Below, one piece after another: positions 1 to 64,000 of a stretch of 64,000 nucleotides of DNA. Both the position numbers and the translations under genes were made by a program. Position 1 is the stretch's first letter, and each line of letters opens with the position of its first letter. The notes under the pieces are model-generated. The model ran no database searches and was not told where the DNA came from. It saw nothing but the letters and a program-made list of their open reading frames with translations. Source of the stretch: Arthrobacter sp. Y-9 (GTDB lineage: Bacteria > Actinomycetota > Actinomycetes > Actinomycetales > Micrococcaceae); NCBI RefSeq assembly GCF_029690065.1, contig NZ_CP121463.1, positions 558,001 through 622,000 of the forward strand, written 5' to 3'.

Positions 1-591
1 CCGGCCGGCGTGGCCAAGCTCTCCTCGGGCCAGACGGTCGTCGCCAAGGTGACCACCAAGGTCACCTCCCTGGGCGACAACGGCGTCATCACCAACACCG
101 CGACCGTGAACACCAACGGCTCCAAGGTCGACACCAACAAGCCGAGCACCAACTGGGGCCCGCTGCAGATCCTCAAGTACGCCCAGCAGGACGAGAGCAA
201 GACCCTCTCCGGCGCTCACTTCGAGATCTACACCGCCAAGGACGCCGCTCAGCCCGTAGGCACCCTCGTGACCGACGCCAACGGCAAGGCCTCCATCAGC
301 CTCTGGGTCGGCAACAACGACGTCACCAGCAAGACCTACTGGGTCAAGGAGACCCAGGCTCCGGCCGGTTACACCCTGCCCCAGGATCCGTGGACCCAGG
401 TCACGGTCAAGGCCAACGGTGACACCGCCCCGGTCGTGCTGAAGATCGCCAACACGCAGCAGCCCGCCGTGACCCTGCCGTTCACCGGCGCCGAGGGTCA
501 GCTCCTGCTGACCGTCACCGGCATCGCCCTGCTCCTGCTCGCCGTCGGCGCCGCGCTGGTCGTCAGCCGCCGTCGCGCAGCACAGCGCTGA
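1..591 (+). CDS. LPXTG-anchored pilin-like surface protein, 5'-truncated
   Basis: The reading frame is open to the left edge of the window, so only the C-terminal part is seen; the GTG at 10 is not taken as the true start. A SpaA/Cna-B type immunoglobulin-like domain is visible, beginning near LQILKYAQQD and ending with the E-box-like YWVKETQAPAGY, which in this family carries the glutamate that catalyses an internal Lys-Asn isopeptide bond. The sortase signal LPFTG is encoded at 475-489, followed by a hydrophobic segment and the basic tail RRRAAQR, the standard wall-sorting signal. The class C sortase gene starts 30 nt downstream, which supports a role as a pilus subunit covalently polymerised or anchored outside the membrane. 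Major versus minor pilin cannot be decided from this fragment. Confidence 0.9.
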   Translation, partial: PAGVAKLSSGQTVVAKVTTKVTSLGDNGVITNTATVNTNGSKVDTNKPSTNWGPLQILKYAQQDESKTLSGAHFEIYTAKDAAQPVGTLVTDANGKASISLWVGNNDVTSKTYWVKETQAPAGYTLPQDPWTQVTVKANGDTAPVVLKIANTQQPAVTLPFTGAEGQLLLTVTGIALLLLAVGAALVVSRRRAAQR

Positions 592-621
592 GACCGGTGA
601 CCACCACCAACGGGTGAGTTC

Positions 622-1557
622 ATGAACACTCCCAGCACAGCGCCGGCCCCGGGCACCGCCCGGGGCCGGCGCGTTGCCCGCCCCGCCCGCACCTGGCGTC
701 TCCCGGTGGCCGCCGTGGTGGTCGCCGTCATCGCCCTGGCCGGGATGGCGGTGCTCCTGTACCCCACCGCGGCCTCCTGGTTCTCCCAGCTTGAGCAGTC
801 CCGCGTGATCGCCAACAGCGCGACCTCCGTGGACGCCGACCGTGCCCGCGAGAACGAACAGCTCCGCCTCGCCCACGCCTACAACAAAGCCCTCGCCTCC
901 GGCGCCGTCCTCGACGCCAATCAGCGCCTGCCCACCGGCGAAGGCAAGAGCAGCGACAGCTCGCTGAACTACGACTCGATCCTCAAGGACCCCGCCACCG
1001 GCGTCATGGCACGTCTCATGGTCCCGTCCATCGGGGTCGACCTGCCGATCTATCACGGGACGTCGGACGAGACCCTGCTCAAGGGCCTGGGCCACCTGGA
1101 GGGCACTTCGCTGCCTGTCGGCGGTTCCGGCACGCACTCCGTCATCACGGGTCACCGCGGCCTGGCGAACGCCACCATGTTCACCGACCTGGACCGGGTC
1201 AAGGAGGGGGACATGTTCAGCCTCTCCGTGGGCGGCGAAGTGATCAGCTACCGGGTGATCAACACCCAAGTCGTGGATCCCGACCAGACCAAGCCGTTGC
1301 AGGCGGTCCCTGGGAAAGACCTGGTCACCCTGGTGACCTGCACCCCGCTCGGCATCAACTCCCAGCGCATCCTCGTCACCGGTGAACGGGTCACCCCGAC
1401 GCCGCCCGCGGACCTGGAAGCGGCCGCCGCTCTTCCGACCATCCCGGGCTTCCCCTGGTGGGCCGTGATCCTCGCCGGCGGAGTGCTGCTCGCGATCGTC
1501 TATGTCTGGCGCAGCGGCTACGCGCCCCGCGTCAAGGCTCCGCAGACCGCCTCCTGA
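622..1557 (+). CDS. class C sortase (pilin polymerase)
   Basis: A 311-residue membrane transpeptidase that joins pilin subunits through their LPXTG threonine. An N-terminal membrane segment lies at about residues 27-48 and a second at about 273-296, the two-anchor layout typical of class C sortases. Catalytic residues are visible: His178 in ITGHRG, Cys240 in TLVTCTP and Arg249 in NSQRI. The conserved stretch [21 protein letters not shown] precedes the catalytic histidine, also as in class C enzymes. The gene follows the LPFTG protein by 30 nt on the same strand and is probably co-transcribed with it. Start is the ATG at 622 with a GGGTGAG-like element upstream. Its substrate is most likely the preceding pilin-like protein. 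Confidence 0.93.
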
Positions 1558-1690
1558 ACGGTCCGCACGGCGGCCGACGGTTCCCCTGAGGGGCGGCTTG
1601 CGGCTAAGATCACATGCTCAGCAGCCAGCCGATCTGGCTCTCAGTATCCAGCGACGTGTACTGGCCATCCCCTGTCCCGAGGAAGCGCCC

Positions 1691-4525
1691 ATGCCGTTGA
1701 ACAACCCCCTGCCCTCCGCCGTCCCGAACCCGGCCGACCCCAGCGAGGAACTGGCCGCGGAGCTGCGCGCCGACGTGCGCCGGGTCTCCACCCTCCTGGG
1801 ACAGTCCCTGGTGCGCCAGCATGGGCCCGAGCTCCTCAAGCTGGTCGAGCAGGTGCGCCTGCTGACCAAGGAGTCCAAGGAAGCCGCGCGCGGCGTCGGT
1901 GACGCCACCGGGCCGTGGAGCGCCGACGACGTCGCGCAGCAGGTCCGCGAACTGCTCTCCTCCCTGCCGCTCGAGGAGGCCACGCGCCTGGTCCGTGCCT
2001 TCGCCTTCTACTTCCACCTGGTGAATGCGGCCGAGCAGGTGCACCGCGTCCGCGTCCTGCGCTCCCGGGCCGAGAAGGACGGCTGGCTCGCGCGGGCCGT
2101 CACCGAGATCGCCGAACACGCCGGCACCGAGGCCCTCCAGGACCTGGTCAACGAACTCGACGTCCGCCCGGTGTTCACCGCCCACCCCACGGAGGCCTCG
2201 CGCCGCTCCGTGCTGGACAAGCTCCGCGCCCTCTCCGATGTCCTGTCCGAGCCCACCGAGGACGGCACCGCGGCACGCAGCCGCCAGGACCGGCGACTGG
2301 CCGAGATCATCGACCAGATGTGGCAGACCGACGAACTGCGCCAGGTCCGCCCCACCCCGATCGACGAGGCCCGCAACGCCATCTACTATCTCGGCAACAT
2401 CCTCACGGGCGCCATGCCGGAAGTCATGACCGAACTCGGCGAGCTCCTGGCCGAACACGGCGTCACCCTGCCCGCCGAGAAGGCCCCGATCCGTTTCGGT
2501 TCCTGGATCGGCGGTGACCGGGACGGCAACCCCAATGTGACGGCCGAAGTCACCCGGGAGATCCTCCAGCTCCAGAACCAGAACGCGATCCGGATCGCCA
2601 TCTCCCTCCTGGACGAGCTCATCTCCGTCCTCTCCAACTCCACGGCCCTGGCCGGCTCCAGCGAGGCGCTTCAGGAATCGCTCCGGGAGGACCTGGCGAA
2701 GCTGCCCGGTCTCGACAAGCGCGTCCTCGAGCTGAACGCCCAGGAGCCGTACCGCCTCAAGCTGACCTGCATCAAGGCCCGGCTGCTCAACACGGGCCGC
2801 CGGATCGCCAACGGCGGCCCCCACGAACCGGGCCGTGACTACGTCAGCACCGAGGCGATCCTGGCGGATCTGCGCCTCGTGGAAGACTCCCTGCGCGAGC
2901 ACTCCGCGTCCCTGGCCGCCGACGGCGCCCTGGCCCGGGTGCAGCGCGCGGTCGCCTCGATCGGGCTGCAGCTCGCCACGCTGGACATCCGCGAACACGC
3001 GGACCACCACCACGACGCCGTCGGGCAGTTGTTCGACCGCATCGGCGAGCTGAGCGGCCCGTACGCCGAGCTCTCCCGCGAAGAGCGCTGGGAGGTGCTG
3101 CGGGCCGAACTGGCGTCGCACCGCCCGCTCTCGGGCCACCCGATCGTGCTGGACGGCGCCGCGGACAACACGTACAACGTCTTCCGCGTCATCCGGCAGG
3201 CGCTCAAGGCGTACGGCCCTGACGTGATCGAGACGTACATCATCTCGATGACACGTGGCGCGGACGACGTCCTAGCCCCCGCGGTCCTGGCCCGCGAGGC
3301 GGGACTGGTCCAGCTGCACGGCGAGACCCGGTACGCCAAGATCGGCTTCGCGCCACTTCTGGAGACCGTGGACGAGCTGCGGGCCTCGGAGCAGATCGTG
3401 GACCAGCTGCTCTCCGACCCGTCCTACCGCGAACTCGTGCGGCTGCGCGGCGACGTGCAGGAGATCATGCTCGGCTACTCGGATTCCAACAAGGAGTCCG
3501 GCGTGATGACCAGTCAGTGGGAGATCCACAAGACGCAGCGCAAGCTCCGCGATGTGGCCCTCAAGCACGGCGTGCGGCTGCGCCTCTTCCACGGTCGCGG
3601 CGGTTCCGTGGGCCGTGGCGGCGGACCCACCTATGACGCCATCCTGGCCCAGCCGAACGGCGTCCTGGAAGGCGAGATCAAGTTCACCGAGCAGGGCGAG
3701 GTCATCAGCGACAAGTACTCGCTGCCCGAGCTGGCCCGGGAGAACCTGGAGCTCTCGCTGGCCGCCGTCATGCAGGGCTCGGCCCTGCACCGCGCCCCGC
3801 GGACCACGGAGGAGGAGCGCGAACGGTACGGCCAGGTCATGGACGTCATCTCCGACGCAGCCTTCGCCCGCTACCGCTCGCTGATCGACGATCCCGATCT
3901 GCCCGCGTACTTCCTCGCCTCCACCCCGGTGGAGCAGCTGGGGCAGCTCAACATCGGATCCCGTCCGTCCAAGCGACCCGATTCCGGGGCCGGTCTGGGT
4001 GGGCTGCGGGCCATCCCGTGGGTGTTCGGCTGGACCCAGTCCCGTCAGATCGTGCCCGGCTGGTTCGGTGTGGGCTCAGGCCTGAAGGCGGCCCGGGAAG
4101 CCGGTCTGGAGGACGAGCTCCGGGAGATGGCCGAGCGCTGGAACTTCTTCGCCTCGGTGCTGTCCAACGTCGAGATGACCCTGGCCAAGACGGACATGGA
4201 CATCGCGAGCCACTATGTCGGCACCCTGGTGCCGGAGGAACTGCACCGCCTCTTCGACGCCATCCGTGCCGAGCACGCGCTGACGGTCGAGGAAGTGGAG
4301 CGCCTGACGGGTGAGTCGGAGCTTCTCGAGGCCCAGCCCACGCTGCAGCGGTCCCTGCGCGTCCGCGATCAGTACCTGGACCCGATCAGCTACCTCCAGG
4401 TCGAGCTGCTGCGCCGCGTCCGGGAGGAGGCGGGCTCCGGGGAGTCGGAGATCGCCGAGACCCTGCAGCGCGCCATGCTCATCACGATCAACGGCGTGGC
4501 CGCCGGCCTGCGCAACACGGGCTGA
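1691..4525 (+). CDS. ppc: phosphoenolpyruvate carboxylase
   Basis: Catalyses carboxylation of phosphoenolpyruvate with bicarbonate to oxaloacetate, the main anaplerotic reaction; cytoplasmic homotetramer in this family. At 944 residues it has the usual bacterial length. Diagnostic motifs are intact: VFTAHPTEA with catalytic His165, [23 protein letters not shown], the glycine-rich [13 protein letters not shown] loop, GSRPSKR, and [13 protein letters not shown]. The protein ends in GLRNTG, close to the expected NTG terminus. The reading frame opens farther upstream, but the ATG at 1691 is chosen because GAGGAAG lies just before it and the preceding codons do not look like family sequence. Pairs functionally with the PEP carboxykinase at the right end of the window. 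Confidence 0.97.
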
Positions 4526-4543
4526 GTCCGCACCGCGCCGGGC

Positions 4544-4575
4544 GGCGCGGGGACCGGGAGACCGGGCCCCGCGCC
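4544..4575. terminator. hairpin between convergent ppc and DedA genes
   Basis: GGCGCGGGG (4544-4552) and CCCCGCGCC (4567-4575) form a perfect 9-bp inverted repeat with a 14-nt loop, 19 nt after the ppc stop. There is no T-run, so it may be a transcript-end stabiliser rather than an intrinsic terminator. It is followed by three CCGTCGTCGT units at 4574-4614. Confidence 0.5.
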
Positions 4576-4625
4576 GTCGTCGTGTCGGCCGTCGTCGTAC
4601 TGCGCCGTCGTCGTGTCCGTGCCAG

Positions 4626-5216
4626 TCAGGAAGCGCGACGACGGCGGCGGGTGACCACGATGCCCAGCACCCCGCCCACCAGCACACCCACCGCGAGGCC
4701 CAGCAGTGAGCTGACCCAGAACGGCAGGCGGGTGGTCTGCCCGGTGACGAAGCCGAGGCCGATGGTCCACGTCGCCCACAGCACACTGCCCAGCAGCGAA
4801 CACGCCACGAACGTGCGGGTGGGGATGTCCGCGATCCCGGAGCCGGCGGACAGGACCAGTCGGCCGCCCGGCAGGAATCGCAGCCCGATGATCACGCCGT
4901 ACGTGGGGGTCCTGCCGGCGCGTTCCAGCGCGCGGCGGATGCCCGCATGGATTCTCGAGGTGAGGCTCCACCGGTCCATGAGGTGCGCGAGCCGTCGTTT
5001 GAACAGCAGGAACACCGCGAGCTCGCCCAGGAATGACCCGAGCGTGGCGAGGGCCAGCGCGAGCGGCAGTGAGCAGTGCCCCTCGGCCGCGAGAGCACCC
5101 GCCGCCACCACGAGGGCCTCGGACGGCAGCGGCGGGAAGACGGTGTCCGCCATCACCAGGGGGACGATCCACCAGTAGAGCGCGGTGCTCCACGTGGCGG
5201 GATCGGAGAAGTCCAT
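4626..5216 (-). CDS. DedA/SNARE-associated family inner-membrane protein
   Basis: A 196-residue integral membrane protein of the DedA (VTT-domain) family, whose members are linked to lipid carrier (undecaprenyl phosphate, PE) flipping and membrane homeostasis. Visible hallmarks are the hydrophobic re-entrant start VFPPLPSEALVVAAG, the glycine-rich LGSFLGELAVFLLF, and the G-(x)n-RFLPGGRLVLSAGSG stretch that carries the conserved arginine and F/RxxP motif. The C-terminus has a final membrane helix and a basic RRRRRAS end. The frame extends upstream, but the ATG at 5216 gives the normal family length; a GTG six codons earlier is possible. No strong ribosome site is visible. It is convergent with ppc and stands alone. 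Exact substrate unknown. Confidence 0.85.
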   Translation of the reverse strand: MDFSDPATWSTALYWWIVPLVMADTVFPPLPSEALVVAAGALAAEGHCSLPLALALATLGSFLGELAVFLLFKRRLAHLMDRWSLTSRIHAGIRRALERAGRTPTYGVIIGLRFLPGGRLVLSAGSGIADIPTRTFVACSLLGSVLWATWTIGLGFVTGQTTRLPFWVSSLLGLAVGVLVGGVLGIVVTRRRRRAS

Positions 5217-5346
5217 GGCAACAAGGTACGTCACGCGGACCCGGGGTGGGGCCGGAGTGGGGCCGGGACGCCGTGGCGAAGGGCCGGTACAGTGGGCACG
5301 TCCGCTGGTGCGGATCATTCGTACGGAGATCTTTGGGGGTATTTCC

Positions 5347-5751
5347 ATGGGAAGACTGTTCGACGGGCCATGGCCGGTTCTGCTCATCATCGTCCTGACG
5401 CTGGCGGTGGTGGCCGCGCTCGTCATCCTGGCGGTGGTCGCGGGCTCGCGGCCCAACCAGGACGCGGCGTATCTGGATCGTCTGCGGGACGGGCAGCTGA
5501 CGGTCGAGAGTCAGACGGCGTATCTGCAGGGCGTCGGGCACCGCACACAGGCCACGGTGTTCGGGGTGGTGGGCCTGTTCGTCCTGGGGATCGTCTTCGG
5601 GGCGGTGGCGATCGTACAGGCCGGCCGGGCCGAGGCGCTCGGCGTGACGGCGACGGCGGGCAAGGTCCTCGGCTGGATCGGTGTCGGGTTCGGCGTGCTC
5701 TGGGTGCTGGGGATCGGCATGGGCGTGGCCGGCCGATTCGCGAACTACTGA
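5347..5751 (+). CDS. small three-helix membrane protein, unknown function
   Basis: A 134-residue protein not recognised beyond its topology. Three hydrophobic helices are evident at about residues 8-33, 73-98 and 105-130, separated by a hydrophilic segment containing NQDAAYLDRLRDGQLTVESQ. The last two helices with a short loop resemble DUF4190-type small membrane proteins, but this is only a resemblance. The ATG at 5347 is chosen because a GGGGGT element lies just upstream and the protein then begins directly before the first helix. It is divergent from the DedA gene and followed 93 nt later by another small unknown gene on the same strand, so the two may be one unit. Confidence 0.7.
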   Translation: MGRLFDGPWPVLLIIVLTLAVVAALVILAVVAGSRPNQDAAYLDRLRDGQLTVESQTAYLQGVGHRTQATVFGVVGLFVLGIVFGAVAIVQAGRAEALGVTATAGKVLGWIGVGFGVLWVLGIGMGVAGRFANY

Positions 5752-5844
5752 GCTGAGGCTGGCCGGACCGAACCTGCCGGACCGTAGAATCCCGGTAAGG
5801 GGTCAGATCCGGCCGGCATTCGGCCCGCGGTGAGGAGGGACGGC

Positions 5845-6291
5845 ATGTTCGGTTCGCGGAAGAGGAAGCTTGAAGACCTGGTCGAGGCGCTCAGGCCTGA
5901 TCTGAGCCGGGAAGCTCTCGGCGTCGGTCCGGCATTCCCGGGTGTCGCGCCGAACCCCTATCTGAGCGGCGAGGCACGGAAACGCACCGCCGAACTGCGC
6001 AGCGGTCCGCTCGCCCTCGGTGTCCTGGTCGATTGGCGCGAAGTGGGCGGCGAGGGCCGGCCCCGCGTCGTGCTCCTGTTCGACGTGGAGACAGCTGACG
6101 GGCTCGCGTTCCGCGGCATCGCCGATGAAGACCTGAGCATCACGGAGCTCACCCGGCTGGCCCCGGGGCAGACGATGCCCGTGCGCTACCGGCCTACCGT
6201 GATGGACCACTACGTCGCTCTCGCCCGCGACGCCGACCCTGGCCAGGTGCAGGCGCTCGCCGAGGAGATCGCGCGCCGTCGGCGGGGTTGA
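5845..6291 (+). CDS. conserved-looking hypothetical cytoplasmic protein
   Basis: A 148-residue soluble protein with no recognised family. It begins with a basic stretch MFGSRKRKLEDL, lacks a signal peptide and membrane helices, has a central beta-rich region (GVLVDWREVGG, RVVLLFDVETADG) and ends in basic REIARRRRG-like residues. Codon usage is like the neighbours, so it is likely a real gene. The ATG at 5845 follows GAGGAGG at 5832-5838 with ideal spacing; a GTG at 5830 would start inside that ribosome site. It may be co-transcribed with the membrane protein upstream. Confidence 0.7.
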   Translation: MFGSRKRKLEDLVEALRPDLSREALGVGPAFPGVAPNPYLSGEARKRTAELRSGPLALGVLVDWREVGGEGRPRVVLLFDVETADGLAFRGIADEDLSITELTRLAPGQTMPVRYRPTVMDHYVALARDADPGQVQALAEEIARRRRG

Positions 6292-6332
6292 GGTGCGGCG
6301 CGTTCGTCCTGCTCAGTGAGGGCCGCGGGGCG

Positions 6333-7301
6333 TCAGCCCCGCCGCGCCTCCGACAGCGTCAGCTCGCTCCGGTACTCCACGGGCTTGCCGGACAGCGGAT
6401 CGACGAAGCGGATCCCGCGGGCCAGGAGCTGGAGCGGACGGTCGTAGTCGTCCGGGGCATTGTCCAGGAGGACCGGATAGAAGGGGTCGTTCAGGATCCC
6501 CAGCCCCAGCGACGCCATGTGCACGCGGAGCTGATGCGTCTTCCCGGTGTGCGGCTCCAGGCGGTAGAGGGCGCGCCCGCGGGGGTGGACGGCGTCGTCG
6601 TGCGCTGCCGTCCGGTGTGGCGGCTCGATGATCTCCACCCGTTCGATGCGCGTCTCCGTGTTCGGCTCACCGTCGACGACCTGGGCCAGCAGGTAATCGC
6701 GGGACTTCGTCATGCGGTTGCGGACGAGAGCCGGGAATTCCGGGTCCGCGAAGCCGTTTTCGGGGACGACGGCGGACACGCACTCGTACTCCTTCTGCAC
6801 CTTCCGCTTCTCGAAGAGGACCTGATACTTCCCGCGCGTCTCCGGATTGGTGGAGAACAGCAGCACGCCCGCCGTCATGCGGTCGAGGCGGTGCATGGGG
6901 ATGAGGTCCGGGATGTCGAGCAGTTTCCGCAGCCTGACCAGGGCTGACTCCTGGATGTAGGTGCCGCCGGGCGTCGTGGGCAGGAAGTGCGGCTTGTCGA
7001 CGACGAGCAGATCGCCGTCCTGGTGCAGGATCGAGAGCTCGACCGGCAGCCGCTCCTCGGGTGGCAGCGTGCGGTAGTACCAGATGAAGGTGTGGTCGCG
7101 GAGGGGAGTGGTGCGGTCCAGGGGAGCGCCGGTCTCGCCGACGATCTCCCCGGCGTCGAAGCGGTCCAGGATCCCCTGCGGATCGATGTGACCCCAGCGG
7201 TGCTGCATGTAGTCCAGCGCGGTCTCCCACGGGCCGTCGTGCGGCAGACGCAGGCGGGTGGCGTTGACGCCGTCGCGGACCGGCAAGGGGGATTTCATCA
7301 C
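6333..7301 (-). CDS. RluA-family RNA pseudouridine synthase
   Basis: Isomerises specific uridines in rRNA or tRNA to pseudouridine. The catalytic motif is HRLDRMTAG with the nucleophilic aspartate at residue 140, and the conserved LEPHTGKTHQLRVHMA motif follows toward the C-terminus. At 322 residues it is a full-length catalytic protein with an N-terminal region (WGHIDPQGILDRFDAGEIV) resembling the S4-like extension seen in actinobacterial members annotated as pseudouridylate synthase. Which RNA position is modified cannot be inferred. The longest start is the GTG at 7301; an ATG lies one codon later at 7298. It is divergent from the VOC-family gene, with a palindromic repeat between them. 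Confidence 0.9.
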   Translation of the reverse strand: MMKSPLPVRDGVNATRLRLPHDGPWETALDYMQHRWGHIDPQGILDRFDAGEIVGETGAPLDRTTPLRDHTFIWYYRTLPPEERLPVELSILHQDGDLLVVDKPHFLPTTPGGTYIQESALVRLRKLLDIPDLIPMHRLDRMTAGVLLFSTNPETRGKYQVLFEKRKVQKEYECVSAVVPENGFADPEFPALVRNRMTKSRDYLLAQVVDGEPNTETRIERVEIIEPPHRTAAHDDAVHPRGRALYRLEPHTGKTHQLRVHMASLGLGILNDPFYPVLLDNAPDDYDRPLQLLARGIRFVDPLSGKPVEYRSELTLSEARRG

Positions 7302-7358
7302 CGGGACAGTTTAGTCGGCCCGTTGCTCGGCTCGGCCGGTCCGGCTGTCGCGTGACCT

Positions 7359-7403
7359 TGCACTTTCTCGGGCTTCCGGGGCGCGGAACCCCGAGAAAGT
7401 GCA
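7359..7403. repeat. 20-bp palindrome in divergent intergenic region
   Basis: TGCACTTTCTCGGGCTTCCG (7359-7378) and its complement (7384-7403) match at 19 of 20 positions around a 5-nt loop. It lies between the divergent pseudouridine synthase and VOC genes and has no T-tract. It is distinct in sequence from the four-copy family that begins 0.5 kb to the right. Confidence 0.8.
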
Positions 7404-7473
7404 CTCTCGACCCTCACGGGTGGCTCATTCCGGGGGGGTCCCCGACGCGCGGCCCCGGGCGTAGGCTGGCGCC

Positions 7474-7911
7474 ATGACCACTTTCAGGCTGGACCATGTC
7501 GGTGTGACCGTGCGGGATCTGGAAGGCGCCATCGCATTCTTCGAGGCGCTGGGATTCGAGGTGGAGGGCCGTGCCGAGGTCGGCGGCCCCTGGGCGGACC
7601 GGGTCAACGGGCTCGACGGGACCCAGGTGGAGATGGCGATGGTCCGGCCGCCCGGCGGCGGTGAGGGGAAGCTCGAACTCACCCGGTTCATCACGCCGCC
7701 CGCCGAAGGCGACTCGGACGGCCGCCCGGTGAACACCTACGGCTTCAGCCATATCTGCTATCAGGTGGGTGACGTGCGCGACGTCGTGGCGCGCGCCGAG
7801 GCCGCGGGCTACGGTCTGGTGCGCGAACTGGTCAATTACCAGGACGTCTTCCTGCTGGCCTACCTCCGCGGCCCCGAGGGACTCCTGGTCGAGGTCGCCG
7901 AAGCGCTCTGA
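7474..7911 (+). CDS. VOC/glyoxalase superfamily protein
   Basis: A 145-residue single-module vicinal oxygen chelate protein with paired beta-alpha-beta-beta-beta units. The N-terminal LDHVGVTVRDLEGAIAFFEALGF carries the usual first metal-ligand histidine (His8); the second half has the typical YGFSHICYQVGDV with a second histidine, and the end GLLVEVAE supplies the expected terminal glutamate. These members include glyoxalase I, dioxygenases and antibiotic-binding proteins; the substrate is not predictable here. The ATG at 7474 gives a standard family start. It is transcribed divergently from the pseudouridine synthase and is followed by a palindromic repeat. Confidence 0.85.
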   Translation: MTTFRLDHVGVTVRDLEGAIAFFEALGFEVEGRAEVGGPWADRVNGLDGTQVEMAMVRPPGGGEGKLELTRFITPPAEGDSDGRPVNTYGFSHICYQVGDVRDVVARAEAAGYGLVRELVNYQDVFLLAYLRGPEGLLVEVAEAL

Positions 7912-7944
7912 GCCCTGCGTCTTCCCCGGCCGCCCTCCCCTCTG

Positions 7945-8014
7945 ATCGACTGCTCCACAGGATGCCGCTTTCCGCCGATTCCGGCCCGGAAACGCATCCT
8001 ATGGAGCAGTCGAT
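7945..8014. repeat. palindromic repeat family A, copy 1
   Basis: A 70-nt imperfect inverted repeat starting ATCGACTGCTCCACAGGATG and ending GGAGCAGTCGAT. The outer 13 bp of each arm are perfectly complementary and the centre contains CCGATTCCGG. Three related copies lie at 9426-9499, 10746-10815 and 13118-13194. This copy lies between the VOC gene and the ArsR-like regulator, both on the plus strand. Confidence 0.92.
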
Positions 8015-8034
8015 GGTTGGAGGGAAAAATGTCC

Positions 8035-8052
8035 TTGACAATAAAATTTGTC
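8035..8052 (+). promoter_or_regulatory. putative promoter/operator of the ArsR-like gene
   Basis: TTGACA (8035-8040) overlaps a perfect small palindrome GACAA-TAAAAT-TTGTC (8037-8052) located 18 nt before the start codon, in a locally AT-rich patch. TAAAAT itself could serve as a -10 element. Because the next gene encodes a winged-helix regulator, autoregulation at this dyad is a reasonable inference. Confidence 0.5.
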
Positions 8053-8069
8053 GGTGAGATCCTGGAGTC

Positions 8070-8705
8070 ATGAAGGACATCGAAGTGATCGAGGATCCCC
8101 AGGTCGCGGAGGTCTCGCTGGACCCGATGCGCTCGCGGATCCTGGAAGCGCTCGTGGAACCCGCCTCGGCGGCCACGGTCGCCGGGCGGATCGGAGCGCC
8201 TCGGCAGAAGGTGAACTACCACCTGAAGGCGCTCGAATCGGCCGGTCTCGTGGAGCTGGTGGAGGAGCGGCGCAAGGGCAACATGACCGAGCGGGTCATG
8301 CAGGCCAGTGCCGGCTCGTACCTGATCTCGCCACTGGCCCTGGCGTCCATGGCGCCGAAGCCCGAGAAGTACACCGACCGCTTCTCCGCCTTCTGGATGC
8401 TGGCCCTCGCGGGCCGGCTCGTCCAGGAGGTGGGCAAGCTGATCGCGGGAGCCGTCGCGGCGCGGAAGCCGTTGGCGACCTTCGCGATCGACGCCGAGCT
8501 CAGCTTCGCCAGCGCCCGCGACCGTGCGGAGTTCGCGCAGGAGCTCTCCGCCGTCGTCGACTCCCTCGTGGAGAAGTATCACGACGCCGGCGCCCCCGGC
8601 GCGCGCAGGCACCGCCTGGTGCTCGCGCTGCACCCCGAACTGAAGGCCGGCGGGCAGGTCGCCACGCCGGAGCATGACATCACCGACACCCCGGACAAGG
8701 AGTAG
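8070..8705 (+). CDS. ArsR-like winged-helix transcriptional regulator
   Basis: A 211-residue regulator with an N-terminal winged helix-turn-helix of the ArsR/HTH_20 type at about residues 14-75 (DPMRSRILEALVEPASAATVAG, then RQKVNYHLKALESAGLVEL). No metal-binding CxC motif is present, so metal sensing is unlikely. The C-terminal half is alpha-helical and ends in a hydrophilic tail. It is followed after 4 nt by an SRPBCC-domain gene; ArsR-like regulator plus AHSA1/SRPBCC protein is a recurrent actinobacterial pair in which the regulator usually controls the operon. Start ATG at 8070 with GGAG upstream. Confidence 0.85.
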   Translation: MKDIEVIEDPQVAEVSLDPMRSRILEALVEPASAATVAGRIGAPRQKVNYHLKALESAGLVELVEERRKGNMTERVMQASAGSYLISPLALASMAPKPEKYTDRFSAFWMLALAGRLVQEVGKLIAGAVAARKPLATFAIDAELSFASARDRAEFAQELSAVVDSLVEKYHDAGAPGARRHRLVLALHPELKAGGQVATPEHDITDTPDKE

Positions 8706-8709
8706 GACC

Positions 8710-9402
8710 ATGAGTGAGAACCGCGAATTCCGCATCGAAGCCACCACCGAGGTGGAGGCCACGCCGGAGCGGGTGTGGGAGGCGATCAATGACGCCACCG
8801 CCGCCTGGATGTTCCCGACGGACCAGTGGCCCGCCGAGTACCCCGTCAAGGAGTACCCCACGCATGTGATCTCGAGGATGGACGGCCCGGACGGGTGGTT
8901 CAATCAGCTGGAGAACACCATCGAGGCGCTGCCGGGCGGCAAGTCCCGGATCCGCTATGTGCACAGCGGCGTCTTCACGGACGACTGGGACCAGCAGTAC
9001 GACGGCGCGTCCAAGCACACGCTCTTCTACCAGCACACCCTGGGGCAGTACCTCAAGTACTTCGACGGTCAGCCCGTGGTGTTCACCGACGTTCAGGGCC
9101 CTGCCGCCTCCGGAGCCCCCGACGCGTTCGACAAGCTCAAGGAGTCCTTCGGGATCGCCGACGCGCAGGCCGGGGACAAGGTCGCCGTGTCGGTGCCCGG
9201 GGTCGGCGAGCTGAAGGGTGAGCTCGACTATGCCAATGAATGGTTCTTCGGCATCCGCACGGGCGACGCTCTGTACCGCTTCTTCGGCCGGAACCATTTC
9301 GGTTCGGTGGTCGGCCTGACGGTCCACGACTTCTCCGGGTCGGGGGATTCCGAAGCCACCGCCGCCGCGTGGGGCCGTTACCTCGAGGGTCTCTACGCCT
9401 GA
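8710..9402 (+). CDS. SRPBCC/AHSA1-domain protein
   Basis: A 230-residue member of the START/Bet v1-like SRPBCC fold, which encloses a hydrophobic ligand cavity. The N-terminus FRIEATTEVEATPERVWEAINDA is the classic AHSA1/polyketide-cyclase opening and the end AAAWGRYLEGLYA matches the C-terminal helix. The middle is somewhat longer than minimal domains. No catalytic residues can be named. The ATG at 8710 is chosen because it lies 4 nt after the regulator stop with AAGGAG just upstream, and the frame extended further would overlap the regulator. Co-expression with the ArsR-like gene is near certain; the ligand is unknown. Confidence 0.85.
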   Translation: MSENREFRIEATTEVEATPERVWEAINDATAAWMFPTDQWPAEYPVKEYPTHVISRMDGPDGWFNQLENTIEALPGGKSRIRYVHSGVFTDDWDQQYDGASKHTLFYQHTLGQYLKYFDGQPVVFTDVQGPAASGAPDAFDKLKESFGIADAQAGDKVAVSVPGVGELKGELDYANEWFFGIRTGDALYRFFGRNHFGSVVGLTVHDFSGSGDSEATAAAWGRYLEGLYA

Positions 9403-9425
9403 CCCGCTCTTTGCCCCGTATCTCC

Positions 9426-9499
9426 AGATCGACTGCTCCAGAGGATGTCGTTTTCCGCCGATTCCGGCGTGGAAACGCATCCTCTGGAGCAGTCGATCT
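9426..9499. repeat. palindromic repeat family A, copy 2
   Basis: A 74-nt inverted repeat with outer arms AGATCGACTGCTCCAGAGGATG and its perfect complement, the best-preserved copy in the window. It lies 23 nt after the SRPBCC stop, in the convergent gap before the TetR gene. The hairpin could block transcription from both sides, although no T-run follows. Confidence 0.93.
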
Positions 9500-9581
9500 T
9501 TGTGGGGGTGGGTCGGGGCGGTGGGCAGTCTCGGGGTGGGGCCGGATGGCCCGGGGGGGCGGGGCGGGCGACGAGGGGGCG

Positions 9582-10169
9582 TCAGGCCGCCCAGGCGCGT
9601 TCGATCGCGTCGAGCGCGGCCAGATACTGGGCGTCCCGGTCGGCGGTGGGTGATCCGAGGCCGGCCATCTCGAGGCTGACCATCCCGTGGACCTGGGCCC
9701 AGATGACGGCGGCTACCTCCTGAGGCGAAGCGTCGCGCAGGGTTCCCCGGTCCTGACCTGCCCGGATGGCGGAGAGCAAGGGCTGCAAGGTGATCTCGGA
9801 TTCCGGCTCGGGTGGGTCCTGCTGGCCTTCTTTGAGATTCAGGAGGCCGCCGAACATGAGCCGGTAGAGGGCGGGGTGGTCCAGCGCCCACTGGCGGTAG
9901 GCGATGCCCAGGGCGCGGAGACCGCCGTCGGCGGCCGCTTCCTGTGCGGCGCCGAAGGAGGCGAAGCCGTGGTTCACGACAGCCTGCAGAAGCTGCGCCT
10001 TGCCGCCGAACAATGAGTAGATCGCGGTGGTCGAGGTGCCCGCGGCTGCGGCGAGGTCGCGGAGCGTCACCCCGGCCGGGCCGCGGTCGGCGACCAGGGC
10101 GGCCGTGGTGTCCAGAAGGGTGCGCCGGAGCTGATCGTCATGAATCACGGGTCTTGCCATGTCTGACAT
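9582..10169 (-). CDS. TetR/AcrR-family regulator, divergent to DUF4188 gene
   Basis: A 195-residue repressor-type protein. The N-terminal helix-turn-helix (TTAALVADRGPAGVTLRDLAAAAG, then STTAIYSLFGGKAQLLQAVV) is typical TetR at about residues 15-60; the remainder is the all-helical ligand domain with the WHG-like features IAYRQWALDHPALYRLMFGG. The ATG at 10169 gives a normal N-terminal arm; an ATG three codons later is an alternative, and no good ribosome site is visible for either. It is divergent from the DUF4188 gene, and a perfect GTAAC-AGT-GTTAC palindrome lies in the 46-nt gap, so it very probably represses itself and that neighbour. Confidence 0.88.
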   Translation of the reverse strand: MSDMARPVIHDDQLRRTLLDTTAALVADRGPAGVTLRDLAAAAGTSTTAIYSLFGGKAQLLQAVVNHGFASFGAAQEAAADGGLRALGIAYRQWALDHPALYRLMFGGLLNLKEGQQDPPEPESEITLQPLLSAIRAGQDRGTLRDASPQEVAAVIWAQVHGMVSLEMAGLGSPTADRDAQYLAALDAIERAWAA

Positions 10170-10185
10170 TGTTTCATAACCTTGT

Positions 10186-10204
10186 TTTGTAACAGTGTTA
10201 CCAA
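10186..10204. promoter_or_regulatory. predicted TetR operator
   Basis: GTAAC (10189-10193), AGT, GTTAC (10197-10201) form a perfect palindrome flanked by TTT and CAA, in the short gap between the divergent TetR and DUF4188 genes. The pattern TGTAACA-n-TGTTACA is common for AcrR-type repressors. It overlaps the region where both promoters must lie. Confidence 0.7.
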
Positions 10205-10215
10205 ACGGAGGCACC

Positions 10216-10761
10216 ATGAGTTCCACAGTTTTCCCGGGTCGGTACACGGCGGCCCTGAAGGATCCGGCCGGGCAGAGCGTTCAGACTGGGCGGGACGTCG
10301 GCTCGCGCGATGAGGTGACGGTGTTCCTCATCGGGATGAGAGCGAATCGGTGGTGGAAACTGGGCCGCATCGCGCAGGTCACGTCCGCCATGCCGAAGAT
10401 GCTCGCACATCTGGCGCGCACCCCCGAAGCCGGCATGCTCGGGTTCCACACCTGGTTCGGGCGGACCACGATCATCCTCAGCTACTGGGAGAGTCCGGAG
10501 CATCTCAATCGCTTCGCGGCGGACCGGGAGGCACCCCACCTCGAACCGTGGCGCCGCTTCATGAAGGAACTGGCGGGAAGCGGCGATGTCGGAGTCTGGC
10601 ATGAGACATACCGGGTCCGTCCGGGTGATTTCGAGACCGTCTACAGCGACATGCCCCGGTTCGGCCTGGCCGCCGCAGCGCAGCACGTTCCGGTGGGGCG
10701 GGGGACCGGGACCGCCCGCGAGCGGATCCAGCGCGGCGCCCCCCGATCGACTGCTCCCTAG
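10216..10761 (+). CDS. DUF4188-family (monooxygenase-like) protein
   Basis: A 181-residue protein with the features of DUF4188: DEVTVFLIGMRANRWWK near the N-terminus, GMLGFHTWFGRTTIILSYW in the middle and GIWHETY-like VGVWHETYRV toward the end. The fold resembles the dimeric alpha-beta barrel of heme-degrading or small monooxygenases, but no reaction is established. The ATG at 10216 follows GGAGG at 10208-10212. Its last five codons (RSTAP) and the TAG stop lie inside copy 3 of the palindromic repeat, so the native C-terminus has apparently been replaced by repeat sequence. Likely controlled by the divergent TetR. Confidence 0.85.
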   Translation: MSSTVFPGRYTAALKDPAGQSVQTGRDVGSRDEVTVFLIGMRANRWWKLGRIAQVTSAMPKMLAHLARTPEAGMLGFHTWFGRTTIILSYWESPEHLNRFAADREAPHLEPWRRFMKELAGSGDVGVWHETYRVRPGDFETVYSDMPRFGLAAAAQHVPVGRGTGTARERIQRGAPRSTAP

Positions 10762-10815
10762 GATGTCATTCCGGGCCCGAATCGGTGGGAAACGGCATCG
10801 TATGGAGCAGTCGAT
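10746..10815. repeat. palindromic repeat family A, copy 3
   Basis: Begins ATCGACTGCTCCCTAGGATG and ends GGAGCAGTCGAT; the outer 12 bp are perfectly paired, while the inner part is more diverged than in copies 1 and 2. The TAG within CTCCCTAGG is the stop codon of the DUF4188 gene. It sits in the convergent gap before the MocR-type regulator. Confidence 0.9.
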
Positions 10816-10827
10816 GTGGGGGCGGGG

Positions 10828-12315
10828 TCAGGCGATCGCGACGGCGGGCGGATCCGGCAGTCGACGGCGGAGCCCGGGGGTGCGGAGCAGCTGAGCCTGG
10901 GCTTCCTTGAGGGCCAGGACGCCGCGTTCGAGATCGTTCGCCGGCAGTGTGAACGGCAGCCGGAGGAAGTGCTCGAACGCCCCGCCGACGCCGAACCGCG
11001 GCCCCGCGGCCAGGCGCACCCCGCGCTGGGCCGCCAGGAGGGTGAGCGCCGCGCTGCTCACGGCCTCGCCGTGGGCGCCCTGCCGCGGGAGCCGGCACCA
11101 CACGGACAGTCCGCCGTCGGGGATTTCGGTCCGCCATTCGGGCAGGTGTTCCTCCAGGAGCGCGAGCAGCACGTCCCGCTGGGCCCGCAGTTCGGTCAAT
11201 CGGGGTCCGAGGCCCGGCAGGTCGTGCTGCAGGATGTGCCGACCCGCCAGTTGTTCGGCCACGGGTCCGCCGAGATCCAGAGGGGTCCTGGCCCGGGCCA
11301 TCCGCTGGATGTTCTCGGCCGAGGACCGGGCCCAGCCGATACGCAGGCCACCCCAGTGAGTCTTGCTGAGGGAGCCGATCGTGACGACGCCGGGAGCGTA
11401 GGACCCCAGGTGCGGGGGAGCGATGCCGTCGAAGTCGATGTCCCGCAGCGTCTCATCGGCGATCAGCACGGTGCCCGACGCCGCGGCGGCCCGGGCCACC
11501 CGGCGTCGCTGTTCGGCGGGCATGAGCCGGCCGGTGGGGTTCTGGAAATCCGGGATGAGGTACGCGGCGGCCGGCCGGTGCCGTGCCAGGGCCGCCTCGA
11601 AGCCGTCGACGTCCCAGCCCTCCGCGAGGGGGAACGCGAGTGGGATGGCTTTGCACTGGCGGGCGCCGATCGCGTCCAGCGCATGAGGGTAGCTGGGGTG
11701 TTCCACAAGGACGCGGCTGCCCGGGGCGACGAATGCCGCCAGAGCGAGGGCCATGGCCTGCTGTGCCCCGCCGGTGACCATGACCTGGTCCACGGTGGTG
11801 GGCAGCCCTTCGGCGGTGAATTTCGCGGCGATCGCCTCCCGGAGCTCGGGCAGGCCGTACGAGTCGTAGCCGAAACCGGGAAGGAGCGCGGGGAGTTCGC
11901 TGAGCGCCGCGGTGTAGGCCTGGTGGACGGCCGCGCCGTTCGCCGGGAGGCAGGCGTACGCGAAGTCGACCACGCCGTGCGGTGCGCGGAGCCCCGGCGC
12001 ATAGTCCGTGCGGGCCGCCCAGGGATCCTCCTCGCCGGTGCGGCTCGGGATCGAGGTTCGGGCGCGCGTGCCCTGCCCAGCCGAGAGGAATCCCTCTTCC
12101 CGCAGCGCGTTGTAGGCGGCGGTGACGGTGGTCCGGCTGACGCCGAGGGACAGCGCGAGCGTGCGTTCGCTGGGCAGCGGGGAGTCGAGCGGAAGCCTGC
12201 CGTCCATGATGAGAAGGCGGACGACGTCGGCCAGCTCGCGGTACGCCGGTGACGAGCCGCGGCGCCACTCGCCGAGCAGCCTGACGAAGACGGTGCTGGA
12301 TGTGGCCTGATGCAT
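10828..12315 (-). CDS. MocR/YczR-type regulator (GntR wHTH fused to aminotransferase fold)
   Basis: A 495-residue chimera: a GntR winged helix-turn-helix at about residues 20-90 (SPAYRELADVVRLLIMDG, PLPSERTLALSLGVSRTTV) followed by a fold-type I aminotransferase domain. The PLP-binding lysine is Lys318 in GSLSKTHWGG, with the cofactor aspartate and asparagine in IPDFQNPTGR. MocR proteins use bound PLP as a sensor rather than as a catalytic enzyme. The divergent gene encodes a YczE-like membrane protein; a MocR subfamily paired with YczE has been described, and this locus fits it. The ATG at 12315 is the natural start. Repeated AGCCAGT/TGGCTAT elements in the intergenic region are candidate binding sites. 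Confidence 0.92.
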   Translation of the reverse strand: MHQATSSTVFVRLLGEWRRGSSPAYRELADVVRLLIMDGRLPLDSPLPSERTLALSLGVSRTTVTAAYNALREEGFLSAGQGTRARTSIPSRTGEEDPWAARTDYAPGLRAPHGVVDFAYACLPANGAAVHQAYTAALSELPALLPGFGYDSYGLPELREAIAAKFTAEGLPTTVDQVMVTGGAQQAMALALAAFVAPGSRVLVEHPSYPHALDAIGARQCKAIPLAFPLAEGWDVDGFEAALARHRPAAAYLIPDFQNPTGRLMPAEQRRRVARAAAASGTVLIADETLRDIDFDGIAPPHLGSYAPGVVTIGSLSKTHWGGLRIGWARSSAENIQRMARARTPLDLGGPVAEQLAGRHILQHDLPGLGPRLTELRAQRDVLLALLEEHLPEWRTEIPDGGLSVWCRLPRQGAHGEAVSSAALTLLAAQRGVRLAAGPRFGVGGAFEHFLRLPFTLPANDLERGVLALKEAQAQLLRTPGLRRRLPDPPAVAIA

Positions 12316-12317
12316 GA

Positions 12318-12356
12318 AGCCAGTATTCCAAAGTGGCTATGTTTTTCATAGCCAGT
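12318..12356. promoter_or_regulatory. predicted MocR operator region
   Basis: AGCCAGT occurs as a direct repeat at 12318-12324 and 12350-12356, and TGGCTATG (12334-12341) faces CATAGCCA (12347-12354) as a perfect inverted repeat with a 5-T spacer. Direct repeats plus an inverted half-site between a MocR gene and its target agree with the two-site binding known for MocR regulators. Confidence 0.7.
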
Positions 12357-12374
12357 TCCTGGGAGAGTGGAGCC

Positions 12375-13133
12375 ATGATGTTCCGAAGGATTTCTCAGCT
12401 CATTGCCGGACTGGCCTTGTACGGCTTCTCCATCGCCCTCTTCGTCCGCGCCGGACTGGGCACCGCACCCTGGGATGTCCTGCACCGCGGGGTTTCACAC
12501 TTGACCGGCATCAGCACGGGTGTGGTGATCATCGTGCTGAGCTTCCTGATCCTGCTGCTCTGGATCCCCCTGCGACAGAAGCCGGGCTGGGGAACCCTCG
12601 CCAATGCCGTCCTGGTGGGGTTGTTCGTGGACTTGTCGATGCCGTTCATCCCCCAAGCGGACGGGCTGATCTGGCAGCTGGTCTTCCTGCTCGGGGCCCT
12701 CGTCCTCAACGCTGTGGCCACGGCGTGCTACATCAGTGCGAACTTCGGCCCCGGTGCCCGGGATGGCCTCATGACCGGTCTGGCGCGGCGCACGGGATGG
12801 CCGCTCTGGCGGTGCCGCACGCTGATCGAGGTGACGGTCGTGGCCATCGGCTGGGCCCTGGGCGGCGTCCTCGGTGTGGGAACGGTCGCGTACGCCTTCG
12901 GCATCGGGCCCCTGGTGCAGTGGCTCATGCCGGTCTTCGCCATCCCGGGCGTGCGCCGCACATCCGTGGAGACCGATGAAGCACCCGTAGCCGAGGCCGT
13001 GGCAGTGCCGGTGGAGGCTGCAGCGTCGGTGCCTGCGGAAGCAGCACGGCCGGTGGACCGAACGCGGCCCCTGGACGCCGGAGAGGCCGTGGAAGCAGCC
13101 GCCGTCGAGCGCTTCCCGTCGACTGCTCCGTAG
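12375..13133 (+). CDS. YczE/YyaS/YitT-like membrane protein
   Basis: A 252-residue integral membrane protein with about five helices in residues 5-190. Family landmarks are GFSIALFVRAGLGTAPWDVLHRG and NFGPGARDGLMTGLARRTGWP, which match YczE-type proteins of unknown transport function. After residue 195 comes a Pro/Ala/Val-rich cytoplasmic tail (AEAVAVPVEAAASVPAEAARP). The final residues PSTAP and the TAG stop are encoded by copy 4 of the palindromic repeat, so the tail is probably an acquired read-through extension. The ATG at 12375 is chosen over the upstream GTG because of the GGGAGAG and GTGGAG elements just before it. Expression probably depends on the divergent MocR protein. Confidence 0.87.
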   Translation: MMFRRISQLIAGLALYGFSIALFVRAGLGTAPWDVLHRGVSHLTGISTGVVIIVLSFLILLLWIPLRQKPGWGTLANAVLVGLFVDLSMPFIPQADGLIWQLVFLLGALVLNAVATACYISANFGPGARDGLMTGLARRTGWPLWRCRTLIEVTVVAIGWALGGVLGVGTVAYAFGIGPLVQWLMPVFAIPGVRRTSVETDEAPVAEAVAVPVEAAASVPAEAARPVDRTRPLDAGEAVEAAAVERFPSTAP

Positions 13134-13194
13134 GAGTCCCTTTCGGGCAGACGTCCCCTTCGGGCCTGGAACGGCATCCTCCGGAGCAGTCGAC
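13118..13194. repeat. palindromic repeat family A, copy 4
   Basis: Outer arms GTCGACTGCTCCG and CGGAGCAGTCGAC are perfect complements; the centre is longer and diverged, containing its own CCCTTTCGGG and CCCCTTCGGG-like repeats. The TAG overlapping its left arm (13131-13133) ends the YczE-like gene. Located in the convergent gap with the MBL-fold hydrolase. Confidence 0.88.
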
Positions 13195-13207
13195 GGGGGT
13201 ACGGGGG

Positions 13208-13837
13208 TCAGTGGCCCCGGGCGATCCATTCCTGCAGATGCGGAGCTTCGGCTCCGATGCTGGTCGAATCGCCGTGGCCGGTGTGGACCACCGTCTCGGC
13301 AGGGAGCGACAGGAGGCGCTCCTGGATCGATTCGATGATGGTCGGGAAGTCGCTGTAGGACCGGCCCGTGGCTCCGGGGCCACCGGAGAACAGCGTGTCC
13401 CCGGTGAAGACCGCGCCGAGCCCGGGTGCGTGGAAGCTCACGGACCCAGGCGAGTGCCCCGGGGTGTGCAGGGCGACGAGTTCAGTGCCGCCGACCTTGA
13501 ACCGCTGCCCGTCCGCGATCTCCGCGTCCGGGGCCGTTCCCGGGTACACGGCTTCCCAGAGCATCTGATCCTCCGGGTTCAGGAGCACCGGTGCGTTCAC
13601 CAGGTCGGCGAACTCGCGGGCATGCCGGATGTGGTCGTCGTGGCCGTGGGTGAGCAGGACGGCCTGGACGTTCCGGCCCGCCACGGCGGCGGCGACCGCC
13701 GCGGCGTCGTGCGCGGGATCGATGACCAGCACCTCGGCGTCGTCCCCCACGATCCAGACGTTGTTGTCCACGTCCCAGGTGCCGCCGTCCAGGGAGAAGG
13801 TTCCGGACGTGACCAGGTGGTCGATGCGGGCGGTCAC
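13208..13837 (-). CDS. MBL-fold hydrolase paired with mscR
   Basis: A 209-residue metallo-beta-lactamase-fold hydrolase resembling glyoxalase II. The di-zinc motif LTHGHDDH is present, with further ligands in HTPGHSPGS and FTGDTLF and the final histidine in VHTGHGDST. Its start codon at 13837 overlaps the mscR stop by 4 nt (ATGA), so it is translationally coupled to the mycothiol-dependent formaldehyde dehydrogenase. In mycothiol producers this neighbour is thought to hydrolyse the S-formylmycothiol made by MscR to formate and mycothiol; that role is inferred from gene order and fold. Confidence 0.9.
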
Positions 13838-14928
13838 AGCTCCACCACCGAACGCAGCACTTCGCCGCGGTGCATCTTGTCGAAGGCGGCTTCGACATCG
13901 CCCAGGCCGATGCGCTCGGTCACGAAGGCGTCGAGCGGCAGGCGGCCCAGCCGGTACTGATCCACGAGCATGGGGAAGTCTCGGCTGGGCAGGCAGTCGC
14001 CGTACCAGGAGGACTTGAGGGAGCCACCGCGGCCGAACACATCGAGCAGCGGCAGGTCGAGGGTCATCTCCGGGGTGGGGACGCCGACCAGCACCACGCG
14101 CCCAGCCAGGTCACGGGCGTAGAAGGCCTGCTTGTACGTCTCAGGACGGCCGACCGCGTCGATCACGACGTCGGCGCCGAAGCCCCCGGTCAGCTCACGG
14201 ATGCCCTCGACGGGGTCCGTGTCACCGGAGACGATGCCGTGCGTGGCGCCCAGCGTCTTCGCGAGCTCCACCTTGGCGGGATCCAGGTCGACGGCGATGA
14301 TCGTCGTCGCGCCGGCCAGCTTCGCGCCCGCGATGGCGGCGATGCCCACGCCGCCGCAGCCGATCACGGCCACCGATTCCCCGCGCTTGACCTCGCCGGT
14401 GTTCATGGCGGCGCCGATTCCGGCCATGATGCCGCAGCCGAGGAGGCCGACGGCGGCGGGGTCCACATCATCATCGATCTTGGTGCACTGACCGGCGGCG
14501 ACCAGGGTCTTTTCCGCGAACGAGCCGATTCCGAGGGCCGGTGAGAGCGGGGTGCCGTCCTGAAGGGTCATCTTCTGGGTGGCGTTGTGCGTGGCGAAAC
14601 AGTACTGCGGCTGGCCCTTGGCACAGGCACGGCACGTGCCGCAGACGGCACGCCAGTTGAGGATGACACGGTCACCCGGCTTCAGATCGGTGACATCCGG
14701 GCCGACGGCGCTCACGACGGCCGTGGACTCGTGACCCAGGAGGTACGGGTAGTCGTCTCCGATGCCGCCGAGCTTGTAGTGCAGGTCCGTGTGGCAGACG
14801 CCGCAGCTCAGGACGTCGACGAGCGCCTCCCCGGGACCCGGGTCCGGCACCAGGATGGTCTCGATGCTCGCGGGAGCACCCTTCTCCCGGACGACGACTG
14901 CCTTGACTTCGTGGACGGCTGCGGCCAT
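13834..14928 (-). CDS. mscR: S-(hydroxymethyl)mycothiol dehydrogenase
   Basis: A 364-residue class III-type, zinc-dependent alcohol dehydrogenase that oxidises the mycothiol-formaldehyde adduct with NAD+; MscR also reduces S-nitrosomycothiol. Catalytic-zinc ligands are visible at Cys42 (SCGVCHTD) and His66-Glu67 (LLGHES); the structural-zinc cysteines are 96, 99, 102 and 110. The NAD-binding Rossmann motif is VIGCGGVG. Sequence such as [20 protein letters not shown] and [14 protein letters not shown] is characteristic of the mycothiol group. The ATG at 14928 is preceded by GGAGGTG; the frame continues upstream without family sequence. First gene of a two-gene operon with the MBL hydrolase. 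Confidence 0.95.
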
Positions 14929-15068
14929 GAAACACCTCCGGTGCTGTGGGTTGAGCTGTGGGTCGTTCAATGCTGATCCGAGCCTAGCGAGATCTGTGGT
15001 CGCCTGTCGCCACGTGACCGTCCTTGTGGACATCCGGCCCTGTGCCCACAATGGCCCCCGCCGGGAGC

Positions 15069-15572
15069 TCAGCTGGTCTGACGGTCGAGACCGGCCAGGT
15101 ACTCGGCGTTGCCGCGGAGCGCCGCCTCGTACCGGCTGAGTTCCGGGGAATCGACGTGGTCCGCGAAGAGCGTCAGTGCCGAGGACAGCGCCGCATGATC
15201 ACGGCCCTGGGCATGCAGGGTCAGCAGCTCGAAGACACCCAGCGAGAGCGATGACGGGAACCGCTCGCGGCCCGCACGGAACATCTCGGCGGACCGCTCC
15301 AGTTCGCCCAGATTCCGGAGGGTGCTCCCGTACTGGAGGTAGCACTTGCGGAGGCTCTCGCCGTCGAGCCCGGCGTCCATGGCCCGCTGGTAGTACCCTT
15401 CGGCGACCGACTCCTGGCCATCGGTGTCGTAGGCGCCGCCCACCTGATAGAGCACCTCGGGGTGGTCGGGATGCTCGGCGAGGACCTCGAGGAACGCATC
15501 GATGGTGGGCCGCATGTTCTCGCGGTCGCGTGCCGAGAAGATGGATTCGAGACGGTCTTCCAGGCTGGTCAT
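15069..15572 (-). CDS. tetratricopeptide-repeat protein
   Basis: A 167-residue soluble helical protein with TPR-like repeats: [35 protein letters not shown] and [21 protein letters not shown]. Such proteins act as protein-protein scaffolds; no enzymatic role is indicated. The ATG at 15572 has GGAGGA upstream and overlaps the stop of the nei2 gene by 4 nt, so it is the third coupled gene in the lhr-nei2 operon. A role in repair is only suggested by this position. The larger frame running upstream is out-of-frame shadow of nei2. Confidence 0.85.
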
Positions 15573-16534
15573 GGGGTCCTCCGGGGTGTGGGATCGGGCG
15601 GGACCGGCTGGCACCGCGGGCAGAAGTAGATGACACGGTCCTGTGTCACGCGTGCAGGTCCCCGGGACGGGCCGCCTGTCCGGCGGGCGGACACACCTCC
15701 GGCCTCGGCCCCGGTCCAGGTGCCGGGCTCGCCGAGCGAGGCTTCCCGGATGGGCGTCCGGCACCGCAGACAGGGTTGTCGGGTCCGCCCGTACACGTGG
15801 TACCGGGGCCAGGAGCCTCCGCCGGCCGGCCGGATCCCCTGGGGCAGCGACGTAGTCTGCCGGGCGGGGGTGTCGCGGTTCATGTCCAGGAGCCGATGGG
15901 CCTCCGCCACGACGCCGCTCAGATCCAGCATGCCGTCCGGCGCTCCCTCGCGGTCCAGGAGAGCCTGCACGGGCGCCGCGGGGTGGAGGCCCGCCAGGAA
16001 GCAGAGCTCGTTCCGGTAGATGTTCCCGACGCCCGCCATCACCCGTTGGTCCAGCAGAGCGAGGCCCAGCGGCCGGGCGGGGTCGGCCCGGAGGTTCTCC
16101 TCCGCCGTCGCGGGGTCCCAGTCCGGTCCCAGCAGATCGGGACCGAGATGACCCACGGCGCTCGACTCGGCGGACGTCTTCAGCACTTCGAGGATGCCGA
16201 GGGAGAACCCGACCGCGGAGCCCCGCTCGGTGCGCAGGACCACCCTGGCGGTGTGGCCGGGTTTCCGCCAGCGCTCGCCCGGTCCGTAACACTGCCACGC
16301 ACCCTCCATCTTGAGGTGCGAGTGGATCGTCAGACCCTCACGGGCGGCACCTTCCGGCGGGGAGAGCCGGTGCAGGAGGTGTTTGCCGCGGGCCACGACC
16401 TCGTCGGTGTGCCACCCGCTCAGGTCCAGCGTGGCGAAGCGGGGCACGCGGAAATCGCTCGCGAGCAGCGTGGTGCCGCGCAGGAAGGCATCCAGCAGGG
16501 ACGCGGCGCGCCAGACGGAATCCCCCTCAGGCAC
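15569..16534 (-). CDS. nei2: Fpg/Nei-family DNA glycosylase (Nei2-like)
   Basis: A 321-residue bifunctional DNA glycosylase/AP lyase of the endonuclease VIII group that removes oxidised bases. After initiator Met the protein begins PEGD, giving the catalytic Pro2-Glu3; the helix-two-turn-helix region LLDQRVMAGVGNIYRNE with its asparagine is intact. A C-terminal zinc finger is visible as CLRCRTP and YFCPRCQP. A 40-residue Gly/Arg-rich stretch between the two cysteine pairs enlarges the finger. The start overlaps the end of lhr by 8 nt. Physical coupling of Lhr and Nei2 is known in actinobacteria and suggests joint action in oxidative or alkylation damage repair. Confidence 0.93.
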   Translation of the reverse strand: MPEGDSVWRAASLLDAFLRGTTLLASDFRVPRFATLDLSGWHTDEVVARGKHLLHRLSPPEGAAREGLTIHSHLKMEGAWQCYGPGERWRKPGHTARVVLRTERGSAVGFSLGILEVLKTSAESSAVGHLGPDLLGPDWDPATAEENLRADPARPLGLALLDQRVMAGVGNIYRNELCFLAGLHPAAPVQALLDREGAPDGMLDLSGVVAEAHRLLDMNRDTPARQTTSLPQGIRPAGGGSWPRYHVYGRTRQPCLRCRTPIREASLGEPGTWTGAEAGGVSARRTGGPSRGPARVTQDRVIYFCPRCQPVPPDPTPRRTP

Positions 16535-19500
16535 GGATCCTCACTCCCCGGGGCGTCGAGTACGCACCCGCCGCGAGGAAGGCGGCGGCCAGCGGGGTGT
16601 CCAGGAGGTCCCGGCCGTTGACCTTCTCCATCGCGAGCCGGTCCACCGCCCCGCGCCGGACCGTCGTGACCAGCGAAGACGCGGCCTCGGTCAGCAGTGC
16701 TTCCTCCTCCGTGAAGCTGAGGAGGGTCTTCCCGCCCCGCTCGACGTACAGGATCAGGCGCCCGTCCACGAGGACCACGAGGGCGCCGGCCTTCCGTCCG
16801 GGGCGGTGCCCGCTGGCCGCGCCGTCGAGCGTCGGCCAGGGCAGGGCCGCGCCGTAGGGGTTGGCCGGGTCCGTGGCGGCGAGTGTCACCGCGGTGTGGG
16901 GACGGTCCTCCGCGGCCAGGATGGTGCCGTCCTCGGAGAACGACCGCAGCCGGTCCACCGTGGCGGGGACGGAGAACTGGGCGGCCCCGAGCTTCTCGAT
17001 GAAGTAGCCCCTGCGGGTCCGGCCGCCCTCCTCGAGTTTGCTCAGGATGCGGTAGAGAAGGGCGAATCCGCCGGGCACCTGTTCGGAGACGACGGAACCG
17101 CGGGTCAGGACGCCGTAGCGGTCCAGCAGCAGCTCCGCCAGTGCGTGGGCGCGGACCGTGGGATCGAGCGGCTGCGGCATGACCGCGGACCAGCGTCCCG
17201 CGCCGAGGGGAGGCACCGTCGCCATGCCGGGGCCGTCCAGTCCGGCGCCGGGGAATCCGCCCGCCCCGCCGAGGCGCGAGCGGCGGAGAGGCCGGGCACG
17301 GGACGGCCGGGGCGCCTGCTTGTGCGCGGTCCCGCCTCCCGCGAGGAGCGCGCGGACGGGGGCGAACGTGTCACCGGTGACGCGACCGGCCCACACCAGA
17401 CCCCAGAGCTCGGCGATCATCTCCTCATCCGTGAGCACGGCATCGAGGCCTCCCGCGCTCTCCTTGAGGGGACGGAAGAAGTAAGCGCCACCGCCGGCCA
17501 GGTGTTCGAGGAGGCGTTCCTGGGGTGCTGTCGGGTCGAACTCGAGCGCAGGATTCACGGTCAGCGCCGCGGATTCCGCGAGGTGCAGGCTGATCCAGCC
17601 GTCGTTGCCGGGCAGCGACGCGGTGCCGGTCCAGAGCACTTCGCCACTCGCCATGAGCTCGTCCAGGAGGGTGGGGGCGTAGTCGCGGATGCGGGCAGGG
17701 AGCACCAGGGTCTCCCAGGCGGAGGCCGGGATGGGGACTCCGGCGAGCTGGTCCACCACGGTCAGGACGCCGTCGAGACCCCGGAGGGCCGCGGGGCTGC
17801 GGGACGTGCCGACGTGCTGCCAGGACGGGAGGAACCGGCCGAACGCCTGGGCGTCCACCGGTTCCACTTCGGCGCGCAAGGCGGCGAGCGAACGACGGCG
17901 GAGCCTCCGGAGCACCTCGGCGTCACACCACTCCTGCCCACCGACCAGGCGGGCCGTCTCGCCGGTGGACGCGCCGCCGGGAAGGCTCGGGTCCGGGAAC
18001 GCCTCGTGGCGGCTGACATCCGTGGCATCGGCTGCGGGTGCCACGTCGTCCGAGGGCACTGCATCGGGTGCCGCCCCGGGCCCGGAGACCAGTTCGGGAT
18101 GCGGCCGGAATTCGCCCTCCACCACGCGGCCGTCCGCGGACAGCCGTTTCAGGACGGAGAGCACCACGGCGGTGCCGAGGCCGAGGTGCGTGGCGAGCTC
18201 CGCCGTCGTGAAGGGTCCGTGCGTGCGCGCGTAGCGGCCCACCAGGTCGCCGAGCGGATCGGCCACCGGTTCGAGGAAGGCGAGGGGGACACCCATCGGG
18301 AGCGGCACGCCGAGGCCGTCACGCAGCCGGGCGGAGTCCTCCACCGCGGCCAGATGTTCCCGGCCCCGGAGGCTGAATCGGAGCGCCCGGCCCGCCGCGA
18401 CCAGCTGCCGCGCATGCTCCCCGGCGTCCTGCGGATCCTGCAGACGTTCCGCGATCTCCGGCACGGTGAGCGGGCCGACGAGGCGGAGCAGATCGGCCGT
18501 CCCCTCGACGCCCCTCAGGCGGCGGTCCGGCAGGAGCCGCTGCAGTTCCAGCCCGGTCTGTTCGACCACGGCCGGGTCGAGCAGTTCGCGCAGTTCGACG
18601 CGCCCCAGAAGCTCATTCAGCAGACCGGAGTCCAGGGACAGGGCCGCGGCCCGGCGCTCCGCGAGCGGGGAGTCGCCTTCGTACAGGAACTGTGCCACGT
18701 AGCCGAAGAGCAGGCTGCGGGCGAACGGGGACGGCTGCGAGGTGGTGGTCTCGGAGATCTGGATCTCGCGGCGTTCGATGCGCCCGGCCACGTCCTGGAG
18801 GGCAGGCAGGTCGTAGACGTCCTGCAGGCACTCCCGCACGGTTTCCAGGACGATGGGGAACTGCGGGTACTTCTTCGCCACGTCCAGCAGTTGCGCGGCG
18901 CGCTGGCGCTGCTGCCAGAGGGGCTGGCGCTTGCCGGGTGTCTGCCGCGGGAGCAGGAGCGCCCGCGCGGCGCACTCCCGGAACCGCGAGGCGAAGAGGG
19001 CGCTGCCGCCCACCTCCTCCGTGACGATCCGTTCGAGTTCCTCGGGTTCGAAGAGGAACAGCTCCGCCCCCGGCGGCTCGTCCTCCATGAGGGGCACCCG
19101 CAGCACGATGCCGTCGTCGGCGGCCATGACCGAGCCGTCCAGCCCGTACCGCTCCTGCAGCCGGCGGCCCACGGCCAGGGCCCACGGCGCGTGGACGGGC
19201 ATGCCGAACGGGCTGTGCAGGACCACGCGCCAATCGCCCAGTTCGTCATGGAAGCGCTCCACGAGAAGTGCGCGATCATTCGGCACCACCGTGGTGGACT
19301 GCTGCTGTTCGGTCAGATAGGCCACGAGATTGCCCGCGGCGTAGGAGTCCAGACCGATGCCTTCGCAGCGCGCGACGGCGGCCGATTCGTCCGCGCCGGA
19401 CACCTCACGGATGAATTCGCCGAGCGCCTGCCCCAGCTCCAGGGGGCGGCCCAGGGAGTCGCCCTTCCAGAACGGGAGCTTGCCCGGCTGTCCGAAGGCC

Positions 19501-21581
19501 GGCGTGACGAGGACGCGGTCGAAGGTGATGTCCTCGATCCGCCAGCTCGTGGCGCCGAGCGCGAAGACGTCCCCCACGCGGGACTCGTAGACCATCTCCT
19601 CGTCCAGCTCGCCGACGCGTTTGCTGGACTTCGAATCCTCTTCGCCCACCAGGTAGACGCCGAACAGGCCGCGGTCCGGGATGGTCCCGCCGGACACCAC
19701 GGCCAGACGCTGGGCGCCGGGCCGGCCCTCGATGGTCCCGGCGTTCCGGTCCCAGATGATGCGGGGCCTGAGCTCGGAGAACTCATCGCTCGGGTACCGG
19801 CCGGCGAGCAGATCCAGCGTCGCGTTGAAGGCCCCGCGGGGCAGCGCCGAGAAGGGCGCGGAGCGGCGGACGACCGAGAACCACTGCTCGACGTCGATCG
19901 GCCCCAGCGCGGTCGCCGCGACCGTCTGCTGGGCCAGGATGTCCAGGGGATTCTGAGGGATGCTGAGCCGCTCGATCTTGCCCGCGGTCATGCGTTCCAC
20001 GGTCACGGCGGTGTGCACCAGATCGGCGCGGTGTTTGGGGAACAGGACGCCCTGGCTCACCTCGCCTACCTGGTGCCCCGCACGGCCGACGCGTTGAAGG
20101 GCGCTCGCGACCGACGGCGGCGACTCGACCTGGATCACCAGGTCCACGGCGCCCATGTCGATGCCGAGTTCCAGGCTGGACGTCGCCACGACGCAGCGGA
20201 GCCGTCCGGATTTCAGATCGTCCTCGATCTGCGCCCGCTGCTCCTTCGACACCGAGCCGTGGTGCGCGCGGGCCAGGATCGGTTCGGCTCCGGAGGTCTG
20301 TCCGGACTGGGCCATCATGTGGGCCGGTGTCGCGGTCGACGCAGGCGCCCCGTTTCGTGGATTCTCGCCGTCCCGCAGACGTTCGACGGCGGCCGCGACC
20401 GCTTCCGCCGCCGGGCGGGGCAGGCCGTCGTCCGGCAGCCCGCCGTCGAGCCCGTCCTCGTTTGCGCCGTCCACCCAGGCGCTTTCGACCTGGCGCTCCG
20501 CATAGATCTCATTGAGCCGCGCGGTGAGCCGTTCGGCGAGACGCCGGGAGTTCGCGAAGACGATCGTGGACCGGCGGGCCAGCACGTGATCCACGATCTT
20601 CTCTTCGACATGGGGCCAGATCGAAGCCTGCGGCTGGAGTCCCGACGCCGGCCCGAGGTCGTGCGCCGAGGCCGCCGCCGGGAGGTCCGACATGTCCTCC
20701 ACCGGCACGCTCACGGTCAGCTCCCACGTCTTCGACGCCGGAGGGGCCACCACGGATACGGGGGATTCCCCGCCGAGGAACCGCGCCACGAGGTCCCGGG
20801 GCTCCACGGTGGCGGACAGGCCGATCCGCTGGGCGGGCCGGTCCAGCAGGGCATCGAGCCGTTCGAGCGACACCGCCAGATGGGCCCCGCGCTTGGTGCC
20901 GGCCACCGCGTGGACCTCGTCCAGGATGACGGTGTCCACGCCCGTGAGCGTCTCCCGCGCGCTGGAGGTCAGCATGAGGAAGAGGGATTCGGGGGTGGTG
21001 ATGAGGATGTCCGGCGGATGGCTCAGCAGCTTGCGCCGTTCATTGGCGGGGGTGTCACCGGAGCGGACGCCCACACTCACGTTCGGCGCGGGCAGACCGA
21101 GGCCCTTGGCCGTCTGAGTGATGCCGATCAGCGGGGCGCGGAGGTTGCGTTCCACATCCACGCCGAGCGCCTTGAGCGGGGAGATGTAGAGGACTTTGGT
21201 GCGGGACTTGGCCTTCCCTTTCGCGGCCGGCTTCCTCGTCGCTGACAGCGCCGGCGCTGACAGAACCGGAGCCGTCAGGTCCGGGATGTCCAAGGTGTCC
21301 TCCAGCGGAGGCGCGGGCGCAGTCGTGTCCTCGTCGCCTGAGAGCGGACCGTGGATCAGCCGGTCCAGGGCCCACAGGAACGCTGCGAGGGTCTTGCCGG
21401 AACCGGTGGGCGCGACCACCAGAGCATGGTGACCCTGGGAGATGGCGTGCCAAGCCTCCTCCTGCACCCGGGTCGGGGCGGCGAACGCCCCCAGGAACCA
21501 CTGCCGGGTGGCCTGCCCGAAGCGCGACAGGACCTCCGCGGGGGCCTTCCCGGTGGCGTCCTTCAGGGCTTCGTCTGACAT
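16527..21581 (-). CDS. lhr: ATP-dependent DNA helicase Lhr (large form)
   Basis: A 1684-residue superfamily 2 helicase. The N-terminal core has APTGSGKT (Walker A, residues 57-64), the DEVHAVAGTKRG region (motif II), SATVEPRD (motif III), ATSSLELGIDMG (motif V) and QRVGRAGHQ (motif VI). It is followed by the Lhr winged-helix/beta-barrel module and a very long C-terminal Lhr-CTD, of which mycobacterial Lhr is the model 3'-5' translocase. Insertions rich in Ala/Pro/Asp occur after TRLIHGPL-type residues near 76-115. The ATG at 21581 is the first in frame. It leads the lhr-nei2-TPR operon. Length exceeds mycobacterial Lhr (about 1500) because of low-complexity inserts. Confidence 0.95.
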   Translation of the reverse strand: MSDEALKDATGKAPAEVLSRFGQATRQWFLGAFAAPTRVQEEAWHAISQGHHALVVAPTGSGKTLAAFLWALDRLIHGPLSGDEDTTAPAPPLEDTLDIPDLTAPVLSAPALSATRKPAAKGKAKSRTKVLYISPLKALGVDVERNLRAPLIGITQTAKGLGLPAPNVSVGVRSGDTPANERRKLLSHPPDILITTPESLFLMLTSSARETLTGVDTVILDEVHAVAGTKRGAHLAVSLERLDALLDRPAQRIGLSATVEPRDLVARFLGGESPVSVVAPPASKTWELTVSVPVEDMSDLPAAASAHDLGPASGLQPQASIWPHVEEKIVDHVLARRSTIVFANSRRLAERLTARLNEIYAERQVESAWVDGANEDGLDGGLPDDGLPRPAAEAVAAAVERLRDGENPRNGAPASTATPAHMMAQSGQTSGAEPILARAHHGSVSKEQRAQIEDDLKSGRLRCVVATSSLELGIDMGAVDLVIQVESPPSVASALQRVGRAGHQVGEVSQGVLFPKHRADLVHTAVTVERMTAGKIERLSIPQNPLDILAQQTVAATALGPIDVEQWFSVVRRSAPFSALPRGAFNATLDLLAGRYPSDEFSELRPRIIWDRNAGTIEGRPGAQRLAVVSGGTIPDRGLFGVYLVGEEDSKSSKRVGELDEEMVYESRVGDVFALGATSWRIEDITFDRVLVTPAFGQPGKLPFWKGDSLGRPLELGQALGEFIREVSGADESAAVARCEGIGLDSYAAGNLVAYLTEQQQSTTVVPNDRALLVERFHDELGDWRVVLHSPFGMPVHAPWALAVGRRLQERYGLDGSVMAADDGIVLRVPLMEDEPPGAELFLFEPEELERIVTEEVGGSALFASRFRECAARALLLPRQTPGKRQPLWQQRQRAAQLLDVAKKYPQFPIVLETVRECLQDVYDLPALQDVAGRIERREIQISETTTSQPSPFARSLLFGYVAQFLYEGDSPLAERRAAALSLDSGLLNELLGRVELRELLDPAVVEQTGLELQRLLPDRRLRGVEGTADLLRLVGPLTVPEIAERLQDPQDAGEHARQLVAAGRALRFSLRGREHLAAVEDSARLRDGLGVPLPMGVPLAFLEPVADPLGDLVGRYARTHGPFTTAELATHLGLGTAVVLSVLKRLSADGRVVEGEFRPHPELVSGPGAAPDAVPSDDVAPAADATDVSRHEAFPDPSLPGGASTGETARLVGGQEWCDAEVLRRLRRRSLAALRAEVEPVDAQAFGRFLPSWQHVGTSRSPAALRGLDGVLTVVDQLAGVPIPASAWETLVLPARIRDYAPTLLDELMASGEVLWTGTASLPGNDGWISLHLAESAALTVNPALEFDPTAPQERLLEHLAGGGAYFFRPLKESAGGLDAVLTDEEMIAELWGLVWAGRVTGDTFAPVRALLAGGGTAHKQAPRPSRARPLRRSRLGGAGGFPGAGLDGPGMATVPPLGAGRWSAVMPQPLDPTVRAHALAELLLDRYGVLTRGSVVSEQVPGGFALLYRILSKLEEGGRTRRGYFIEKLGAAQFSVPATVDRLRSFSEDGTILAAEDRPHTAVTLAATDPANPYGAALPWPTLDGAASGHRPGRKAGALVVLVDGRLILYVERGGKTLLSFTEEEALLTEAASSLVTTVRRGAVDRLAMEKVNGRDLLDTPLAAAFLAAGAYSTPRGVRIRA

Positions 21582-21684
21582 GGGACCATCTTGCCGTAGG
21601 GGTCTGACAGGAATTGCACGCCGCCTCCCCGGGCCGCTGGGCGGCGGTCCGGACAGGTGGCGTCGTGGGAATAGGCTGTGCGGT

Positions 21685-22344
21685 TCAGGCGGCCTTGAGC
21701 GCCTGGACGGTGAGAAGCTTCACCGCCGCGTTGGAGCAGCCGTCCACCGTGACCGGGATGAACAGCGGATCGCTCGAACCAGGCGCGTAAACACGGTACT
21801 GGTGCGCCGCCACGTGGACGCAGTCCGGGTGCAGGCCTGCCTGGCTGTACCGCAGCTGAGCGCCCGCGGCCTGGCCGGGGGCGAGGGTGACGGTGGTCGC
21901 CGGCACGGACGCGTCCTGCTCGGCCGGAGCGCCGATCGCGGGAGCGGCCGTGCCCGGCACCAGCTCGACCTTGGGGAATCCGGTCACGGTGCACGTGACG
22001 CCACCGGTGTTCTTCAGCGTCAGAACGCCGTAGACGCTGCCCGCCGCGCCACCGCCTGCCGTGTTCAGGGACGCGGCGAGCGAGGAGGCCGTGCAGGGCT
22101 TGGGCGCCGCGACGGGCGGAGTGGTGGTGGCGGGCGGCGGGGTGGCCGTGGCCGACGGCGAGCTGGACGGCGTGGTGGCGCTCGGTTCAGGCGTCGTCAT
22201 GGCGGGCGACGGCGAGTCGCTGGACGGGGAGGGGCTGCTGCCGCTTCCCGGGGTGCTGCAGGCGGCCATCCCCAGCACGAGGACCGTCGCTGCGGCCCCG
22301 AGAGGGAGGGTTCGTGACGTCAGGAACTTCCTCGGAGTGCTCAT
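21685..22344 (-). CDS. DUF4232 lipoprotein
   Basis: A 219-residue predicted lipoprotein. A signal peptide with lipobox LGMAAC precedes a Ser/Pro/Thr-rich linker of about 50 residues that probably spans the cell wall. The globular C-terminal domain starts at PCTASSLAASL and contains the conserved cysteine pair and LTLKNTGGVTCTVTGFP, typical of DUF4232, an extracytoplasmic domain of unknown function. The ATG at 22344 gives a normal signal peptide; the longer frame adds unrelated residues. It is monocistronic, separated from lhr by 103 nt and from the YcnI gene by a terminator. Confidence 0.85.
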   Translation of the reverse strand: MSTPRKFLTSRTLPLGAAATVLVLGMAACSTPGSGSSPSPSSDSPSPAMTTPEPSATTPSSSPSATATPPPATTTPPVAAPKPCTASSLAASLNTAGGGAAGSVYGVLTLKNTGGVTCTVTGFPKVELVPGTAAPAIGAPAEQDASVPATTVTLAPGQAAGAQLRYSQAGLHPDCVHVAAHQYRVYAPGSSDPLFIPVTVDGCSNAAVKLLTVQALKAA

Positions 22345-22382
22345 GGAACCCACCCTAGTCCTGTGACGCCTGAGCTGGGGAA

Positions 22383-22460
22383 ACAAAAAGGCCACGGCCG
22401 GCCCGGGGCGGGCCCACCGGCTGATGCGGTGGACCGGCGCCCGGGCCGGCGAGGCCTCAG
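22383..22460 (-). terminator. intrinsic terminator after ycnI-like gene
   Basis: A long GC-rich hairpin built from GGCCGGCCCGGGGC and its near complement GCGCCCGGGCCGGC, with an inner CCACCGG/GCGGTGG stem. Read on the minus strand it ends in CCTTTTTGTTT, an intrinsic-terminator tail, 19 nt after the stop of the YcnI-like gene. Confidence 0.85.
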
Positions 22461-22478
22461 AAACCCTTCCGGGGGCGT

Positions 22479-23192
22479 CTACTTCGCGGCCGCGCGCCGC
22501 GTGCGGACGAGCGCCACGCCGCCCAGCACGAGGCCCGCGACGCCGGCACCCAGGCCCACCCAGGAGCGGGCGGCGGAGGCGCCGTCGTCGCTCGTGGAGG
22601 AGGCCGGAGCGGCGGCCTCGGGGGTCGCGGCGCCGTGGCCGCCGTGCTCACCGGGCGCGGAGGCGGCGGTGACCTTGAAGGACGGGGCGGGGGACTTCAC
22701 GGACTCCTCGTCCTGGCCGGCGGCCGGGATCTGGTTCCAATTGGTCGAGCCCGTGCTGCACTCCTGGAGGGTGGGGAAGTAGAGCGTGGTGTCCGGGGTG
22801 CTGGGGACCTTCACGGACAGGACCAGGGCGTCGCGCTGGTGCGGATCGAGCGGGGTCTTGGCCGTGTAGACGATCGCCTTGGTGCGCGTGGTGATCGAGT
22901 TGCCGGTCTCGAGCTTCTTGGGCTCGGGGAGCTTCTCGGTGACCTTCTGGATGGTCCAGTTCGGGTTCACCGTGGGGGTGGCGTCGTCCAGTTCCTTCGG
23001 AAGGCTGATGGTGACCTTCGTGGTGGGCTGGGTGTCGCAGCCGTGGGGGATGCCGAAGGTCAGGAGGGCGTAGGAGCCGGCTCCGGTCTTGTCCGGCGTG
23101 ACCCCGACGTGGGCGCTCGCGGCGGCGGCGCTTCCCAGGAGGAGGGCTGCGGCGCCGGCGACGGACAGAGTGGACTTCAGGATGCGTGACAT
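22479..23192 (-). CDS. YcnI-like copper-associated membrane protein (DUF1775)
   Basis: A 237-residue exported protein. The signal peptide ends ASAHVGV, placing a histidine at the mature N-terminus as in YcnI, where this His-brace binds copper. The DUF1775 domain contains GSYALLTFGIPHGCDT and YTAKTPLDPHQRDALVLS. A histidine-containing GEHGGHGAA linker precedes a single C-terminal membrane helix (VGLGAGVAGLVLGGVALV) and a basic tail. The ATG at 23192 is selected by the signal peptide. It lies 82 nt downstream of a histidine-rich membrane gene and a TetR gene on the same strand, forming a small copper module. Confidence 0.9.
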   Translation of the reverse strand: MSRILKSTLSVAGAAALLLGSAAAASAHVGVTPDKTGAGSYALLTFGIPHGCDTQPTTKVTISLPKELDDATPTVNPNWTIQKVTEKLPEPKKLETGNSITTRTKAIVYTAKTPLDPHQRDALVLSVKVPSTPDTTLYFPTLQECSTGSTNWNQIPAAGQDEESVKSPAPSFKVTAASAPGEHGGHGAATPEAAAPASSTSDDGASAARSWVGLGAGVAGLVLGGVALVRTRRAAAK

Positions 23193-23274
23193 GGTGGCCT
23201 TTCGCGGCGCACTCGAGGGCGCGCCAAAAATGTGTTCTCCGGCGTATATACCGGTAAGGGCATGCTGGCGGTCG

Positions 23275-24057
23275 TCAGAGGACGACGACGCGCGGCGGCC
23301 CGCGGAGCCTGTCACGGCGGAGGGTCCGCCACGGAAGCCGCGGCGGCTCGGGCACGAAGGGAGCCCTGAGTGCCCGCCCGGCGACCGGGAGGACCGGGGT
23401 CTTCGCGATCCGGAAGAGCGGCCGCAGCCACGCGGCGAGGGCCCAGAGGGCGGCCTCACCCCGGGCCAGCAGGAGTGCCGTCAGGAGGGTGGCCACGACG
23501 TGAGCGAAGAGCATCCCCGGGTCGTGCGCCAGGGGGCCATGCGCCGCGGAGTGTCCGAGCGATGGAGTCAGATGCTGCAGCGCGCCGGCCAGGGCGGCGC
23601 CGTCGTCGTGCTGATGGGCGGTCGGCAGGGCGATCGGCGGCACTCCCGAGCCGGCCAGGCCCGTGAACGCCTCGTGGAGCAGCACCTGGCCCGCGCCGAG
23701 CACGGCGGTCATGGCCGGGAGTCCGAGGCGGATCTTGGTCGCCAGGACCGAGGCCAGGAGGGTCAGCGCGAGCAGGGCTGCGAGGATCGGCGGTGCGGGA
23801 AGGGCGCTGCCGGCCAGCGTGTGGGCTCCTGCCGCGAGCGTGAGGATGCCGGTGCTCAGCAGGCCGGTCCGCAGCAGGTGGAACGGCGCGGGACGCCGGG
23901 TCCGTGCCGCGGCGGCCGGTGCCGCACCGTGGCCGGGACGCCGGAGGAGTCGGTGCGATGAGGGCACGGCTCCTCCTTCTGCGGGCGCGTTGCGTTCCAC
24001 CGGGCATGGCTCGGGGACGCGAAGATCGGGGTGGATGGCGAGTGCCATCCGGCTCAT
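23275..24057 (-). CDS. histidine-rich integral membrane protein, copper module 1
   Basis: A 260-residue protein with about four to five helices (LLSTGILTLAAGAHTLAGSALP; ILAALLALTLLASVLATKI; MTAVLGAGQVLLHEAF; LFAHVVATLLTALLLARG). A loop between them is rich in His and Asp (HQHDDG, LGHSAAHGPLAHDPG), suggesting metal handling. It resembles the protein at 31614-32312 in layout and in the ending LARGEAALWALAAWLRPL, so the two are paralogues. The ATG at 24057 lies 1 nt after the stop of the TetR gene (TAG-A-ATG), a tight coupling. The family is not recognised; context with YcnI points to copper. Confidence 0.78.
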   Translation of the reverse strand: MSRMALAIHPDLRVPEPCPVERNAPAEGGAVPSSHRLLRRPGHGAAPAAAARTRRPAPFHLLRTGLLSTGILTLAAGAHTLAGSALPAPPILAALLALTLLASVLATKIRLGLPAMTAVLGAGQVLLHEAFTGLAGSGVPPIALPTAHQHDDGAALAGALQHLTPSLGHSAAHGPLAHDPGMLFAHVVATLLTALLLARGEAALWALAAWLRPLFRIAKTPVLPVAGRALRAPFVPEPPRLPWRTLRRDRLRGPPRVVVL

Positions 24058-24058
24058 T

Positions 24059-24772
24059 CTACCGGGCGGCCGGCGCCTCTCCGGGTCTGTTGCGGAGGCG
24101 GTCGAGCGAGCTGGAGAGCCCGGCGAGGAAGGCGTCCAGGCCGAGGTCGAACGCCTGGTCGGCCACGGCCGTCGCATAGGAGGCGTCGTCCTTCCGTCCG
24201 AGAACCCGTTCCCGGACGGCGAGGGCCTGCGTGAAGACGGGGACCTGCTCGGCGAAGTCCCCGGTGTCGAAGATGTCGGCAGGCGCCACGGCGTCCAGGG
24301 CCGAGCCGAGGATGAAGCTCTCCAGGGACACGATCGCGCTGACCACGAGTTCCTCGGGCCATCCTTCGTCGAGGAAGCCCCGGGTGACGGCCTCGTACAT
24401 GCTCAGGGTGGGGTTGGCTCCGGTGACGGGGGTGGTGGCCAGGAGGGCGATCGCGTGCGGATGGGCGGCGAAGGCGGTGCGGTAGGAGCGGGCCCAGCGG
24501 CGCGTGGCGTCGAGCCAGGGGAGGGTTCCGAAGCCGGAGTGGTCGATCCCGGATGTGATGAGTTCGCGCATGGAGCTGAGGACCTCGGTCTTATTGCCCA
24601 CATGGTGATACAGCGCCGGGGTCTTGACGCCGAGCTCGCCGGCCAGCGCGGCCATGGTGAAGTCCTCGGGCCCGGTGCGTCGGAGCACGTCAAAGGCGGT
24701 CCGGACGATCAGGTCCCGGTCCAGCACACTTCTTTTCGGCCGTCCCGCCCGTCGTGGCGCGGTTGACATCAT
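24059..24772 (-). CDS. TetR-family regulator
   Basis: A 237-residue TetR protein with a basic N-terminal arm (RRAGRPKRSVLDRD) and a helix-turn-helix (VLRRTGPEDFTMAALAGELG, VKTPALYHHVGNKTEVLSSM) at about residues 20-70. The ligand domain ends TAVADQAFDLGLDAFLAGL, like the TetR_C_1 group. The ATG at 24772 follows GAGGGG. It is divergent from the amidohydrolase gene and directly upstream of the copper-module membrane gene, so it could control either side; a perfect ATCACAG-ACTA-CTGTGAT dyad lies in the gap. Confidence 0.88.
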   Translation of the reverse strand: MMSTAPRRAGRPKRSVLDRDLIVRTAFDVLRRTGPEDFTMAALAGELGVKTPALYHHVGNKTEVLSSMRELITSGIDHSGFGTLPWLDATRRWARSYRTAFAAHPHAIALLATTPVTGANPTLSMYEAVTRGFLDEGWPEELVVSAIVSLESFILGSALDAVAPADIFDTGDFAEQVPVFTQALAVRERVLGRKDDASYATAVADQAFDLGLDAFLAGLSSSLDRLRNRPGEAPAAR

Positions 24773-24799
24773 GACTGTCCCCTCTTGCGTGTTGCGTAC

Positions 24800-24841
24800 A
24801 TCACAGACTACTGTGATCCACAATTATTTAATCCCATTAAA
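24800..24841. promoter_or_regulatory. two palindromes in TetR/amidohydrolase gap
   Basis: ATCACAG (24800-24806), ACTA, CTGTGAT (24811-24817) is a perfect 7-bp dyad; TTTAAT-CCC-ATTAAA (24827-24841) is a second perfect 6-bp dyad. Both lie in the 83-nt AT-rich gap between the divergent TetR and amidohydrolase genes and are good candidates for TetR operators. Confidence 0.65.
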
Positions 24842-24855
24842 TATTTGGAGTTCGA

Positions 24856-26511
24856 ATGGTCCTGACAGTCTTCCACGGCGGCGTGGTCGCGGCCGATCCC
24901 CGCATCCCCGGACAGGGCGGGAGCACAGCACAGGGGGACGTCACCGCCCTCGCGGTCCGCGACGGCGTCATCGAGGCCGTCGGTCCGGAGGCGGAGGCGC
25001 TGCTCGGCCAGGCTGACCACGTCGTGGACCTGGACGGCGCCTTCCTGGGTCCCGCGTTCGCGGACGGCCACGCGCATCCGCTCTTCGGCGGCATGGAGGA
25101 CCTCGGCCCCCAGATCCGTTCGTGCGGGTCCGTCGAGGAGATCGTGGCCGCCGTCGCCGCGTATGCGGAGGAGAACCCGGACCAGGAATGGATCCTCGGC
25201 GCGAGCTACGACGCCACGCTCGCCCCGGGCGGCCTCTTCGACGCCGCCTGGCTCGACGAGGCGGTGCCGGACCGTCCCGTGGTGCTCAAGGCCTGGGATT
25301 ACCACACGCTGTGGGTCAACTCGGCGGCGCTCCGTGCGGCCGGGATCGATGCCGGGACCCCGGACCCGGACCGTGGCCGGATCGTCCGCCGCGAGGACGG
25401 CAGCCCCCTCGGGACCCTGCAGGAGTACGGTGCGCTGGAACTCGTGGAGCGCGTCGCGCCGGGATACTCGCTGAGCCGGCGCGTGTCCGCCCTGGAAAGC
25501 GCCACGTGGACGCTCGCCGCCTCCGGGATCACCTGGGTGCAGGACGCCTGGGCCGCCCTGGAGCACCTGGACGTGTACCTTGAGACCGCGCGGCAGGGCC
25601 GCCTCAACACCCGCCTCAACCTCGCGTTCCTCGCCGAGCCCGGCCGGTGGCGGGAGAACCTGGACACCTTCGTCGCGGCGCGCGAGGCCGTCCAGGCGGT
25701 CGGGTCCGATCTGCTGACCGCGCAGACCATCAAGTTCTTCGCCGACGGGATCATCGAAAGCCACACCGCCTGCATGCTGAGCCCCTACGCGGACTCCCCG
25801 GAGGACACGGGACTGCCCAACTGGAGCCAGGACGAGCTGAACGACGCGCTCGCCGCCGTCGACCGTCTCGGTTTCCAGGCCCACATCCACGCGATCGGAG
25901 ACGGCGCCATCCGCATGGCACTGGACGGCATCGAGGAGACGACGCGGCGCAACGGCCCCCGCGACCGCCGTCCCGTGCTGGCGCACCTGCAGGTCATCGA
26001 CCCCGAGGACGTCCCGCGCTTCGCGGAGCTGGGGGTCGTGGCCAACTTCGAACCGCTCTGGGCCCGCGAGGACGACGTCATGAACCTCCTCACCATCCCG
26101 CGCCTCGGCAGCCCGCGCTCCGAACGCCAGTACCCCATCGGCAGCCTCGTGGAGCGGGGCGTCGCGGTGTCCTTCGGCAGCGACTGGCCCGTCACCTGCC
26201 ACGAGCCGGTGCCCGGACTCGCGACGGCGGTCACCCGCCAGACCCCCGACCACCTGCCGGCGGGCGGCTGGCTGCCTGCCGAACGCGTCGACGTCGACGC
26301 CGCCCTCGCCGCGTACACCTCGGGCGTCGCCCATCAGGCGTTCGCCGAAGACCGCTGGGGTTCGCTGCGCCCCGGCCTGAGCGCCGACCTGGTGCTGCTC
26401 TCCCACGACCCCCGGGACGTGGCCCAGGAAGAGATCCAGGACATCCAGGTGAAAGGCACCTGGCTGGCCGGACGCCGCACCCACACCGCGCTGCTCCCCG
26501 CCGCGCGCTGA
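24856..26511 (+). CDS. amidohydrolase (YtcJ-like, amidohydrolase_3)
   Basis: A 551-residue cytoplasmic metal-dependent hydrolase of the YtcJ/NfdA group, which includes N-substituted formamide deformylases. The metal motif FADGHAHP is present; other ligand regions are the carboxylated-lysine candidate TIKFFADGIIESHT, HIHAIGDGA, LAHLQVID and the terminal aspartate FGSDWPVT. The C-terminus RPGLSADLVLLSHDPRDV closes the beta-sandwich. No signal peptide. The ATG at 24856 follows GGAG. It is followed after 50 nt by an APC permease, so the pair probably imports and hydrolyses an amide or related amine; the true substrate is unknown. Confidence 0.9.
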   Translation: MVLTVFHGGVVAADPRIPGQGGSTAQGDVTALAVRDGVIEAVGPEAEALLGQADHVVDLDGAFLGPAFADGHAHPLFGGMEDLGPQIRSCGSVEEIVAAVAAYAEENPDQEWILGASYDATLAPGGLFDAAWLDEAVPDRPVVLKAWDYHTLWVNSAALRAAGIDAGTPDPDRGRIVRREDGSPLGTLQEYGALELVERVAPGYSLSRRVSALESATWTLAASGITWVQDAWAALEHLDVYLETARQGRLNTRLNLAFLAEPGRWRENLDTFVAAREAVQAVGSDLLTAQTIKFFADGIIESHTACMLSPYADSPEDTGLPNWSQDELNDALAAVDRLGFQAHIHAIGDGAIRMALDGIEETTRRNGPRDRRPVLAHLQVIDPEDVPRFAELGVVANFEPLWAREDDVMNLLTIPRLGSPRSERQYPIGSLVERGVAVSFGSDWPVTCHEPVPGLATAVTRQTPDHLPAGGWLPAERVDVDAALAAYTSGVAHQAFAEDRWGSLRPGLSADLVLLSHDPRDVAQEEIQDIQVKGTWLAGRRTHTALLPAAR

Positions 26512-26561
26512 GCCGCACGCCGAGCAGACCCCGCGTGCCTCCCCGACAGAAAGACCTCCCC

Positions 26562-27929
26562 ATGGCATCCACCCCTCTCGAACCCCCGGCGCAGGCCGGC
26601 CTGGTTCCCGGCGACCGTCCCCGTCAGCTCCGCCGCGTCCTCGGCCTGGCCGCCCTGGTCATGTTCGGCCTGAGCTACATGGCCCCCGTGACCGTGTTCA
26701 CGACGTTCGGCACCGTCACCCAGATCACCGACGGTCACCTGGCCGCCGCCTATGTGGTCGCCCTGGCGACCATGTTCTTCACCGCCCTCAGTTACGCCCG
26801 CATCTCCGGGGTCATCCCGGCCGCGGGCAGCGCCTACTCCTACACGACCCAGACGTTCGGCGGCCATCTCGGCTTCGTGACCGGCTGGACCCTCATGCTG
26901 GACTATCTGTTCCTGCCGATGATCAACTTCCTGCTCGTGGGCCTCTACCTGAACTCGGCGTTCCCCGCCGTGCCGGGCTGGGTGTTCTCGCTGGTGAGCG
27001 TGGTCGTCGTGCTGGCGTTCATCGCGCTGGGCGTGAAGTTCGTGGGCAAGTTCAGCGGAGTGATCGTGGCGATGGCCGTGGCGATCATCGTGGTGTTCAT
27101 CGCCCTGGCCGTCTCGTACCTCTCCGGCAACCCCGCGCCCTCGGTGCTCGCCCCGTTCGAGACCGGTTCCGGCGGTGTGGGCCCGATCTTCGCCGGAGCG
27201 GCCGTGCTGGCCCTGTCCTTCCTCGGATTCGACGCCGTCTCCACCCTCTCCGAAGACGCCCGGGACGCGCAGCGGAACATCCCGCGCGCCATCGTCATCA
27301 CCACGGTGCTGGGCGGGGTCATCTTCATCGCCGTCGCCTGGGCCGGCGGCCTCGTCTTCCCGGACTGGCACGCCTTCGGCTCCCTGGACACCGCGGGTAT
27401 CGAACTGATCGAGAAGGTCGGCGGCCCCGTGCTGAGCGCCATCTTCATCGCGGTGTTCGTGGCGGGCTGCATCGGCTCCGCCATGACCAGCCAGGTGAGC
27501 GTCAGCCGCATCATCTACGCCATGGGCCGCGACGGGCTCCTGCCCCGCGCCTTCGGCAAGCTGCACCCGCGCTTCGGCACCCCCGTGCTCGCCGCCGTCT
27601 CGGTCTCCGTGGTGTCGCTGCTCTCCCTGGTCCTCTCGCTGGAGATCGCGGCCACGATGATCAGTTTCGGCGCGCTGTTCGCCTTCTCGATGGTCAACCT
27701 GTCCGTGGTGAAGTACTTCATCTGGGACCGTAAGGGCCGCACCCCGCGGGATCTGCTGATCCACCTGGTCCTGCCGCTCATCGGCTTCGCCCTGACGATC
27801 TGGCTGTGGACCTCCCTCGCGCCGACGTCCTTCACGGTGGGCGTGTGCTGGATGGTGGTGGGCGTGATCTTCCTGGCCGTCCGCACGAAGGGATTCCGCC
27901 AGGCGCCCCCGAAGCTCACGTTCGAGTAG
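26562..27929 (+). CDS. APC-superfamily amino acid/amine permease
   Basis: A 455-residue transporter with about 12 transmembrane helices. APC hallmarks are the first-helix start LGLAALVMFGLSYMAPVTVF, the unwound-helix region SGVIPAAGSAYSYTTQTFG, and LSFLGFDAVSTLSEDARDAQRN in helix six to seven. The protein looks like members annotated as putrescine or amino acid permeases. The ATG at 26562 is used; the much longer frame upstream is only the +1 shadow of the amidohydrolase gene. It likely forms a two-gene operon with the amidohydrolase and supplies its substrate. Confidence 0.92.
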   Translation: MASTPLEPPAQAGLVPGDRPRQLRRVLGLAALVMFGLSYMAPVTVFTTFGTVTQITDGHLAAAYVVALATMFFTALSYARISGVIPAAGSAYSYTTQTFGGHLGFVTGWTLMLDYLFLPMINFLLVGLYLNSAFPAVPGWVFSLVSVVVVLAFIALGVKFVGKFSGVIVAMAVAIIVVFIALAVSYLSGNPAPSVLAPFETGSGGVGPIFAGAAVLALSFLGFDAVSTLSEDARDAQRNIPRAIVITTVLGGVIFIAVAWAGGLVFPDWHAFGSLDTAGIELIEKVGGPVLSAIFIAVFVAGCIGSAMTSQVSVSRIIYAMGRDGLLPRAFGKLHPRFGTPVLAAVSVSVVSLLSLVLSLEIAATMISFGALFAFSMVNLSVVKYFIWDRKGRTPRDLLIHLVLPLIGFALTIWLWTSLAPTSFTVGVCWMVVGVIFLAVRTKGFRQAPPKLTFE

Positions 27930-27941
27930 CGCGGCGGCGGG

Positions 27942-28020
27942 CACGGCTCCCGCACCACGACGACGGCGGTGGGCCGGGCAGCGCGCCCGGCCCACCGCCG
28001 TCGTCGTTCAGAGAGCCGTG
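27942..28020. terminator. nested 79-nt bidirectional hairpin
   Basis: A perfect 23-bp inverted repeat (27957-27979 with 27985-28007, 5-nt loop AGCGC) is embedded in an outer 8-bp inverted repeat CACGGCTC/GAGCCGTG (27942-27949 and 28013-28020). It fills the convergent gap between the permease and the DmpA-like peptidase and probably terminates or stabilises both transcripts; no T-run is seen. Confidence 0.75.
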
Positions 28021-28030
28021 GTCGGCACGG

Positions 28031-29203
28031 TCACGACGCGAACGCCGCGCGGACCTCCTCGTGGGGGAGCGCATGGCTCCTGTGGCCCTCGCGGCCGACC
28101 ATGTCCCGGGCCGCGACGAGGGCGTTGAGGACGGCCTCCTCGGTGGCCTCGACCACAGCCTCGTAGAAGGGGTCCATGCTGCCCCAGGCCACATGGGAGA
28201 GCTGTTCGACCACCACGCCGCCCGCGCCCATGCGCGAGCCGAGGCCGCCCTCGTTCGCCGTGGAGAAGGCGAGGAAGATGTCGCCGGAGAAGTGGCTTCC
28301 CGTGGTGCCCGTGCGTGCCAGTCCCAGGCTCACCCGGCGGGCGAGCGCGCGGCACTGGTCCGGGAGCATCGGCGCGTCCGTGGCCACGATCACGATCACG
28401 CTCCCGGCACCGGCCACCGCGTGGGCCGGGGACGCGGTGTCGCGCTCGAACCAATCGGTGGTCGTCATGGGATCGGGGGCCTGGGAGTCCCTCCCGAGCC
28501 GTCGCCCGGCCACGCGCAGTTCCTTCCGGGAGCCGAAGTTGGCCTGCAGGAGCACGCCCACGGTCCAGGAGTCGCCGCCCGAACGGACCACCCGGGAGGC
28601 TGTGCCCGTCCCGCCCTTGAAGCCGTAGCAGTTCATGCCGGTCCCGCCGCCCACATTGCCTTCGGCGATCGGCCCGGTGCGGGCGTCGTCGAGGGCGGCC
28701 GCGGCGTGCTCGGGACGGACGGTGTCCGCATTGATCGAGTTCAGGTAGCCGTCCCAGGTCTCGCCGACCACGGGCAGCATCCACTGCGCCGCGACCGCGG
28801 GGTGATGCTCAGCCATCCACCGATCGACCCCGCGGTGCACGGCTCCCACCGCATGGGAGTTGGTGAGCGCGATGGGCGTCTGGAACTGTCCGGATTCCTC
28901 GATCCAGGTGCTCCCGGTCAGTTCCCCGTTGCCGTTCAGGACGGCGAGGCCGGCCGCGCAGGGCGACCCGGCGGCCGCCTTGCCCCGCGGCAGGATCGCG
29001 GTGACGCCGGTGCGGGCCACCACGGGCCCGTTGTCGATCAGCGTCACGTAGCCGACCTCCAGGCCCGGCACATCGGTGATCGCGTTCCACGGCCCGGGTT
29101 CGCCGTCGAACGGGACGCCGAGATCCCGGGCCCGCGGCGCGGCGCCGAGCGGAGCGGTCCCGGAGGGGCGGCTCGTGCTCGGATCGGAAAGGGGTGCGGT
29201 CAC
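28031..29203 (-). CDS. P1-family (S58) peptidase, DmpA/BapA-like
   Basis: A 390-residue self-processing N-terminal-nucleophile hydrolase, related to L-aminopeptidase D-amidase/esterase DmpA and beta-peptidyl aminopeptidase BapA. The predicted autocleavage is Gly267-Ser268 in AGAGSVIVIVATDAP, creating the nucleophilic serine of the small chain. Other family landmarks are VGYVTLI near residue 51, GNGELTG (90-97), NSHAVGAVHRG and NCYGFKGGTGTASR. No signal peptide, so it is cytoplasmic. Its start overlaps the TetR gene by 4 nt, and an APC permease is first in the operon, suggesting uptake and cleavage of small peptides or amides. Confidence 0.92.
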   Translation of the reverse strand: MTAPLSDPSTSRPSGTAPLGAAPRARDLGVPFDGEPGPWNAITDVPGLEVGYVTLIDNGPVVARTGVTAILPRGKAAAGSPCAAGLAVLNGNGELTGSTWIEESGQFQTPIALTNSHAVGAVHRGVDRWMAEHHPAVAAQWMLPVVGETWDGYLNSINADTVRPEHAAAALDDARTGPIAEGNVGGGTGMNCYGFKGGTGTASRVVRSGGDSWTVGVLLQANFGSRKELRVAGRRLGRDSQAPDPMTTTDWFERDTASPAHAVAGAGSVIVIVATDAPMLPDQCRALARRVSLGLARTGTTGSHFSGDIFLAFSTANEGGLGSRMGAGGVVVEQLSHVAWGSMDPFYEAVVEATEEAVLNALVAARDMVGREGHRSHALPHEEVRAAFAS

Positions 29204-29847
29204 TGCTGCTCCTCGGAGGTGGGTGATGGTGAAGATGCGGATGCGGACGGGCCAGGCGTGATGAGCGTGCAGTCCAGGGCGAGCTCGGCGAAGAGGAGGG
29301 TGTTCCGCAGATAGCGGTCACGCTGCCAGTCGTCGGGGTCGATGAGGTAGAGGTCGTAGGCGTCCTCGAGGGCCACCAGGTTCTCCGCGATCGCGTGGAT
29401 CTCCATGCGGGGCCGGAACGCTCCGAGGGCCGTGCCGACTTCGAGCACGATCTCGTACAGGGCGACCTGCCGTTCCACCACGAGCGCCAGATTGCGCCGG
29501 TAGTGCGGGTTGTCCTGTGCCGCGGACACCACTTGGTACACGATCCGCAGTTCGTCGCTGATGTGTTCGGGGATCCCCGCCTCGATCATGAGGCGGAGCC
29601 TTTCGACCGGGTCGGCGACGCCGTCGATCAGCCGCCGTCGCTGTTCGCTGAACTCGTCGATGACGCCCTTCACGGCCTCCATGACCAGTTGGTCGAAACT
29701 CTCGAAGTGGTACAGGACGCTGCCCGTGCTGACCTCGGCGCGCTCGGCGACCGCGCGCACGCTGGCGTTGGCGATGCCGTGTTCGGCGATCACGCTGCTG
29801 GCGGCCGCGATGAGGTCCTGGCGGCGCTGTCTGCTCTTGGCCCTCAT
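29200..29847 (-). CDS. TetR-family regulator inside a permease-peptidase operon
   Basis: A 215-residue TetR protein. The helix-turn-helix (SSVIAEHGIANASVRAVAER, VSTGSVLYHFESFDQLV) occupies residues 12-55; the C-terminal domain resembles BetI-like regulators. It ends in a Ser-rich SASASSPSPTSEEQQ tail. The start at 29847 overlaps the permease stop by 4 nt and its own stop overlaps the peptidase start by 4 nt, so it is sandwiched and translationally coupled. It most likely represses its own operon through the palindrome near 31394-31425. Confidence 0.88.
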   Translation of the reverse strand: MRAKSRQRRQDLIAAASSVIAEHGIANASVRAVAERAEVSTGSVLYHFESFDQLVMEAVKGVIDEFSEQRRRLIDGVADPVERLRLMIEAGIPEHISDELRIVYQVVSAAQDNPHYRRNLALVVERQVALYEIVLEVGTALGAFRPRMEIHAIAENLVALEDAYDLYLIDPDDWQRDRYLRNTLLFAELALDCTLITPGPSASASSPSPTSEEQQ

Positions 29848-31358
29848 GCCACCGGCTCCTCGGCCGCTGCCGGCTCGGACGCGGCGGCGCGCTCGTCCGG
29901 TGCCGTGACCACCACGGAGGAATTGAGGGCGGCGTAGCGTTCGGGGGAGCGCCGCTGCATCACGAGGCCGGCGATCACGCCGCCCACGAAGACGAGCGGC
30001 ACGACGCCGATCAGCAGGAGATTCACAGGGCCGGTCATGCCGGACACGATATCGAAGTGCGAGACGATGATGGCGAACGCGGCGATGAGTCCCAGAGCGC
30101 CGAGCACCGGTGCGATCACCACACGCCACATCCCATGGCCCCGGCGGTCCTTCCGAAAGAAGCCGATCACCGAGACCGCGGCCACGCCCTGGGCGAAGAC
30201 CAGACCCGCCACGCCCACGGCATACGTCCACAGACTCAGCCCGAGATAGGGGTCCGTGCCGGAGAGCGCCCCGGCGATCATGACCACCAGGCTGAGGCCC
30301 GTCAGCGCCAGGCTCGCGACATGCGGCGACCGCATCCGGTGGTGCGTGCGGGAGAACACCGTCGGCAGTAGGCGCTCGCGGCCGAGGGAGAACACGTACC
30401 GCGCACAGGCGTTATGGAAGGCGAGCGCGCAGGCGAAGAAGCTGGTGATGACCAGGATCTGGAGCACGACGCCGGCCCACGCTCCCAGCGACTGCTCGCC
30501 GGCGATGAACATCATCTCCTCGAGCTTGTCCGAGTTGGCGAGCGCCAGCACGCCGTCCGCCCCGAAGGCGACGGTGAGGGCCCAGAACGTGAAGGCGTAG
30601 AAGACGGCGAGGAACGCGATGGCCAGGTAGGTCGCGCGGGGGACCGTGCGGTCGGCCTGCTTCGCCTCCTCCGCGTAGATGACGGTCCCCTCGAAACCGA
30701 GGAACGCCCCGAAACCGAAGACGAACAGGACGCTGGCGCCCGGGACGAAGAAGATGTTGACGGGATTGAAGGAGGCGGCCGTGGCGTCGGCGATGTGTCC
30801 GCCGTTCTCCACGATCGCCGCGATCGAGACGATGAGGAGGATGAGGACCTCCGCTGTGAGCAGCACCGCGAGGACCTTCGCCCCGACGTCGATGCGCCGG
30901 TAGCCGAGCAGCCCGATCAGGAGCACCGAGAGCGCCGACCAGACGCCCCAGTGCAGATGGATGCCGAACAGGTTCCCGAACGTCAGGTCCGCGAAAAATC
31001 CGAGCAGGGCGTAGAAGCCGATGAGGAGGAACGCGTACGCCATCACGGTGACGAAGGCGACGCCGATGCCCACCGGCTTGCCCAGCCCGGCGGCCGCGTA
31101 GGCGTAGAAGGCGCCCGTGTTGCGGACGAACCGGGACATGGCCGTGAAGCCGATGGCGAAGAGGATCAGGACCGCGCCGCTCGCGAGCATGGCGCCCGGC
31201 GCTCCGATCCCGCCCAGGAAGAACGACAGGGGCGCCGCACTCACGGCCACCGTGAGAGGAGCCGCCGCGGACACGACGAAGAAGACGATGTCGACCGTGC
31301 CCAGTCTCCCGGGTGCGAGGGAGTCCGGGGCCTTGGCCTCGGTGGTCGTGCTCTGCAT
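29844..31358 (-). CDS. APC-superfamily amino acid permease
   Basis: A 504-residue, 12-helix transporter. The N-terminus GRLGTVDIVFFVVSAAAPLTV and the conserved FLGFEGTVIYAEEAKQADRTVP match APC permeases of the amino acid/polyamine type. The C-terminal tail (ERYAALNSSVVV then Ala/Glu-rich) is cytoplasmic. The ATG at 31358 is preceded by GGAGG. First gene of a three-gene unit with TetR and a DmpA-like peptidase. It is not closely similar by eye to the permease at 26562, for instance the helix-six motif differs (FEGTVIYAEE against FDAVSTLSED). Confidence 0.92.
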   Translation of the reverse strand: MQSTTTEAKAPDSLAPGRLGTVDIVFFVVSAAAPLTVAVSAAPLSFFLGGIGAPGAMLASGAVLILFAIGFTAMSRFVRNTGAFYAYAAAGLGKPVGIGVAFVTVMAYAFLLIGFYALLGFFADLTFGNLFGIHLHWGVWSALSVLLIGLLGYRRIDVGAKVLAVLLTAEVLILLIVSIAAIVENGGHIADATAASFNPVNIFFVPGASVLFVFGFGAFLGFEGTVIYAEEAKQADRTVPRATYLAIAFLAVFYAFTFWALTVAFGADGVLALANSDKLEEMMFIAGEQSLGAWAGVVLQILVITSFFACALAFHNACARYVFSLGRERLLPTVFSRTHHRMRSPHVASLALTGLSLVVMIAGALSGTDPYLGLSLWTYAVGVAGLVFAQGVAAVSVIGFFRKDRRGHGMWRVVIAPVLGALGLIAAFAIIVSHFDIVSGMTGPVNLLLIGVVPLVFVGGVIAGLVMQRRSPERYAALNSSVVVTAPDERAAASEPAAAEEPVA

Positions 31359-31393
31359 GGGAACCTCCGGTATGCCTCAACGAGAAAACTGAA

Positions 31394-31425
31394 CAAGTGT
31401 GAGAAAAGTCTCACCCTGTACTTGT
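31394..31425. promoter_or_regulatory. nested palindrome upstream of the permease operon
   Basis: GTGAGA-AAAG-TCTCAC (31399-31414) is a perfect dyad enclosed by ACAAGT (31394-31399) and ACTTGT (31420-31425), 35-70 nt upstream of the permease start. Its symmetry and position suit an operator for the TetR encoded in the same operon. Confidence 0.6.
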
Positions 31426-31613
31426 GGCGCGGTCAAGGCTTTCTGCGCTTAAAGTTGACCAGCTGTTCAGATTTCTGACATGGATCGTTCGTCCCGCGCC
31501 GTGTCGGCGAGGGGAGCCGCCGGACCCTCCCGACACTTCGACAGCTCGTAGAAATTCGTGGATAATCGGGGCTGGACGGGCGGTGCGCCCTTCCAGGACG
31601 AAGGGGAAGGACG

Positions 31614-32312
31614 ATGACGGCACGCGGAGCGCGTTTCGCGCGGGGCTGGATCGCAGCCACCGCCGCGACGTCGATCGCCGCCTTCTCGCATGTCCTCGCG
31701 GGCGGAGCCGTTCCCGCGGCCGCAGTCCTGGTGCTCTCGCTGGTCCTGTCCGGGCTGGTGTGCATACTGCTGGCAGGGAAAGGCCTGCTCACCGGGAAGG
31801 CGCTCCACGCCGGAAAGCCCCTTTCCCTCTGGCGTCTCTCCGCCGGCGTCCTGTTCAGCCAGGCGCTGTTCCACGGCCTGTTCAGCATGGCGCCCGCCGG
31901 GATGACCGCCGGTACGACTGCCGGGCCCGCTGCCACGATGGCGCACGACATGGCCCGGATGGGTCACGCCGGCCACGTCGCCCGGTCGATGGCGCCGGCT
32001 CCCGGCACGGTCGCCACGGACGGGTCCATGGCGCTCATGGATCACTCCTCACCGCTCATGTGGCTGGGCCACGTGGTCGCCGCGGTCTTCACCATCGCCG
32101 TGCTGCGCCATGGCGAGGTGACCCTCCTGAGGCTTCTCGCCGCTCTGCGGATGCGCCTCCTTCCTGTCATTCCCCGGGTGGCGCCGCTCGTCGTCGTGCC
32201 CGGATCGCTGACCATGCCGCTGGACCGGCGCGTCGCGCCGCTGCGCAATCTCGGCGTGCCCCTGCTGGTGATGCGGCATCGCGGCCCGCCGCTGCTGTCT
32301 GAGTCGTTCTAG
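31614..32312 (+). CDS. His/Met-rich integral membrane protein, copper module 2
   Basis: A 232-residue protein with helices at about residues 10-30, 33-54, 72-90 and 148-167. The third loop is loaded with Met and His (MAHDMARMGHAGHVARSM, ALMDHSSPLMW), a composition typical of copper-binding extracytoplasmic segments. The segment LRHGEVTLLRLLAALRMRL matches the ending of the protein at 23275-24057, indicating paralogy. The ATG at 31614 has AAGGGGAAGG upstream. It is followed by copC, a PCu(A)C chaperone and a DyP peroxidase on the same strand. Role in copper uptake or sequestration is inferred from context. Confidence 0.8.
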   Translation: MTARGARFARGWIAATAATSIAAFSHVLAGGAVPAAAVLVLSLVLSGLVCILLAGKGLLTGKALHAGKPLSLWRLSAGVLFSQALFHGLFSMAPAGMTAGTTAGPAATMAHDMARMGHAGHVARSMAPAPGTVATDGSMALMDHSSPLMWLGHVVAAVFTIAVLRHGEVTLLRLLAALRMRLLPVIPRVAPLVVVPGSLTMPLDRRVAPLRNLGVPLLVMRHRGPPLLSESF

Positions 32313-32430
32313 TCACCCCGGCCACCGGTCCGCGTCGCGCGCCGGTGCCGTGAGACCTGCGCGGGATCTCCGCGCCACACTTCTCAGCCGCCCTGCCGGG
32401 CCCCTGTGTCCCGCAGGGCAGGAAGCAGTC

Positions 32431-33060
32431 ATGAGTTCTTTGCCATTCCTTGCATGGCGGAACCCGGGGCGTCGTGCCTCCGTGCTGACGGCCGTTCTGG
32501 TGCTGTGCTTCGCCGTTCTCCTGGCGGGCGCACCGAAGGCCTCGGCGCACGACCAACTGGTTTCGTCCACCCCGTCCGACGGCAAACGCCTGTCGGCAGC
32601 ACCCACCCAGGTGTCCGTCACGTTCAGCGCGGCCCTCATGGACCTGGGCTACGAGATCCGCGTCGTCGATGCGGCCTCGAAGAACTGGGCCCAGGGCAAG
32701 CCCGTGCTCGCACGGGAGACCCTGGCCCAGCCCCTCGCACCGGACCTTCCGGAGGGGGAGTACCAGGTCCGCTGGAGGGTCGTCTCCAGCGACGGCCACC
32801 CCATCAGCGGCAGCTATTCGTTCCTGGTCGGAACGAACGCGAAGGCGGGCACCATTCCGGCGCCCGGACTCGCGCCGGGCACCGAACCCGCCGCTGGAGC
32901 GACCGCGCCGTCCTCTGAGGCCGGCGCCGCGTCGGATTCCGGTCAGGCAGCCGGGGTCCCCGGCTGGTTGATCGCCGGCGGCATCGGCGCGGCCGTGGGC
33001 CTCGGCCTCTTCCTCGCCGTCCGGGCCCTGCAGCGTCTGCGCCGCGACGACACCGCCTGA
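32431..33060 (+). CDS. copC: CopC-like copper resistance protein
   Basis: A 209-residue exported protein. The signal peptide ends at PKASA, so the mature chain begins with His40, the amino-terminal copper ligand of CopC; the second ligand pair is seen as Asp121 and His123 in SSDGHPISGSYSF. The CopC beta-sandwich spans about residues 40-133. A Pro/Ala/Gly linker leads to a C-terminal membrane helix at about 176-197 with a basic end, so the domain is membrane tethered, as usual in actinobacteria. The ATG at 32431 is chosen for the signal peptide. Second gene of copper module 2. Confidence 0.93.
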   Translation: MSSLPFLAWRNPGRRASVLTAVLVLCFAVLLAGAPKASAHDQLVSSTPSDGKRLSAAPTQVSVTFSAALMDLGYEIRVVDAASKNWAQGKPVLARETLAQPLAPDLPEGEYQVRWRVVSSDGHPISGSYSFLVGTNAKAGTIPAPGLAPGTEPAAGATAPSSEAGAASDSGQAAGVPGWLIAGGIGAAVGLGLFLAVRALQRLRRDDTA

Positions 33061-33139
33061 CGGGCACCCTTTTTCATCCCACACTTTCACACCCGTCCCA
33101 GCATCACGCTGCCCGGACGGGCACAGATCAGGAGTCACC

Positions 33140-33727
33140 ATGACCACCAAGAAGACCCTTTCCCTGCTGTCCCTCGCCACTGCCGCCACGCTCGCCCTCG
33201 GCGCCTGCTCCTCGGGTAACGCCCCGGCCCCTGCCGCATCGTCGGCCAGCCCGGCGCCCGCCCTCTCGATCAGCGAGCCCTGGGTGAAGGCGGCGTCCTC
33301 CGGCATGACCGCCGCGTTCGGGACCGTCCGCAACGGCAGCGGCAAGGACATCACCATCACCACCGTGACCACCCCCGCCTCGCCCATGGCCGAGCTGCAC
33401 GAGACCGTCATGAACCCCAGCGGCGGCATGCAGATGCGCGCCAAGGAGGGCGGGTTCACCATCCCCGCGGGCGGTGAGCTCAAGCTCGAACCCGGAGCGA
33501 ACCACATCATGCTCATGAAGCTCGCCAAGGCCTACCGCGCCGGTGACGAGATCCCCTTCGAACTGAAGGCCAGCGATGGCACGGCCCTCAGCTTCACCGC
33601 CCAGGTCAAGGACTTCTCCGGCGCCAAGGAGAACTACGCACCGGGTGGGGACTCGGGCGAGCACTCGGGCCACGGCGGCGAGGACCACTCCGGGCACGCC
33701 CAGCCCACGACCTCCCCGGCCAAGTGA
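33140..33727 (+). CDS. PCu(A)C-type copper chaperone lipoprotein
   Basis: A 195-residue lipoprotein; the lipobox LGAC puts the lipidated cysteine at 23. The domain carries the methionine/histidine Cu(I) site: His87 (ELHETVM), Met97/Met99 (GGMQM) and His122-x-Met124 (ANHIMLM), the H-x(n)-M-x(n)-H-x-M pattern of PCu(A)C proteins that deliver copper to cytochrome oxidase. The C-terminal tail GEHSGHGGEDHSGHA adds further histidines. The TGA overlaps the GTG of the DyP gene. Third gene of copper module 2. Confidence 0.93.
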   Translation: MTTKKTLSLLSLATAATLALGACSSGNAPAPAASSASPAPALSISEPWVKAASSGMTAAFGTVRNGSGKDITITTVTTPASPMAELHETVMNPSGGMQMRAKEGGFTIPAGGELKLEPGANHIMLMKLAKAYRAGDEIPFELKASDGTALSFTAQVKDFSGAKENYAPGGDSGEHSGHGGEDHSGHAQPTTSPAK

Positions 33728-35019
33728 GTCCGCGGGACGTGGAGCCGGCGGGCGCCCCTGAGGGCCGTCCGGTGGAGCCGGCGGGCGCGGGCACCTCGGC
33801 GGGATCCTCGAAGGGGGTACGACGCCGGAACCTCCTCCTCGGTGGCGCCGCGGCGGGGGTGGGGGCGCTGGCCGCCGCTGGGACGCAGCTGGTGGGCGGC
33901 GCGCCGTCGTCGTCCGTGGCTGCGGAGACGCCCGACAACGGAGCCGGCACCGTGCCCTTCTTCGGCCCGCGGCAGGCCGGGATCGGCACCGCGGCGCAGG
34001 CCCATGGCGCCTTCGTGGCGCTGGATCTGAAGCCGGGGATCACGGCGGCGGGGGTGAAGTCCCTGCTGAAGCTGCTCACCTCCGACGCCGCGCGGCTCAC
34101 CCAGGGGGAGGGCGCCCTCGCCGACACGGAGGCCGAGCTGGCGTTCCGCCCGGCGAACCTGACGGTCACGTTCGGCTTCGGGCCGGGGCTCTTCCGGGTC
34201 GCGGCGCCGGGGCGGGCGCCGTCGTGGCTCCGGCCGCTGCCGAAGTTCGGCATCGACCGCCTGGTGAAGGAGTACAGCGACGGGGATCTGCTCCTGCAGA
34301 TCTGCGCCGATGACCCGCTCACGGTCGCGCACGCTCAGCGGATGCTGCTGAAGGACAGCCGGAGTTTCACCACGGTCCGGTGGATCCAGCAAGGCTTCCG
34401 ACGGGCGTACGGCACGGAGAAACCGGGCACGACCATGCGGAACCTGTTCGGCCAGGTGGACGGGACCGCGAACCCGGTGCCCGGCAGCGAGAGTTTCGAG
34501 CGGGTCGTGTTCGGGGACGGGGCCAACCGGTCCTGGGCGGAGAACGGGACATCCCTCGTGCTCCGGCGGATCAGCATGAACCTCGACAAGTGGGACGAGC
34601 TGGACCGCTCCGGGCGCGAGGAGTCGGTGGGGCGGAAACTCTCCAACGGCGCTCCGCTGACCGGGGTCGACGAGCACGACGAACCGGACTTCAAGGCCCT
34701 GAACCCGGTGGGCTTCCCCGTGATCGCGGACTTCTCCCATCTGCGCCGCGCGCGGCCGGAGGACCCGTCCCAGCGGATCTTCCGGAGGGCGTTCAACTAC
34801 GACGTGCCGCCCGGAGGGCCGGGCGTCTCCGACTCGGGGCTGCTGTTCGCGTCGTTCCAGGCGGATGTAGATCGGCAGTTCGTGCCGATCCAGAAGCGCC
34901 TGGACGATCTGGACATCCTGAATCAGTGGACGACGCCGGTGGGCTCGGCGGTCTTCGCCGTCCCGCCGGGGTGCGGTCCGGACGGCTTCGTGGGGGAGGG
35001 CCTGTTCGCCTTCGCGTAA
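33724..35019 (+). CDS. Tat-exported Dyp-type (EfeB-like) heme peroxidase
   Basis: A 431-residue dye-decolourising peroxidase. A twin-arginine signal VRRRNLLLGG at residues 32-40 predicts folded export. The DyP motif GQVDG (243-247) carries catalytic Asp246, and His339 in FSHLRRARPED is the proximal heme ligand. C-terminal GLLFASFQADVDRQFVPIQKRL is typical of EfeB. The start is a GTG at 33724 overlapping the stop of the copper chaperone gene by 4 nt (GTGA). No efeU or efeO gene is adjacent, so this copy is linked to copper genes rather than to an iron-uptake operon. Confidence 0.93.
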   Translation: MSPRDVEPAGAPEGRPVEPAGAGTSAGSSKGVRRRNLLLGGAAAGVGALAAAGTQLVGGAPSSSVAAETPDNGAGTVPFFGPRQAGIGTAAQAHGAFVALDLKPGITAAGVKSLLKLLTSDAARLTQGEGALADTEAELAFRPANLTVTFGFGPGLFRVAAPGRAPSWLRPLPKFGIDRLVKEYSDGDLLLQICADDPLTVAHAQRMLLKDSRSFTTVRWIQQGFRRAYGTEKPGTTMRNLFGQVDGTANPVPGSESFERVVFGDGANRSWAENGTSLVLRRISMNLDKWDELDRSGREESVGRKLSNGAPLTGVDEHDEPDFKALNPVGFPVIADFSHLRRARPEDPSQRIFRRAFNYDVPPGGPGVSDSGLLFASFQADVDRQFVPIQKRLDDLDILNQWTTPVGSAVFAVPPGCGPDGFVGEGLFAFA

Positions 35020-35224
35020 GGCGGTGACTCACGGTCCCTCGGGGCTGCGAGAGGTCGAAGCCGGCGCCGTTCGTGAGAGCGGCGTCGGCCTCAGCCGTGA
35101 ATGCCGCCCGTCGCAGAGCGACGTCCTCGGCTACCCTCTGTGTTCGCGGCGTGGAGGCGGATATGCTGACTCCGCATCACTCGTATTGCCGGTTGAACCG
35201 GACATTTTCACTGGGGGACTTTCC

Positions 35225-35851
35225 GTGTCTATGAAATCTTGGGGGCGCGCGGTCATCGCGGCCCTGACGGCGCTGGTCGCCGTCGTCGCCTCGCTGGTCG
35301 TGGCGGCTCCTGCGCAGGCGGCTCCGACCGTCGCCACCCGCGTCGCGTCCTACGCGGCCGGACCCGCCACGGTCACCCGTGGCAAGCCGATCACCATTCA
35401 GGGCCAGGCGCAGCGCCTGAACGGGCGGACCTGGGCCAACACCGGCACCGTGAAGGCCGTCGTGTACTTCGACCCGGACGGCGCCAAGCCCAACGCCGCG
35501 GTCCGCACCGTGAACAGCAACGCGAAGGGCTTGGTCCGCACCTCGTTCACCGCGAGTGTCTCGGGCAAGTGGTCGCTGCGGATCGTGTCGACCGGCACGC
35601 TGAAGGCCAGCTCGAGCGTGCAGAAGTACGTGCGCGTCGTGGCCCCGCCGCGGCCGACCCGCCCGACGTCCGCCGCTCCCATCAGCAAGTTGAATTGCCC
35701 TGCCTGGGCGCCCATTAAGGGGAACCAAGGTCGCCCGGAGTGGATCTATCACCTGCCGGGCCAGCGTTCATACAACATCACCGCACCCGAAGCGTGTTTC
35801 TCCACCGAAGCCGCAGCGCAGCGTGCTGGTTACCGGAGGGCCCGGAACTAA
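35225..35851 (+). CDS. secreted protein with C-terminal sunset-like domain
   Basis: A 208-residue secreted protein. The signal peptide VIAALTALVAVVASLVVAAPAQA is cleaved before APTVATRV. The middle (residues about 40-150) is beta-rich with RGKPITIQGQAQRLNGRTW and GKWSLRIVSTG, like bacterial Ig-like or macroglobulin-like wall domains. The end, PIKGNQGRPEWIYHLPGQ followed by an ACFSTEAAAQRAGYRRA stretch, resembles the sunset/excalibur-like domain of secreted nucleases and wall proteins. A GTG at 35225 preceded by TGGGGG is taken as start; the ATG two codons later is possible. A strong terminator follows. Confidence 0.78.
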   Translation: MSMKSWGRAVIAALTALVAVVASLVVAAPAQAAPTVATRVASYAAGPATVTRGKPITIQGQAQRLNGRTWANTGTVKAVVYFDPDGAKPNAAVRTVNSNAKGLVRTSFTASVSGKWSLRIVSTGTLKASSSVQKYVRVVAPPRPTRPTSAAPISKLNCPAWAPIKGNQGRPEWIYHLPGQRSYNITAPEACFSTEAAAQRAGYRRARN

Positions 35852-35869
35852 GTCCTCTGCCTGAAGAAG

Positions 35870-35919
35870 CTCCCCCGGGACCGGACCGAGACATCGGTTC
35901 GGCGCCGGGGGAGTTTTTC
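35870..35919 (+). terminator. intrinsic terminator after secreted protein gene
   Basis: CTCCCCCGG (35870-35878) pairs with CCGGGGGAG (35905-35913), with an inner ACCGA/TCGGT stem, followed by TTTTT. This is the clearest canonical intrinsic terminator on the plus strand of the window. Confidence 0.9.
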
Positions 35920-35958
35920 GTGCGGCGCGCTGTTCCCGGTAGGCGGGCACCGCCCGCG

Positions 35959-36252
35959 TCACCAGGTGATCAGCACCCACTCGCCGGGCAGCGCCGGCTG
36001 CCGCAAGGCCTCCAGGGCGCGGTCACGCGCTTCGCCGACGTCGGTTCCCGTGTACGACGACCATGACGTCTCCACAAAGGTGCCGTCGGCCGCGTAGTCG
36101 CGGATGTCCAGTCCGAGGATGAGCCGCCCTGCCGCGGCAAGTGCGGCGACGACGTCGGGCGCCTGAGACAGGTGCCACACGCCGCCGTGCGTGCCTGGCC
36201 GGACCCCTGCCTGCAGTGCGGCGGGCAGGAACGACAGGTCTTCGGCAGTCAT
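35959..36252 (-). CDS. small hypothetical protein
   Basis: A 97-residue soluble protein without a recognised family. It is acidic and tryptophan-containing (THGGVWHLSQAPDVVAALAAAGRLILGLDIRDY, in part; VETSWSSYTGTDVG; PGEWVLITW). The sequence has alternating helix and strand character and normal codon use, supporting a real gene. ATG at 36252; no clear ribosome site. It is convergent with the secreted protein gene and divergent from the next small gene. Confidence 0.6.
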   Translation of the reverse strand: MTAEDLSFLPAALQAGVRPGTHGGVWHLSQAPDVVAALAAAGRLILGLDIRDYAADGTFVETSWSSYTGTDVGEARDRALEALRQPALPGEWVLITW

Positions 36253-36403
36253 GGAGGCATTCTAGGGATTCTGGGATCGGATATCCGGGAGGCCCGACTC
36301 GGCGGCCCGTGACCAACTGGTGCGCGCGGCCCGAACCGCTCCGATCTCCCGAACCCGGCCGTGTCACTTGGGCAGGGTGCCGGCCTCGCGCGATAGTTGG
36401 CCT

Positions 36404-36721
36404 ATGAGAATTGATCTGAGCCGGCTGGACGCCCACGCTGCTGATTCCGTGGGGCGCGAACGGACCGTCGACCATCCGGCCGATGATCTTCTGTCTGGCC
36501 TGCTCGAGACCGTGGTCGTGCCCTGGCTGGCGTCCGCACCGTTGGCCATGTGGACCTGCCGGGCACGTGTCCTTGGCGAGTGGGCCGACATCGCCGAGTT
36601 CCCCTGGGCCTGGGGCCGGGACTCCGGGTTCCAGCTCCTCATCGCCGACGAACCGGTCGAGAGCCTTCTCACCCCTGGCGCGACGGCTTTCGAGATCGTA
36701 GGGCTGCCCTCGTTCGATTGA
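36404..36721 (+). CDS. small hypothetical protein
   Basis: A 105-residue protein of unknown function, beginning MRIDLSRLDAHAAD and containing a tryptophan-rich segment (VVPWLASAPLAMW, EFPWAWGRDSGF). No signal peptide or clear membrane segment. The ATG at 36404 is preferred because the longer frame begins with Arg/Pro-rich non-protein-like sequence. No ribosome site is seen, so it may be read from a leaderless mRNA. Its stop overlaps the start of the next gene by 1 nt (TGATG), indicating coupling. Confidence 0.6.
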   Translation: MRIDLSRLDAHAADSVGRERTVDHPADDLLSGLLETVVVPWLASAPLAMWTCRARVLGEWADIAEFPWAWGRDSGFQLLIADEPVESLLTPGATAFEIVGLPSFD

Positions 36722-37611
36722 TGGAAGCACCTCAGGACCAGGGCGCAGCAGCCCACGCCCATGTGGCACGAACGAAGAAGGACACGGTGCAGCTCACCAA
36801 GAATCTGGACATCCCCTCCCACGAGGCGCCTGGCAGCGGCGCCCCGGTGTGGAAATCGGCGTCGGTCCGCAAGGGCCGTCTCAGGGCCGCGATCACCTCC
36901 ACGGCGGTGTTCGCTGTAGTCGCGGTCGGCGTCGCGGTGCTGCTCGCGTGGACCACGAATCCCTGGTGGGGCGGCTACCCGCGGACCCCTGCGACCGTGG
37001 TCGGCCTCTCCGAATACGACACTCACAAGAGCAGCACCATCTGCACCACCACGGTGCGCTTCGTGCTCGACGGGGTCACCCACGAGGCTCAGGTGAAGGA
37101 TGAGGGACCGTGCGATGCGCTGGCGGGCTACAAGGAGCAGGTCACTCTCGCGTACAACCCCTCGGACTTCTCCGGAGTGCTGATCGTCGGCCAGGACGCG
37201 AGGATCCGGACCGCGGTCTCGATGATCGGACTGATCTCGCCGGTCCCGTTGCTCCTCTTGCTGGGGCTGAGCATCGCCTGCATCCGCTCGTACAGGAATG
37301 CCAGGCGGGCTGCCACGGGCATGGCGTGGCAGGAGATCACGGTTTTCGTGAAAGACGTGAAATCCCTCCCGGAACACACGGACCTCCTCGTCCATGCACG
37401 TGATGCCAGCGGTGCGGAGCGGACCTTCGTGATCGGCTATCCCACGCCCAAGATGCCCGGATTCGAGCCGCAGAAGGACAGGGACCTCACGCTCCGGTTG
37501 GTCAGCGACGGCGACGGTCACGCGGTGCTGAGCGCGCCCGACGGCACCGCAACCTGCGACGCCACCCTCTCGACGCCGAACAGCTTCGAGCTCCGGACTC
37601 TGGGGTTGTGA
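36721..37611 (+). CDS. two-helix membrane protein, DUF3592-like
   Basis: A 296-residue protein with a membrane helix at about residues 56-78 (ITSTAVFAVVAVGVAVLLAW) and another at about 165-185 (MIGLISPVPLLLLLGLSI). The extracytoplasmic loop between them contains PATVVGLSEYDTHKSS, cysteines in TICTTTVRF and a DGVTHEAQVKDEG stretch, a layout similar to DUF3592 proteins. The C-terminal part is cytoplasmic. Start at ATG 36721, coupled to the preceding small gene. Function unknown. Confidence 0.68.
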   Translation: MEAPQDQGAAAHAHVARTKKDTVQLTKNLDIPSHEAPGSGAPVWKSASVRKGRLRAAITSTAVFAVVAVGVAVLLAWTTNPWWGGYPRTPATVVGLSEYDTHKSSTICTTTVRFVLDGVTHEAQVKDEGPCDALAGYKEQVTLAYNPSDFSGVLIVGQDARIRTAVSMIGLISPVPLLLLLGLSIACIRSYRNARRAATGMAWQEITVFVKDVKSLPEHTDLLVHARDASGAERTFVIGYPTPKMPGFEPQKDRDLTLRLVSDGDGHAVLSAPDGTATCDATLSTPNSFELRTLGL

Positions 37612-37660
37612 GCGGAGCGGGCAGTCCGCCCGGGATGTGGCACGCTGCTCTGGGCGACGC

Positions 37661-37691
37661 TTGACCTGGAGCGCGCTCCAGCTGCTGTGCT
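37661..37691 (+). promoter_or_regulatory. MerR-type promoter with central dyad
   Basis: TTGACC (37661-37666, -35) and TGTGCT (37686-37691, -10-like) are separated by exactly 19 nt, and the spacer holds a perfect 16-bp palindrome CTGGAGCGCGCTCCAG (37666-37681). The overlong spacer with an internal dyad is the signature of promoters activated by MerR-family proteins; a MerR gene overlaps the end of the downstream reductase gene. Confidence 0.85.
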
Positions 37692-37697
37692 CCTGCC

Positions 37698-38696
37698 ATG
37701 ACTGTTCTTGATCCGAGGGATATCGCCCTCGGCACGATGTACTTCGGCACTCGGATCGATGAAGCCAGGGCGTTCGAGCTCCTGGACCGCTTCGTCCTCC
37801 GCGGAGGCCGATGGTTGGACACGGCGAACAATTACGCATTCTGGCTGGACCCGTCCGGTCTCGGGGGCGCAAGTGAGTCGGTGATCGGTTCGTGGTTGCG
37901 GGCGAATCCTGGCCTGAGGGACCGAGTCCGGATCTCGACCAAGGTCGGGGCCGCCCCGACCGTGCCAGGGGATTGGCCCGGTTCCATGGAGGGCCTCGGC
38001 GCGACCGCCGTCCGTACCGCCTTCGAAGGTTCCTTGGAGCGCCTCGGCACCGATCACGTGGACCTCTTGTGGGCTCACGTCGAGGATCGCGAGATCGACC
38101 TCGAAGAACAGGTCTCGGTTTTCGGGTCCCTGGCCGCTGAAGGGAAAGCGATGCGGCTCGGCGCCTCGAATCACGCCGGCTGGCGCGTCGAGCGTGCTCG
38201 GTCGATGGCTCTCACCGTGGGAGTCGAGCCCTTCACGGCCGTGCAGTTGCGACACAGCTACTTGCAACCGTCGCCGTTCGTGCCGCTGCCGGACCGTGGT
38301 CATGTGGTTGCGACGCCGGAAGCGCTCGATCACGTGCTCTCTACGGATCTCCGGCTGTGGGTCTATAACGTGCTCCTCGGCGGTGCGTATGCGGACCAGG
38401 CCCGGCTGCAGGATGCCTATCGTCATCCTTCGTCGGAGCGACGTCTCGCGGCGCTGGACCGTGTTGCCGCCATGCTGGGGGCCACCAGGAACCAGGTGGT
38501 GCTCTCCTGGTTGCTCGGCTCCCCTCAGTCGCCCACTCCGATCGTGGGAGTATCGACTCTGGAACAGCTGGATGAAATGATGGACGCCCGTCAACTGCAG
38601 CTTGACGAGGAGGCACGGGGCATTCTGGAAGAGGTGGTCGAGAGTGACGACGTTCACGATGCAGGAAGCGGCGGCAGCCACGGGGCTCTCTCCTGA
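37698..38696 (+). CDS. aldo/keto reductase
   Basis: A 332-residue NADPH-dependent oxidoreductase with the (beta/alpha)8 aldo-keto reductase fold. The catalytic tetrad is visible: Asp41 and Tyr46 in LDTANNY, Lys82 in ISTKVG and His127 in LLWAHVED. The C-terminal cofactor region is TPIVGVSTLEQLDEM. The substrate is not predictable. Only 6 nt separate the -10-like element from the ATG, so the transcript is probably leaderless or nearly so. The gene overlaps the MerR gene by 53 nt and is the obvious target of that regulator. Confidence 0.93.
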   Translation: MTVLDPRDIALGTMYFGTRIDEARAFELLDRFVLRGGRWLDTANNYAFWLDPSGLGGASESVIGSWLRANPGLRDRVRISTKVGAAPTVPGDWPGSMEGLGATAVRTAFEGSLERLGTDHVDLLWAHVEDREIDLEEQVSVFGSLAAEGKAMRLGASNHAGWRVERARSMALTVGVEPFTAVQLRHSYLQPSPFVPLPDRGHVVATPEALDHVLSTDLRLWVYNVLLGGAYADQARLQDAYRHPSSERRLAALDRVAAMLGATRNQVVLSWLLGSPQSPTPIVGVSTLEQLDEMMDARQLQLDEEARGILEEVVESDDVHDAGSGGSHGALS

Positions 38697-39003
38697 CGCG
38701 ATCCGCTACTACGAAGACGAGGGGATCATCGGTCCGTTCGAGCGCAGTTCGTCGAACCATCGCAGGTTTTCCGACAGTGATCTCGCATGGATCGGCGTGG
38801 TCACCTGCATACGGGACGCCGGGCTGGGTATCTCGGACCTCCGCGAGTTCGCCACGCTCCTGCGTGGGGGAGGGGCTCCCACGGACCCGGTGACCTTCCT
38901 CCGGGAGCGTCGGGCCACCCTGGCCGCACGCGCCGAAGCCCTACACCGGGCCATCGACGTCCTCGACGACAAGATCACCCACTTCGGCCGGCGGCACGAG
39001 TAG
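38644..39003 (+). CDS. MerR-family regulator
   Basis: A 119-residue MerR protein: the winged helix starts FTMQEAAAATGLSPDAIRYYEDEGII, followed by NHRRFSDSDLAWIGVVTCIRDAGLGISDL and a dimerisation coiled coil (RERRATLAARAEALHRAIDVL). No metal-binding cysteines at the C-terminus, so it belongs with redox/aldehyde-responsive NmlR/AdhR-like members; these commonly control reductases. The GTG at 38644 is used because the helix-turn-helix would be lost with a later start; it lies inside the reductase gene. Binding to the 37666-37681 dyad is predicted. Confidence 0.88.
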   Translation: MTTFTMQEAAAATGLSPDAIRYYEDEGIIGPFERSSSNHRRFSDSDLAWIGVVTCIRDAGLGISDLREFATLLRGGGAPTDPVTFLRERRATLAARAEALHRAIDVLDDKITHFGRRHE

Positions 39004-39306
39004 CGGTCGTCGGTCGAAGCCGTCGCCTGAGCGAACGATGGTCGAGATCATGCGGCAGGGGAGGTATTCCGCAAGTGAGATCGGTCCCAAGCCCTCCGAA
39101 CCATTGTGTTTGCCCTCGTCTGCAGCTCCCCTCGTTACCTTGTCGTAGGGTGTCGCCGTAGCCGAGTGGAATGGGTGGCAAGAACGCTGACTCTTACGTC
39201 GAGGGTTCTGAACTGGGAGCCAGTCACGCGGACTGATCGTGGTTGGCAAAGCTGCTGTCCAGGGTGGCTAAGATTTCCTCATCACTCGCGATTGAATTGG
39301 GGTTCT
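39004..39306. other. 303-nt intergenic region, no gene supported
   Basis: Base composition falls visibly here compared with the flanks. A stretch near 39150-39225 (CCGTAGCCGAGTGG, later GAGGGTTC) recalls a tRNA D-arm and T-arm, but no acceptor stem or proper anticodon arm can be drawn. Nothing else is recognised except the promoter region of the following lipoprotein gene. Confidence 0.5.
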
Positions 39307-39846
39307 ATGAAGAAGATCCTTGCGCCCGTTGGTGCGTTGGCTGTGGCAGTTCTCGTTGCTTCCTGCTCTTCTGGCAGTAACAGTGGCGCGCCAACGAGTG
39401 CCCCGGTTGCGGCTGGACCGGCATCCGCTTCCACGGCGGCTACTCCTAGTCCATCATCCACGCCGAAACCTTCTCTGAAGACGGCGACTGAGATAGCAAA
39501 TGCGCTCAAGTCCAAGGTCCCTCAGATTACGAAGGTCACAACGGTGACTGAAGCGACGGACGTAAACAATATGATCGGGCGTCCAGGACAGTACACATCG
39601 GCCGCGTGGATTACGGACAACCGCGGGAAGCCTGGCGAGACCGGCGTTGATGGAGGTGCTGTTGTCGAGACTTTCGAAACGGCGGATGACATGAACGCCC
39701 GGGCGAAGTACATCGCTGATGTGTCCAAGGGCATCGGGATTCTTGCGGAGTATCACTACATGACTGGCACGTCGCTGGTGCGGGTATCGGGCAAGTTGAC
39801 GCCGACTCAGGCGAAAGCGTACAAGGATGCCGTCGCAGGGCTCTAA
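39307..39846 (+). CDS. putative lipoprotein, atypical composition
   Basis: A 179-residue predicted lipoprotein: KKILAPVGALAVAVLVASC provides signal peptide and lipobox (VASC), followed by a Ser/Pro/Ala/Thr-rich linker and a globular domain (KTATEIANALKSKVPQITKV, NNMIGRPGQYTSAAWI, ending AYHYMTG-like EYHYMTGTSLVRVSG). The fold is not recognised. Codon choice is noticeably richer in A/T at third positions than in neighbouring genes, and the gene sits beside tRNA-Ser, so recent acquisition is possible. ATG at 39307 with TTGGGG upstream. Confidence 0.78.
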   Translation: MKKILAPVGALAVAVLVASCSSGSNSGAPTSAPVAAGPASASTAATPSPSSTPKPSLKTATEIANALKSKVPQITKVTTVTEATDVNNMIGRPGQYTSAAWITDNRGKPGETGVDGGAVVETFETADDMNARAKYIADVSKGIGILAEYHYMTGTSLVRVSGKLTPTQAKAYKDAVAGL

Positions 39847-39948
39847 CCTGAGCGTCTGATCAAAGTACTGAACGCCGGGAGCACTCTCGTCCCGCGACGG
39901 TGGGCGCGCTCCTAGCGTTGTGCCCAAAGGCTGATGCCGGGCAAAGCA

Positions 39949-39991
39949 AAGGCCCCTGCTTCCCTCCTGAACAGAGGGAAGCAGGGGCCTT
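39949..39991 (-). terminator. 18-bp perfect terminator hairpin of tRNA-Ser
   Basis: AAGGCCCCTGCTTCCCTC (39949-39966) and its exact complement (39974-39991) flank a 7-nt loop. On the minus strand it follows tRNA-Ser by 9 nt and runs into CTTTGCTTTG, a T-rich tail. It may also stop transcription from the lipoprotein gene on the other strand. Confidence 0.9.
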
Positions 39992-40000
39992 GCTACTTGG

Positions 40001-40087
40001 CGGTGACGGTGGGATTTGAACCCACGTTGGCTGTTACACCAAACAACATTTCGAGTGTTGCACCTTCGGCCGCTCGGACACGTCACC
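40001..40087 (-). tRNA. tRNA-Ser (anticodon CGA)
   Basis: The minus strand folds as a class II tRNA with acceptor stem GGTGACG/CGTCACC, D-arm containing CCGAGCGG, anticodon stem-loop ACACTCGAAATGT giving anticodon CGA, a long variable arm (TTGGTGTAACAGCCAA) and T-arm GTGGGTTCAAATCCCAC. Discriminator G; CCA is not encoded. It reads UCG serine codons, frequent in this GC-rich genome. A TAAAGT -10-like hexamer lies about 12 nt upstream. Confidence 0.96.
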
Positions 40088-40213
40088 AACGGTTGACCAC
40101 TTTACCGTAGCCGGACACCCCCGCCCAAACGGAGCACCTGCGGTCCGGTTCGTGAGCCTCGGATCCGCGAGTTCCCGGGCTTTTCGTCGAACCTCCCAGA
40201 ACCCCCGGAAACG

Positions 40214-40254
40214 CCCGAGGGGCGCCCACCGCAATCGGTGGACGCCCCCTCTCG
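40214..40254 (-). terminator. hairpin after the DHA2 exporter gene
   Basis: CCGAGGGGCG-CCCACCG and CGGTGG-CGCCCCCTCTCGG form a strong stem with the loop CAAT, 25 nt beyond the stop of the exporter on the minus strand. A short TTT follows on that strand. It separates the exporter from tRNA-Ser. Confidence 0.65.
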
Positions 40255-40278
40255 GCTTCTCCGCAGGCGCCGGCCGCC

Positions 40279-42297
40279 TCAGCCCGCGCTGTGCCGTCCC
40301 CGGGTCGCCAGATACAGCGCGGCCTCCTTCTGGAGCTGCCGCTCGGCGTCGAGCTCGGCCTGGATCCTGGCCAGCTCGCCGGCCGCCTGGCCCTGCCGCT
40401 CGGACATCTCCAGCTGCGCGAGCAGCTGGGTGTTGACCTTCTCGCTCAGCTTGGCGAGCTGCTCCTGCTGCTTCGCGAGCAGGAGCTGGGTCTGCTGGAG
40501 CGCCGCGAGCGTGGCCGCGTTGTCGCCCTGGGGCACGACGCCGGGCGCCTCGCGCTCAGCCAGCAGGAGCCGCAGCTCGGAGTCGAGGCCGCCCTCCAGG
40601 CCGCCGTCTTGCATCGCAGGGGCGGTGCGCTGATGCCCTGCGACGTGAGCCGGAACGTGCTGCTCCGGGGCGTCGCTCGGGTTCAGGCCGTTGGCGAGGG
40701 CCTCACCTGCGGCTCCGGAGGGAGCGGCGACCGCGGCGAGGGTCGCTGTCGTCGTGTCGGGTTCCGCAGTGGAGCCCTCGGACGCTGCCTTGGCCGGCTG
40801 CATCTCGACGGTCTTGCGGAGCGGGACCTCCTTGATGAACAGCACGGCGATGATCGCGGCGATGGCCACGAAACCGGCGATCAGGAAGATCTGCGCGGAG
40901 GCGTCACCGTAAGCGGCCTTGACGATCGTGGCGATCGGGCCGGGCATGTCCTTGACGTCCAGGCTCGTGCTCGACGCGCCGGATCCGGCAGGGACCTTGA
41001 TGTGGTGGTCGATGAAGCCCTGCTTGATCAGATCCGAGGAGCGGTTGCCCAGCACGGCGCCCAGCACGGACACGCCGATCGCGCCACCGACGGTCCGGAA
41101 GAACGCCACCGAGGCACTCGCGGACCCGATGTCCCGCGGAGCCACGGTGTTCTGCACGGCCAGGACCAGGTTCTGCATGGTCATGCCGAGGCCGAGGCCC
41201 AGGACGGCCATGTAGACGCCGGTGATCCAGAAGTCGGTCTCGTGGTCGATCGTGCCGAGGAGGAGCATGCCCGCCGCGGTGAGGATCGTGCCGGCCACCA
41301 GGTAGCCCTTCCACTTGCCGTAGCGGGAGATCAGCTGGCCCGCGACCGTGGAGCCCACCAGGTTGGTGAAGATCATCGGCAGGGTCAGCAGGCCGGCCTC
41401 GGTGGGCGTCGCGCCACGGGCCACCTGGAAGTACTGCCCGATGAAGGAGGAGGAGCCGAACATGGCCACGCCGATGGCCACCGAGGCCACGATGCTCAGC
41501 GCGGTGGTGCGGTTGGAGATGATCTTCAGGGGGATGATCGGCTCGGAGACCTTGGCCTCGACCAGGATGAAGAGCAGCAGGCCGACGACCGAGCCGCCCA
41601 CCATCGCCGCGGTCTGCCAGGACCACCACTCGTAGTAGTCCGGGTTACCGGCGAACGAGACCCAGATCAGCAGGGTGGAGACGGACGCGCTGAGCAGAAT
41701 GGTGCCCAGCCAGTCGATCTTCGCCTTGCGGCGGATCTGCGGCAGCTTCAGCGTGATCTGGAGCAGGATCAGGGCGATGATCGCGAGCGGGACGCAGACG
41801 TAGAACGTCCAGCGCCAGCCCCAGTGGTCCACGATCAGACCGCCGAGCAGCGGGCCGCCCGCGGTGCCCACGGCGAGAACGGCGCCGAGGTAGCCGGAGT
41901 ACTTGCCACGCTCACGCGGGGCGATCATGACGCCCATGATGGCCTGGGACAGGGCGATCAGACCGCCCATGCCGATGCCCTGGATGACGCGTGCGGTCAG
42001 CAGCATCGGGATGTCGGGGGAGAGGCCCGCCACCACCGAACCCGCCACGAAGACGACGATGCTCAGCTGGACCAGGATCTTCTTGTCGTAGAGATCCGCG
42101 AGCTTGCCCCAGATCGGGGTGGTGACGGCGCTGGCCAGCATGGAGGCCGTGATGACCCAGGCGAAATCCGTCTGGGTGCCTTTGAGGTCGGAAATGATGG
42201 TGGGCAGCGCGTTCGAGACGATCGTGCTGGACACGATCGCCGTGAAGAACGCGGCAAGGAGGCCGGTGAAGGCCTCCATGATCTGCCGGTGGCTCAT
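40279..42297 (-). CDS. DHA2-family MFS drug exporter with coiled-coil tail
   Basis: A 672-residue EmrB/QacA-type proton antiporter with 14 predicted helices. Motif A appears as GKLADLYDKK, motif C as GYLGAVLAVGTAGGPLLGG, and the start SHRQIMEAFTGLLAAFFTAIV is typical. After the last helix (about residue 500) comes a long cytoplasmic tail: an Ala/Pro/Thr-rich linker, then a heptad-rich coiled coil from about residue 585 (LLLAKQQEQLAKLSEKV, LARIQAELDAERQLQKEA). Ordinary DHA2 exporters lack this. The ATG at 42297 has GAGG upstream; an alternative TTG start at 42324 lies 3 nt after the MarR stop with GGAG upstream. Co-transcribed with marR-type regulator. Confidence 0.92.
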   Translation of the reverse strand: MSHRQIMEAFTGLLAAFFTAIVSSTIVSNALPTIISDLKGTQTDFAWVITASMLASAVTTPIWGKLADLYDKKILVQLSIVVFVAGSVVAGLSPDIPMLLTARVIQGIGMGGLIALSQAIMGVMIAPRERGKYSGYLGAVLAVGTAGGPLLGGLIVDHWGWRWTFYVCVPLAIIALILLQITLKLPQIRRKAKIDWLGTILLSASVSTLLIWVSFAGNPDYYEWWSWQTAAMVGGSVVGLLLFILVEAKVSEPIIPLKIISNRTTALSIVASVAIGVAMFGSSSFIGQYFQVARGATPTEAGLLTLPMIFTNLVGSTVAGQLISRYGKWKGYLVAGTILTAAGMLLLGTIDHETDFWITGVYMAVLGLGLGMTMQNLVLAVQNTVAPRDIGSASASVAFFRTVGGAIGVSVLGAVLGNRSSDLIKQGFIDHHIKVPAGSGASSTSLDVKDMPGPIATIVKAAYGDASAQIFLIAGFVAIAAIIAVLFIKEVPLRKTVEMQPAKAASEGSTAEPDTTTATLAAVAAPSGAAGEALANGLNPSDAPEQHVPAHVAGHQRTAPAMQDGGLEGGLDSELRLLLAEREAPGVVPQGDNAATLAALQQTQLLLAKQQEQLAKLSEKVNTQLLAQLEMSERQGQAAGELARIQAELDAERQLQKEAALYLATRGRHSAG

Positions 42298-42327
42298 GGG
42301 CTGAGCCTCGTGGGTGGGGTTCAAGAT

Positions 42328-42804
42328 TCAGTCTCCTGCGGGGGTGGCGGCGGCGTACGGGGAGGGCTTGCGACGGTAGGACTGCAAAGCCACGGTGAGA
42401 TCGGTCAGGTTGGAGCGGCACGTGAGCGCCTGGTCCTCGTCCCAGTCACCGAGAAGGCTCAGCAGTGCCTGGACGCGGTCCTCCTCGGCCCGGGCGAGCT
42501 GATCCTGCCCGGTCTCGGTGACCTCCAGGAGCTGGGCCCTGCGGTCCGTGGGGTCCTGCGTCCGGGTGATGAAGCCGCGTTCCTCGAGTTCCGCGAGGTG
42601 ACGGCTCAGCACGGGGGAGCTCACACCGAGCCGCTGCGCGATGTCCACCGCACGCCCACCGTGTTCGGTGATCATGTGGAGCACCCCGAGCAGGGCCGTG
42701 CTGGTTCCCGGAGCGAGGGAGTCGTGCGAGAGGCAGCGCAGTGCGCGCTGCAGATCCACGACCCCGCGGATGAGTGCCCGCGCTGTTGCTGGCTCTACCG
42801 GCAT
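42328..42804 (-). CDS. MarR-family regulator of the exporter operon
   Basis: A 158-residue MarR protein. The winged helix spans about residues 40-110: RAVDIAQRLGVSSPVLSRHL (recognition helix) and FITRTQDPTDRRAQLLEVTETG (wing). The terminal helices form the dimer interface. The ATG at 42804 follows GGAGG. It precedes the DHA2 exporter with a few nucleotides between, a classic repressor-pump operon, and two TTGCTTA elements flank its promoter. It probably represses the operon until a toxic ligand binds. Confidence 0.9.
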   Translation of the reverse strand: MPVEPATARALIRGVVDLQRALRCLSHDSLAPGTSTALLGVLHMITEHGGRAVDIAQRLGVSSPVLSRHLAELEERGFITRTQDPTDRRAQLLEVTETGQDQLARAEEDRVQALLSLLGDWDEDQALTCRSNLTDLTVALQSYRRKPSPYAAATPAGD

Positions 42805-42819
42805 CCGATCCTCCTGTAA

Positions 42820-42863
42820 TTGCTTATGGCAACTATATAAGTGGAAAGGTTGCTTAGTCAAAC
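42820..42863 (-). promoter_or_regulatory. promoter and MarR boxes of the exporter operon
   Basis: On the minus strand TTGACT (42861-42856) and TATAGT (42837-42832) are separated by 18 nt, a strong promoter. Two copies of TTGCTTA-nn-(G)CAA(A)C (42820-42833 and 42850-42863) overlap the -10 and -35 regions, spaced exactly 30 bp apart, so two MarR dimers would bind on the same face of DNA. Confidence 0.75.
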
Positions 42864-42970
42864 TAATATTCCGGCGAAGGGTTACGGAGGCGAAGGGGGC
42901 GAGAGGACGCGCAGGGCACGACGACGGCGCGTCCCGGCTCCGGCTGCCGTGAGGGGAGGAGGTCCCGGGG

Positions 42971-43471
42971 TCAGCCCCGGTGCCGGGCGAAGAAGTCCCG
43001 CAGGAGGGTGGCGCACTCGTCTTCGCGGATGCCCGCGTAGACCTCCACCCAGTGGTTGAGGCGGCGCTCGCGGAGGATGTCGAAGACGGAACCCGCGGCG
43101 CCGGCCTTCTCATCCCAGGCGCCGAACACCACGCGGGGGATCCGGCTCAGGACGATCGCCCCGGCGCACATCGCGCACGGCTCGAGCGTGACCACCAGGG
43201 TGCAGTCCTCCAGGCGCCAGCCGTCGGACTCGCCGCCGTCGTCGGTCATCCTGCGGCGGAGGGCCTCGGCTCCGGCCCGGATCGCGACCACTTCGGCGTG
43301 GGCCGTGGGGTCGCCCAGGGCCTCGCGTTCGTTGCGGCCGGTGGCCAGGACGGCGCCGTCGGGACCCAGCAGCACGGCGCCGATCGGCACGTCCTCGGTG
43401 CGCAGCGCCTCCCGGGCCTCGGCGAGGGCGAGGCCCATCCAGTGCTCGTGGTCGGTGTCGTGCGGGATCAT
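42971..43471 (-). CDS. tadA: tRNA adenosine(34) deaminase
   Basis: A 166-residue zinc-dependent cytidine-deaminase-fold enzyme that converts A34 of tRNA-Arg(ACG) to inosine. Zinc ligands are His58 (in TAHAEV, with catalytic Glu60) and Cys99/Cys102 (in LEPCAMCAGAI). The C-terminal GAWDEKAGAAGSVFDILRERRLNH matches TadA. The ATG at 43471 gives the standard length; the frame continues upstream through a palindrome and antisense to upp and is not coding. Two tRNA-Arg(ACG) genes, its substrate, occur near the right end of this window. Confidence 0.93.
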   Translation of the reverse strand: MIPHDTDHEHWMGLALAEAREALRTEDVPIGAVLLGPDGAVLATGRNEREALGDPTAHAEVVAIRAGAEALRRRMTDDGGESDGWRLEDCTLVVTLEPCAMCAGAIVLSRIPRVVFGAWDEKAGAAGSVFDILRERRLNHWVEVYAGIREDECATLLRDFFARHRG

Positions 43472-43498
43472 GCCCACCAGCGTATCCGGCCTCCCACA

Positions 43499-43563
43499 CT
43501 CGCGAACCGCCAGTAGGCGCCCGTATGGCCCACGGATACGGGCGCCTACTGGCGGTTCGCGAG
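43499..43563. repeat. perfect 28-bp palindrome between tadA and upp
   Basis: The sequence from 43499 (CTCGCGAACCGCCAGTAGGC...) to 43526 is repeated in exact inverted orientation at 43536-43563 around the 9-nt loop GGCCCACGG. It lies in the divergent gap 28 nt upstream of tadA and 59 nt upstream of upp. It is a different sequence from both the 7359 palindrome and the family A repeats. Confidence 0.95.
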
Positions 43564-43621
43564 CGGAACTGCCGCGGTTGGCGAAAGACGGCAAACGGCC
43601 GGCGTCCTGTAAATTTGACCC

Positions 43622-44269
43622 ATGCGCACCATCGTTGTGGACCACCCGCTCGTCGCCCATAAGCTCACCGTGCTGCGGGACAAGACGACGCCTTCGCCCG
43701 TCTTCCGTCAGCTGACCGAAGAGCTCGTCACCCTTCTCGCCTACGAGGCCACTCGCGAGGTGCGTACCCAGCCCGTCACCATCGAGACCCCGGTGGCCAC
43801 CACGATCGGCACGGCTTTCACCAAGCCGACGCCCCTGGTGGTCCCGATCCTCCGCGCCGGTCTCGGCATGCTCGAGGGCATGACCAAGCTGGTCCCCACG
43901 GCCGAGGTCGGCTTCCTGGGCATGGCCCGTGACGAGCACACCCTGGACATCATCACCTACGCCGAGCGCCTTCCGGAGGACCTCACGGGCCGCCAGGTCT
44001 TCGTCCTGGACCCCATGCTGGCCACCGGTGGCACGCTGCGCGAGGCCATCAAGTTCCTCTTCCGCCGCGGCGCCGACGAGGTCACCTGCATCTGCCTGCT
44101 GGCTGCGCCCGAGGGTCTGGCGAAGCTCGAGGAGGAGCTCTCCGACGCGAACGTCACCGTGGTCCTCGCCTCGATCGACGAGCGCCTCGATGAGAAGGCG
44201 TACATCGTCCCCGGCCTCGGCGACGCCGGCGACCGCCTCTACGGCGTCGCGAGCGTCCTGGAGGCCTGA
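43622..44269 (+). CDS. upp: uracil phosphoribosyltransferase
   Basis: A 215-residue pyrimidine salvage enzyme that joins uracil and PRPP to form UMP in the cytoplasm. The PRPP-binding loop is [16 protein letters not shown] and the uracil-binding C-terminal region contains [27 protein letters not shown] is also diagnostic. Full length and well conserved. The start at 43622 has no ribosome site, and a TAAATT hexamer sits only 6-7 nt upstream, so the mRNA is probably leaderless. Divergent from tadA. Confidence 0.96.
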
Positions 44270-44290
44270 GCCTCTTCCGCCGTCGCGCCC

Positions 44291-44339
44291 AGGGCGCCTG
44301 GCCGCCGTCGTCCCTCCGGACGCGGTGGGCAGGCGCCCT
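44291..44339. terminator. hairpin between convergent upp and sensor kinase genes
   Basis: AGGGCGCCTG (44291-44300) and CAGGCGCCCT (44330-44339) are perfect complements separated by a 29-nt loop, located between the upp stop and the sensor-kinase stop. The short TTCG after it is weak as a T-tract. Confidence 0.55.
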
Positions 44340-44346
44340 TCGCCGT

Positions 44347-45894
44347 TCAGGACGCCGGGCGCAGCTCCACGGAGAATACGGTCCGGCCCGGCCGGGACTC
44401 GAGCGTCACGATGCCGCCGTGCGCCTGGACGATCGCCTGCACGATCGAGAGACCCAGCCCCGACGAGCCGCCCGTCCGGGCCTTGTCCGCCTGGGTGAAG
44501 CGGGAGAACACCTCGGGCTGCAGCTCTTCGGGGATGCCGGGGCCGTCGTCGGTCACGGTGAGCGTCGGCCTGCCGTCAGCCGAGAGCGCGACGCCGACCT
44601 CCACCTTGGTGCCTTCCGGCGTGTGCTTCTGAGCGTTGGTCAGCAGATTCACCAGAACCTGGCGCAGACGGGCCGGATCGGCCCACGCGTCCACGGTTCC
44701 CGCGGGGACCGCCAGCCGCCAGTCGTGCCCGGAGTCCTGCGCGCGTTTCTCCATGACCTCCTCGACGGCGAGCTGCACGAGGTCCACCGGGCGGCCCTGG
44801 ATCGCCTGGCCCTCGTCCAGCCGGGCGAGCGTCAGCAGGTCCTCCACGAGCGCGTTCATCCGGACGGACTGGCTCTGCACGCGGGCGAGGGATTCTCTGC
44901 CCTGATCGCTGAGGGACTCGGTCAGACCGAGCATCTCGCTGTAGCCGCGGATGGCCGTCAGCGGGGTCCGGAGCTCGTGGGAGGCGTCCGCCACGAACTG
45001 CCGGGCCTTCATCTCGGAGGCGTGGCGCACGGCCAGAGCGCCGGAGACGTTGTCGAGCATCCGGTTGAACGCATGCCCCACGCTGCCCACCTCGGTGTCG
45101 GGGTCCGTGGCGCTCTCCGGGACGCGCACGCCCAGGGCGACCTCGCCGACGTCGAGCCGTGACTCCGCCACCTGGCCGGCCACCTCGCTGAGCTGTGCGA
45201 GCGGGCGCAGGGTCCGGCGGATGAGCCAGGTGCCGACGACGGCGCAGATCACCAGGGCGCCCGCCGACACCAGGAGGGTGGTCAGGACGAGGGCGCCGAG
45301 GGCGTCGTTCTTGCCGGCGAGCGGGAGTCCGGTGACCACCACGGCCCCGTTGGGGGTGGTGGAGGCCAGCATCCGGTACTCACCGACGCTGAGCCGTGTG
45401 GTGACGGGGGCGGCGCCCGGCCGATAGGCCTCGGGGGTCGCGGACAACACCGCGATCTTCCGCAGGTCACCCGTCGGAAGCGGGGCGAACTGCCCGTCGT
45501 CGCGGAGGATCACCGCAGCGCCCTGAGCGCCGTCGCTCGTGGCCACGGCTGTGATCGTCCCGAGGGCCTGACCCCGGAATTCAGGGGAGCCTCCGGGTCC
45601 ACCCGGACCGCCCAGGGTCGCCGCCGCACGGTGGTTCGCCAGCCGCAGCTGCGAGTCGACGTCGTTGGTCAGGACCCGGTCCATGGTCGCGTAGACCACG
45701 GAGCCGAGCACCGCGGCGATGACGGTCAGCAGCGCCATGGTGACGAGCACGAGCTTGGTGCGCAGCGGCCAGGACTTCAGGCGGCGCCAGCGGGCACCGG
45801 CGCCGGAAGGGCTGCCGCCCGTGGGCGGAGTGGACGGCGGGCCGGTCGGTGGCGGCGGAGGAGCGGCGCCCTCAGGCGCGGGGTGAGCTGTCAT
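44347..45894 (-). CDS. two-component sensor histidine kinase
   Basis: A 515-residue membrane kinase. A Pro-rich cytoplasmic N-terminus precedes helix one (about 47-70), an extracytoplasmic sensor region with a Gly/Pro patch (GGPGGPGGSPEF), helix two (about 198-226) and a HAMP domain. The phosphoacceptor is His306 in ASHELRTPLTAIRGYSEML; N-box NLLTNAQKHTPEG, G1 VTDDGPGIP, F-box FSRFTQADKA and G2 GSSGLGLSI complete the kinase. The overall look is of TrcS/TcrY-like actinobacterial kinases. Its ATG overlaps the response-regulator stop by 4 nt. The signal is unknown. Confidence 0.93.
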   Translation of the reverse strand: MTAHPAPEGAAPPPPPTGPPSTPPTGGSPSGAGARWRRLKSWPLRTKLVLVTMALLTVIAAVLGSVVYATMDRVLTNDVDSQLRLANHRAAATLGGPGGPGGSPEFRGQALGTITAVATSDGAQGAAVILRDDGQFAPLPTGDLRKIAVLSATPEAYRPGAAPVTTRLSVGEYRMLASTTPNGAVVVTGLPLAGKNDALGALVLTTLLVSAGALVICAVVGTWLIRRTLRPLAQLSEVAGQVAESRLDVGEVALGVRVPESATDPDTEVGSVGHAFNRMLDNVSGALAVRHASEMKARQFVADASHELRTPLTAIRGYSEMLGLTESLSDQGRESLARVQSQSVRMNALVEDLLTLARLDEGQAIQGRPVDLVQLAVEEVMEKRAQDSGHDWRLAVPAGTVDAWADPARLRQVLVNLLTNAQKHTPEGTKVEVGVALSADGRPTLTVTDDGPGIPEELQPEVFSRFTQADKARTGGSSGLGLSIVQAIVQAHGGIVTLESRPGRTVFSVELRPAS

Positions 45895-46631
45895 TCCGCA
45901 CCGGGCCGGATGACGTACCCCACGCCCCGGACCGTGTGGATCATGGGCGGACGGCCCACGTCGATCTTCTTGCGCAGGTAGGAGATGTAAAGCTCCACGA
46001 TGTTCGCCTGACCGCCGAAGTCGTAATGCCACACGTGGTCCAGGATCTGGTTCTTGCTCAGCACACGGCGCGGGTTCTCCATGAGGTACTGCAGAAGGTC
46101 GAACTGGGTGGCGGTCAGCTGGATCTCCTCGCCGCCACGGCGGACCTCCCGCGAGTCGATGTTGAGCACCAGATCGCCGACCACCAGTTCGGACGCGTCC
46201 TTGGCCGTGGCCCCGGACCGCTGCACAAGGCGGTGCAGGCGCAGGGTGAGCTCCTCGAGGCTGAAGGGCTTGGAGACGTAGTCGTCGCCGCCCGCCGCCA
46301 GACCTTCGACCCGGTTCTCCACGCTGTCCTTGGCGGTCAGGAAGAGCGCGGGGACCTCGGGCATGAAGGTGCGGATCTTCTGGAGGGCTTCGACGCCGTC
46401 GAACACCGGCACCATGATGTCCAGGACCAGCACGTCCGGCTGGAACTCGCGCGCCACCCGCACCGCGGACGGGCCGTCCTCCGCGTACTGGACCTCCCAG
46501 CCGCTCAGCTTGAGTCCCATGGCGACCAGCTCGCGGAGCATCGGCTCGTCATCCAGGACGAGGGCGCGGATCGGGGAGCCGTCCGGGCGGGTCAGACGAG
46601 GCAGGGACTGGAGTGACGGTGGCAGCGACAT
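45891..46631 (-). CDS. OmpR-family response regulator
   Basis: A 246-residue regulator, partner of the overlapping kinase. The receiver has the acidic pocket LDDEP (27-30), phosphoacceptor Asp71 in VLDIMVPVFDG, Thr and Lys in LTAKDS and YVSKPFS. The DNA-binding winged helix covers about residues 150-242 (LTATQFDLLQYLMENPRRVLSK, YLRKKID, HTVRGVGYVI). A 20-residue extension precedes the receiver. Closest by eye to TrcR/TcrX-type regulators. ATG at 46631. Confidence 0.95.
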   Translation of the reverse strand: MSLPPSLQSLPRLTRPDGSPIRALVLDDEPMLRELVAMGLKLSGWEVQYAEDGPSAVRVAREFQPDVLVLDIMVPVFDGVEALQKIRTFMPEVPALFLTAKDSVENRVEGLAAGGDDYVSKPFSLEELTLRLHRLVQRSGATAKDASELVVGDLVLNIDSREVRRGGEEIQLTATQFDLLQYLMENPRRVLSKNQILDHVWHYDFGGQANIVELYISYLRKKIDVGRPPMIHTVRGVGYVIRPGAE

Positions 46632-46864
46632 ACCTCCACTCTGGACCCTCGCCTTCGCTTCTGCCTAGGCGTTCGCTGTGTGCTCGCTGTGAGCGCACGA
46701 CGGCGCGTGGCCGGGGAGGGGCGGAAATTGTTCAGGATCGCGTCATCTCCGGCGGGTACCCTGCTTAGGAACGGTGTCGAGGAGAGAACCTTCGGGGTCC
46801 TCGACGGCCGTGTTCCCACCGGAACCGGCTCCCGCAGGACCGAGAGCGAGGCGAGGCGTCCACG

Positions 46865-47230
46865 ATGAGTGCATCCCCCAGGGGGCGAGCGGGCGATCCG
46901 CGCGCACGACATACGACGGCGGCATCCTGGCTGCGGCTGCTCCCTCTGCTGGGCGGCGTCGTCGTCCTGTCCTTGTGGGGCGCCGACGTCATTCCGGTGC
47001 TGCCTGCCGTCATCGCCCTCGGCGTGCTCGCACTGGGCCAGCTGGCCGGTGCGATGGCCCGCGCGAGCCGCGACATGGACCGCAGGGTCCAGGACGTCGT
47101 GGATGCGCGCAGAGATGCCCCGTCGCAGAAGCCCACTGAGGACGCCGAACCGCAGGCCTCAGGGAGCGTAGACCTCGACCCGGCGCACGCTGACCCGTCC
47201 GGCAAGGAACTCCAGAGATTCGGTGAATGA
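46865..47230 (+). CDS. small membrane protein, unknown function
   Basis: A 121-residue protein with two adjoining hydrophobic helices (WLRLLPLLGGVVVLSLWGADVIP; LPAVIALGVLALGQLAGAMA) and a charged cytoplasmic C-terminus. No family recognised. The ATG at 46865 follows GAGGCG. Its last 72 nt overlap, on the opposite strand, the SnoaL-like gene at 47159-47533, and the C-terminal residues there look less protein-like, so the real 3' end or even the gene itself is somewhat uncertain. Confidence 0.5.
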   Translation: MSASPRGRAGDPRARHTTAASWLRLLPLLGGVVVLSLWGADVIPVLPAVIALGVLALGQLAGAMARASRDMDRRVQDVVDARRDAPSQKPTEDAEPQASGSVDLDPAHADPSGKELQRFGE

Positions 47231-47533
47231 AGTGCCCGCCTCGTCGCGGTAGTCGATCACGAGCATGTTCTCCGCGGTGATCAGCCCCTTGAGGTGGATC
47301 GCCTCGGCGAGGTCCCACCGGAAATCGGGATCGGCCAGCGCTGTGAGGAGTTCCGACACGCCCCTCAGGGGTGCCGAAGCCTCTTTCGAAGCGCAATGGA
47401 ATTCGATGTTTTCCTGAACGAGAGTGGAAATGGTTTCCATATCCAAGGCCCGCCAGGCATAAATCCAGCGGGTCGAGAAACCCAGCAGGGAAAGGTTACG
47501 CCAGCACTGCTGTGGACCAGTCACGTCGGACAT
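47159..47533 (-). CDS. SnoaL/NTF2-like protein
   Basis: A 124-residue protein of the cone-shaped NTF2-like fold: an N-terminal helical part (STRWIYAWRALDMETISTLV) is followed by ENIEFHCA, a strand pattern LITAENMLVIDYRDEAG and SLEFLAGRVSVRRVEVY, typical of SnoaL-like nuclear-transport-factor proteins that bind small molecules or catalyse aldol or hydrolytic reactions. Catalytic residues cannot be assigned. ATG at 47533 with GGAAG upstream. It is 94 nt from the ECF sigma-factor gene on the same strand; a SnoaL-like protein near an ECF sigma factor may be functional or chance. Confidence 0.7.
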   Translation of the reverse strand: MSDVTGPQQCWRNLSLLGFSTRWIYAWRALDMETISTLVQENIEFHCASKEASAPLRGVSELLTALADPDFRWDLAEAIHLKGLITAENMLVIDYRDEAGTSFTESLEFLAGRVSVRRVEVYAP

Positions 47534-47627
47534 TCAGGTGCTTCCTTGGCGTGAATATGCCCCTGAAAACAGGCATTTTGCGGGATACCATTTGATTGTA
47601 TCGCACGGCGGTGAAAGGTGACCCGGA

Positions 47628-48578
47628 CTATGGATTGCCGGCCGCGGAATGACTGATCACGGAAGCATTGATCCGGTGGAGAAGCCCGGTCGGGTCAAGC
47701 CCGTGATGGGCAGGCTGGGACGCGACGATCAGGGTCACCGAGGTCCAGACCATCAGGTGCGTCATGTAGTCCTTCCAGGGCCATCCGGGAGGACGGTTCG
47801 CATCCTGAACACGGAAGACGCCACTGTCGAGAAGTTCCGTGATGGCCTTGCGGCAGGTCCTGCACGTCTCGAGATGCCGGTGGAACCAGGTTTTCCTGCG
47901 AGCGGTCAGTGTGCCGCTGAGATATGCCGGAACATATTCGATAGTGAACTGGCAGTCTTCGGATTCACGATTTCCCAGAAGTTCTCTGAGATATGCGACG
48001 CGAAGCGCTCTTTTCGCCCGGCGGTGCAGCACGACGGCGGCATTAGGGGACAAGTCCAGGGCGGGCGCGACATCCTTGGGCTGCATATCCTCGATATCGA
48101 GATACCAGATGATCATGCGCCATCGTTCGGGAAGCGACTCAAATGCCCGGCGGGCGGAGTCATTCTCAAAAGCGGCGATGACCCGGTCGGTGACTTCAGG
48201 CGAATCCCCGACCGAATCCAGGTCCTCAGAAGGGACTTCGCGGCGTTTACGGCGGGAATTCCTCCACACGGTCCGCGAAACACTCGACAGGAGATAGGGG
48301 AGGAACACCCCCTGCGGTCCGCGGCCGGATTTGATGGCCGCGAGCACGGCGGCGAACGTGTCGTTCACAGCGTCCTCCGCGGCTCCGTGGTCCTGGGTCA
48401 GCCCGTAGGCGATCCGGTACGCGGAGGCGCGGTGCTTGGCGAACAGGGTCCCGAAGGCGACCATGTCCCCGGAACGGGTCAGTGCGAGCAGCTCGACGTC
48501 ACTGTGCTTAGGCAACAAGGTCCCGATCACTCGGATGGTGCGGGATGCTCTGAGAGGAATGTCCGCTCGACGCGCCAT
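47628..48578 (-). CDS. ECF-type sigma factor with fused zinc-finger and membrane tail
   Basis: A 316-residue protein. Sigma-70 region 2 lies at about residues 45-115 (LFAKHRASAYRIAYGLTQD, DAVNDTFAAVL) and region 4 at about 145-200 (LPERWRMIIWYLDIEDM, PKDVAPALDLSPNAAVVLHRR). After Cys209 a segment with His235-x3-Cys239-x2-Cys242 (HRHLETCRTC) matches the zinc-binding anti-sigma (ZAS) motif, followed by a hydrophobic stretch at 272-288 (MTHLMVWTSVTLIVAS). So sigma factor, anti-sigma-like finger and a probable membrane helix are in one chain. Start ATG at 48578 lacks a good ribosome site; a later start near residue 17-21 is possible. Regulation by the fused tail is inferred. Confidence 0.85.
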   Translation of the reverse strand: MARRADIPLRASRTIRVIGTLLPKHSDVELLALTRSGDMVAFGTLFAKHRASAYRIAYGLTQDHGAAEDAVNDTFAAVLAAIKSGRGPQGVFLPYLLSSVSRTVWRNSRRKRREVPSEDLDSVGDSPEVTDRVIAAFENDSARRAFESLPERWRMIIWYLDIEDMQPKDVAPALDLSPNAAVVLHRRAKRALRVAYLRELLGNRESEDCQFTIEYVPAYLSGTLTARRKTWFHRHLETCRTCRKAITELLDSGVFRVQDANRPPGWPWKDYMTHLMVWTSVTLIVASQPAHHGLDPTGLLHRINASVISHSAAGNP

Positions 48579-49185
48579 GGGCCGACGGCCGGGCGCTTCC
48601 GCCCGGAACGTCCACCGGATAGCGGTCCTTTCGGCCGGATGCCAAGGCGCGCCCCCCTCGGCTCAGATACAGCTCTTTCATGTCCACCCCTAGATGATGC
48701 CTGCGGTGAAACATTCATATCCTGTTGCGCAACCCGATGAGGACGCGGAGAGGGGGCGCAACTTCGGACGAAGGAAGATGCGCACAGTCTCTAGCGGCTG
48801 ACCTTGAGGGAGCGCGAGGTGGTCCGTCACGTGGAAACAGGGTTCCTGGACCGCGATGTGAAAAAACATGATGTCTCACCGTTGGCGATGTGCAGTGCAA
48901 CGAGGAGGAGAGGCACGCCCCCATGCCACTGTCCCCGGGCGGGCCTCGACGTCGAATTGGGCGATGCACGAGTCCCACTTGAACAGAGTTAGACGCCTTG
49001 CCGTCGTCTGTGACGCGACAAAGTCAAAGAATTGAGGAAATCCTGTGCCCTGCGACGGCGATCGAGGACTGGCGGGCCGGGAACGGATCCGCTCCCGGCC
49101 AGTGGCCCGGCCCGCCGGGCCGGTGCCTCATCAGACTGACGCCTCGTCAGAGAAGTGACGGAAGAGGCGAAGTGATGGAAGCGGC
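48579..49185. other. 607-nt region without a convincing gene
   Basis: Between the sigma-factor gene and the transglycosylase gene no frame shows domain-like or codon-biased protein sequence. The part from about 48800 to 49060 is lower in GC (for instance GTGAAAAAACATGATG). It may hold the sigma-factor promoter and untranslated sequence; no RNA family was recognised. Confidence 0.5.
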
Positions 49186-50013
49186 TCAGTACCAGTTGTT
49201 GGCGTAGTGGAAGCCGAGGGCTCCGCACGGGGAACCGTAGCGCTCGGAGACGTACTTCAGACCCCAGGTGATCTGGGTCTTGTAGTTGGTCTGCCAATCG
49301 TCGGCCACCGAGGCCATCTTCGTGCCCGGCAGCGCCTGGACGATTCCATAAGCGCCGGAGTCCGCGTTCTGGGCGGTGGTCTTCCACCCGGATTCGCGGG
49401 TCCACAGCGTCACGAGGCACGGCATCTCGCCGGCGCCCCAGCCGTACTTGCCGAGCTGGCTCGCGGCGAAGGCCTGGGCTCCGGCAGGGTCGTCCACCGT
49501 CTTGGGCGGTGCGGCCTCTTCTTTCAGGGCGTCCACGGCCTGCTTCAGCGCGGAAGCCTGAGTGGCGGCCTCCCGCGCGGACTTGCTGGCTTCCGCGCCG
49601 GCCGAAACACTCTCCGAGGAGAGCGTGGCCAGGACGGAGAAGTCGAACTTCTGGCCGACGTTGTTGACCTTGCGGAACTGCGGTGCGCTGAGCTTGACCT
49701 CGGGCGCCGACTGCACGGTGGGCGCGGCCGGGCGGGTGTCCTGAGCGGCCATCGAGGCCTGTGTGGCGAGTCCGCCGGCCAGCGCGAGCGTCAGGACGGA
49801 GCCGACGACGGCGGCCCGGGCGCCGCGGGTGCGCGGAAGGATGCTGGGAAGCTGGCTGAGGACGGATCGCTTCTGGCGTCCACTCGGAGCAGCGGTGGCC
49901 GCTGTGCGGGCTCCCGCCGCGTGGTCCTCGCTGCGGGTGCTCCTGGTGGCGCGTACAGCGCGGGACCCTGCCACGGCTCGGCCGTCGGTGGTCCGCGGTC
50001 GGTTCGCGGTCAT
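49186..50013 (-). CDS. secreted lytic transglycosylase-like protein
   Basis: A 275-residue exported protein. A long basic N-terminal region leads to the export helix (GARAAVVGSVLTLALAGGLATQASMAA). After a helical, Ala/Ser-rich linker (ASKSAREAATQASALKQAV) comes a lysozyme-like domain: AFAASQLGKYGWGAGEMPCLVTLWTRESGWKTTAQN with the catalytic Glu in TRESGW, ADSGAYGIVQALPGTKMASV, and the end GSPCGALGFHYANNWY, common in actinobacterial wall hydrolases. The ATG at 50013 follows GAAGGG, which lies inside a hairpin; a TTG two codons earlier is possible. Likely cleaves peptidoglycan during growth. Confidence 0.88.
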   Translation of the reverse strand: MTANRPRTTDGRAVAGSRAVRATRSTRSEDHAAGARTAATAAPSGRQKRSVLSQLPSILPRTRGARAAVVGSVLTLALAGGLATQASMAAQDTRPAAPTVQSAPEVKLSAPQFRKVNNVGQKFDFSVLATLSSESVSAGAEASKSAREAATQASALKQAVDALKEEAAPPKTVDDPAGAQAFAASQLGKYGWGAGEMPCLVTLWTRESGWKTTAQNADSGAYGIVQALPGTKMASVADDWQTNYKTQITWGLKYVSERYGSPCGALGFHYANNWY

Positions 50014-50019
50014 GCTCAA

Positions 50020-50040
50020 CCCTTCATGCTTCTGGAAGGG
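50020..50040 (-). promoter_or_regulatory. hairpin sequestering the ribosome site of the transglycosylase
   Basis: On the minus strand CCCTTC (50040-50035) can pair with GAAGGG (50025-50020), the ribosome-binding sequence 6 nt before the ATG at 50013, with a 9-nt loop. This sits at the end of a structured leader that also has CCGGA/TCCGG and GGTG elements. It may be the switching end of a riboswitch such as the c-di-AMP (ydaO) class that controls wall hydrolases in actinobacteria. Confidence 0.5.
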
Positions 50041-50680
50041 GCGGGTCCGTGGACTCCGGACGCAGACACCCAGGTGGTGCTCTGCTCTTCCGGTGGACGC
50101 TCTGCCCCACGACCAGTCTAGGTGGCGGGCGCGCTCATGTCACATTTAGGTAACGACGGACCCGGGCCCTCCCGTCTGCTGACCGGGCCCGCCCGACGCC
50201 GAAGCGTCCACGATGCGGTCAAGCGGATCTGCCATGAGTTTCAGTTCACAGTTGAACTTTTGGGCGGTCAAGACCGCTCTAACTGAAGAAAATTCGTCAA
50301 AGAACGCGACATCTGACCGTGAAAGGGTTGATTCGCATCTCAGGACCCCTCTGCTCAGAATGGTGATGTCGGTCACAATGGACACTTTTGTCTCACTATG
50401 TGGACGGCTGTGAGCTTTGTTACTTGCAAGTTGGGTTTGTTACGTTGCACACTCGGAGATGTGAATACCAACTCAACAGCATCTGCAGCCGCAGCGACCC
50501 TCTCCAGCGCACCCGCTGGCCTGATGGTTGGCTGTTGTCGAATGTGCGCCTGACCTCCACCCCTCAGCTCAGGCAACCGTCCTCACCCCGCCCAATGAAG
50601 GGCACTTTCCTGATTCATTGCGGGGACTCAACATTCGAGCCGCGATGACGGCAAATTCACTCTCAGAGGTTTGAAACAAC
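50041..50680. other. 640-nt divergent intergenic region
   Basis: Holds the leader and promoter of the transglycosylase (minus strand) and the promoter region of the winged-helix gene (plus strand). The section 50220-50480 is clearly less GC-rich. GTCAC (50139-50143) and GTAAC (50150-50154) form an 11-bp direct repeat in the transglycosylase leader. No coding frame is convincing. Confidence 0.6.
50416..50449 (+). promoter_or_regulatory. TTTGTTAC direct repeats
   Basis: TTTGTTAC occurs at 50416-50423 and 50436-50443, exactly 20 bp apart, each followed by TTGCA (after an extra G in the second copy). Two helical turns between copies suggests a dimeric regulator binding one DNA face upstream of the winged-helix gene and of the transglycosylase. 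Confidence 0.55.
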
Positions 50681-51580
50681 ATGTCAGTTGCATCCGGATA
50701 CGTCCACATCTCCCTGCGGAACGCCAACAAGGCTCCTGCCGTCCGCCCCGAATTCGCCAACCGCCCCGCTGCCGCCCCGCAGCAGTACCCGGCGGGCTAC
50801 AACGGCCAGTTCGCAGCCCCCGCGCCCGCTCAGCAGCCCGGTTACCCCCAGCAGGGTTACGGCCAGCTCCGCGCCGTCCCGCAGCCGGGCACCCCCGCCG
50901 CTGAAGGCCACCCCCTGACCGCTCCGACCCCGGTGATCGCCCGCGGCGCCAACGGAGCTCCGGCCCGTGCCGCCGCCGGCACTCCCACGGTCGCCCGTGG
51001 GTTCGTCCTCTACGTGGGCATCGACGAGGAGACGGCAGCCGCTTCCGGACAGTCGATCGCCAAGCTCGCCCAGGAGATCCGCGCCTACGCCCAGTCGCTC
51101 GTCCAGGGCGCCGAGAGCTACGCCGCCGTCGCCGTCGCGCCGGCCAGCGCGCCCGGCTCCGCTCTCGACGTCGTGCGCAGCACCTTCGGCGATCCCACGG
51201 TCGCCAACCGGCAGCGCGTCGAGGCGCCCCGCCCGGCCGCCGTGCCGGACCAGCGCCCCAGCGGTGTCCTCATCGACCTGGCGCGCCGCGAAGTCCACCT
51301 GGACGGCGACACCCTGAACCTCACGTTCAAGGAATTCGAGCTCCTGAACTACCTGGTCGAGAACGGCACCCGCACCGTGGACCGCGAGGAGCTCCTGGAG
51401 AACCTGTGGCGCAACGCCGAAGAGGTTCCCAACGAGCGCACCATCGACGTGCACATCCGCCGTCTGCGCTCCAAGCTCGGTCGCCTGGCCAACACGGTCC
51501 GCACGGTCCGTGGGCAGGGGTACCGGTTCTACGAGCACCCCGAGGTGGTCGTCTGGGCCGCGCCGGAGTACTCCATCTGA
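50681..51580 (+). CDS. orphan OmpR-type winged-helix protein with low-complexity N-terminus
   Basis: A 299-residue protein. The C-terminal part (about 193-287) is a PhoB/OmpR winged helix: VLIDLARREVHLDGDTLNLT, FKEFELLNYLVENGTRTVDREELLENLW, TIDVHIRRLRSKLGRL, VRTVRGQGYRFYE. There is no receiver domain. The N-terminal 100 residues are disordered and rich in Pro, Gln, Ala, Gly (AAPQQYPAGYNGQFAAP, QQPGYPQQGYGQ); the middle (VARGFVLYVGIDEETAAASG, IAKLAQEIRAYAQSLV) is a small predicted alpha/beta region. Start ATG 50681 follows AGAGG. Such proteins are recurrent in Micrococcaceae; regulon unknown. Confidence 0.88.
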   Translation: MSVASGYVHISLRNANKAPAVRPEFANRPAAAPQQYPAGYNGQFAAPAPAQQPGYPQQGYGQLRAVPQPGTPAAEGHPLTAPTPVIARGANGAPARAAAGTPTVARGFVLYVGIDEETAAASGQSIAKLAQEIRAYAQSLVQGAESYAAVAVAPASAPGSALDVVRSTFGDPTVANRQRVEAPRPAAVPDQRPSGVLIDLARREVHLDGDTLNLTFKEFELLNYLVENGTRTVDREELLENLWRNAEEVPNERTIDVHIRRLRSKLGRLANTVRTVRGQGYRFYEHPEVVVWAAPEYSI

Positions 51581-51630
51581 CGTTTTCGGTTCTGTGTGAA
51601 GGACGGGGATCCCCTCCGCGCCTGCGCTCC

Positions 51631-51684
51631 GGCCCCGCTGCACCTCAGGATTCCGGCTTCGGTCGGGCTTGAGGCAGCGGGGCC
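51631..51684 (+). terminator. hairpin after the winged-helix gene
   Basis: GGCCCCGCTG-CACCTCA (51631-51647) pairs with TGAGG-CAGCGGGGCC (51670-51684) with a 2-nt bulge, 51 nt past the stop codon. Followed by TTCACG, so the T-tract is poor. Its right arm overlaps the left arm of the larger inverted repeat described next. Confidence 0.6.
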
Positions 51685-51890
51685 TTCACGCAACAACGGC
51701 GCTGTCGGGGAACCCCGTCCTTCTCCTCGTTCCCGGTCAGAGGGAGTGCGTTCGGCTTGATGGGATCACCCGTGCGTGGGGCCGGTTCTGTGCGAGCGAG
51801 TGGGTGACCTGGCCTGCGGACGTGAGGGGTGGTCTATGTGTGGGGTGCCGGGGGTATCCGGAGAGCGCCGTTGTCGCGTGGAAGCCCCGC
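51677..51890. repeat. 214-nt element bounded by 40-bp inverted repeats
   Basis: Positions 51677-51716 and the complement of 51851-51890 match at 33 of 40 sites (both read GCGGGGC...ACAACGGCGCT...CCCC). The 134 nt between also hold facing CACCC/GGGTG segments. The two arms translated give HATTALSGNP and HATTALSGYP, but no gene is implied. It may be a decayed miniature insertion element or a structured RNA. The rest of the 438-nt gap to 52018 holds only the promoter of the next gene. Confidence 0.7.
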
Positions 51891-52018
51891 CGCTGACGGC
51901 GTGAACCGAGCCTGGGTCCAAAGGTCGGCGGGGCTGGAGCGCAGGCGCCGAAGGATGCCCACGGCACTCCTTCCACACCGAGAACCACCCACCAACCCCG
52001 CAGGGATAGTGTTTTCCC

Positions 52019-52543
52019 ATGAGTGAGCATCATGTGAAGCGCCTGATCATCATGCGCCATGCCAAGGCGGACTGGCCTCTGGGGGTCCAGGATCACGACC
52101 GGCCTCTGGAACCCCGTGGACATCGTGATGCGGCGGCGGCCGGTGCCTGGCTGCGGGACTCGGGGAACGTCCCGGACTTCATCCTGTGCTCCACCGCGGT
52201 GCGGACCCGCCAGACCTGCACCTGGGTGTGCGAAGAGCTGGGGGAGAAGGCGCCGACGCCCAAGCTCGAATCGGGGCTCTACTCGGCGACCGGTCGGCGG
52301 ATGCTCACGGTCATCAATCACGTGCCCGAGACCGTGACGAGCCTGATGGTCATCAGCCACATGCCGGGCGTGCAGGATCTCGCGCTGCTCCTGGCGGACC
52401 GGGATTCGGATCAGACCGCCTATATGGACATGGCGGAGCATTACCCCACCAGCGGGATCACCGTGCTTGAGAGCGTGAAACCCTGGGCGGAGCTGGACGG
52501 TCAGGATGCGCGCCTGGTGTCCTTCGAGGTGCCGCGGGCCTGA
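52019..52543 (+). CDS. SixA-like histidine phosphatase
   Basis: A 174-residue member of the histidine phosphatase (phosphoglycerate-mutase-like) superfamily, branch SixA. The catalytic phosphohistidine is His14 in MRHAK; the second-site arginine is in STAVRTRQT, and the C-terminal histidine in VISHMPGVQDLA. SixA in E. coli removes phosphate from phosphohistidine proteins. The start is the ATG at 52019 with only a weak ribosome site. Its 3' end overlaps the opposite-strand membrane-protein gene by 86 nt. Confidence 0.9.
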   Translation: MSEHHVKRLIIMRHAKADWPLGVQDHDRPLEPRGHRDAAAAGAWLRDSGNVPDFILCSTAVRTRQTCTWVCEELGEKAPTPKLESGLYSATGRRMLTVINHVPETVTSLMVISHMPGVQDLALLLADRDSDQTAYMDMAEHYPTSGITVLESVKPWAELDGQDARLVSFEVPRA

Positions 52544-53060
52544 CCGTCGGCCTCGGCGTCGGGCGGCTCGAGCCACTTCGCGTGGCGGTGCCGCTCCGGC
52601 TGCCCGCCCCACGCGATCCGGACGCGGTGCGACGCCCTCCCGCCCGGGCGGGGCGTTTGCGTCCGGTGACGCCGGGCTTCTTCGCGGGCCAGACGCTGCC
52701 GAGGAACAGCAGGAGCGCGGCCGGCAGTCCTGCGGCGAGGCTGAGGAAGAAGTACAGATCGCTTCCCGCGCCGGGACCTGTGGTGTGCATCCGATCGTAG
52801 CCTTCGGAGAAGCCCAGCCCCCAGAGCCGCACGTACGCGAGGGCGAACGTGACGGCCACGGTGGTGAGGATTCCAGCGGCGATCAGCACCTTGTCACGGC
52901 GCAGGATGGCGACGGACGCTATGGCGCAGACGAAACCGATGAACGCGCACACCAGCAGGAGGACCAGGCCCAGGGTCTCCGGGGCCAGGACCGTCTGGAT
53001 CAGGAGCGCTGCGCAGGCCAGGGCCGCGCCGAGCATGATCTTGGTGGTGAGCAACCGCAT
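52458..53060 (-). CDS. membrane protein with basic low-complexity tail
   Basis: A 200-residue protein with three hydrophobic helices (ALACAALLIQTVLAPETLGL; VCAFIGFVCAIASVAIL; VLIAAGILTTVAVTFALAYV) and a fourth (LYFFLSLAAGLPAALLLFLGSVW), then a 60-residue Arg/Ser/Pro/Thr-rich tail (RAGGRRTASGSRGAG). Family not recognised. The tail reads antisense into the end of the phosphatase gene, so it may be a poorly constrained extension. ATG at 53060. The preceding TetR operon is separate. Confidence 0.65.
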   Translation of the reverse strand: MRLLTTKIMLGAALACAALLIQTVLAPETLGLVLLLVCAFIGFVCAIASVAILRRDKVLIAAGILTTVAVTFALAYVRLWGLGFSEGYDRMHTTGPGAGSDLYFFLSLAAGLPAALLLFLGSVWPAKKPGVTGRKRPARAGGRRTASGSRGAGSRSGTATRSGSSRPTPRPTVRPAAPRRTPGAHPDRPAPPRVSRSQAR

Positions 53061-53128
53061 GGCTTCATTCTTTCAGAGGGGTCTGACAGTTTTTCTGGTC
53101 CCCGGATCCGTGGATCAGGGGACGGGTA

Positions 53129-53824
53129 TCAGCGCGCCAGGTAGCCCTTCACGAAGGTCATGATGGCCTCCACGCTGGCTTCCTGGGAACGACCCGGATG
53201 GAAGCTCTTGCGGTCGAGGCCCACGATGAAGCACGCCCCGAAGATCGCCGCCTCCAGGCCGCTCCGGGAGACGTCCTGGTTCACCGCGTAGCGCTGGCCG
53301 ATCCGGTCCAGGGCTTGGGAGATCACGTCGAGCAGTTCCGAGCGGAGTTCCCGCATCAGGTCACGCCACTCGTTCTCGGCCTTCCAGTTCTCGTTCATCC
53401 ACAGCTGCCCGAAGGACGGGTAGTCGTCCAGGAACGCGATCGCCTCGGACACCACGGACTCCATCGCGGCCACGGGATCCTCGACCGCGGGCACCGCCGC
53501 GAAGCGGGCCAGGAGGATGTCCACGCCGTGCCGGAGCAGCTGCGCGATCAGCTCGGACTTGCTGCCGAAGTTGTAGTACACGGTGCCCTTGGAGACCCCG
53601 GCCTCGGCCGCGATCTCGTCCACCGTCACTTCGGCGGCTCCCCGCTCGCCGATCAGCTGCATGGACGCGTCGAAGATCTTCTGCCGTGAGGCCGACGTCC
53701 GCTGGGGACGACGACGGCGGCCCGCGCCGTCGTCGTCGCCCACGGCAGGCGCCTGGCCGGGTTCGCCGGCGTCGCCGCCCGCCGACGGCAGCCTCGGGTG
53801 CGCGGCCGGCTCGGCGGGTCTCAT
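53129..53824 (-). CDS. TetR-family regulator of the YhgE operon
   Basis: A 231-residue TetR protein whose N-terminal 50 residues are a Pro/Gly/Asp/Arg-rich extension (GDDDGAGRRRRPQRTS). The helix-turn-helix follows: KIFDASMQLIGERGAAEVTVDEIAAEAG and VSKGTVYYNFGSKSELIAQLL. The ligand domain (VVSEAIAFLDDYPSFGQLWM, AAIFGACFIVGLDRKSF) is typical. The ATG at 53824 overlaps the stop of the YhgE/Pip gene by 4 nt, so it is the last gene of the operon. A perfect AACTGAC-TG-GTCAGTT dyad upstream of the first gene is its predicted operator. Confidence 0.9.
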   Translation of the reverse strand: MRPAEPAAHPRLPSAGGDAGEPGQAPAVGDDDGAGRRRRPQRTSASRQKIFDASMQLIGERGAAEVTVDEIAAEAGVSKGTVYYNFGSKSELIAQLLRHGVDILLARFAAVPAVEDPVAAMESVVSEAIAFLDDYPSFGQLWMNENWKAENEWRDLMRELRSELLDVISQALDRIGQRYAVNQDVSRSGLEAAIFGACFIVGLDRKSFHPGRSQEASVEAIMTFVKGYLAR

Positions 53825-55872
53825 ACCGAGATCTCCGGCTTGAAGCTCTTCAGGGTCCAGAGCTTGTGCTTGTGCACGGCGAGCGTGGACATCGCCATGC
53901 CGAGCGCCGCGTAGCCCACGAGGCCCAGCATGATGGGGGCCACCATGGACAGGTCGCCGCCGTAGATCAGGTGGCGCATGCCGGTCACGACGTAGCCGAG
54001 CGGCAGGATGTCGTGGACCACGTGGAACGGCTCCGGGGTGGTCTGCCACGGGAACGTGCCGCCCGAGGAGACCAGCTGGAGCACCAGCAGGATGAGCACC
54101 ACGAATTTGCCCGGTGTGCCCAGCAGTGCGCAGATGCCCTGGATGAGCGCCGTGAACGCCATCGCCGCGAACAGCAGGAAGATGAACGTTAGCGCCGGGT
54201 TGGCCGATTCGAGTTTCAGGCCCAGCGTGACCACGGCCCACAGCAGGGCGGTCTGCACGGCGGACACCACGAAGAAGGGCAGCCAGCCGGCGATGCCGAT
54301 CTTCCAGGACGGCGCATTGGACGCCAGGGCCCGCTGGGTGAGCGGGCGCATGGCCTGCACCAGCATGAAGGCGCCGATCCACAGCGAGAGGCTGAGGAAG
54401 AACGGGGCCAGGCCGGCGCCGTAGGTGGTCGCCTTGGTCTGCGCGAGCTTGTCGACGGCCACCGGATCGGACATCACCTTGGAGACGCTCTCCCGCTGGG
54501 TCGCGTTCGGGTTGGGGATCTGGCCCGAGCCCTCCGCGAGTTTGGTGGCCAGTTCCTTGCCGCCGCTCGCGGCGGTCTTGGCGCCGTCCTGCAGTTTGGC
54601 CGCGCCGGCGTTGAGCTGCGTGGCGCCCGAGTTGAGCTTGGTGGCGCCCTGGTAGGCGCTCTGCTCGCCGGCTGCGAGGGTCTTCGCGCCGTCCGCCAGC
54701 TGGTACGCGCCCGAGTTGGCCTGATTGATGCCGTTGACCAGGGTGGGCGCGGAGTCGGAGAGCTTCTTGGCGCCTGCGGCCACGGCCCCGGCGCCATCGG
54801 AGAGCTTCTGGATGTCAGCGGCGGCGCCGTTGATCTTCGCCTTGGCGTCCTGGACCGGGCTCGATCCCTGGACGGCCTTGAGATCGGCGAGGATCTTGTC
54901 CGCCTGCTCCTGCGTGATGACCTGGTCCTTGACGAGCTTGTTGACCGTGGTCTTCACGTCGGCGTCGGCCTGGGTCTCCACGGTCTGGAGGTCCTTCACG
55001 GCACCCTGAACCTTGGCGTTGAGCTGTGCGTTGCCGGCGGCCACCTGGGCTGCGCCGTCGGCGAGCTGCTTGGTGCTGGACGGCAGGGGCGCGGCGCCCT
55101 GGCTGAGCTGGGACAGCCCGCTGCTGAGCTTGTTCGCGCCGTCGGAGAGCTTGTTCGCACCGGCCACGAGCTGGCCCTGACCGTCCACCAGCTGGCTGGC
55201 GCCGGAGCTGAGGTCCGTGGTGCCCTTGTGCAGATCGGCGGTGCCGGTCTGCAGCTGGGCGAGGCCGTTGGACAGCGTCTTGGCGCCGTCCGCGGCCTTC
55301 ACCATGTTCTGGTGGATGACGCCGAAGCCCGACAGGAGCTGATCGGCCGTCTGCTCGCCGACCTCCTGGGCGACGCTCGCGTGCACGGCGGTGGTGAGCT
55401 TGTCCACGATCGTGCTGAGGAGGTAGTTGTTGGCGTCGTTGGTGGTGACGTTGAGCATGGCCTGGTGCGCCGAGTCGAACGTCGACGGGGACACGAGGTT
55501 CTTGGAGAAGTCCTTCGGGATCTTCAGGGCGAAGGCGTACTTGCCCGTCCGCACGCCCTCATCGGCCTCCTGCGAGGTGGGCACGCGCTGCCAGTCGAAG
55601 AGGTGTGCGTCCACGAGGGAGTCGGCCACCTTGGCGCCGGCCTTCAGTTCCTCGCCCTTGGTGCCGTCGGGCTTGGACGGGGTGGCGCCGGTGTCCTCGA
55701 CCACCAGGGCGGCCTTGATGCCGCTCAGGTTGTTGTAAGGGTCCCAGTTCGCGTAGAGGTAGATGGCCCCGTACAGCAGGGGGACCAGGGACAGGGCGAC
55801 GATGGTGAGCTTGGGCAGCACGCCACTGGTCATGCGCTTGAGCTCGGAGCGGGCCAGGCGTAGAACGGTCAC
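53821..55872 (-). CDS. YhgE/Pip-family membrane protein
   Basis: A 683-residue protein with one N-terminal helix (PKLTIVALSLVPLLYGAIYLYANWDPYNNLSGIKAALV begins the Pip domain, about residues 20-57), a long extracytoplasmic region, and five to six C-terminal helices from about residue 485. The external part has many heptad-like repeats of the form LSDGANKLSSGLSQLSQG and LNSGATQLNAGAAKLQDGA, predicted to form a rod-like coiled coil. Family members include phage infection protein Pip and ESX-linked EsaA. It overlaps its neighbours by 4 nt on both sides. Function as an ABC-2-like exporter or receptor is inferred. Confidence 0.9.
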   Translation of the reverse strand: MTVLRLARSELKRMTSGVLPKLTIVALSLVPLLYGAIYLYANWDPYNNLSGIKAALVVEDTGATPSKPDGTKGEELKAGAKVADSLVDAHLFDWQRVPTSQEADEGVRTGKYAFALKIPKDFSKNLVSPSTFDSAHQAMLNVTTNDANNYLLSTIVDKLTTAVHASVAQEVGEQTADQLLSGFGVIHQNMVKAADGAKTLSNGLAQLQTGTADLHKGTTDLSSGASQLVDGQGQLVAGANKLSDGANKLSSGLSQLSQGAAPLPSSTKQLADGAAQVAAGNAQLNAKVQGAVKDLQTVETQADADVKTTVNKLVKDQVITQEQADKILADLKAVQGSSPVQDAKAKINGAAADIQKLSDGAGAVAAGAKKLSDSAPTLVNGINQANSGAYQLADGAKTLAAGEQSAYQGATKLNSGATQLNAGAAKLQDGAKTAASGGKELATKLAEGSGQIPNPNATQRESVSKVMSDPVAVDKLAQTKATTYGAGLAPFFLSLSLWIGAFMLVQAMRPLTQRALASNAPSWKIGIAGWLPFFVVSAVQTALLWAVVTLGLKLESANPALTFIFLLFAAMAFTALIQGICALLGTPGKFVVLILLVLQLVSSGGTFPWQTTPEPFHVVHDILPLGYVVTGMRHLIYGGDLSMVAPIMLGLVGYAALGMAMSTLAVHKHKLWTLKSFKPEISV

Positions 55873-56651
55873 TTCGCTTCCTCCACGTTCTCATCCGCAC
55901 TGTTCTTTTCCGAACTGTTCTTTTCCGCAGGCGGCGTCTCACCCGAGGCGGCATCGCTGACGTGCGCTGCCTCGGCGGCCACCGCCTCCTCTGCGTCCTC
56001 TTCGGCTCCCGGCGGCAGCTCCGCGTGCGGAACGGAGTTGCCGATCACTGCGCTGGGGCCCTCCCAGCCGTCCGGCAGGGTCGCGACGACCGCGACGACG
56101 GCGAGCGGCCGCCCGGCGTCGTACGCCAGCTGCTCGCAGCGCTCCAGCCAGACGGCGGGGTCGGCGCTGTGCCGGTCGGGGGAGTCCAGCACGAGCAGGT
56201 CCACCGCGGGATCCGCGAGGGCCAGCTGGGTCAGGAGGCTCACACGGCGTTCCGCGGGAAGTTCGTCCACCCAGAGCTTCTCCACGTCCTCGAAGGAGTT
56301 GAGCTTGAGCCAGGGCTTGGCCAGCAGGGCGCCACGGTATCGGCGGGGGATCAGCGCGAGGTCCTCGGTGACCAGATCGCAGACCGAAAGGTGCTGTTCG
56401 GGCTCGTTGATGCCGGGGGCGTCCACCAGGGCGGAGGCTTTTCGGATGGTTTTGAGCCTGGTGCTGCCGTCCCAGGAGAGGTGGCCCGAGGACGGCTTCA
56501 TGCGCCCGGTGAGGGTCAGGGCGAGGGCGGTGCGGTCATCCTGGTTCTCGCCGCGGACCAGGAGCAGTTCGCCGGGGGAGACACGCAGTGAGGTGGCGGG
56601 CAGGAGGTCGGTCCTGCGGCCGTTCACCTGGAGCGCACGGGCGTCGAGCAT
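55869..56651 (-). CDS. degenerate ABC-ATPase-like protein
   Basis: A 260-residue protein with the outline of an ABC nucleotide-binding domain: the Walker A position reads VRGENQDDRTALALTLTGR, lacking the GSGK lysine; the Walker B position reads DLLVLDSPDRHS, lacking the catalytic glutamate; and the signature position reads DELPAERRVSLLTQLAL rather than LSGGQ. The C-terminal 50 residues are Glu/Ala-rich and disordered. It is thus likely unable to hydrolyse ATP and may be a regulatory subunit of the YhgE membrane protein it is translationally coupled to. The ATG at 56651 is the first in frame. Confidence 0.8.
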   Translation of the reverse strand: MLDARALQVNGRRTDLLPATSLRVSPGELLLVRGENQDDRTALALTLTGRMKPSSGHLSWDGSTRLKTIRKASALVDAPGINEPEQHLSVCDLVTEDLALIPRRYRGALLAKPWLKLNSFEDVEKLWVDELPAERRVSLLTQLALADPAVDLLVLDSPDRHSADPAVWLERCEQLAYDAGRPLAVVAVVATLPDGWEGPSAVIGNSVPHAELPPGAEEDAEEAVAAEAAHVSDAASGETPPAEKNSSEKNSADENVEEAK

Positions 56652-56696
56652 GGGGGAGGTGCCTTTCGTGAAGAACGTCTGACACCAGAGTATCTA

Positions 56697-56712
56697 AACT
56701 GACTGGTCAGTT
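56697..56712 (-). promoter_or_regulatory. predicted TetR operator/promoter of the YhgE operon
   Basis: AACTGAC (56697-56703), TG, GTCAGTT (56706-56712) is a perfect 7-bp dyad 46 nt upstream of the ATPase-like gene. On the minus strand it lies between TTGAAC and the -10-like GATACT, so a bound repressor would block RNA polymerase. Confidence 0.8.
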
Positions 56713-56749
56713 CAAATAGTTGTTTCCGTTCGCCGAACCCCCGTGCGGG

Positions 56750-58222
56750 TCAACGACGGCGGCCGTGCACCACCTTCACCAGACGCCCCATGAGGCGGAC
56801 CTGCCAGGTCTCGCGACGGAAGGAGAGCACCGGCACCGGGAGCGGGAAACGCTGCCGGGCCACGCTGTGCGGACGGGCGAACTCGCGCAGCCCGTCGGCC
56901 CCGTGAATCCGGCCGAACCCGGAATCGCCGGTCCCGCCGAACGGCAGGGCGGGGACGAGGGCGAAGGACATGACGCTGTTGATGGACGTCATGCCGGCCC
57001 GCACCCGGCGCGCGATCGCCTCGGCCTTCCCGAGGTCCCTGCTGTAGACCGCGCTGCCGAGCCCGTAGACGCCCGCGTTGCTCTTCTCCACGGCCTCGTC
57101 GACGGACCCGACCCGGGTCACCGTGAGCGTGGGGCCGAACGTCTCTTCCCGCACGGCCTCGCTGTCCTCCGGGACGTCCAGCAGGATGACCGGTTTCACG
57201 AACGGCGGCGCCACGGATTCCTCCCCGCCGGTCGCGGCGTGCCCACCGTCCGCGAGGGCGGCCTTGATGTGCCGCAGCACGGTGCCGGGCTGACTGGGCA
57301 TCGTCAGCGGCCCAATGCGGTCCGCGTCGCCGGGACCCGCTGTCACGCTGCCCGCGATCCGTCGGAGTTCCGCGACGAACTCGTCGTACACGGGGGCCTC
57401 CACATAGGCGCGCTCCATGCCGATGCAGGTCTGCCCGGCGTTGCCCCACGCGCCGAAGGCCACGTCCTGGGCCGCGGCGCGGACGTCGGCGTCGGCGGCG
57501 ATGATCGCGGCGTCCTTGCCGCCCGCCTCGATGACCACGGGGGTGAGGGTCTCCGCGCAGGCCGCCATGACCTTCTTGCCCGTGGCGGTGGACCCGGTGA
57601 AGGCGAGCTTGGAGACTCCGGACCGGCAGAGTGCCGAACCCGTGGCGCCGAGTCCCGTCACGAGCTGAAGGACCGGCAGCTCCGGCACGGCACGGTGGAA
57701 GGCGTCGACCAGCCACGAGCCCACCGCGGTGCTGTATTCACTGGGCTTGAACACCACGGCGTTGCCCGCGGCGAGGGCATAGGCGATCGACCCCATCGGC
57801 GTGAACACCGGATAGTTCCACGGGCCGATCACACCCACCACGCCCAGCGGCTGGTATTCGACGCTCGCCGCCAGGTTCGCGCCCAGGACCCCGGGCCGCA
57901 CCGAGCGCTTCCGGAGCACCCGCTGGGCATTCCTCGCCGCCCAGTCGATGTGCTCGACGGCGGCCATCACCTCCAGCCGGGAATCATCCACCGGCTTCCC
58001 GGTCTCCTCCCGCATGAGCCGCGCGAGCTCGTCCAGCCCCGCTACCACGACATGCTTGAACGCCTGCAGACGGCGGAGCCGGCCGTCGAAGCCCAGCCCG
58101 CCCCACCAGGCCGCCGCTTCCCGCGCGCGGTCGACGGCGGCCGCCACCGCGCCGTCGTCGTCCACGGGGAAGGTGGCCACGACGGCGCCAGTGGCGGGGT
58201 TGAGGGAATCGAACGTGCTCAT
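56750..58222 (-). CDS. NAD(P)-dependent aldehyde dehydrogenase (succinate-semialdehyde type)
   Basis: A 490-residue aldehyde dehydrogenase. The catalytic pair is Cys266 (GQTCIGMERAYV) and Glu232 (VIEAGGKDAAI); the cofactor motif FTGSTATGKKV and the oxyanion asparagine in GPWNYPV (Asn136) are in place. GQTCIGMERAYV is characteristic of actinobacterial succinic-semialdehyde dehydrogenases, though substrate range is unproven. The C-terminal PFGGTGDSGFGRIHG is normal. Its start overlaps the preceding gene by 4 nt. Operon partner is an alanine-racemase-fold enzyme. Confidence 0.92.
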   Translation of the reverse strand: MSTFDSLNPATGAVVATFPVDDDGAVAAAVDRAREAAAWWGGLGFDGRLRRLQAFKHVVVAGLDELARLMREETGKPVDDSRLEVMAAVEHIDWAARNAQRVLRKRSVRPGVLGANLAASVEYQPLGVVGVIGPWNYPVFTPMGSIAYALAAGNAVVFKPSEYSTAVGSWLVDAFHRAVPELPVLQLVTGLGATGSALCRSGVSKLAFTGSTATGKKVMAACAETLTPVVIEAGGKDAAIIAADADVRAAAQDVAFGAWGNAGQTCIGMERAYVEAPVYDEFVAELRRIAGSVTAGPGDADRIGPLTMPSQPGTVLRHIKAALADGGHAATGGEESVAPPFVKPVILLDVPEDSEAVREETFGPTLTVTRVGSVDEAVEKSNAGVYGLGSAVYSRDLGKAEAIARRVRAGMTSINSVMSFALVPALPFGGTGDSGFGRIHGADGLREFARPHSVARQRFPLPVPVLSFRRETWQVRLMGRLVKVVHGRRR

Positions 58223-59487
58223 CCGAGGAATGCCTTTCCTTCGCCGCGGTAGGTGGGGACGGATGCCACCAGCCGGTCGCCGTCCACCACGTGCAGGGTG
58301 TCGACGTGTTCACAGAGTTCGCCGGCCTTGGCGTGCCGGAACCAGACCCGGTCGCCGAGGGACAAGGTGTCCGCGGCGGGTCCGTGGACGGGGGTCTGGA
58401 CCTCGCCGGCGCCTTCCGTGCCCAGGAGCTTCACGCCGGTCGGCCAGACGGGCCGAGGCAGCCGGTCGGGTCCGGATGGGCCGGACGCCACCCAGCCCCC
58501 GCCGAGCACCGTGGCGAATCCCGGTGCGGGCTTGCGGACCACGGGCAGGGCGAAGAAAGAGGCGGGTTCCGGGTGGAAAGCGCGGTAGCCGTCGAAGAGC
58601 GCGGGGGCGTAGAGCCCGGATCCGGCCGCGAGCTCGGTGACCGCGGCTTCCGCTCCGGTGGTCTCGAAACTCCCGGTGCCACCCCCGTTGACGAACTCGA
58701 GCGGTGAGCCGGCGGGCAGCTCCCTGCGCACGGCGTCCACGGCCGCGGCACGGCGTGCGGCGAGTTCCCTCCCGGAGAGGGCGTGCAGCGCGCGGATCTG
58801 GGCGCGGTGCAGAGCGGAACCCGAGTCATCCCCGAGCCCGGCGATCTGCCCTTCATAGGACATGATCCCCACGAGCCGGAACCCCGGTCGCCGGACGATC
58901 TCGGCGGCCACGGCGGCGGCATCCTCGGGGGTGTGGACGGGCGAACGCCGCATGCCCAGATGCGCGCGGCCCCCCGCCAGTCGCAGCGACGCATCCAGGT
59001 CCAGGCACAGTCGCAATGGCGCGTCGGGCCCGGCGAACGGGGTCAGGAGATCCAGCTGTTCGACGGAGTCCACCATCAGCGTGACGCGTTCGCAGGCGGT
59101 GGGCGAGTGGGCGAGGGCTGCCAGGGCGGTGCGGTCGGCGGTCGGGTAGGCGACGACGACGTCGTCGAACTCCTCGGCCAGCCAGAGCGCCTCCGGGAGG
59201 GCGTAGGCCAGGATGCCGTGGAAGCCGGGCAGTTCCAGGACGGCCCGCAGCACGGCGCGGCTGCGGATCGACTTGCTGGCCACCCGGATCGGTTTGCCCT
59301 GAGCCCGCCTCAGAAGGTCCGCGGCGTTCCGCCGCAGTGCAGGCAGGCTGAGGACGGCGAGCGGAGCCTCGAGGTGCGCGGTGGCGCGGTTCAGGGCGGC
59401 GAAGCCTCCCGCGCCGGTGAAGCCGTTCCGCCCCGCCGCGGAGTCTTCCAGGGCGAGACTGAAGGGAGGAGCGGTGCTGGCGGACAT
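58219..59487 (-). CDS. alanine-racemase N-domain enzyme (amino acid deaminase/aldolase type)
   Basis: A 422-residue fold-type III PLP enzyme. PLAVLSLPALRRNAADLLRRAQGKPIRVASKSIRSRAVLRAVL contains the likely PLP lysine in RVASKSI (only partly quoted as family landmark); later GIMSYEGQIAGLGD and EFVNGGGTGSFETTG bind phosphate. The C-terminal D-serine-dehydratase-like barrel ends HAKAGELCEHVDTLHVVDGD, with the His and Cys that bind zinc in D-threonine aldolase/D-serine dehydratase relatives. The ATG at 59487 starts the family-like sequence. First gene of a unit with the aldehyde dehydrogenase, divergent from LysR, which probably controls it. Confidence 0.85.
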   Translation of the reverse strand: MSASTAPPFSLALEDSAAGRNGFTGAGGFAALNRATAHLEAPLAVLSLPALRRNAADLLRRAQGKPIRVASKSIRSRAVLRAVLELPGFHGILAYALPEALWLAEEFDDVVVAYPTADRTALAALAHSPTACERVTLMVDSVEQLDLLTPFAGPDAPLRLCLDLDASLRLAGGRAHLGMRRSPVHTPEDAAAVAAEIVRRPGFRLVGIMSYEGQIAGLGDDSGSALHRAQIRALHALSGRELAARRAAAVDAVRRELPAGSPLEFVNGGGTGSFETTGAEAAVTELAAGSGLYAPALFDGYRAFHPEPASFFALPVVRKPAPGFATVLGGGWVASGPSGPDRLPRPVWPTGVKLLGTEGAGEVQTPVHGPAADTLSLGDRVWFRHAKAGELCEHVDTLHVVDGDRLVASVPTYRGEGKAFLG

Positions 59488-59593
59488 TCTCCGACTGTGA
59501 CACGTGGCACACCGTCCAGGGAAACACCCGAGCGGTCCCGACTCACATCGAGCTGTTGTCAATCGTGGGATCCGCTCCCAGAATGAGGGGGTG

Positions 59594-60532
59594 ATGGACG
59601 TCAACACCCGCCGCCTGCGCTACTTCGTGGCCGTGGCCGAGGAACTGCACTTCAGTCGGGCGGCGGCCCGGCTGTTCGTCGCCCAGCAGGCGCTCTCGAA
59701 ACAGATCCGGGAGCTTGAAGCGGAGCTGGGCGTCACCCTCCTGAACCGGACGACCCGGCGCGTCGAGCTGACTGAGGACGGCGAGCATTTCCTGGAGGTG
59801 GCCAGGGGAGTGCTGGAGGCCTGGGACGACGGGCTCCGGCGGGTCCGGCTGGCGAGCCGCGCCGGCCAGCGGGTGCTCCGGCTCGGCTTCGTGGTGGGTG
59901 CGGCCCTTGAACTGACGCGGCCGATCCTGGCGGAGTTCGCGCGGCGTCATCCGGATGTGGAGCTCCGCCTTCAGGAAGCGGCTCTCAGCGACCCGAGCTG
60001 CGGTCTGGCAGACGGCAGCAGTGACCTGGCGATCCTCCGCCCGCCGCTCTCCCTGGCCGAGCTGCAGCGTCTGCCTCTTTTCGTGGAACCCGTGGTCGCC
60101 TGCCTCGCCTCGAGCCATCGGCTGGCGGGCCGGACCATGATCTCGCCGACCGAACTGCTGGACGAGCCGCTCACCGTCGGCGGAGGGCACGACGCCGCGT
60201 GGCGGGGTTTCTGGTCCCTGTCGTCCTTCCGGACGGAGGGACATCCGGCGCGGATCGTGGAGACCTCCTCGCCGACCGAGGAAGCGGAGCTGGTCGCCAG
60301 CGGGGTGGCGACCGCGCTCACCGGCGCCGCGATGGCGAGATATCTGGTGCGTCCGGGTCTCGTGTACGTGCCGGTGGAGCCGCACCCGGGGTCGGAGGTC
60401 GCGCTGGCCTGGCGCGAGGACGCCCCGAGTGAGGTCGTCTCCCTGTTCGTGCAGGTGGCGCAGGACGTGCGTGACGCCGAACGGGAGCTGGTCCGGACCA
60501 TTGAGCATCCGCTGGTTGTGAATTCCCCCTGA
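59594..60532 (+). CDS. LysR-family transcriptional regulator
   Basis: A 312-residue LysR protein. The winged helix-turn-helix is at residues 5-65 (RLRYFVAVAEELHFSRAAARLF, VAQQALSKQIRELEAELGVTLL) and the periplasmic-binding-like effector domain begins near LRLGFVVGAALELTRP. The ATG at 59594 follows GAGGGGG. It is divergent from the racemase-fold enzyme with 106 nt between, the classical LysR arrangement, and is followed by a lactone oxidase and an MFS gene on its own strand. It probably governs the whole five-gene locus. Confidence 0.92.
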   Translation: MDVNTRRLRYFVAVAEELHFSRAAARLFVAQQALSKQIRELEAELGVTLLNRTTRRVELTEDGEHFLEVARGVLEAWDDGLRRVRLASRAGQRVLRLGFVVGAALELTRPILAEFARRHPDVELRLQEAALSDPSCGLADGSSDLAILRPPLSLAELQRLPLFVEPVVACLASSHRLAGRTMISPTELLDEPLTVGGGHDAAWRGFWSLSSFRTEGHPARIVETSSPTEEAELVASGVATALTGAAMARYLVRPGLVYVPVEPHPGSEVALAWREDAPSEVVSLFVQVAQDVRDAERELVRTIEHPLVVNSP

Positions 60533-60568
60533 TCCAGTGTTTGTGCTCCAGCTCACCTCGGCGTGAGC

Positions 60569-61882
60569 ATGGAGGCCATGTGGAAGAACTGGGCCGGAGA
60601 TCAGGCCTGCACCCCGGCGAACCTCGTCCAGCCCGCTTCGGTGGAGGCTGTCCAGGAGTCTGTCCGTGAGGCGGCCCGGCACGGACAGGGCGTCCGCGTG
60701 GTCGGCGCCGGACACTCCTTCGGCGACAACGTCCTGACCTCGGGCACCCTGCTGTCCCTCGACCGGCTGAGCGGCCTGCTCGGCGTCGACGGTGAGGCGG
60801 GGACGGTCCGCGTCGCCGCCGGGACCAGGCTGCGTGACCTCAACCGTCTGCTGGATGGCCACGGCCTGGCCCTGGCGAACCTGGGGGACATCGACAGCCA
60901 GTCGGTCGCGGGGGCGATCTCGACCGCCACGCACGGCACCGGCCGGACTCTCGGCAATCTGGCGACCTTCGTGGAGGATGTCGAACTCGTGACGGCGGAG
61001 GGTGAGGTGCTGCAGGCGTCGGCCGCCGGGCCGGACGTCCTGTCTGCCGCCCGGGTCTCGGTGGGGGCGCTCGGAGTCATCACGGCGTACACCCTTCGCG
61101 TGGTGCCCGCCTTCACCCTGCAGGGCGTCCAGGAGCCTGCCTCGCTGGAGGAGACGCTTGAACGTCTCGACGAACACGTGGACGCCAACGACCACTTCGA
61201 GTTCTTCACCTTCCCCCACAGCGGCACCGTGCTGGCCAAGCGGACCAACCGCGTCACGGACCCCGTCCCGGGGGACGCCGGTCCCACCGCGGGGCGACTG
61301 CGCTCCTATCTGGAGGGAGAGCTGCTCGAGAACACGGCGCTGGACCTCGTCTGCCGGCTGGGCCGTGCCCGCCCCGGTCTCATTCCCCGGCTGAACCGGC
61401 TGGCGACGGACCTGGTCACGCCCACCTCCCGGACCGGCGTCAGCCATGACGTCCTGGTGAGCAAGCGGAGTGTCCGCTTCACGGAGACGGAATGGGCCCT
61501 GCCCCGCGAGGCGTGCGTTGAAGCCCTCACGGAGATGCGGCGGCTGGTGACGGCCCGCGGTCTGGACGTGAACTTCCCTTTCGAGGTCCGTTTCGTCGCG
61601 GGGGACCGGGAGTCCCTCCTGAGCCCGGCCTACGACCGGGAGAGCTGCTACATCGCCGCCCACATGTACCGCGGCATGCCGTGGCAGGAATTCTTCACGG
61701 CCGTGCAGGACGTCGCCCTCTCCTATGGAGGACGGCCGCACTGGGGAAAGCGCCACAGCCTCTCCGCCGCGCAGCTCGCGGAGCTGTATCCCCGTTGGGA
61801 TGACTTCCAGCGGGTCCGCCGGGAACTCGATCCGGGCGGACTGTTCGCCAATGACCACATCCGCCGCATCTTCGGCGCCTGA
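60569..61882 (+). CDS. FAD-linked sugar-lactone oxidase (ALO/GULO-like)
   Basis: A 437-residue flavoprotein of the vanillyl-alcohol-oxidase group. The FAD-binding half has VVGAGHSFGDNV, where His normally carries covalent FAD, and STATHGTGRTLGNLAT; the C-terminal ALO domain ends FTAVQDVALSYGGRPHWGKRHSL, the HWGKxH motif of D-arabinono-1,4-lactone and L-gulonolactone oxidases. The start is uncertain among GTG 60563, ATG 60569 and ATG 60578, because no ribosome site is well placed. Likely oxidises an aldonolactone or alditol with O2. Followed after 57 nt by an MFS transporter. Confidence 0.9.
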   Translation: MEAMWKNWAGDQACTPANLVQPASVEAVQESVREAARHGQGVRVVGAGHSFGDNVLTSGTLLSLDRLSGLLGVDGEAGTVRVAAGTRLRDLNRLLDGHGLALANLGDIDSQSVAGAISTATHGTGRTLGNLATFVEDVELVTAEGEVLQASAAGPDVLSAARVSVGALGVITAYTLRVVPAFTLQGVQEPASLEETLERLDEHVDANDHFEFFTFPHSGTVLAKRTNRVTDPVPGDAGPTAGRLRSYLEGELLENTALDLVCRLGRARPGLIPRLNRLATDLVTPTSRTGVSHDVLVSKRSVRFTETEWALPREACVEALTEMRRLVTARGLDVNFPFEVRFVAGDRESLLSPAYDRESCYIAAHMYRGMPWQEFFTAVQDVALSYGGRPHWGKRHSLSAAQLAELYPRWDDFQRVRRELDPGGLFANDHIRRIFGA

Positions 61883-61939
61883 GCCGACGCCCGGCCTGCG
61901 ACGCCGAAACCCGAGTCCCGACATCCCGAGGAGAAGGAC

Positions 61940-63157
61940 ATGAGCCAGCCAGCCGCCGTCGTGCGATCCGGCGGGATGACCACGCAGAGGGTGGCGATCG
62001 CCGCCGCCTTCTTCCTGCAGGGTTTCCTCTTCATCACGATGACCACCCACCTGCCGCAGATCCAGGGGCTCTTCGGCCTGGACGCGGCCACCCTGTCCCT
62101 GGTGCTCCTGGGAATGGTGGTGCTGGCGGGCGCCGGTTCGGTGCTCGCGGGGCAGCTCGCCCGGAGGCTCGACTCCGCCCAGGCTCTGCGGGTGGGGCTC
62201 GGGCTGATCGGCGCCGGCGCGGTCGGGGTGGGGCTGGCGCCCGATCTGCTCCTGTTCTGTCTGTTCCTGGCCGTGTACGGGGTCGGTCTCGGCACCGTGG
62301 ACGCCTCGATGAACATGCAGGGCGTGGCACTTGAGCACCGCCTGCGCCGCACGTTGCTGCCCGGTTTCCACGCGGCATGGACCGCCGGAGGGATCGTCGC
62401 GACGCTCGCGGCGCTCGCGTTCGGGGAAGCCGCGCTGGCGGCGTCCGTGACCCCCTTCGGAGTGGTCGCGGTGGTGGCGACGGCACTGCCGTTCCTGCGC
62501 CGGGACCGGGGACAGGAGACGGGGTCCGAAGCCGTTCAGGTGAGCATCCCGTGGAAGCGGCTGATGCTGGTGGGCCTGGTCCTGGTGCTCTTCTACATGG
62601 TGGACACCGCCGCTTCCACGTGGGGCCCGGCCTATCTCCATGACCTCTTCGGCACGGGCCTGGGCAATGTGGCCGTCGCGACCCTGCCGTACCTGGTGGC
62701 CTCGCTCCTGGCGCGGCTTGCGGGTGACTGGGCCGTCGGACGGTTCGGAGCGGTGCGGCTCCTGCGCGCCGCCGCCGTGCTCTCGGCCGCCGCGCTCGCC
62801 CTGGTGGTCCTGGCCCCGGACGCAGCGATCGCGGTGCTGGGATTCGCCGTCCTCGGGTTCGGCGCCGGCATCATCGCGCCGCTGTCGTTCTCCGTGGCCG
62901 GGTCGATCGCAGCGCTCGGCCAGGCCGGGTCCGGTGGCGCCGACGACCCGGTGCGCCGTGCCCGGGTGGATTCCGTGATCGCACGGTTCAACCAGTTCAA
63001 CTATGTGGGGGCACTGCTGGGTTCCGTGCTGACGGGTCTGGTGGGGGCCGACTCGCTGCGCCTCGGTTTCGCGCTGCCCCTCGTGCTGGTCCTGGCGATC
63101 CTGCCGCTCGCAGGGGCATTCCGGGAAACCCCTGCTTTCCGGGACGGCAGCGCTTGA
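61940..63157 (+). CDS. MFS transporter
   Basis: A 405-residue, 12-helix major facilitator. The first half has FLQGFLFITMTTHLPQIQGL and the helix 2-3 loop GQLARRLDSAQALR (degenerate motif A); the second half opens IPWKRLMLVGLVLVLFYMVD. GLGTVDASMNMQGVALEHR is a pattern seen in MFS proteins of the YbjJ/fucose-permease-like group. The ATG at 61940 follows GAGGAGAAGG. It probably serves the lactone oxidase upstream, but cargo is not known. A shared terminator follows before tRNA-Arg. Confidence 0.92.
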   Translation: MSQPAAVVRSGGMTTQRVAIAAAFFLQGFLFITMTTHLPQIQGLFGLDAATLSLVLLGMVVLAGAGSVLAGQLARRLDSAQALRVGLGLIGAGAVGVGLAPDLLLFCLFLAVYGVGLGTVDASMNMQGVALEHRLRRTLLPGFHAAWTAGGIVATLAALAFGEAALAASVTPFGVVAVVATALPFLRRDRGQETGSEAVQVSIPWKRLMLVGLVLVLFYMVDTAASTWGPAYLHDLFGTGLGNVAVATLPYLVASLLARLAGDWAVGRFGAVRLLRAAAVLSAAALALVVLAPDAAIAVLGFAVLGFGAGIIAPLSFSVAGSIAALGQAGSGGADDPVRRARVDSVIARFNQFNYVGALLGSVLTGLVGADSLRLGFALPLVLVLAILPLAGAFRETPAFRDGSA

Positions 63158-63181
63158 CGGGAGGAGTGAAGTGGGTACAAG

Positions 63182-63209
63182 AAAGCCCCGGTCCGTGGAC
63201 CGGGGCTTT
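63182..63209. terminator. bidirectional terminator, MFS gene and tRNA-Arg copy 1
   Basis: AAAGCCCCGGTCC (63182-63194) and GGACCGGGGCTTT (63197-63209) form a perfect 13-bp stem with a 2-nt loop. Runs of A and T at the base make it usable in both directions. An almost identical hairpin follows tRNA-Arg copy 2. Confidence 0.9.
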
Positions 63210-63222
63210 CGCGTCTTCTCTG

Positions 63223-63296
<74 letters not shown>

Positions 63297-63475
63297 ATGT
63301 TTCTCCCGGGAGAATTCCCGTTCGAACCTCGAAATACTTTACCCGAAAACTTCTCAGGATGCACGACGGCGTGCGGACGGTCCGGGAAAGGCCGGGATCC
63401 GGGGGAGCGGCGGGTGCGGGCTGAACGGGTGCGAAGCGGCGGCAGCGCGTGACGAGCGTGCGGAACCGGGCACGA

Positions 63476-63505
63476 AAAAGCCCCGGTCCGTGGACCGGGG
63501 CTTTT
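63476..63505. terminator. terminator after tRNA-Arg copy 2
   Basis: AAAAGCCCCGGTCC (63476-63489) and GGACCGGGGCTTTT (63492-63505) form a perfect 14-bp stem; on the minus strand the tail is GGCTTTTTCG. It duplicates the hairpin at 63182-63209. Confidence 0.92.
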
Positions 63506-63516
63506 GCATCTTCCTG

Positions 63517-63590
<74 letters not shown>

Positions 63591-63699
63591 TTGGCATCAT
63601 TCCGGAGGCGACTCCCGGTTGAACCTTCATAAACTTTACGGGAACTTCTGGCGGCTTCCAAATCGACGGCCGGTGACGCCCCGCACATGTACCGGTCTA

Positions 63700-63715
63700 C
63701 GTGACCTTAATCACA
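63700..63715 (+). promoter_or_regulatory. CRP/GlxR-type site upstream of pckG
   Basis: CGTGACCTTAATCACA matches the TGTGA-N6-TCACA consensus of cAMP-receptor-type regulators at nine of ten conserved positions, about 140 nt before the pckG start codon. Carbon-catabolite control of the gluconeogenic gene pckG would fit; the actual start of transcription is not visible. Confidence 0.65.
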
Positions 63716-63854
63716 AAATGGGTCGAAAAGAGTGATTCGACCACGGAAAACGTCCCGGAATGGGCTCCGTCGTCAAATATTGCTGAAAATCCGTCCAGTG
63801 GTCCATACCTACGATTGAGACACCCGCCCAGGAACCCATCGAAAAGGACTCACT

Positions 63855-64000
63855 ATGGGAAATCTGACGACGTCTCGCCTGACAGCTGACGCCCCCACCA
63901 CCCACCAGAAGCTTCTGGCCTGGGTCGAGGAAGTGGCAGAACTGACGCAGCCGGACTCCATCTACTGGGTGAACGGTTCCGAAGAAGAGTACGCACGCCT
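63855..64000 (+). CDS. pckG: phosphoenolpyruvate carboxykinase (GTP), N-terminal fragment
   Basis: Only the first 48 codons are in the window; the gene continues past the right edge. The fragment has [19 protein letters not shown] and [10 protein letters not shown], the conserved opening of GTP-dependent PEP carboxykinases, where this region (WVEEVAxLTxPDxIxWxDGSxEE) precedes the substrate-binding lobes. The enzyme converts oxaloacetate to phosphoenolpyruvate for gluconeogenesis. The ATG at 63855 follows AAAGGA. A CRP-like site lies upstream. Confidence 0.9.

Follow-up and report, generated by a model that had tools for sequence, protein, structure and literature searches.

How do two unrelated genes come to encode the same last four residues and the same stop codon? 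The question is raised by two genes of the window analyzed here, a 64,000-nucleotide stretch of the genome of the soil bacterium Arthrobacter sp. Y-9 (contig NZ_CP121463.1, positions 558,001 to 622,000; coordinates given without a locus name are those of the window). The first gene (10216 to 10761, + strand) encodes a protein of 181 amino acids and ends in ...GAPR-TCG-ACT-GCT-CCC-TAG, with S-T-A-P and TAG at 10747 to 10761 (+); the second (12378 to 13133, + strand) encodes a membrane protein of 251 amino acids and ends in ...RFP-TCG-ACT-GCT-CCG-TAG, the corresponding positions being 13119 to 13133 (+). The original prediction derived STAP and TAG of both genes from one repeat arm, and the sequence confirms this, both gene ends being the 5' arms of palindromes, at 10747 to 10814 and 13119 to 13193. 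The repeat is common to both, but the exact shared word is TCGACTGCTCC-N-TAG, and the base before TCGACT differs (A at the first gene, G at the second). The first protein, labeled DUF4188, matches Pfam PF13826, currently named Monooxy_af470-like, which we take to be the former DUF4188; the label "YczE-like" for the second found no confirmation, its match to YitT_membrane (PF02588) reaching only 20.7 bits, below the cut-off of 24.3.

The two palindromes belong to a family with four members in the window: three elements of 68 bp (element 1, 7946 to 8013, 34 nt after the stop of a glyoxalase-family gene; element 2, 9429 to 9496, and element 3, 10747 to 10814, both between convergent genes) and one of 75 bp (element 4, 13119 to 13193). 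We compared the Y-9 genome (G000) with three congeneric genomes (G001, G002, and G003); the orthologue of element 4 is 58 bp in G001 and G003, so that the window copy is 17 bp longer. All four fold strongly as RNA, and elements 3 and 4 fold far better than shuffled sequences on both strands (z of -5.1 to -6.8). The 11-mer of the arm occurs 8 times exactly in the window and 9 times with one mismatch allowed (mean of 2.45 in shuffled sequences, 9 being reached in 0 of 100 shuffles), and 76 exact copies are present in the 3.57-Mb genome, where the reversed pattern gives 0 and 1. In the stretches fetched from the Y-9 genome, 38 paired copies were found, measuring 58 bp (8 copies), 68 bp (20), 69 bp (9), and 75 bp (1); most exact 11-mers are in pairs, and 11 unpaired ones are listed. 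The outer arm of 11 to 12 bp (ATCGACTGCTCC...GGAGCAGTCGAT) is fixed and near-invariant around a variable interior, and the adjoining two or three pairs vary on both sides yet stay paired, with compensated changes at two of them in 11 and 8 of the 38 sequences. In the alignment, all copies thus share terminal inverted repeats, as in a MITE.

How widespread is this family? A covariance model built from the Y-9 copies detected it in 15 of 149 genomes and 7 of 32 genera of Micrococcaceae, and since at most 33 candidates were scored per genome, its copy counts saturate. Exact paired arms were found in 58 stretches from Arthrobacter, Pseudarthrobacter, and Sinomonas records, of which about two, including L111 and L105 (from other phyla or from unplaced MAGs), probably match by chance. 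The positions within the Y-9 genome are clustered, with 10 gaps below 3 kb against 1.16 expected at random (maximum of 6 in 2000 simulations). No Rfam family reached its gathering score between 7500 and 14000, where two weak matches were at chance level. In a literature search that covered few subscription papers, we found no report of this palindrome family in Arthrobacter or Micrococcaceae, and the arm sequence itself returned only unrelated papers, apparently as primers or constructs.

Elements of this family lie behind genes. At least one gene ends toward 36 of the 38 Y-9 copies (20 between convergent and 16 between co-directional genes), and the other 2 are between divergent genes. When the intergenic gaps of 30 bp or more in these loci are counted, an element is present in 20 of 44 between convergent genes, 16 of 119 between co-directional genes, and 2 of 48 between divergent genes (Fisher P = 3.3e-6 for convergent versus divergent). 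The loci had been selected for carrying elements, a selection that affects every gap class alike. The median distance from stop codon to arm is 18 nt for 56 gene ends of the Y-9 genome, of which 2 are at -15, the interval from -14 to -1 being empty; the simple codon-usage gene finder behind these calls gives rough starts but exact stops. Because the elements stand behind genes on both strands, they are most likely bidirectional 3'-end hairpins that end or protect mRNA. A stable G+C-rich hairpin behind the gene is present, as in an intrinsic terminator, and a canonical terminator scan from 7300 to 14000 returned 0 terminator-like sites and no T tract. Downstream of the hairpin, T is weakly enriched at +4 to +9, and 40 of 139 gene ends of the genus have TTT within 14 nt. 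Because the T tract is missing and the enrichment is weak, we only infer termination.

The STAP end is not confined to the two window genes. With orthologues counted once, a gene frame enters the arm at 13 distinct gene positions, always in the STAP frame; 11 of these genes stop at the NTAG of the arm and the other 2 after a few more codons. Gene ends that reach into the arm number 2 of 56 in G000, 3 of 51 in G001, 3 of 44 in G003, 0 of 17 in G002, and 8 of 97 at the named loci, a set that includes nine A. horti loci from the same genome as G002, so that these last two counts overlap. At the named loci (59 elements), 6 gene ends are at -15, giving STAP, and 2 read on in the same frame to -27, giving the tails STAPELSF and STAPQRPF. 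G002 adds two STAP genes that were missed by the pair finder or fetched later, encoding a glyoxalase-family protein and a tetrapyrrole methylase. The proteins with this end are unrelated, including fumarylacetoacetate hydrolase, dienelactone hydrolase, MPAB/Lcp oxygenase, pseudouridine synthase, a LacI-type regulator, galactose-1-phosphate uridylyltransferase, and others, and their Pfam domains are complete or nearly so, which indicates addition of tails and not truncation of domains. One further element, at L111, lies inside a predicted gene, but this stretch is the probable chance match from another phylum or an unplaced MAG mentioned above.

That the two window genes merely end at similar GC-rich sequences is practically out of the question: the agreement of 15 bases is exact for a pattern with a variable base, the arm is family-wide, and cases recur in several genera. 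The existence of the palindrome family refutes such a coincidence.

Why is only one frame used? The arm contains no stop codon in any frame, but in one of the frames the sequence that follows immediately often reads NTAG. Among the gene ends surveyed, no true arm entry in the other two frames was found, and the chance of 13 of 13 in one specified frame is about 6 in ten million if frames are taken as equal and independent. Since the other frames lack a stop in the arm and would traverse the hairpin, the use of one frame is better seen as a filter than as a targeting device, and selection would act against the other two frames.

The most direct view of how such a tail arises comes from the glyoxalase-family gene (7474 to 7911, + strand), next to which an element is present in all four species. 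The gene ends in CTC-TGA in G000 and G003 and CTC-TAG in G001, followed by the element. In G002, the position of the native stop reads CTG-CAG, and the protein continues with QPPGPS-STAP-stop inside the element. In orthologues from outside the genus, the protein ends near the position of the native stop (16 of 30 matches at +1 residue, against +10 for G002), and the STAP end in G002 is thus probably the derived state, a polarity that rests on orthologues about 40 to 53% identical. The tetrapyrrole methylase gene shows a similar alternation: its stop abuts the element in G000, G001, and G003, and the gene ends in STAP within the element in G002.

Are the ends of the two window genes of the same origin? 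Both end in STAP in G000, G001, and G003. Outside the genus, a STAP end was found at 0 of 27 orthologue loci read for the first gene and 0 of 26 for the second (the loci retrieved cover 30 of 36 and 30 of 97 listed matches, respectively, genus members included), so that the original prediction withstands its own refutation test. The first gene is absent from G002, and the second has its own TAA there, a few bases before a 58-bp element and in a non-STAP frame. Given this frame, simple stop loss alone would be insufficient for the second gene. We nevertheless infer that both may have taken the same route as the glyoxalase gene.

The explanation that we consider probable is capture of a stop codon from an old gene-end hairpin. 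A palindrome of 58 or 68 bp, long established at its site, would act there as the 3'-end hairpin behind a gene. If the gene loses its own stop or comes to end directly against the element, translation would enter the arm. Entry in the STAP frame would meet an immediate stop at NTAG and add S-T-A-P, and entry in either of the other two frames would run through the hairpin. The element would thus act as a nearby fallback stop. Because entry in this particular frame meets NTAG at once, the common tail may be regarded as captured, not designed.

The original prediction held instead that a mobile palindrome was apparently inserted at the 3' ends of both genes and replaced their termini, a reading that we considered as a recent, MITE-like insertion. 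Several features agree with such an insertion, namely, a fixed terminal word at both ends, dispersal of copies through the genome, the patchy presence in the family, and the lack of STAP tails at orthologues read outside the genus. Site conservation speaks against it. Across G000 to G003, conserved gene neighbors have the element in both genomes in 162 comparisons and in neither in 798, with 0 discordant among these 960 ordered comparisons, which cover fetched loci, count each pair from both sides, and include some degenerate copies added by hand. Four sites at first seemed private to G000, but the element is present at all four in G003 and at three in G001, one of them with a split arm seen in both G001 and G003; for the fourth, no G001 flank match was returned. 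At one of these places, G002 has an unrelated strong hairpin instead and a changed order of neighboring genes. The gene-end hairpin thus appears to be what is kept, and no new insertion is seen. Neither MITE-type empty sites nor insertion polymorphism was found among the fetched loci of the four genomes. The Y1 transposase (PF01797) was found in 0 of the 4 genomes, compared with 5 of 14 known genomes used as a control, and no transposase-bearing element with the same ends was noticed in the surroundings of the 76 exact 11-mer copies in the Y-9 genome. As judged from conserved neighbors, the elements are old and fixed at their sites, although some insertion must have preceded the split of the four species. 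Together with the intact domains and a glyoxalase tail that accompanies loss of the gene's own stop, this makes recent insertion an unlikely source of the tails.

What does change at these fixed sites is the interior. In 67 orthologous element pairs, flanks are 90.8% identical on average and interiors 77.0%, the latter ranging from full identity down to about 0.5. Unrelated 68-bp copies compared in the better orientation have a mean identity of 0.68, and the lowest orthologous pairs are at or below this value. Several orthologous pairs are near-identical in one half and not in the other. Length class differs by more than 5 bp in 14 of the 67 pairs, which include two with the 75-bp copy and two with an 85-bp reading in G001 that has an extra arm inside. 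Since point mutation alone cannot turn a 68-bp into a standard 58-bp interior, copying between sites or species is likely. Such exchange between sites means that some copying occurs, as recent insertion would also have it. It is possible, though doubtful, that the elements are fixed docking sites, at which interiors, and sometimes a gene between two elements, are exchanged by a putative recombination or conversion process recognizing the arms, with STAP tails as a by-product. If so, sites would have stayed fixed for as long as the genus has existed, with 58- and 68-bp interiors taking each other's place and gene units appearing or vanishing.

Could STAP-TAG itself be under selection, as a module of stop and transcript end in which the ribosome on the stop codon controls folding of the hairpin, making it a translation-sensitive terminator, or in which the proline before the stop lowers output? 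The use of the same frame at all 13 gene positions would fit, as would several reported effects. In Escherichia coli, moving a stop codon to 5 bp before a terminator lowered termination efficiency from about 90% to <10% (PMC4824070); if the element is a terminator, a stop codon within its arm should by analogy weaken termination during translation of the gene. REP hairpins reportedly cause ribosomes to stall when they lie within 15 nt of a stop (PMC12306157), and a proline codon before the stop favors trans-translation (tmRNA tagging), but Ala-Pro is not among the dipeptides named there as favorable (PMC3985003). Few of the gene ends at elements are involved (2 of 56 in G000), and orthologues alternate between native stop and STAP. 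Selection for the module is therefore very unlikely as the origin of the tails.

The closest precedent is found in Coxiella burnetii, where a QMITE2 copy supplies the C terminus of EnhC in strain Dugway and strain RSA 493 stops just before the same element (PMC5896051). A C terminus supplied by a repeat, with a sister strain stopping before it, is thus already known (PMC5896051), and the alternation of native stop and repeat stop resembles that of the glyoxalase gene. QMITE1 and QMITE2 are likewise short palindromic repeats at the 3' ends of functional genes, but they measure 150 to 400 bp with direct repeats (same source), whereas the Arthrobacter element has 58 or 68 bp and fixed arms, always contributes the residues STAP and in a single frame where a gene enters it, and undergoes exchange of its interior while the site stays fixed. 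Beyond that precedent, the present analysis adds a different and smaller family, one four-residue tail at 13 gene positions in several genera, and the interior exchange.

Other families of short palindromes share part of these features. REP/REPIN sequences are also repeated intergenic palindromes, many of them close behind stop codons; the Arthrobacter element is longer, with fixed outer arms and tens rather than hundreds of copies, and a REP/RAYT system was rejected on the lack of the RAYT (Y1, TnpA-REP) transposase from the four genomes. Bidirectional intrinsic terminators, including DUS-containing ones of Neisseria, place a conserved word as an inverted repeat between convergent genes, as seen here. 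Unlike these, the Arthrobacter element showed no T tract in the scan, and its word is mostly paired rather than free, which rules out a DUS-like free word. Integron attC sites, whose core sites are GTTRRRY and RYYYAAC, are imperfect palindromes of similar length behind genes, and some genes here are present or absent between two elements. Identity with attC was rejected on arm sequence, as ATCGACTGCTCC and GGAGCAGTCGAT contain no GTT or AAC, and the sites are scattered and syntenic rather than arrayed.

The STAP genes form a natural series in which unrelated proteins have the same C-terminal residues from one noncoding repeat, with orthologues that have the tail and orthologues that lack it, so that it becomes measurable whether placing a stop codon within a gene-end hairpin is costly or beneficial. 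For annotation, a common STAP end does not mean homology. If the exchange of interiors at fixed sites is confirmed, it would point to a process on short palindromes outside the known REP and MITE models.

Gene content also varies at these loci. Two divergent genes flanked by elements 2 and 3 (9582 to 10761; a TetR family gene and the first STAP gene) are absent from G002, where one degenerate element is in their place. More generally, one or two genes stand between two elements in one species and a single element stands between the same outer genes in a relative (L130 3914 to 5415 versus L219; L150 9925 to 10817 versus L235 and L243; L247 4008 to 4872 versus L146; window 9429 to 10814 versus L261). 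Gene gain and loss are enriched at elements in loci that were chosen around elements, and the listed events have an element on both sides in some cases, on one side in some, and on none in others, several of the inserted "genes" being weak predictions; for these reasons, exchange of gene cassettes figures here only as part of the docking-site possibility. L132, L221, and L254 versus L260 were not counted as an absence, since G002 also has two elements there with a long gap.

A few sites show further arrangements. In L130, the genes at 3121 to 3903 and 4125 to 5327, each just before an element, resemble each other in their tails (ARGPARRPVEQP and ARGPAREPLTQP), as though the end of the gene had been copied along with the element. 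In L246 of G003 (4065 to 4224), a 58-bp and a 68-bp element are 34 bp apart, and at the matching site in G000 and G001, two elements enclose a small predicted gene. The window also contains a 28-bp perfect inverted repeat with a 9-base loop (43499 to 43563), unrelated to the palindrome family. Finally, a second G+C-rich palindrome of the CCCCGGCGGC...GGGGGCCC type interrupts one element arm at several sites, as if nested within it (L297, about 952 to 1088; L299, about 973 to 1100; L261, 3601 to 3720; L303, 1003 to 1130).

Follow-up and report, generated by a model that had tools for sequence, protein, structure and literature searches.

Proteins of the YhgE/Pip family, known as phage receptors, include YhgE of B. 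subtilis, Pip of Lactococcus and PIP_EF of Enterococcus. ATP use is the defining trait of ABC proteins. In ABC-2 or type V exporters (ABCG, ABCH, KpsMT, TarGH and Wzm-Wzt), the gene for the nucleotide-binding domain (NBD) adjoins the permease gene, and in heterodimeric exporters (ABCG5/G8, TAP and TM287/288), catalytic residues are replaced while the fold is kept and one site stays active. The locus described here lies in a 64,000-nt stretch of the Arthrobacter sp. Y-9 genome (NZ_CP121463.1, positions 558,001 to 622,000; hereafter, the window). As in the ABC-2 exporters, the gene for an NBD-like protein adjoins the gene for a permease-like protein, here YhgE, and predicted structures suggest the same permease fold class and a similar NBD fold. 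In contrast to those exporters, the NBD here (denoted pseudo-NBD) lacks the Walker A Lys, the catalytic Glu, LSGGQ, and the Q-loop and H-loop residues, and YhgE carries very long external helices. The replacement of catalytic residues in a preserved fold resembles that in the heterodimeric exporters, but no intact NBD was found in the operon.

The operon consists of three minus-strand genes, in the order NBD-like, YhgE and TetR (Table 1). The initial annotation had reported 4-nt overlaps between the genes behind a perfect palindrome; both features are seen in the sequence, and the overlaps at both junctions are also present in close relatives (L103-L105).

Table 1. Features of the YhgE operon, in window coordinates
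Feature	Position	Strand	Remarks
Pseudo-NBD, ABC nucleotide-binding-domain-like, 260 aa	55869..56651	-	fold aa 1-207; variable low-confidence tail aa 208-260
Walker A position, GENQDDRT (aa 34-41)	56529..56552	-	Arg40 in place of Lys, inner Gly lost
ABC signature position, WVDELPAERRVSLL (aa 127-140), no LSGGQ	56232..56273	-	
Walker B/D-loop position, VLDSPDRH (aa 154-161)	56169..56192	-	Ser157 for catalytic Glu; PDRH for D-loop
YhgE/Pip membrane protein, 683 aa, ABC-2-type permease, large external domain	53821..55872	-	GTG start
Helical rod of YhgE, aa 146-449 (predicted), with Leu-Gly heptad repeats in part	54526..55437	-	model, TIGR03057
YhgE C-terminal membrane domain (aa 484-667)	53872..54423	-	
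TetR-family regulator, 231 aa	53129..53824	-	
Palindromic operator AACTGACTGGTCAGTT upstream of operon; operon strand AACTGACCAGTCAGTT	56697..56712	.	

The pseudo-NBD departs from the Walker A consensus GxxGxGK[S/T] and from the Walker B consensus hhhhDE with its catalytic Glu (it reads LLVLDSP), has ELPAERR in place of LSGGQ, and has also lost the Q-loop Q and the H-loop H. The loss of all catalytic motifs had been claimed at the outset; GENQDDRT, LDSP and the missing signature are as described, but Thr41 and Asp156 of Walker B are still present. With motif columns set by eight canonical NBDs of the same genome, picked for carrying these motifs, Arg stands at the Walker A Lys position in 59/59 aligned members of the family, and the position of the Walker B Glu is occupied by Ser, Thr, Gly or Ala in all 59 (Glu in none). 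By comparison, 18 of 20 ABC loci sampled from the same genome contain GxxxxGK[ST]. The pseudo-NBD scores 15.7 bits against Pfam ABC_tran, under the cut-off of 25. Judged from these motifs, there is a strong case that the pseudo-NBD does not hydrolyse ATP. A homologue with 48% identity (NZ_CP012477.1), which belongs to the same protein family, is labelled 'ABC transporter ATP-binding protein' in the database; the ATP binding implied by this label is unsupported by the motifs, and the label is probably misleading. Hydrolysis by a non-canonical route, through Arg40 and the other invariant residues (Arg50, Arg70, Asp77 and Arg160), would fit the invariance of all five across the 59 aligned members; we consider it very improbable, given that position 40 is His, Pro or Leu in sister groups of the same clade and that no ABC ATPase is known to function when Lys, the catalytic Glu and LSGGQ are missing together.

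Sequence searches for PDB relatives of the pseudo-NBD returned weak NBD matches only (CcmA, E 3e-5 with a profile). Structure prediction yields a complete ABC NBD fold, with pLDDT mostly 96-98 in the core blocks and 82 at aa 101-110, and the model aligns with LptB over 201 aa (Z 18.9, rmsd 3.2); the NBD fold is thus predicted to be kept. A domain of this kind might bind ATP, another nucleotide or a different ligand without hydrolysis and gate YhgE as a sensor or clamp, the way degenerate sites act in heterodimeric exporters. Such a role would agree with the retention of Thr41 and Asp156, with the GPSGSGRT loops kept in less degenerate relatives, and with the tight ATP binding and structural roles described for degenerate sites, among which human ABCG5/G8 shows a Walker A Lys-to-Arg change (PMC7756269). 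It is nonetheless unlikely: the inner glycines are gone in the clade, acidic residues (GENQDDRT) stand where the phosphates would sit, and the signature that would contact ATP across subunits is lost as well.

NBD-like proteins linked to YhgE were found across the phylum (gene calls made by GC3 in distant loci were unreliable and were excluded). Some of the less degenerate ones retain GxGK or GxGR, and the Walker B Glu was not found in any of the relatives examined; the nearest Lys-bearing relatives fall in a different clade and are also without this Glu. A search at this locus for orthologues whose Walker A and B are intact found none. In a tree with canonical NBDs, the pseudo-NBD family occupies its own branch (SH-aLRT 99), and the degenerate Micrococcales-type clade is supported at 100. 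Several relatives encode the NBD-like protein fused to an MMPL transporter and adjoining YhgE, whereas in the genome of the window MMPL genes are located only elsewhere, not at this operon. In Saccharopolyspora hirsuta, neighbouring YhgE and MMPL locus tags are up 3.8- and 3.3-fold with cholesterol (PMC9782250); this response, which we count towards the reading favoured below, comes from another genus.

A canonical ABC ATPase encoded elsewhere could, alternatively, form a heterodimer with the pseudo-NBD and power YhgE. In its favour, a whole-genome ABC_tran search (E<=1e-3) gave 97 matches, the pseudo-NBD gene not among them, and many heterodimeric ABC transporters have one degenerate site (PMC7756269). 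However, the window contains no second NBD gene alongside the operon, and known heterodimers split the motifs and keep one good site, whereas here one subunit has lost both its Walker and its signature elements, so that a heterodimer would have no complete site. We therefore regard this arrangement as quite unlikely. The canonical NBD encoded upstream at loci L148 and L282 was rejected as a partner because its gene adjoins a FecCD importer gene; that of L282 was the only adjacent canonical ABC gene seen in a relative.

The assignment of the membrane protein to YhgE/Pip is supported by both family models, TIGR03061 for the N-terminal part (162.9 bits, cut-off 96.15) and TIGR03062 for the C-terminal part (210.3 bits, cut-off 102.2). 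An ABC2 membrane domain was detected with PF12698 (74.8 bits, cut-off 31.6) and PF01061 (36.1 bits, cut-off 26.9). Foldseek comparison of the predicted structure points to a resemblance to ABCH, ABCG25 and KpsM, a match restricted to the membrane part because the whole-chain model is weak (pTM 0.42). The rod-like external domain proposed in the initial annotation is borne out by the prediction of long helices at aa 146-171, 173-260, 263-315, 321-335 and 338-449. The N-terminal domain shows weak similarity to EsaA/YueB of type VII secretion; identity with EsaA was rejected, with a TIGR03929 score of 36.6 bits against a cut-off of 122. In enterococcal PIP_EF, likewise, the first transmembrane helix is followed by a large external domain (PMC4999554). 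The text of that paper, searched for 'ATP', names no NBD-like partner, whereas here the NBD-like gene adjoins YhgE in all family genomes that carry it. Such a partner is not universal: some YhgE proteins in this family are encoded with no NBD-like gene next to them. No description of such a partner was found in the openly accessible literature.

The regulator contains a TetR_N helix-turn-helix (PF00440, 61.4 bits, cut-off 24). The operator has a single match in the window at <=2 mismatches (0.09 expected) and is the sole exact copy in the 3.57-Mb genome. Of 67 loci, 61 have an operator no more than 500 bp from the start (40 of them exact), and it is also present at many of the less degenerate YhgE loci. 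A chance occurrence was rejected, given the single exact copy in the genome and the absence, in those 67 loci, of any copy at <=2 mismatches on the downstream side of the gene start. Three loci have a TetR gene and no recognisable operator within 500 bp. A scan found no sigma-70-like promoter over the operator.

YhgE is encoded within 4 kb of the pseudo-NBD in 122/122 family genomes with a clear match. In three pairs with close relatives, dN/dS was 0.02, 0.08 and 0.18 for the pseudo-NBD core and 0.03, 0.04 and 0.20 for YhgE. A decayed, non-functional gene copy could be suspected from the lost motifs, from one apparently frameshifted member (L102) and from a few matches that span stop codons. 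Decay of the window gene was rejected on the synteny and on dN/dS well under 1 in the core, and with the operator conserved and the replacements fixed clade-wide, this explanation is extremely improbable. The same evidence, namely the 122/122 synteny, purifying selection, clade-fixed motif loss and conserved operator, strongly supports the earlier proposal of a conserved pseudo-ATPase beside YhgE; the accompanying suggestion of an ATP-independent envelope system is an inference. Because the pairing is kept across many actinobacteria, the catalytically dead NBD probably has a real job, one not yet described in the open literature.

The reading that we favour, with some reservation, is a TetR-controlled two-subunit envelope module in which the pseudo-NBD is the non-hydrolysing subunit of an ABC-2-type YhgE permease. 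The TetR-autoregulated operon would produce both subunits: YhgE, a putative type V (ABCG/KpsM-like) permease with a long helical rod passing through the cell wall, and the pseudo-NBD, in which the complete ABC-NBD fold is predicted to persist although the residues needed to bind phosphate, for catalysis and for trans-activation have been lost. The latter would dock at the cytoplasmic face of YhgE, in the manner of ATPases on permeases, as a structural or regulatory subunit; there is good reason to expect that the two form a complex. This complex may act on a lipid-like or amphiphilic envelope molecule with no ATP hydrolysis of its own, either passively, or as a platform, or with energy supplied in trans, for instance from a proton-driven MMPL pump; we suggest the lipid-like cargo and the energy source with little confidence. 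Binding of an amphiphilic ligand by TetR would lead to the putative release of AACTGACNNGTCAGTT. More speculatively, and rather doubtfully, a phylum-wide ABC-like family may have given up ATP, with the NBD serving as an adaptor that ties the rods of YhgE to MMPL pumps driven by protons, as a fusion in some lineages and in trans in others, in a hybrid ABC-fold/RND lipid mover across the actinobacterial wall.

In this widespread lineage, the residues that handle ATP have disappeared, yet purifying selection preserves both the NBD fold and its partnership with a permease. The lineage would offer a direct test of the roles that an NBD can have for a permease other than burning ATP, and the fixed partner and fixed operator may provide a handle on the cellular function of YhgE/Pip proteins.

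The 260-aa product of the first gene of the operon, which resembles an ABC nucleotide-binding domain (NBD) and is denoted pseudo-NBD here, scores 15.7 bits against Pfam ABC_tran (cut-off 25), and its gene is absent from the 97 matches to this profile in the genome-wide search (E≤1e-3). The protein reads GENQDDRT in place of the Walker A motif GxxGxGKT, ELPAERR in place of the signature LSGGQ, and LDSPDRH in place of LDEPTSALD at the Walker B/D-loop; in the same motif comparison, the Q-loop Gln and the H-loop His were missing. Among 20 ABC loci sampled from the source genome, GxxxxGK[ST] was seen in 18, and the other two lacked a match to simple patterns. The initial annotation had described an ATPase "lacking all catalytic motifs"; the canonical motifs are indeed degenerate, but "all" is slightly too strong because Thr41 and Asp156 are retained. 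AlphaFold2 with 59 homologues yielded a confident model (pLDDT mostly 96-98 in 10-residue blocks of the core, and 82 for aa 101-110) that aligns with LptB over 201 residues (Z 18.9, rmsd 3.2), so the protein is predicted to have a complete fold.

Features of the pseudo-NBD operon
Feature	Position	Strand
NBD-like gene	56651-55869	minus
yhgE	55872-53821	minus
tetR	53824-53129	minus
Operator, perfect palindrome AACTGAC-TG-GTCAGTT	56697-56712	

The NBD-like gene and yhgE, and yhgE and tetR, overlap by 4 nt, with identical junction overlaps in three relatives (L103-L105); the gene lying upstream in the same orientation encodes an aldehyde dehydrogenase. The operator is the sole exact copy in the 3.57-Mb genome. 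Of 67 loci scanned, 61 have it (exact in 40) no more than 500 bp upstream of the NBD-like gene, most commonly 31-33 or 54-62 nt from the start; in three loci that have TetR, it was not found in these 500 bp. The operator is also present at many less degenerate YhgE loci, so that its linkage with the YhgE locus is probably long-standing.

The pseudo-NBD is conserved rather than decayed. An NBD-like match (E≤1e-5) was detected in 130 of the 245 Micrococcaceae genomes, and, judging by match coordinates, YhgE shares the contig and is no more than 4 kb away in 122/122 genomes with a clear match; the named close relatives are Arthrobacter throughout. Comparison of the window gene with three close relatives gives a dN/dS of 0.02, 0.08 and 0.18 for the NBD core (aa 1-207), about equal to that of YhgE (0.03, 0.04 and 0.20); conservation is loose in the C-terminal tail alone (0.45-0.79). 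Arg40, along with Arg50, Arg70, Asp77, Glu96, Trp114, Pro158 and Arg160, is invariant in 59 aligned members. This adjacency, the low core dN/dS and the invariant residues make gene decay extremely improbable. The invariant residues differ from those of a working ATPase and probably form a re-purposed surface. One genome (L102, G174) retains YhgE and TetR but has an apparent frameshift in the pseudo-NBD gene, and for four same-family yhgE genes (L272, L273, L274, L275) a search of about 8-9 kb turned up no NBD-like relative.

More distant NBD-like matches with an adjoining YhgE were fetched and aligned with eight canonical NBDs, which were chosen for carrying the motifs and hence only mark the columns. 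A few lineages carry Lys at position 40; most of the class has Arg there, and other lineages have His, Pro or Leu. No YhgE-linked member of the alignment has the catalytic Glu at the Walker B position, which reads DD, DN, GD, DS, TLP and so on. Hydrolysis of ATP by a non-canonical route appears very unlikely, whereas binding without hydrolysis is the least improbable of the alternatives, albeit still unlikely. Degenerate ABC sites are well known, usually in one half of a pair that retains one good site (PMC7756269), and the pseudo-NBD could analogously form a heterodimer with a canonical ATPase encoded elsewhere; we consider this quite unlikely, as the canonical ABC gene among the relatives, the source of the only Glu in the Walker B comparison, adjoins a FecCD importer gene. 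Searches of the open literature, coverage of which is incomplete, turned up no account of YhgE having an NBD-like partner.

In a quick maximum-likelihood tree, where some deep forks are unsettled, the YhgE-linked proteins separate from the canonical NBDs (SH-aLRT 99) and divide into less degenerate members (GxGK or GxGR, VVDDxD) and a degenerate clade with strong support (100) and a PDRH-like motif, within which the window's family (QxxRT) is one branch (88). The catalytic Glu seems to have been lost before the P-loop. Two genomes (G238 and G076; L270, L271) carry a less degenerate second NBD-YhgE pair (GxxGSGRT) besides the strongly degenerate one. Tandem yhgE genes occur at L205, L219 and L220, in the latter two with an NBD-like gene before each, one of them, in L220, apparently frameshifted. 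Distant phylum members (L237, L238) encode very divergent NBD-like proteins (VAVCDLDDP), without a canonical Walker A, before yhgE.

The 683-aa YhgE exceeds the cut-offs of TIGR03061 and TIGR03062 and contains ABC2 membrane domains. In its predicted model (pLDDT 76, pTM 0.42), the membrane part is similar to ABCH, ABCG25 and KpsM, and helices 146-171, 173-260, 263-315, 321-335 and 338-449 are consistent with a long rod. A YhgE-like protein (about 29% identity) is also encoded in Listeria phage records (OR848111.1 and others), where the gene could be host DNA.

MMPL proteins are proton-driven lipid exporters. In several actinobacteria, an MMPL transporter gene (about 985 aa; PF03176, E 1e-76 to 1e-90) precedes yhgE, and in L206, L207, L208 and L214 the transporter has a C-terminal NBD-like domain, with an intact GPSGSGKT loop in L214; in L203, where the MMPL gene directly precedes yhgE, no NBD-like part was resolved. 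In the window's genome, MMPL genes lie elsewhere, none adjoining the operon. In Saccharopolyspora hirsuta with cholesterol, neighbouring YhgE and MMPL locus tags rise 3.8- and 3.3-fold (PMC9782250). The gene neighbourhood, the cholesterol response and the nature of MMPL transport hint at a lipid or amphiphile as the likeliest cargo and at proton-driven transport as a possible energy source. We favour the reading that the pseudo-NBD docks on YhgE as an NBD does on its permease, does not hydrolyse ATP, and serves as a structural or regulatory subunit within a TetR-controlled envelope module.
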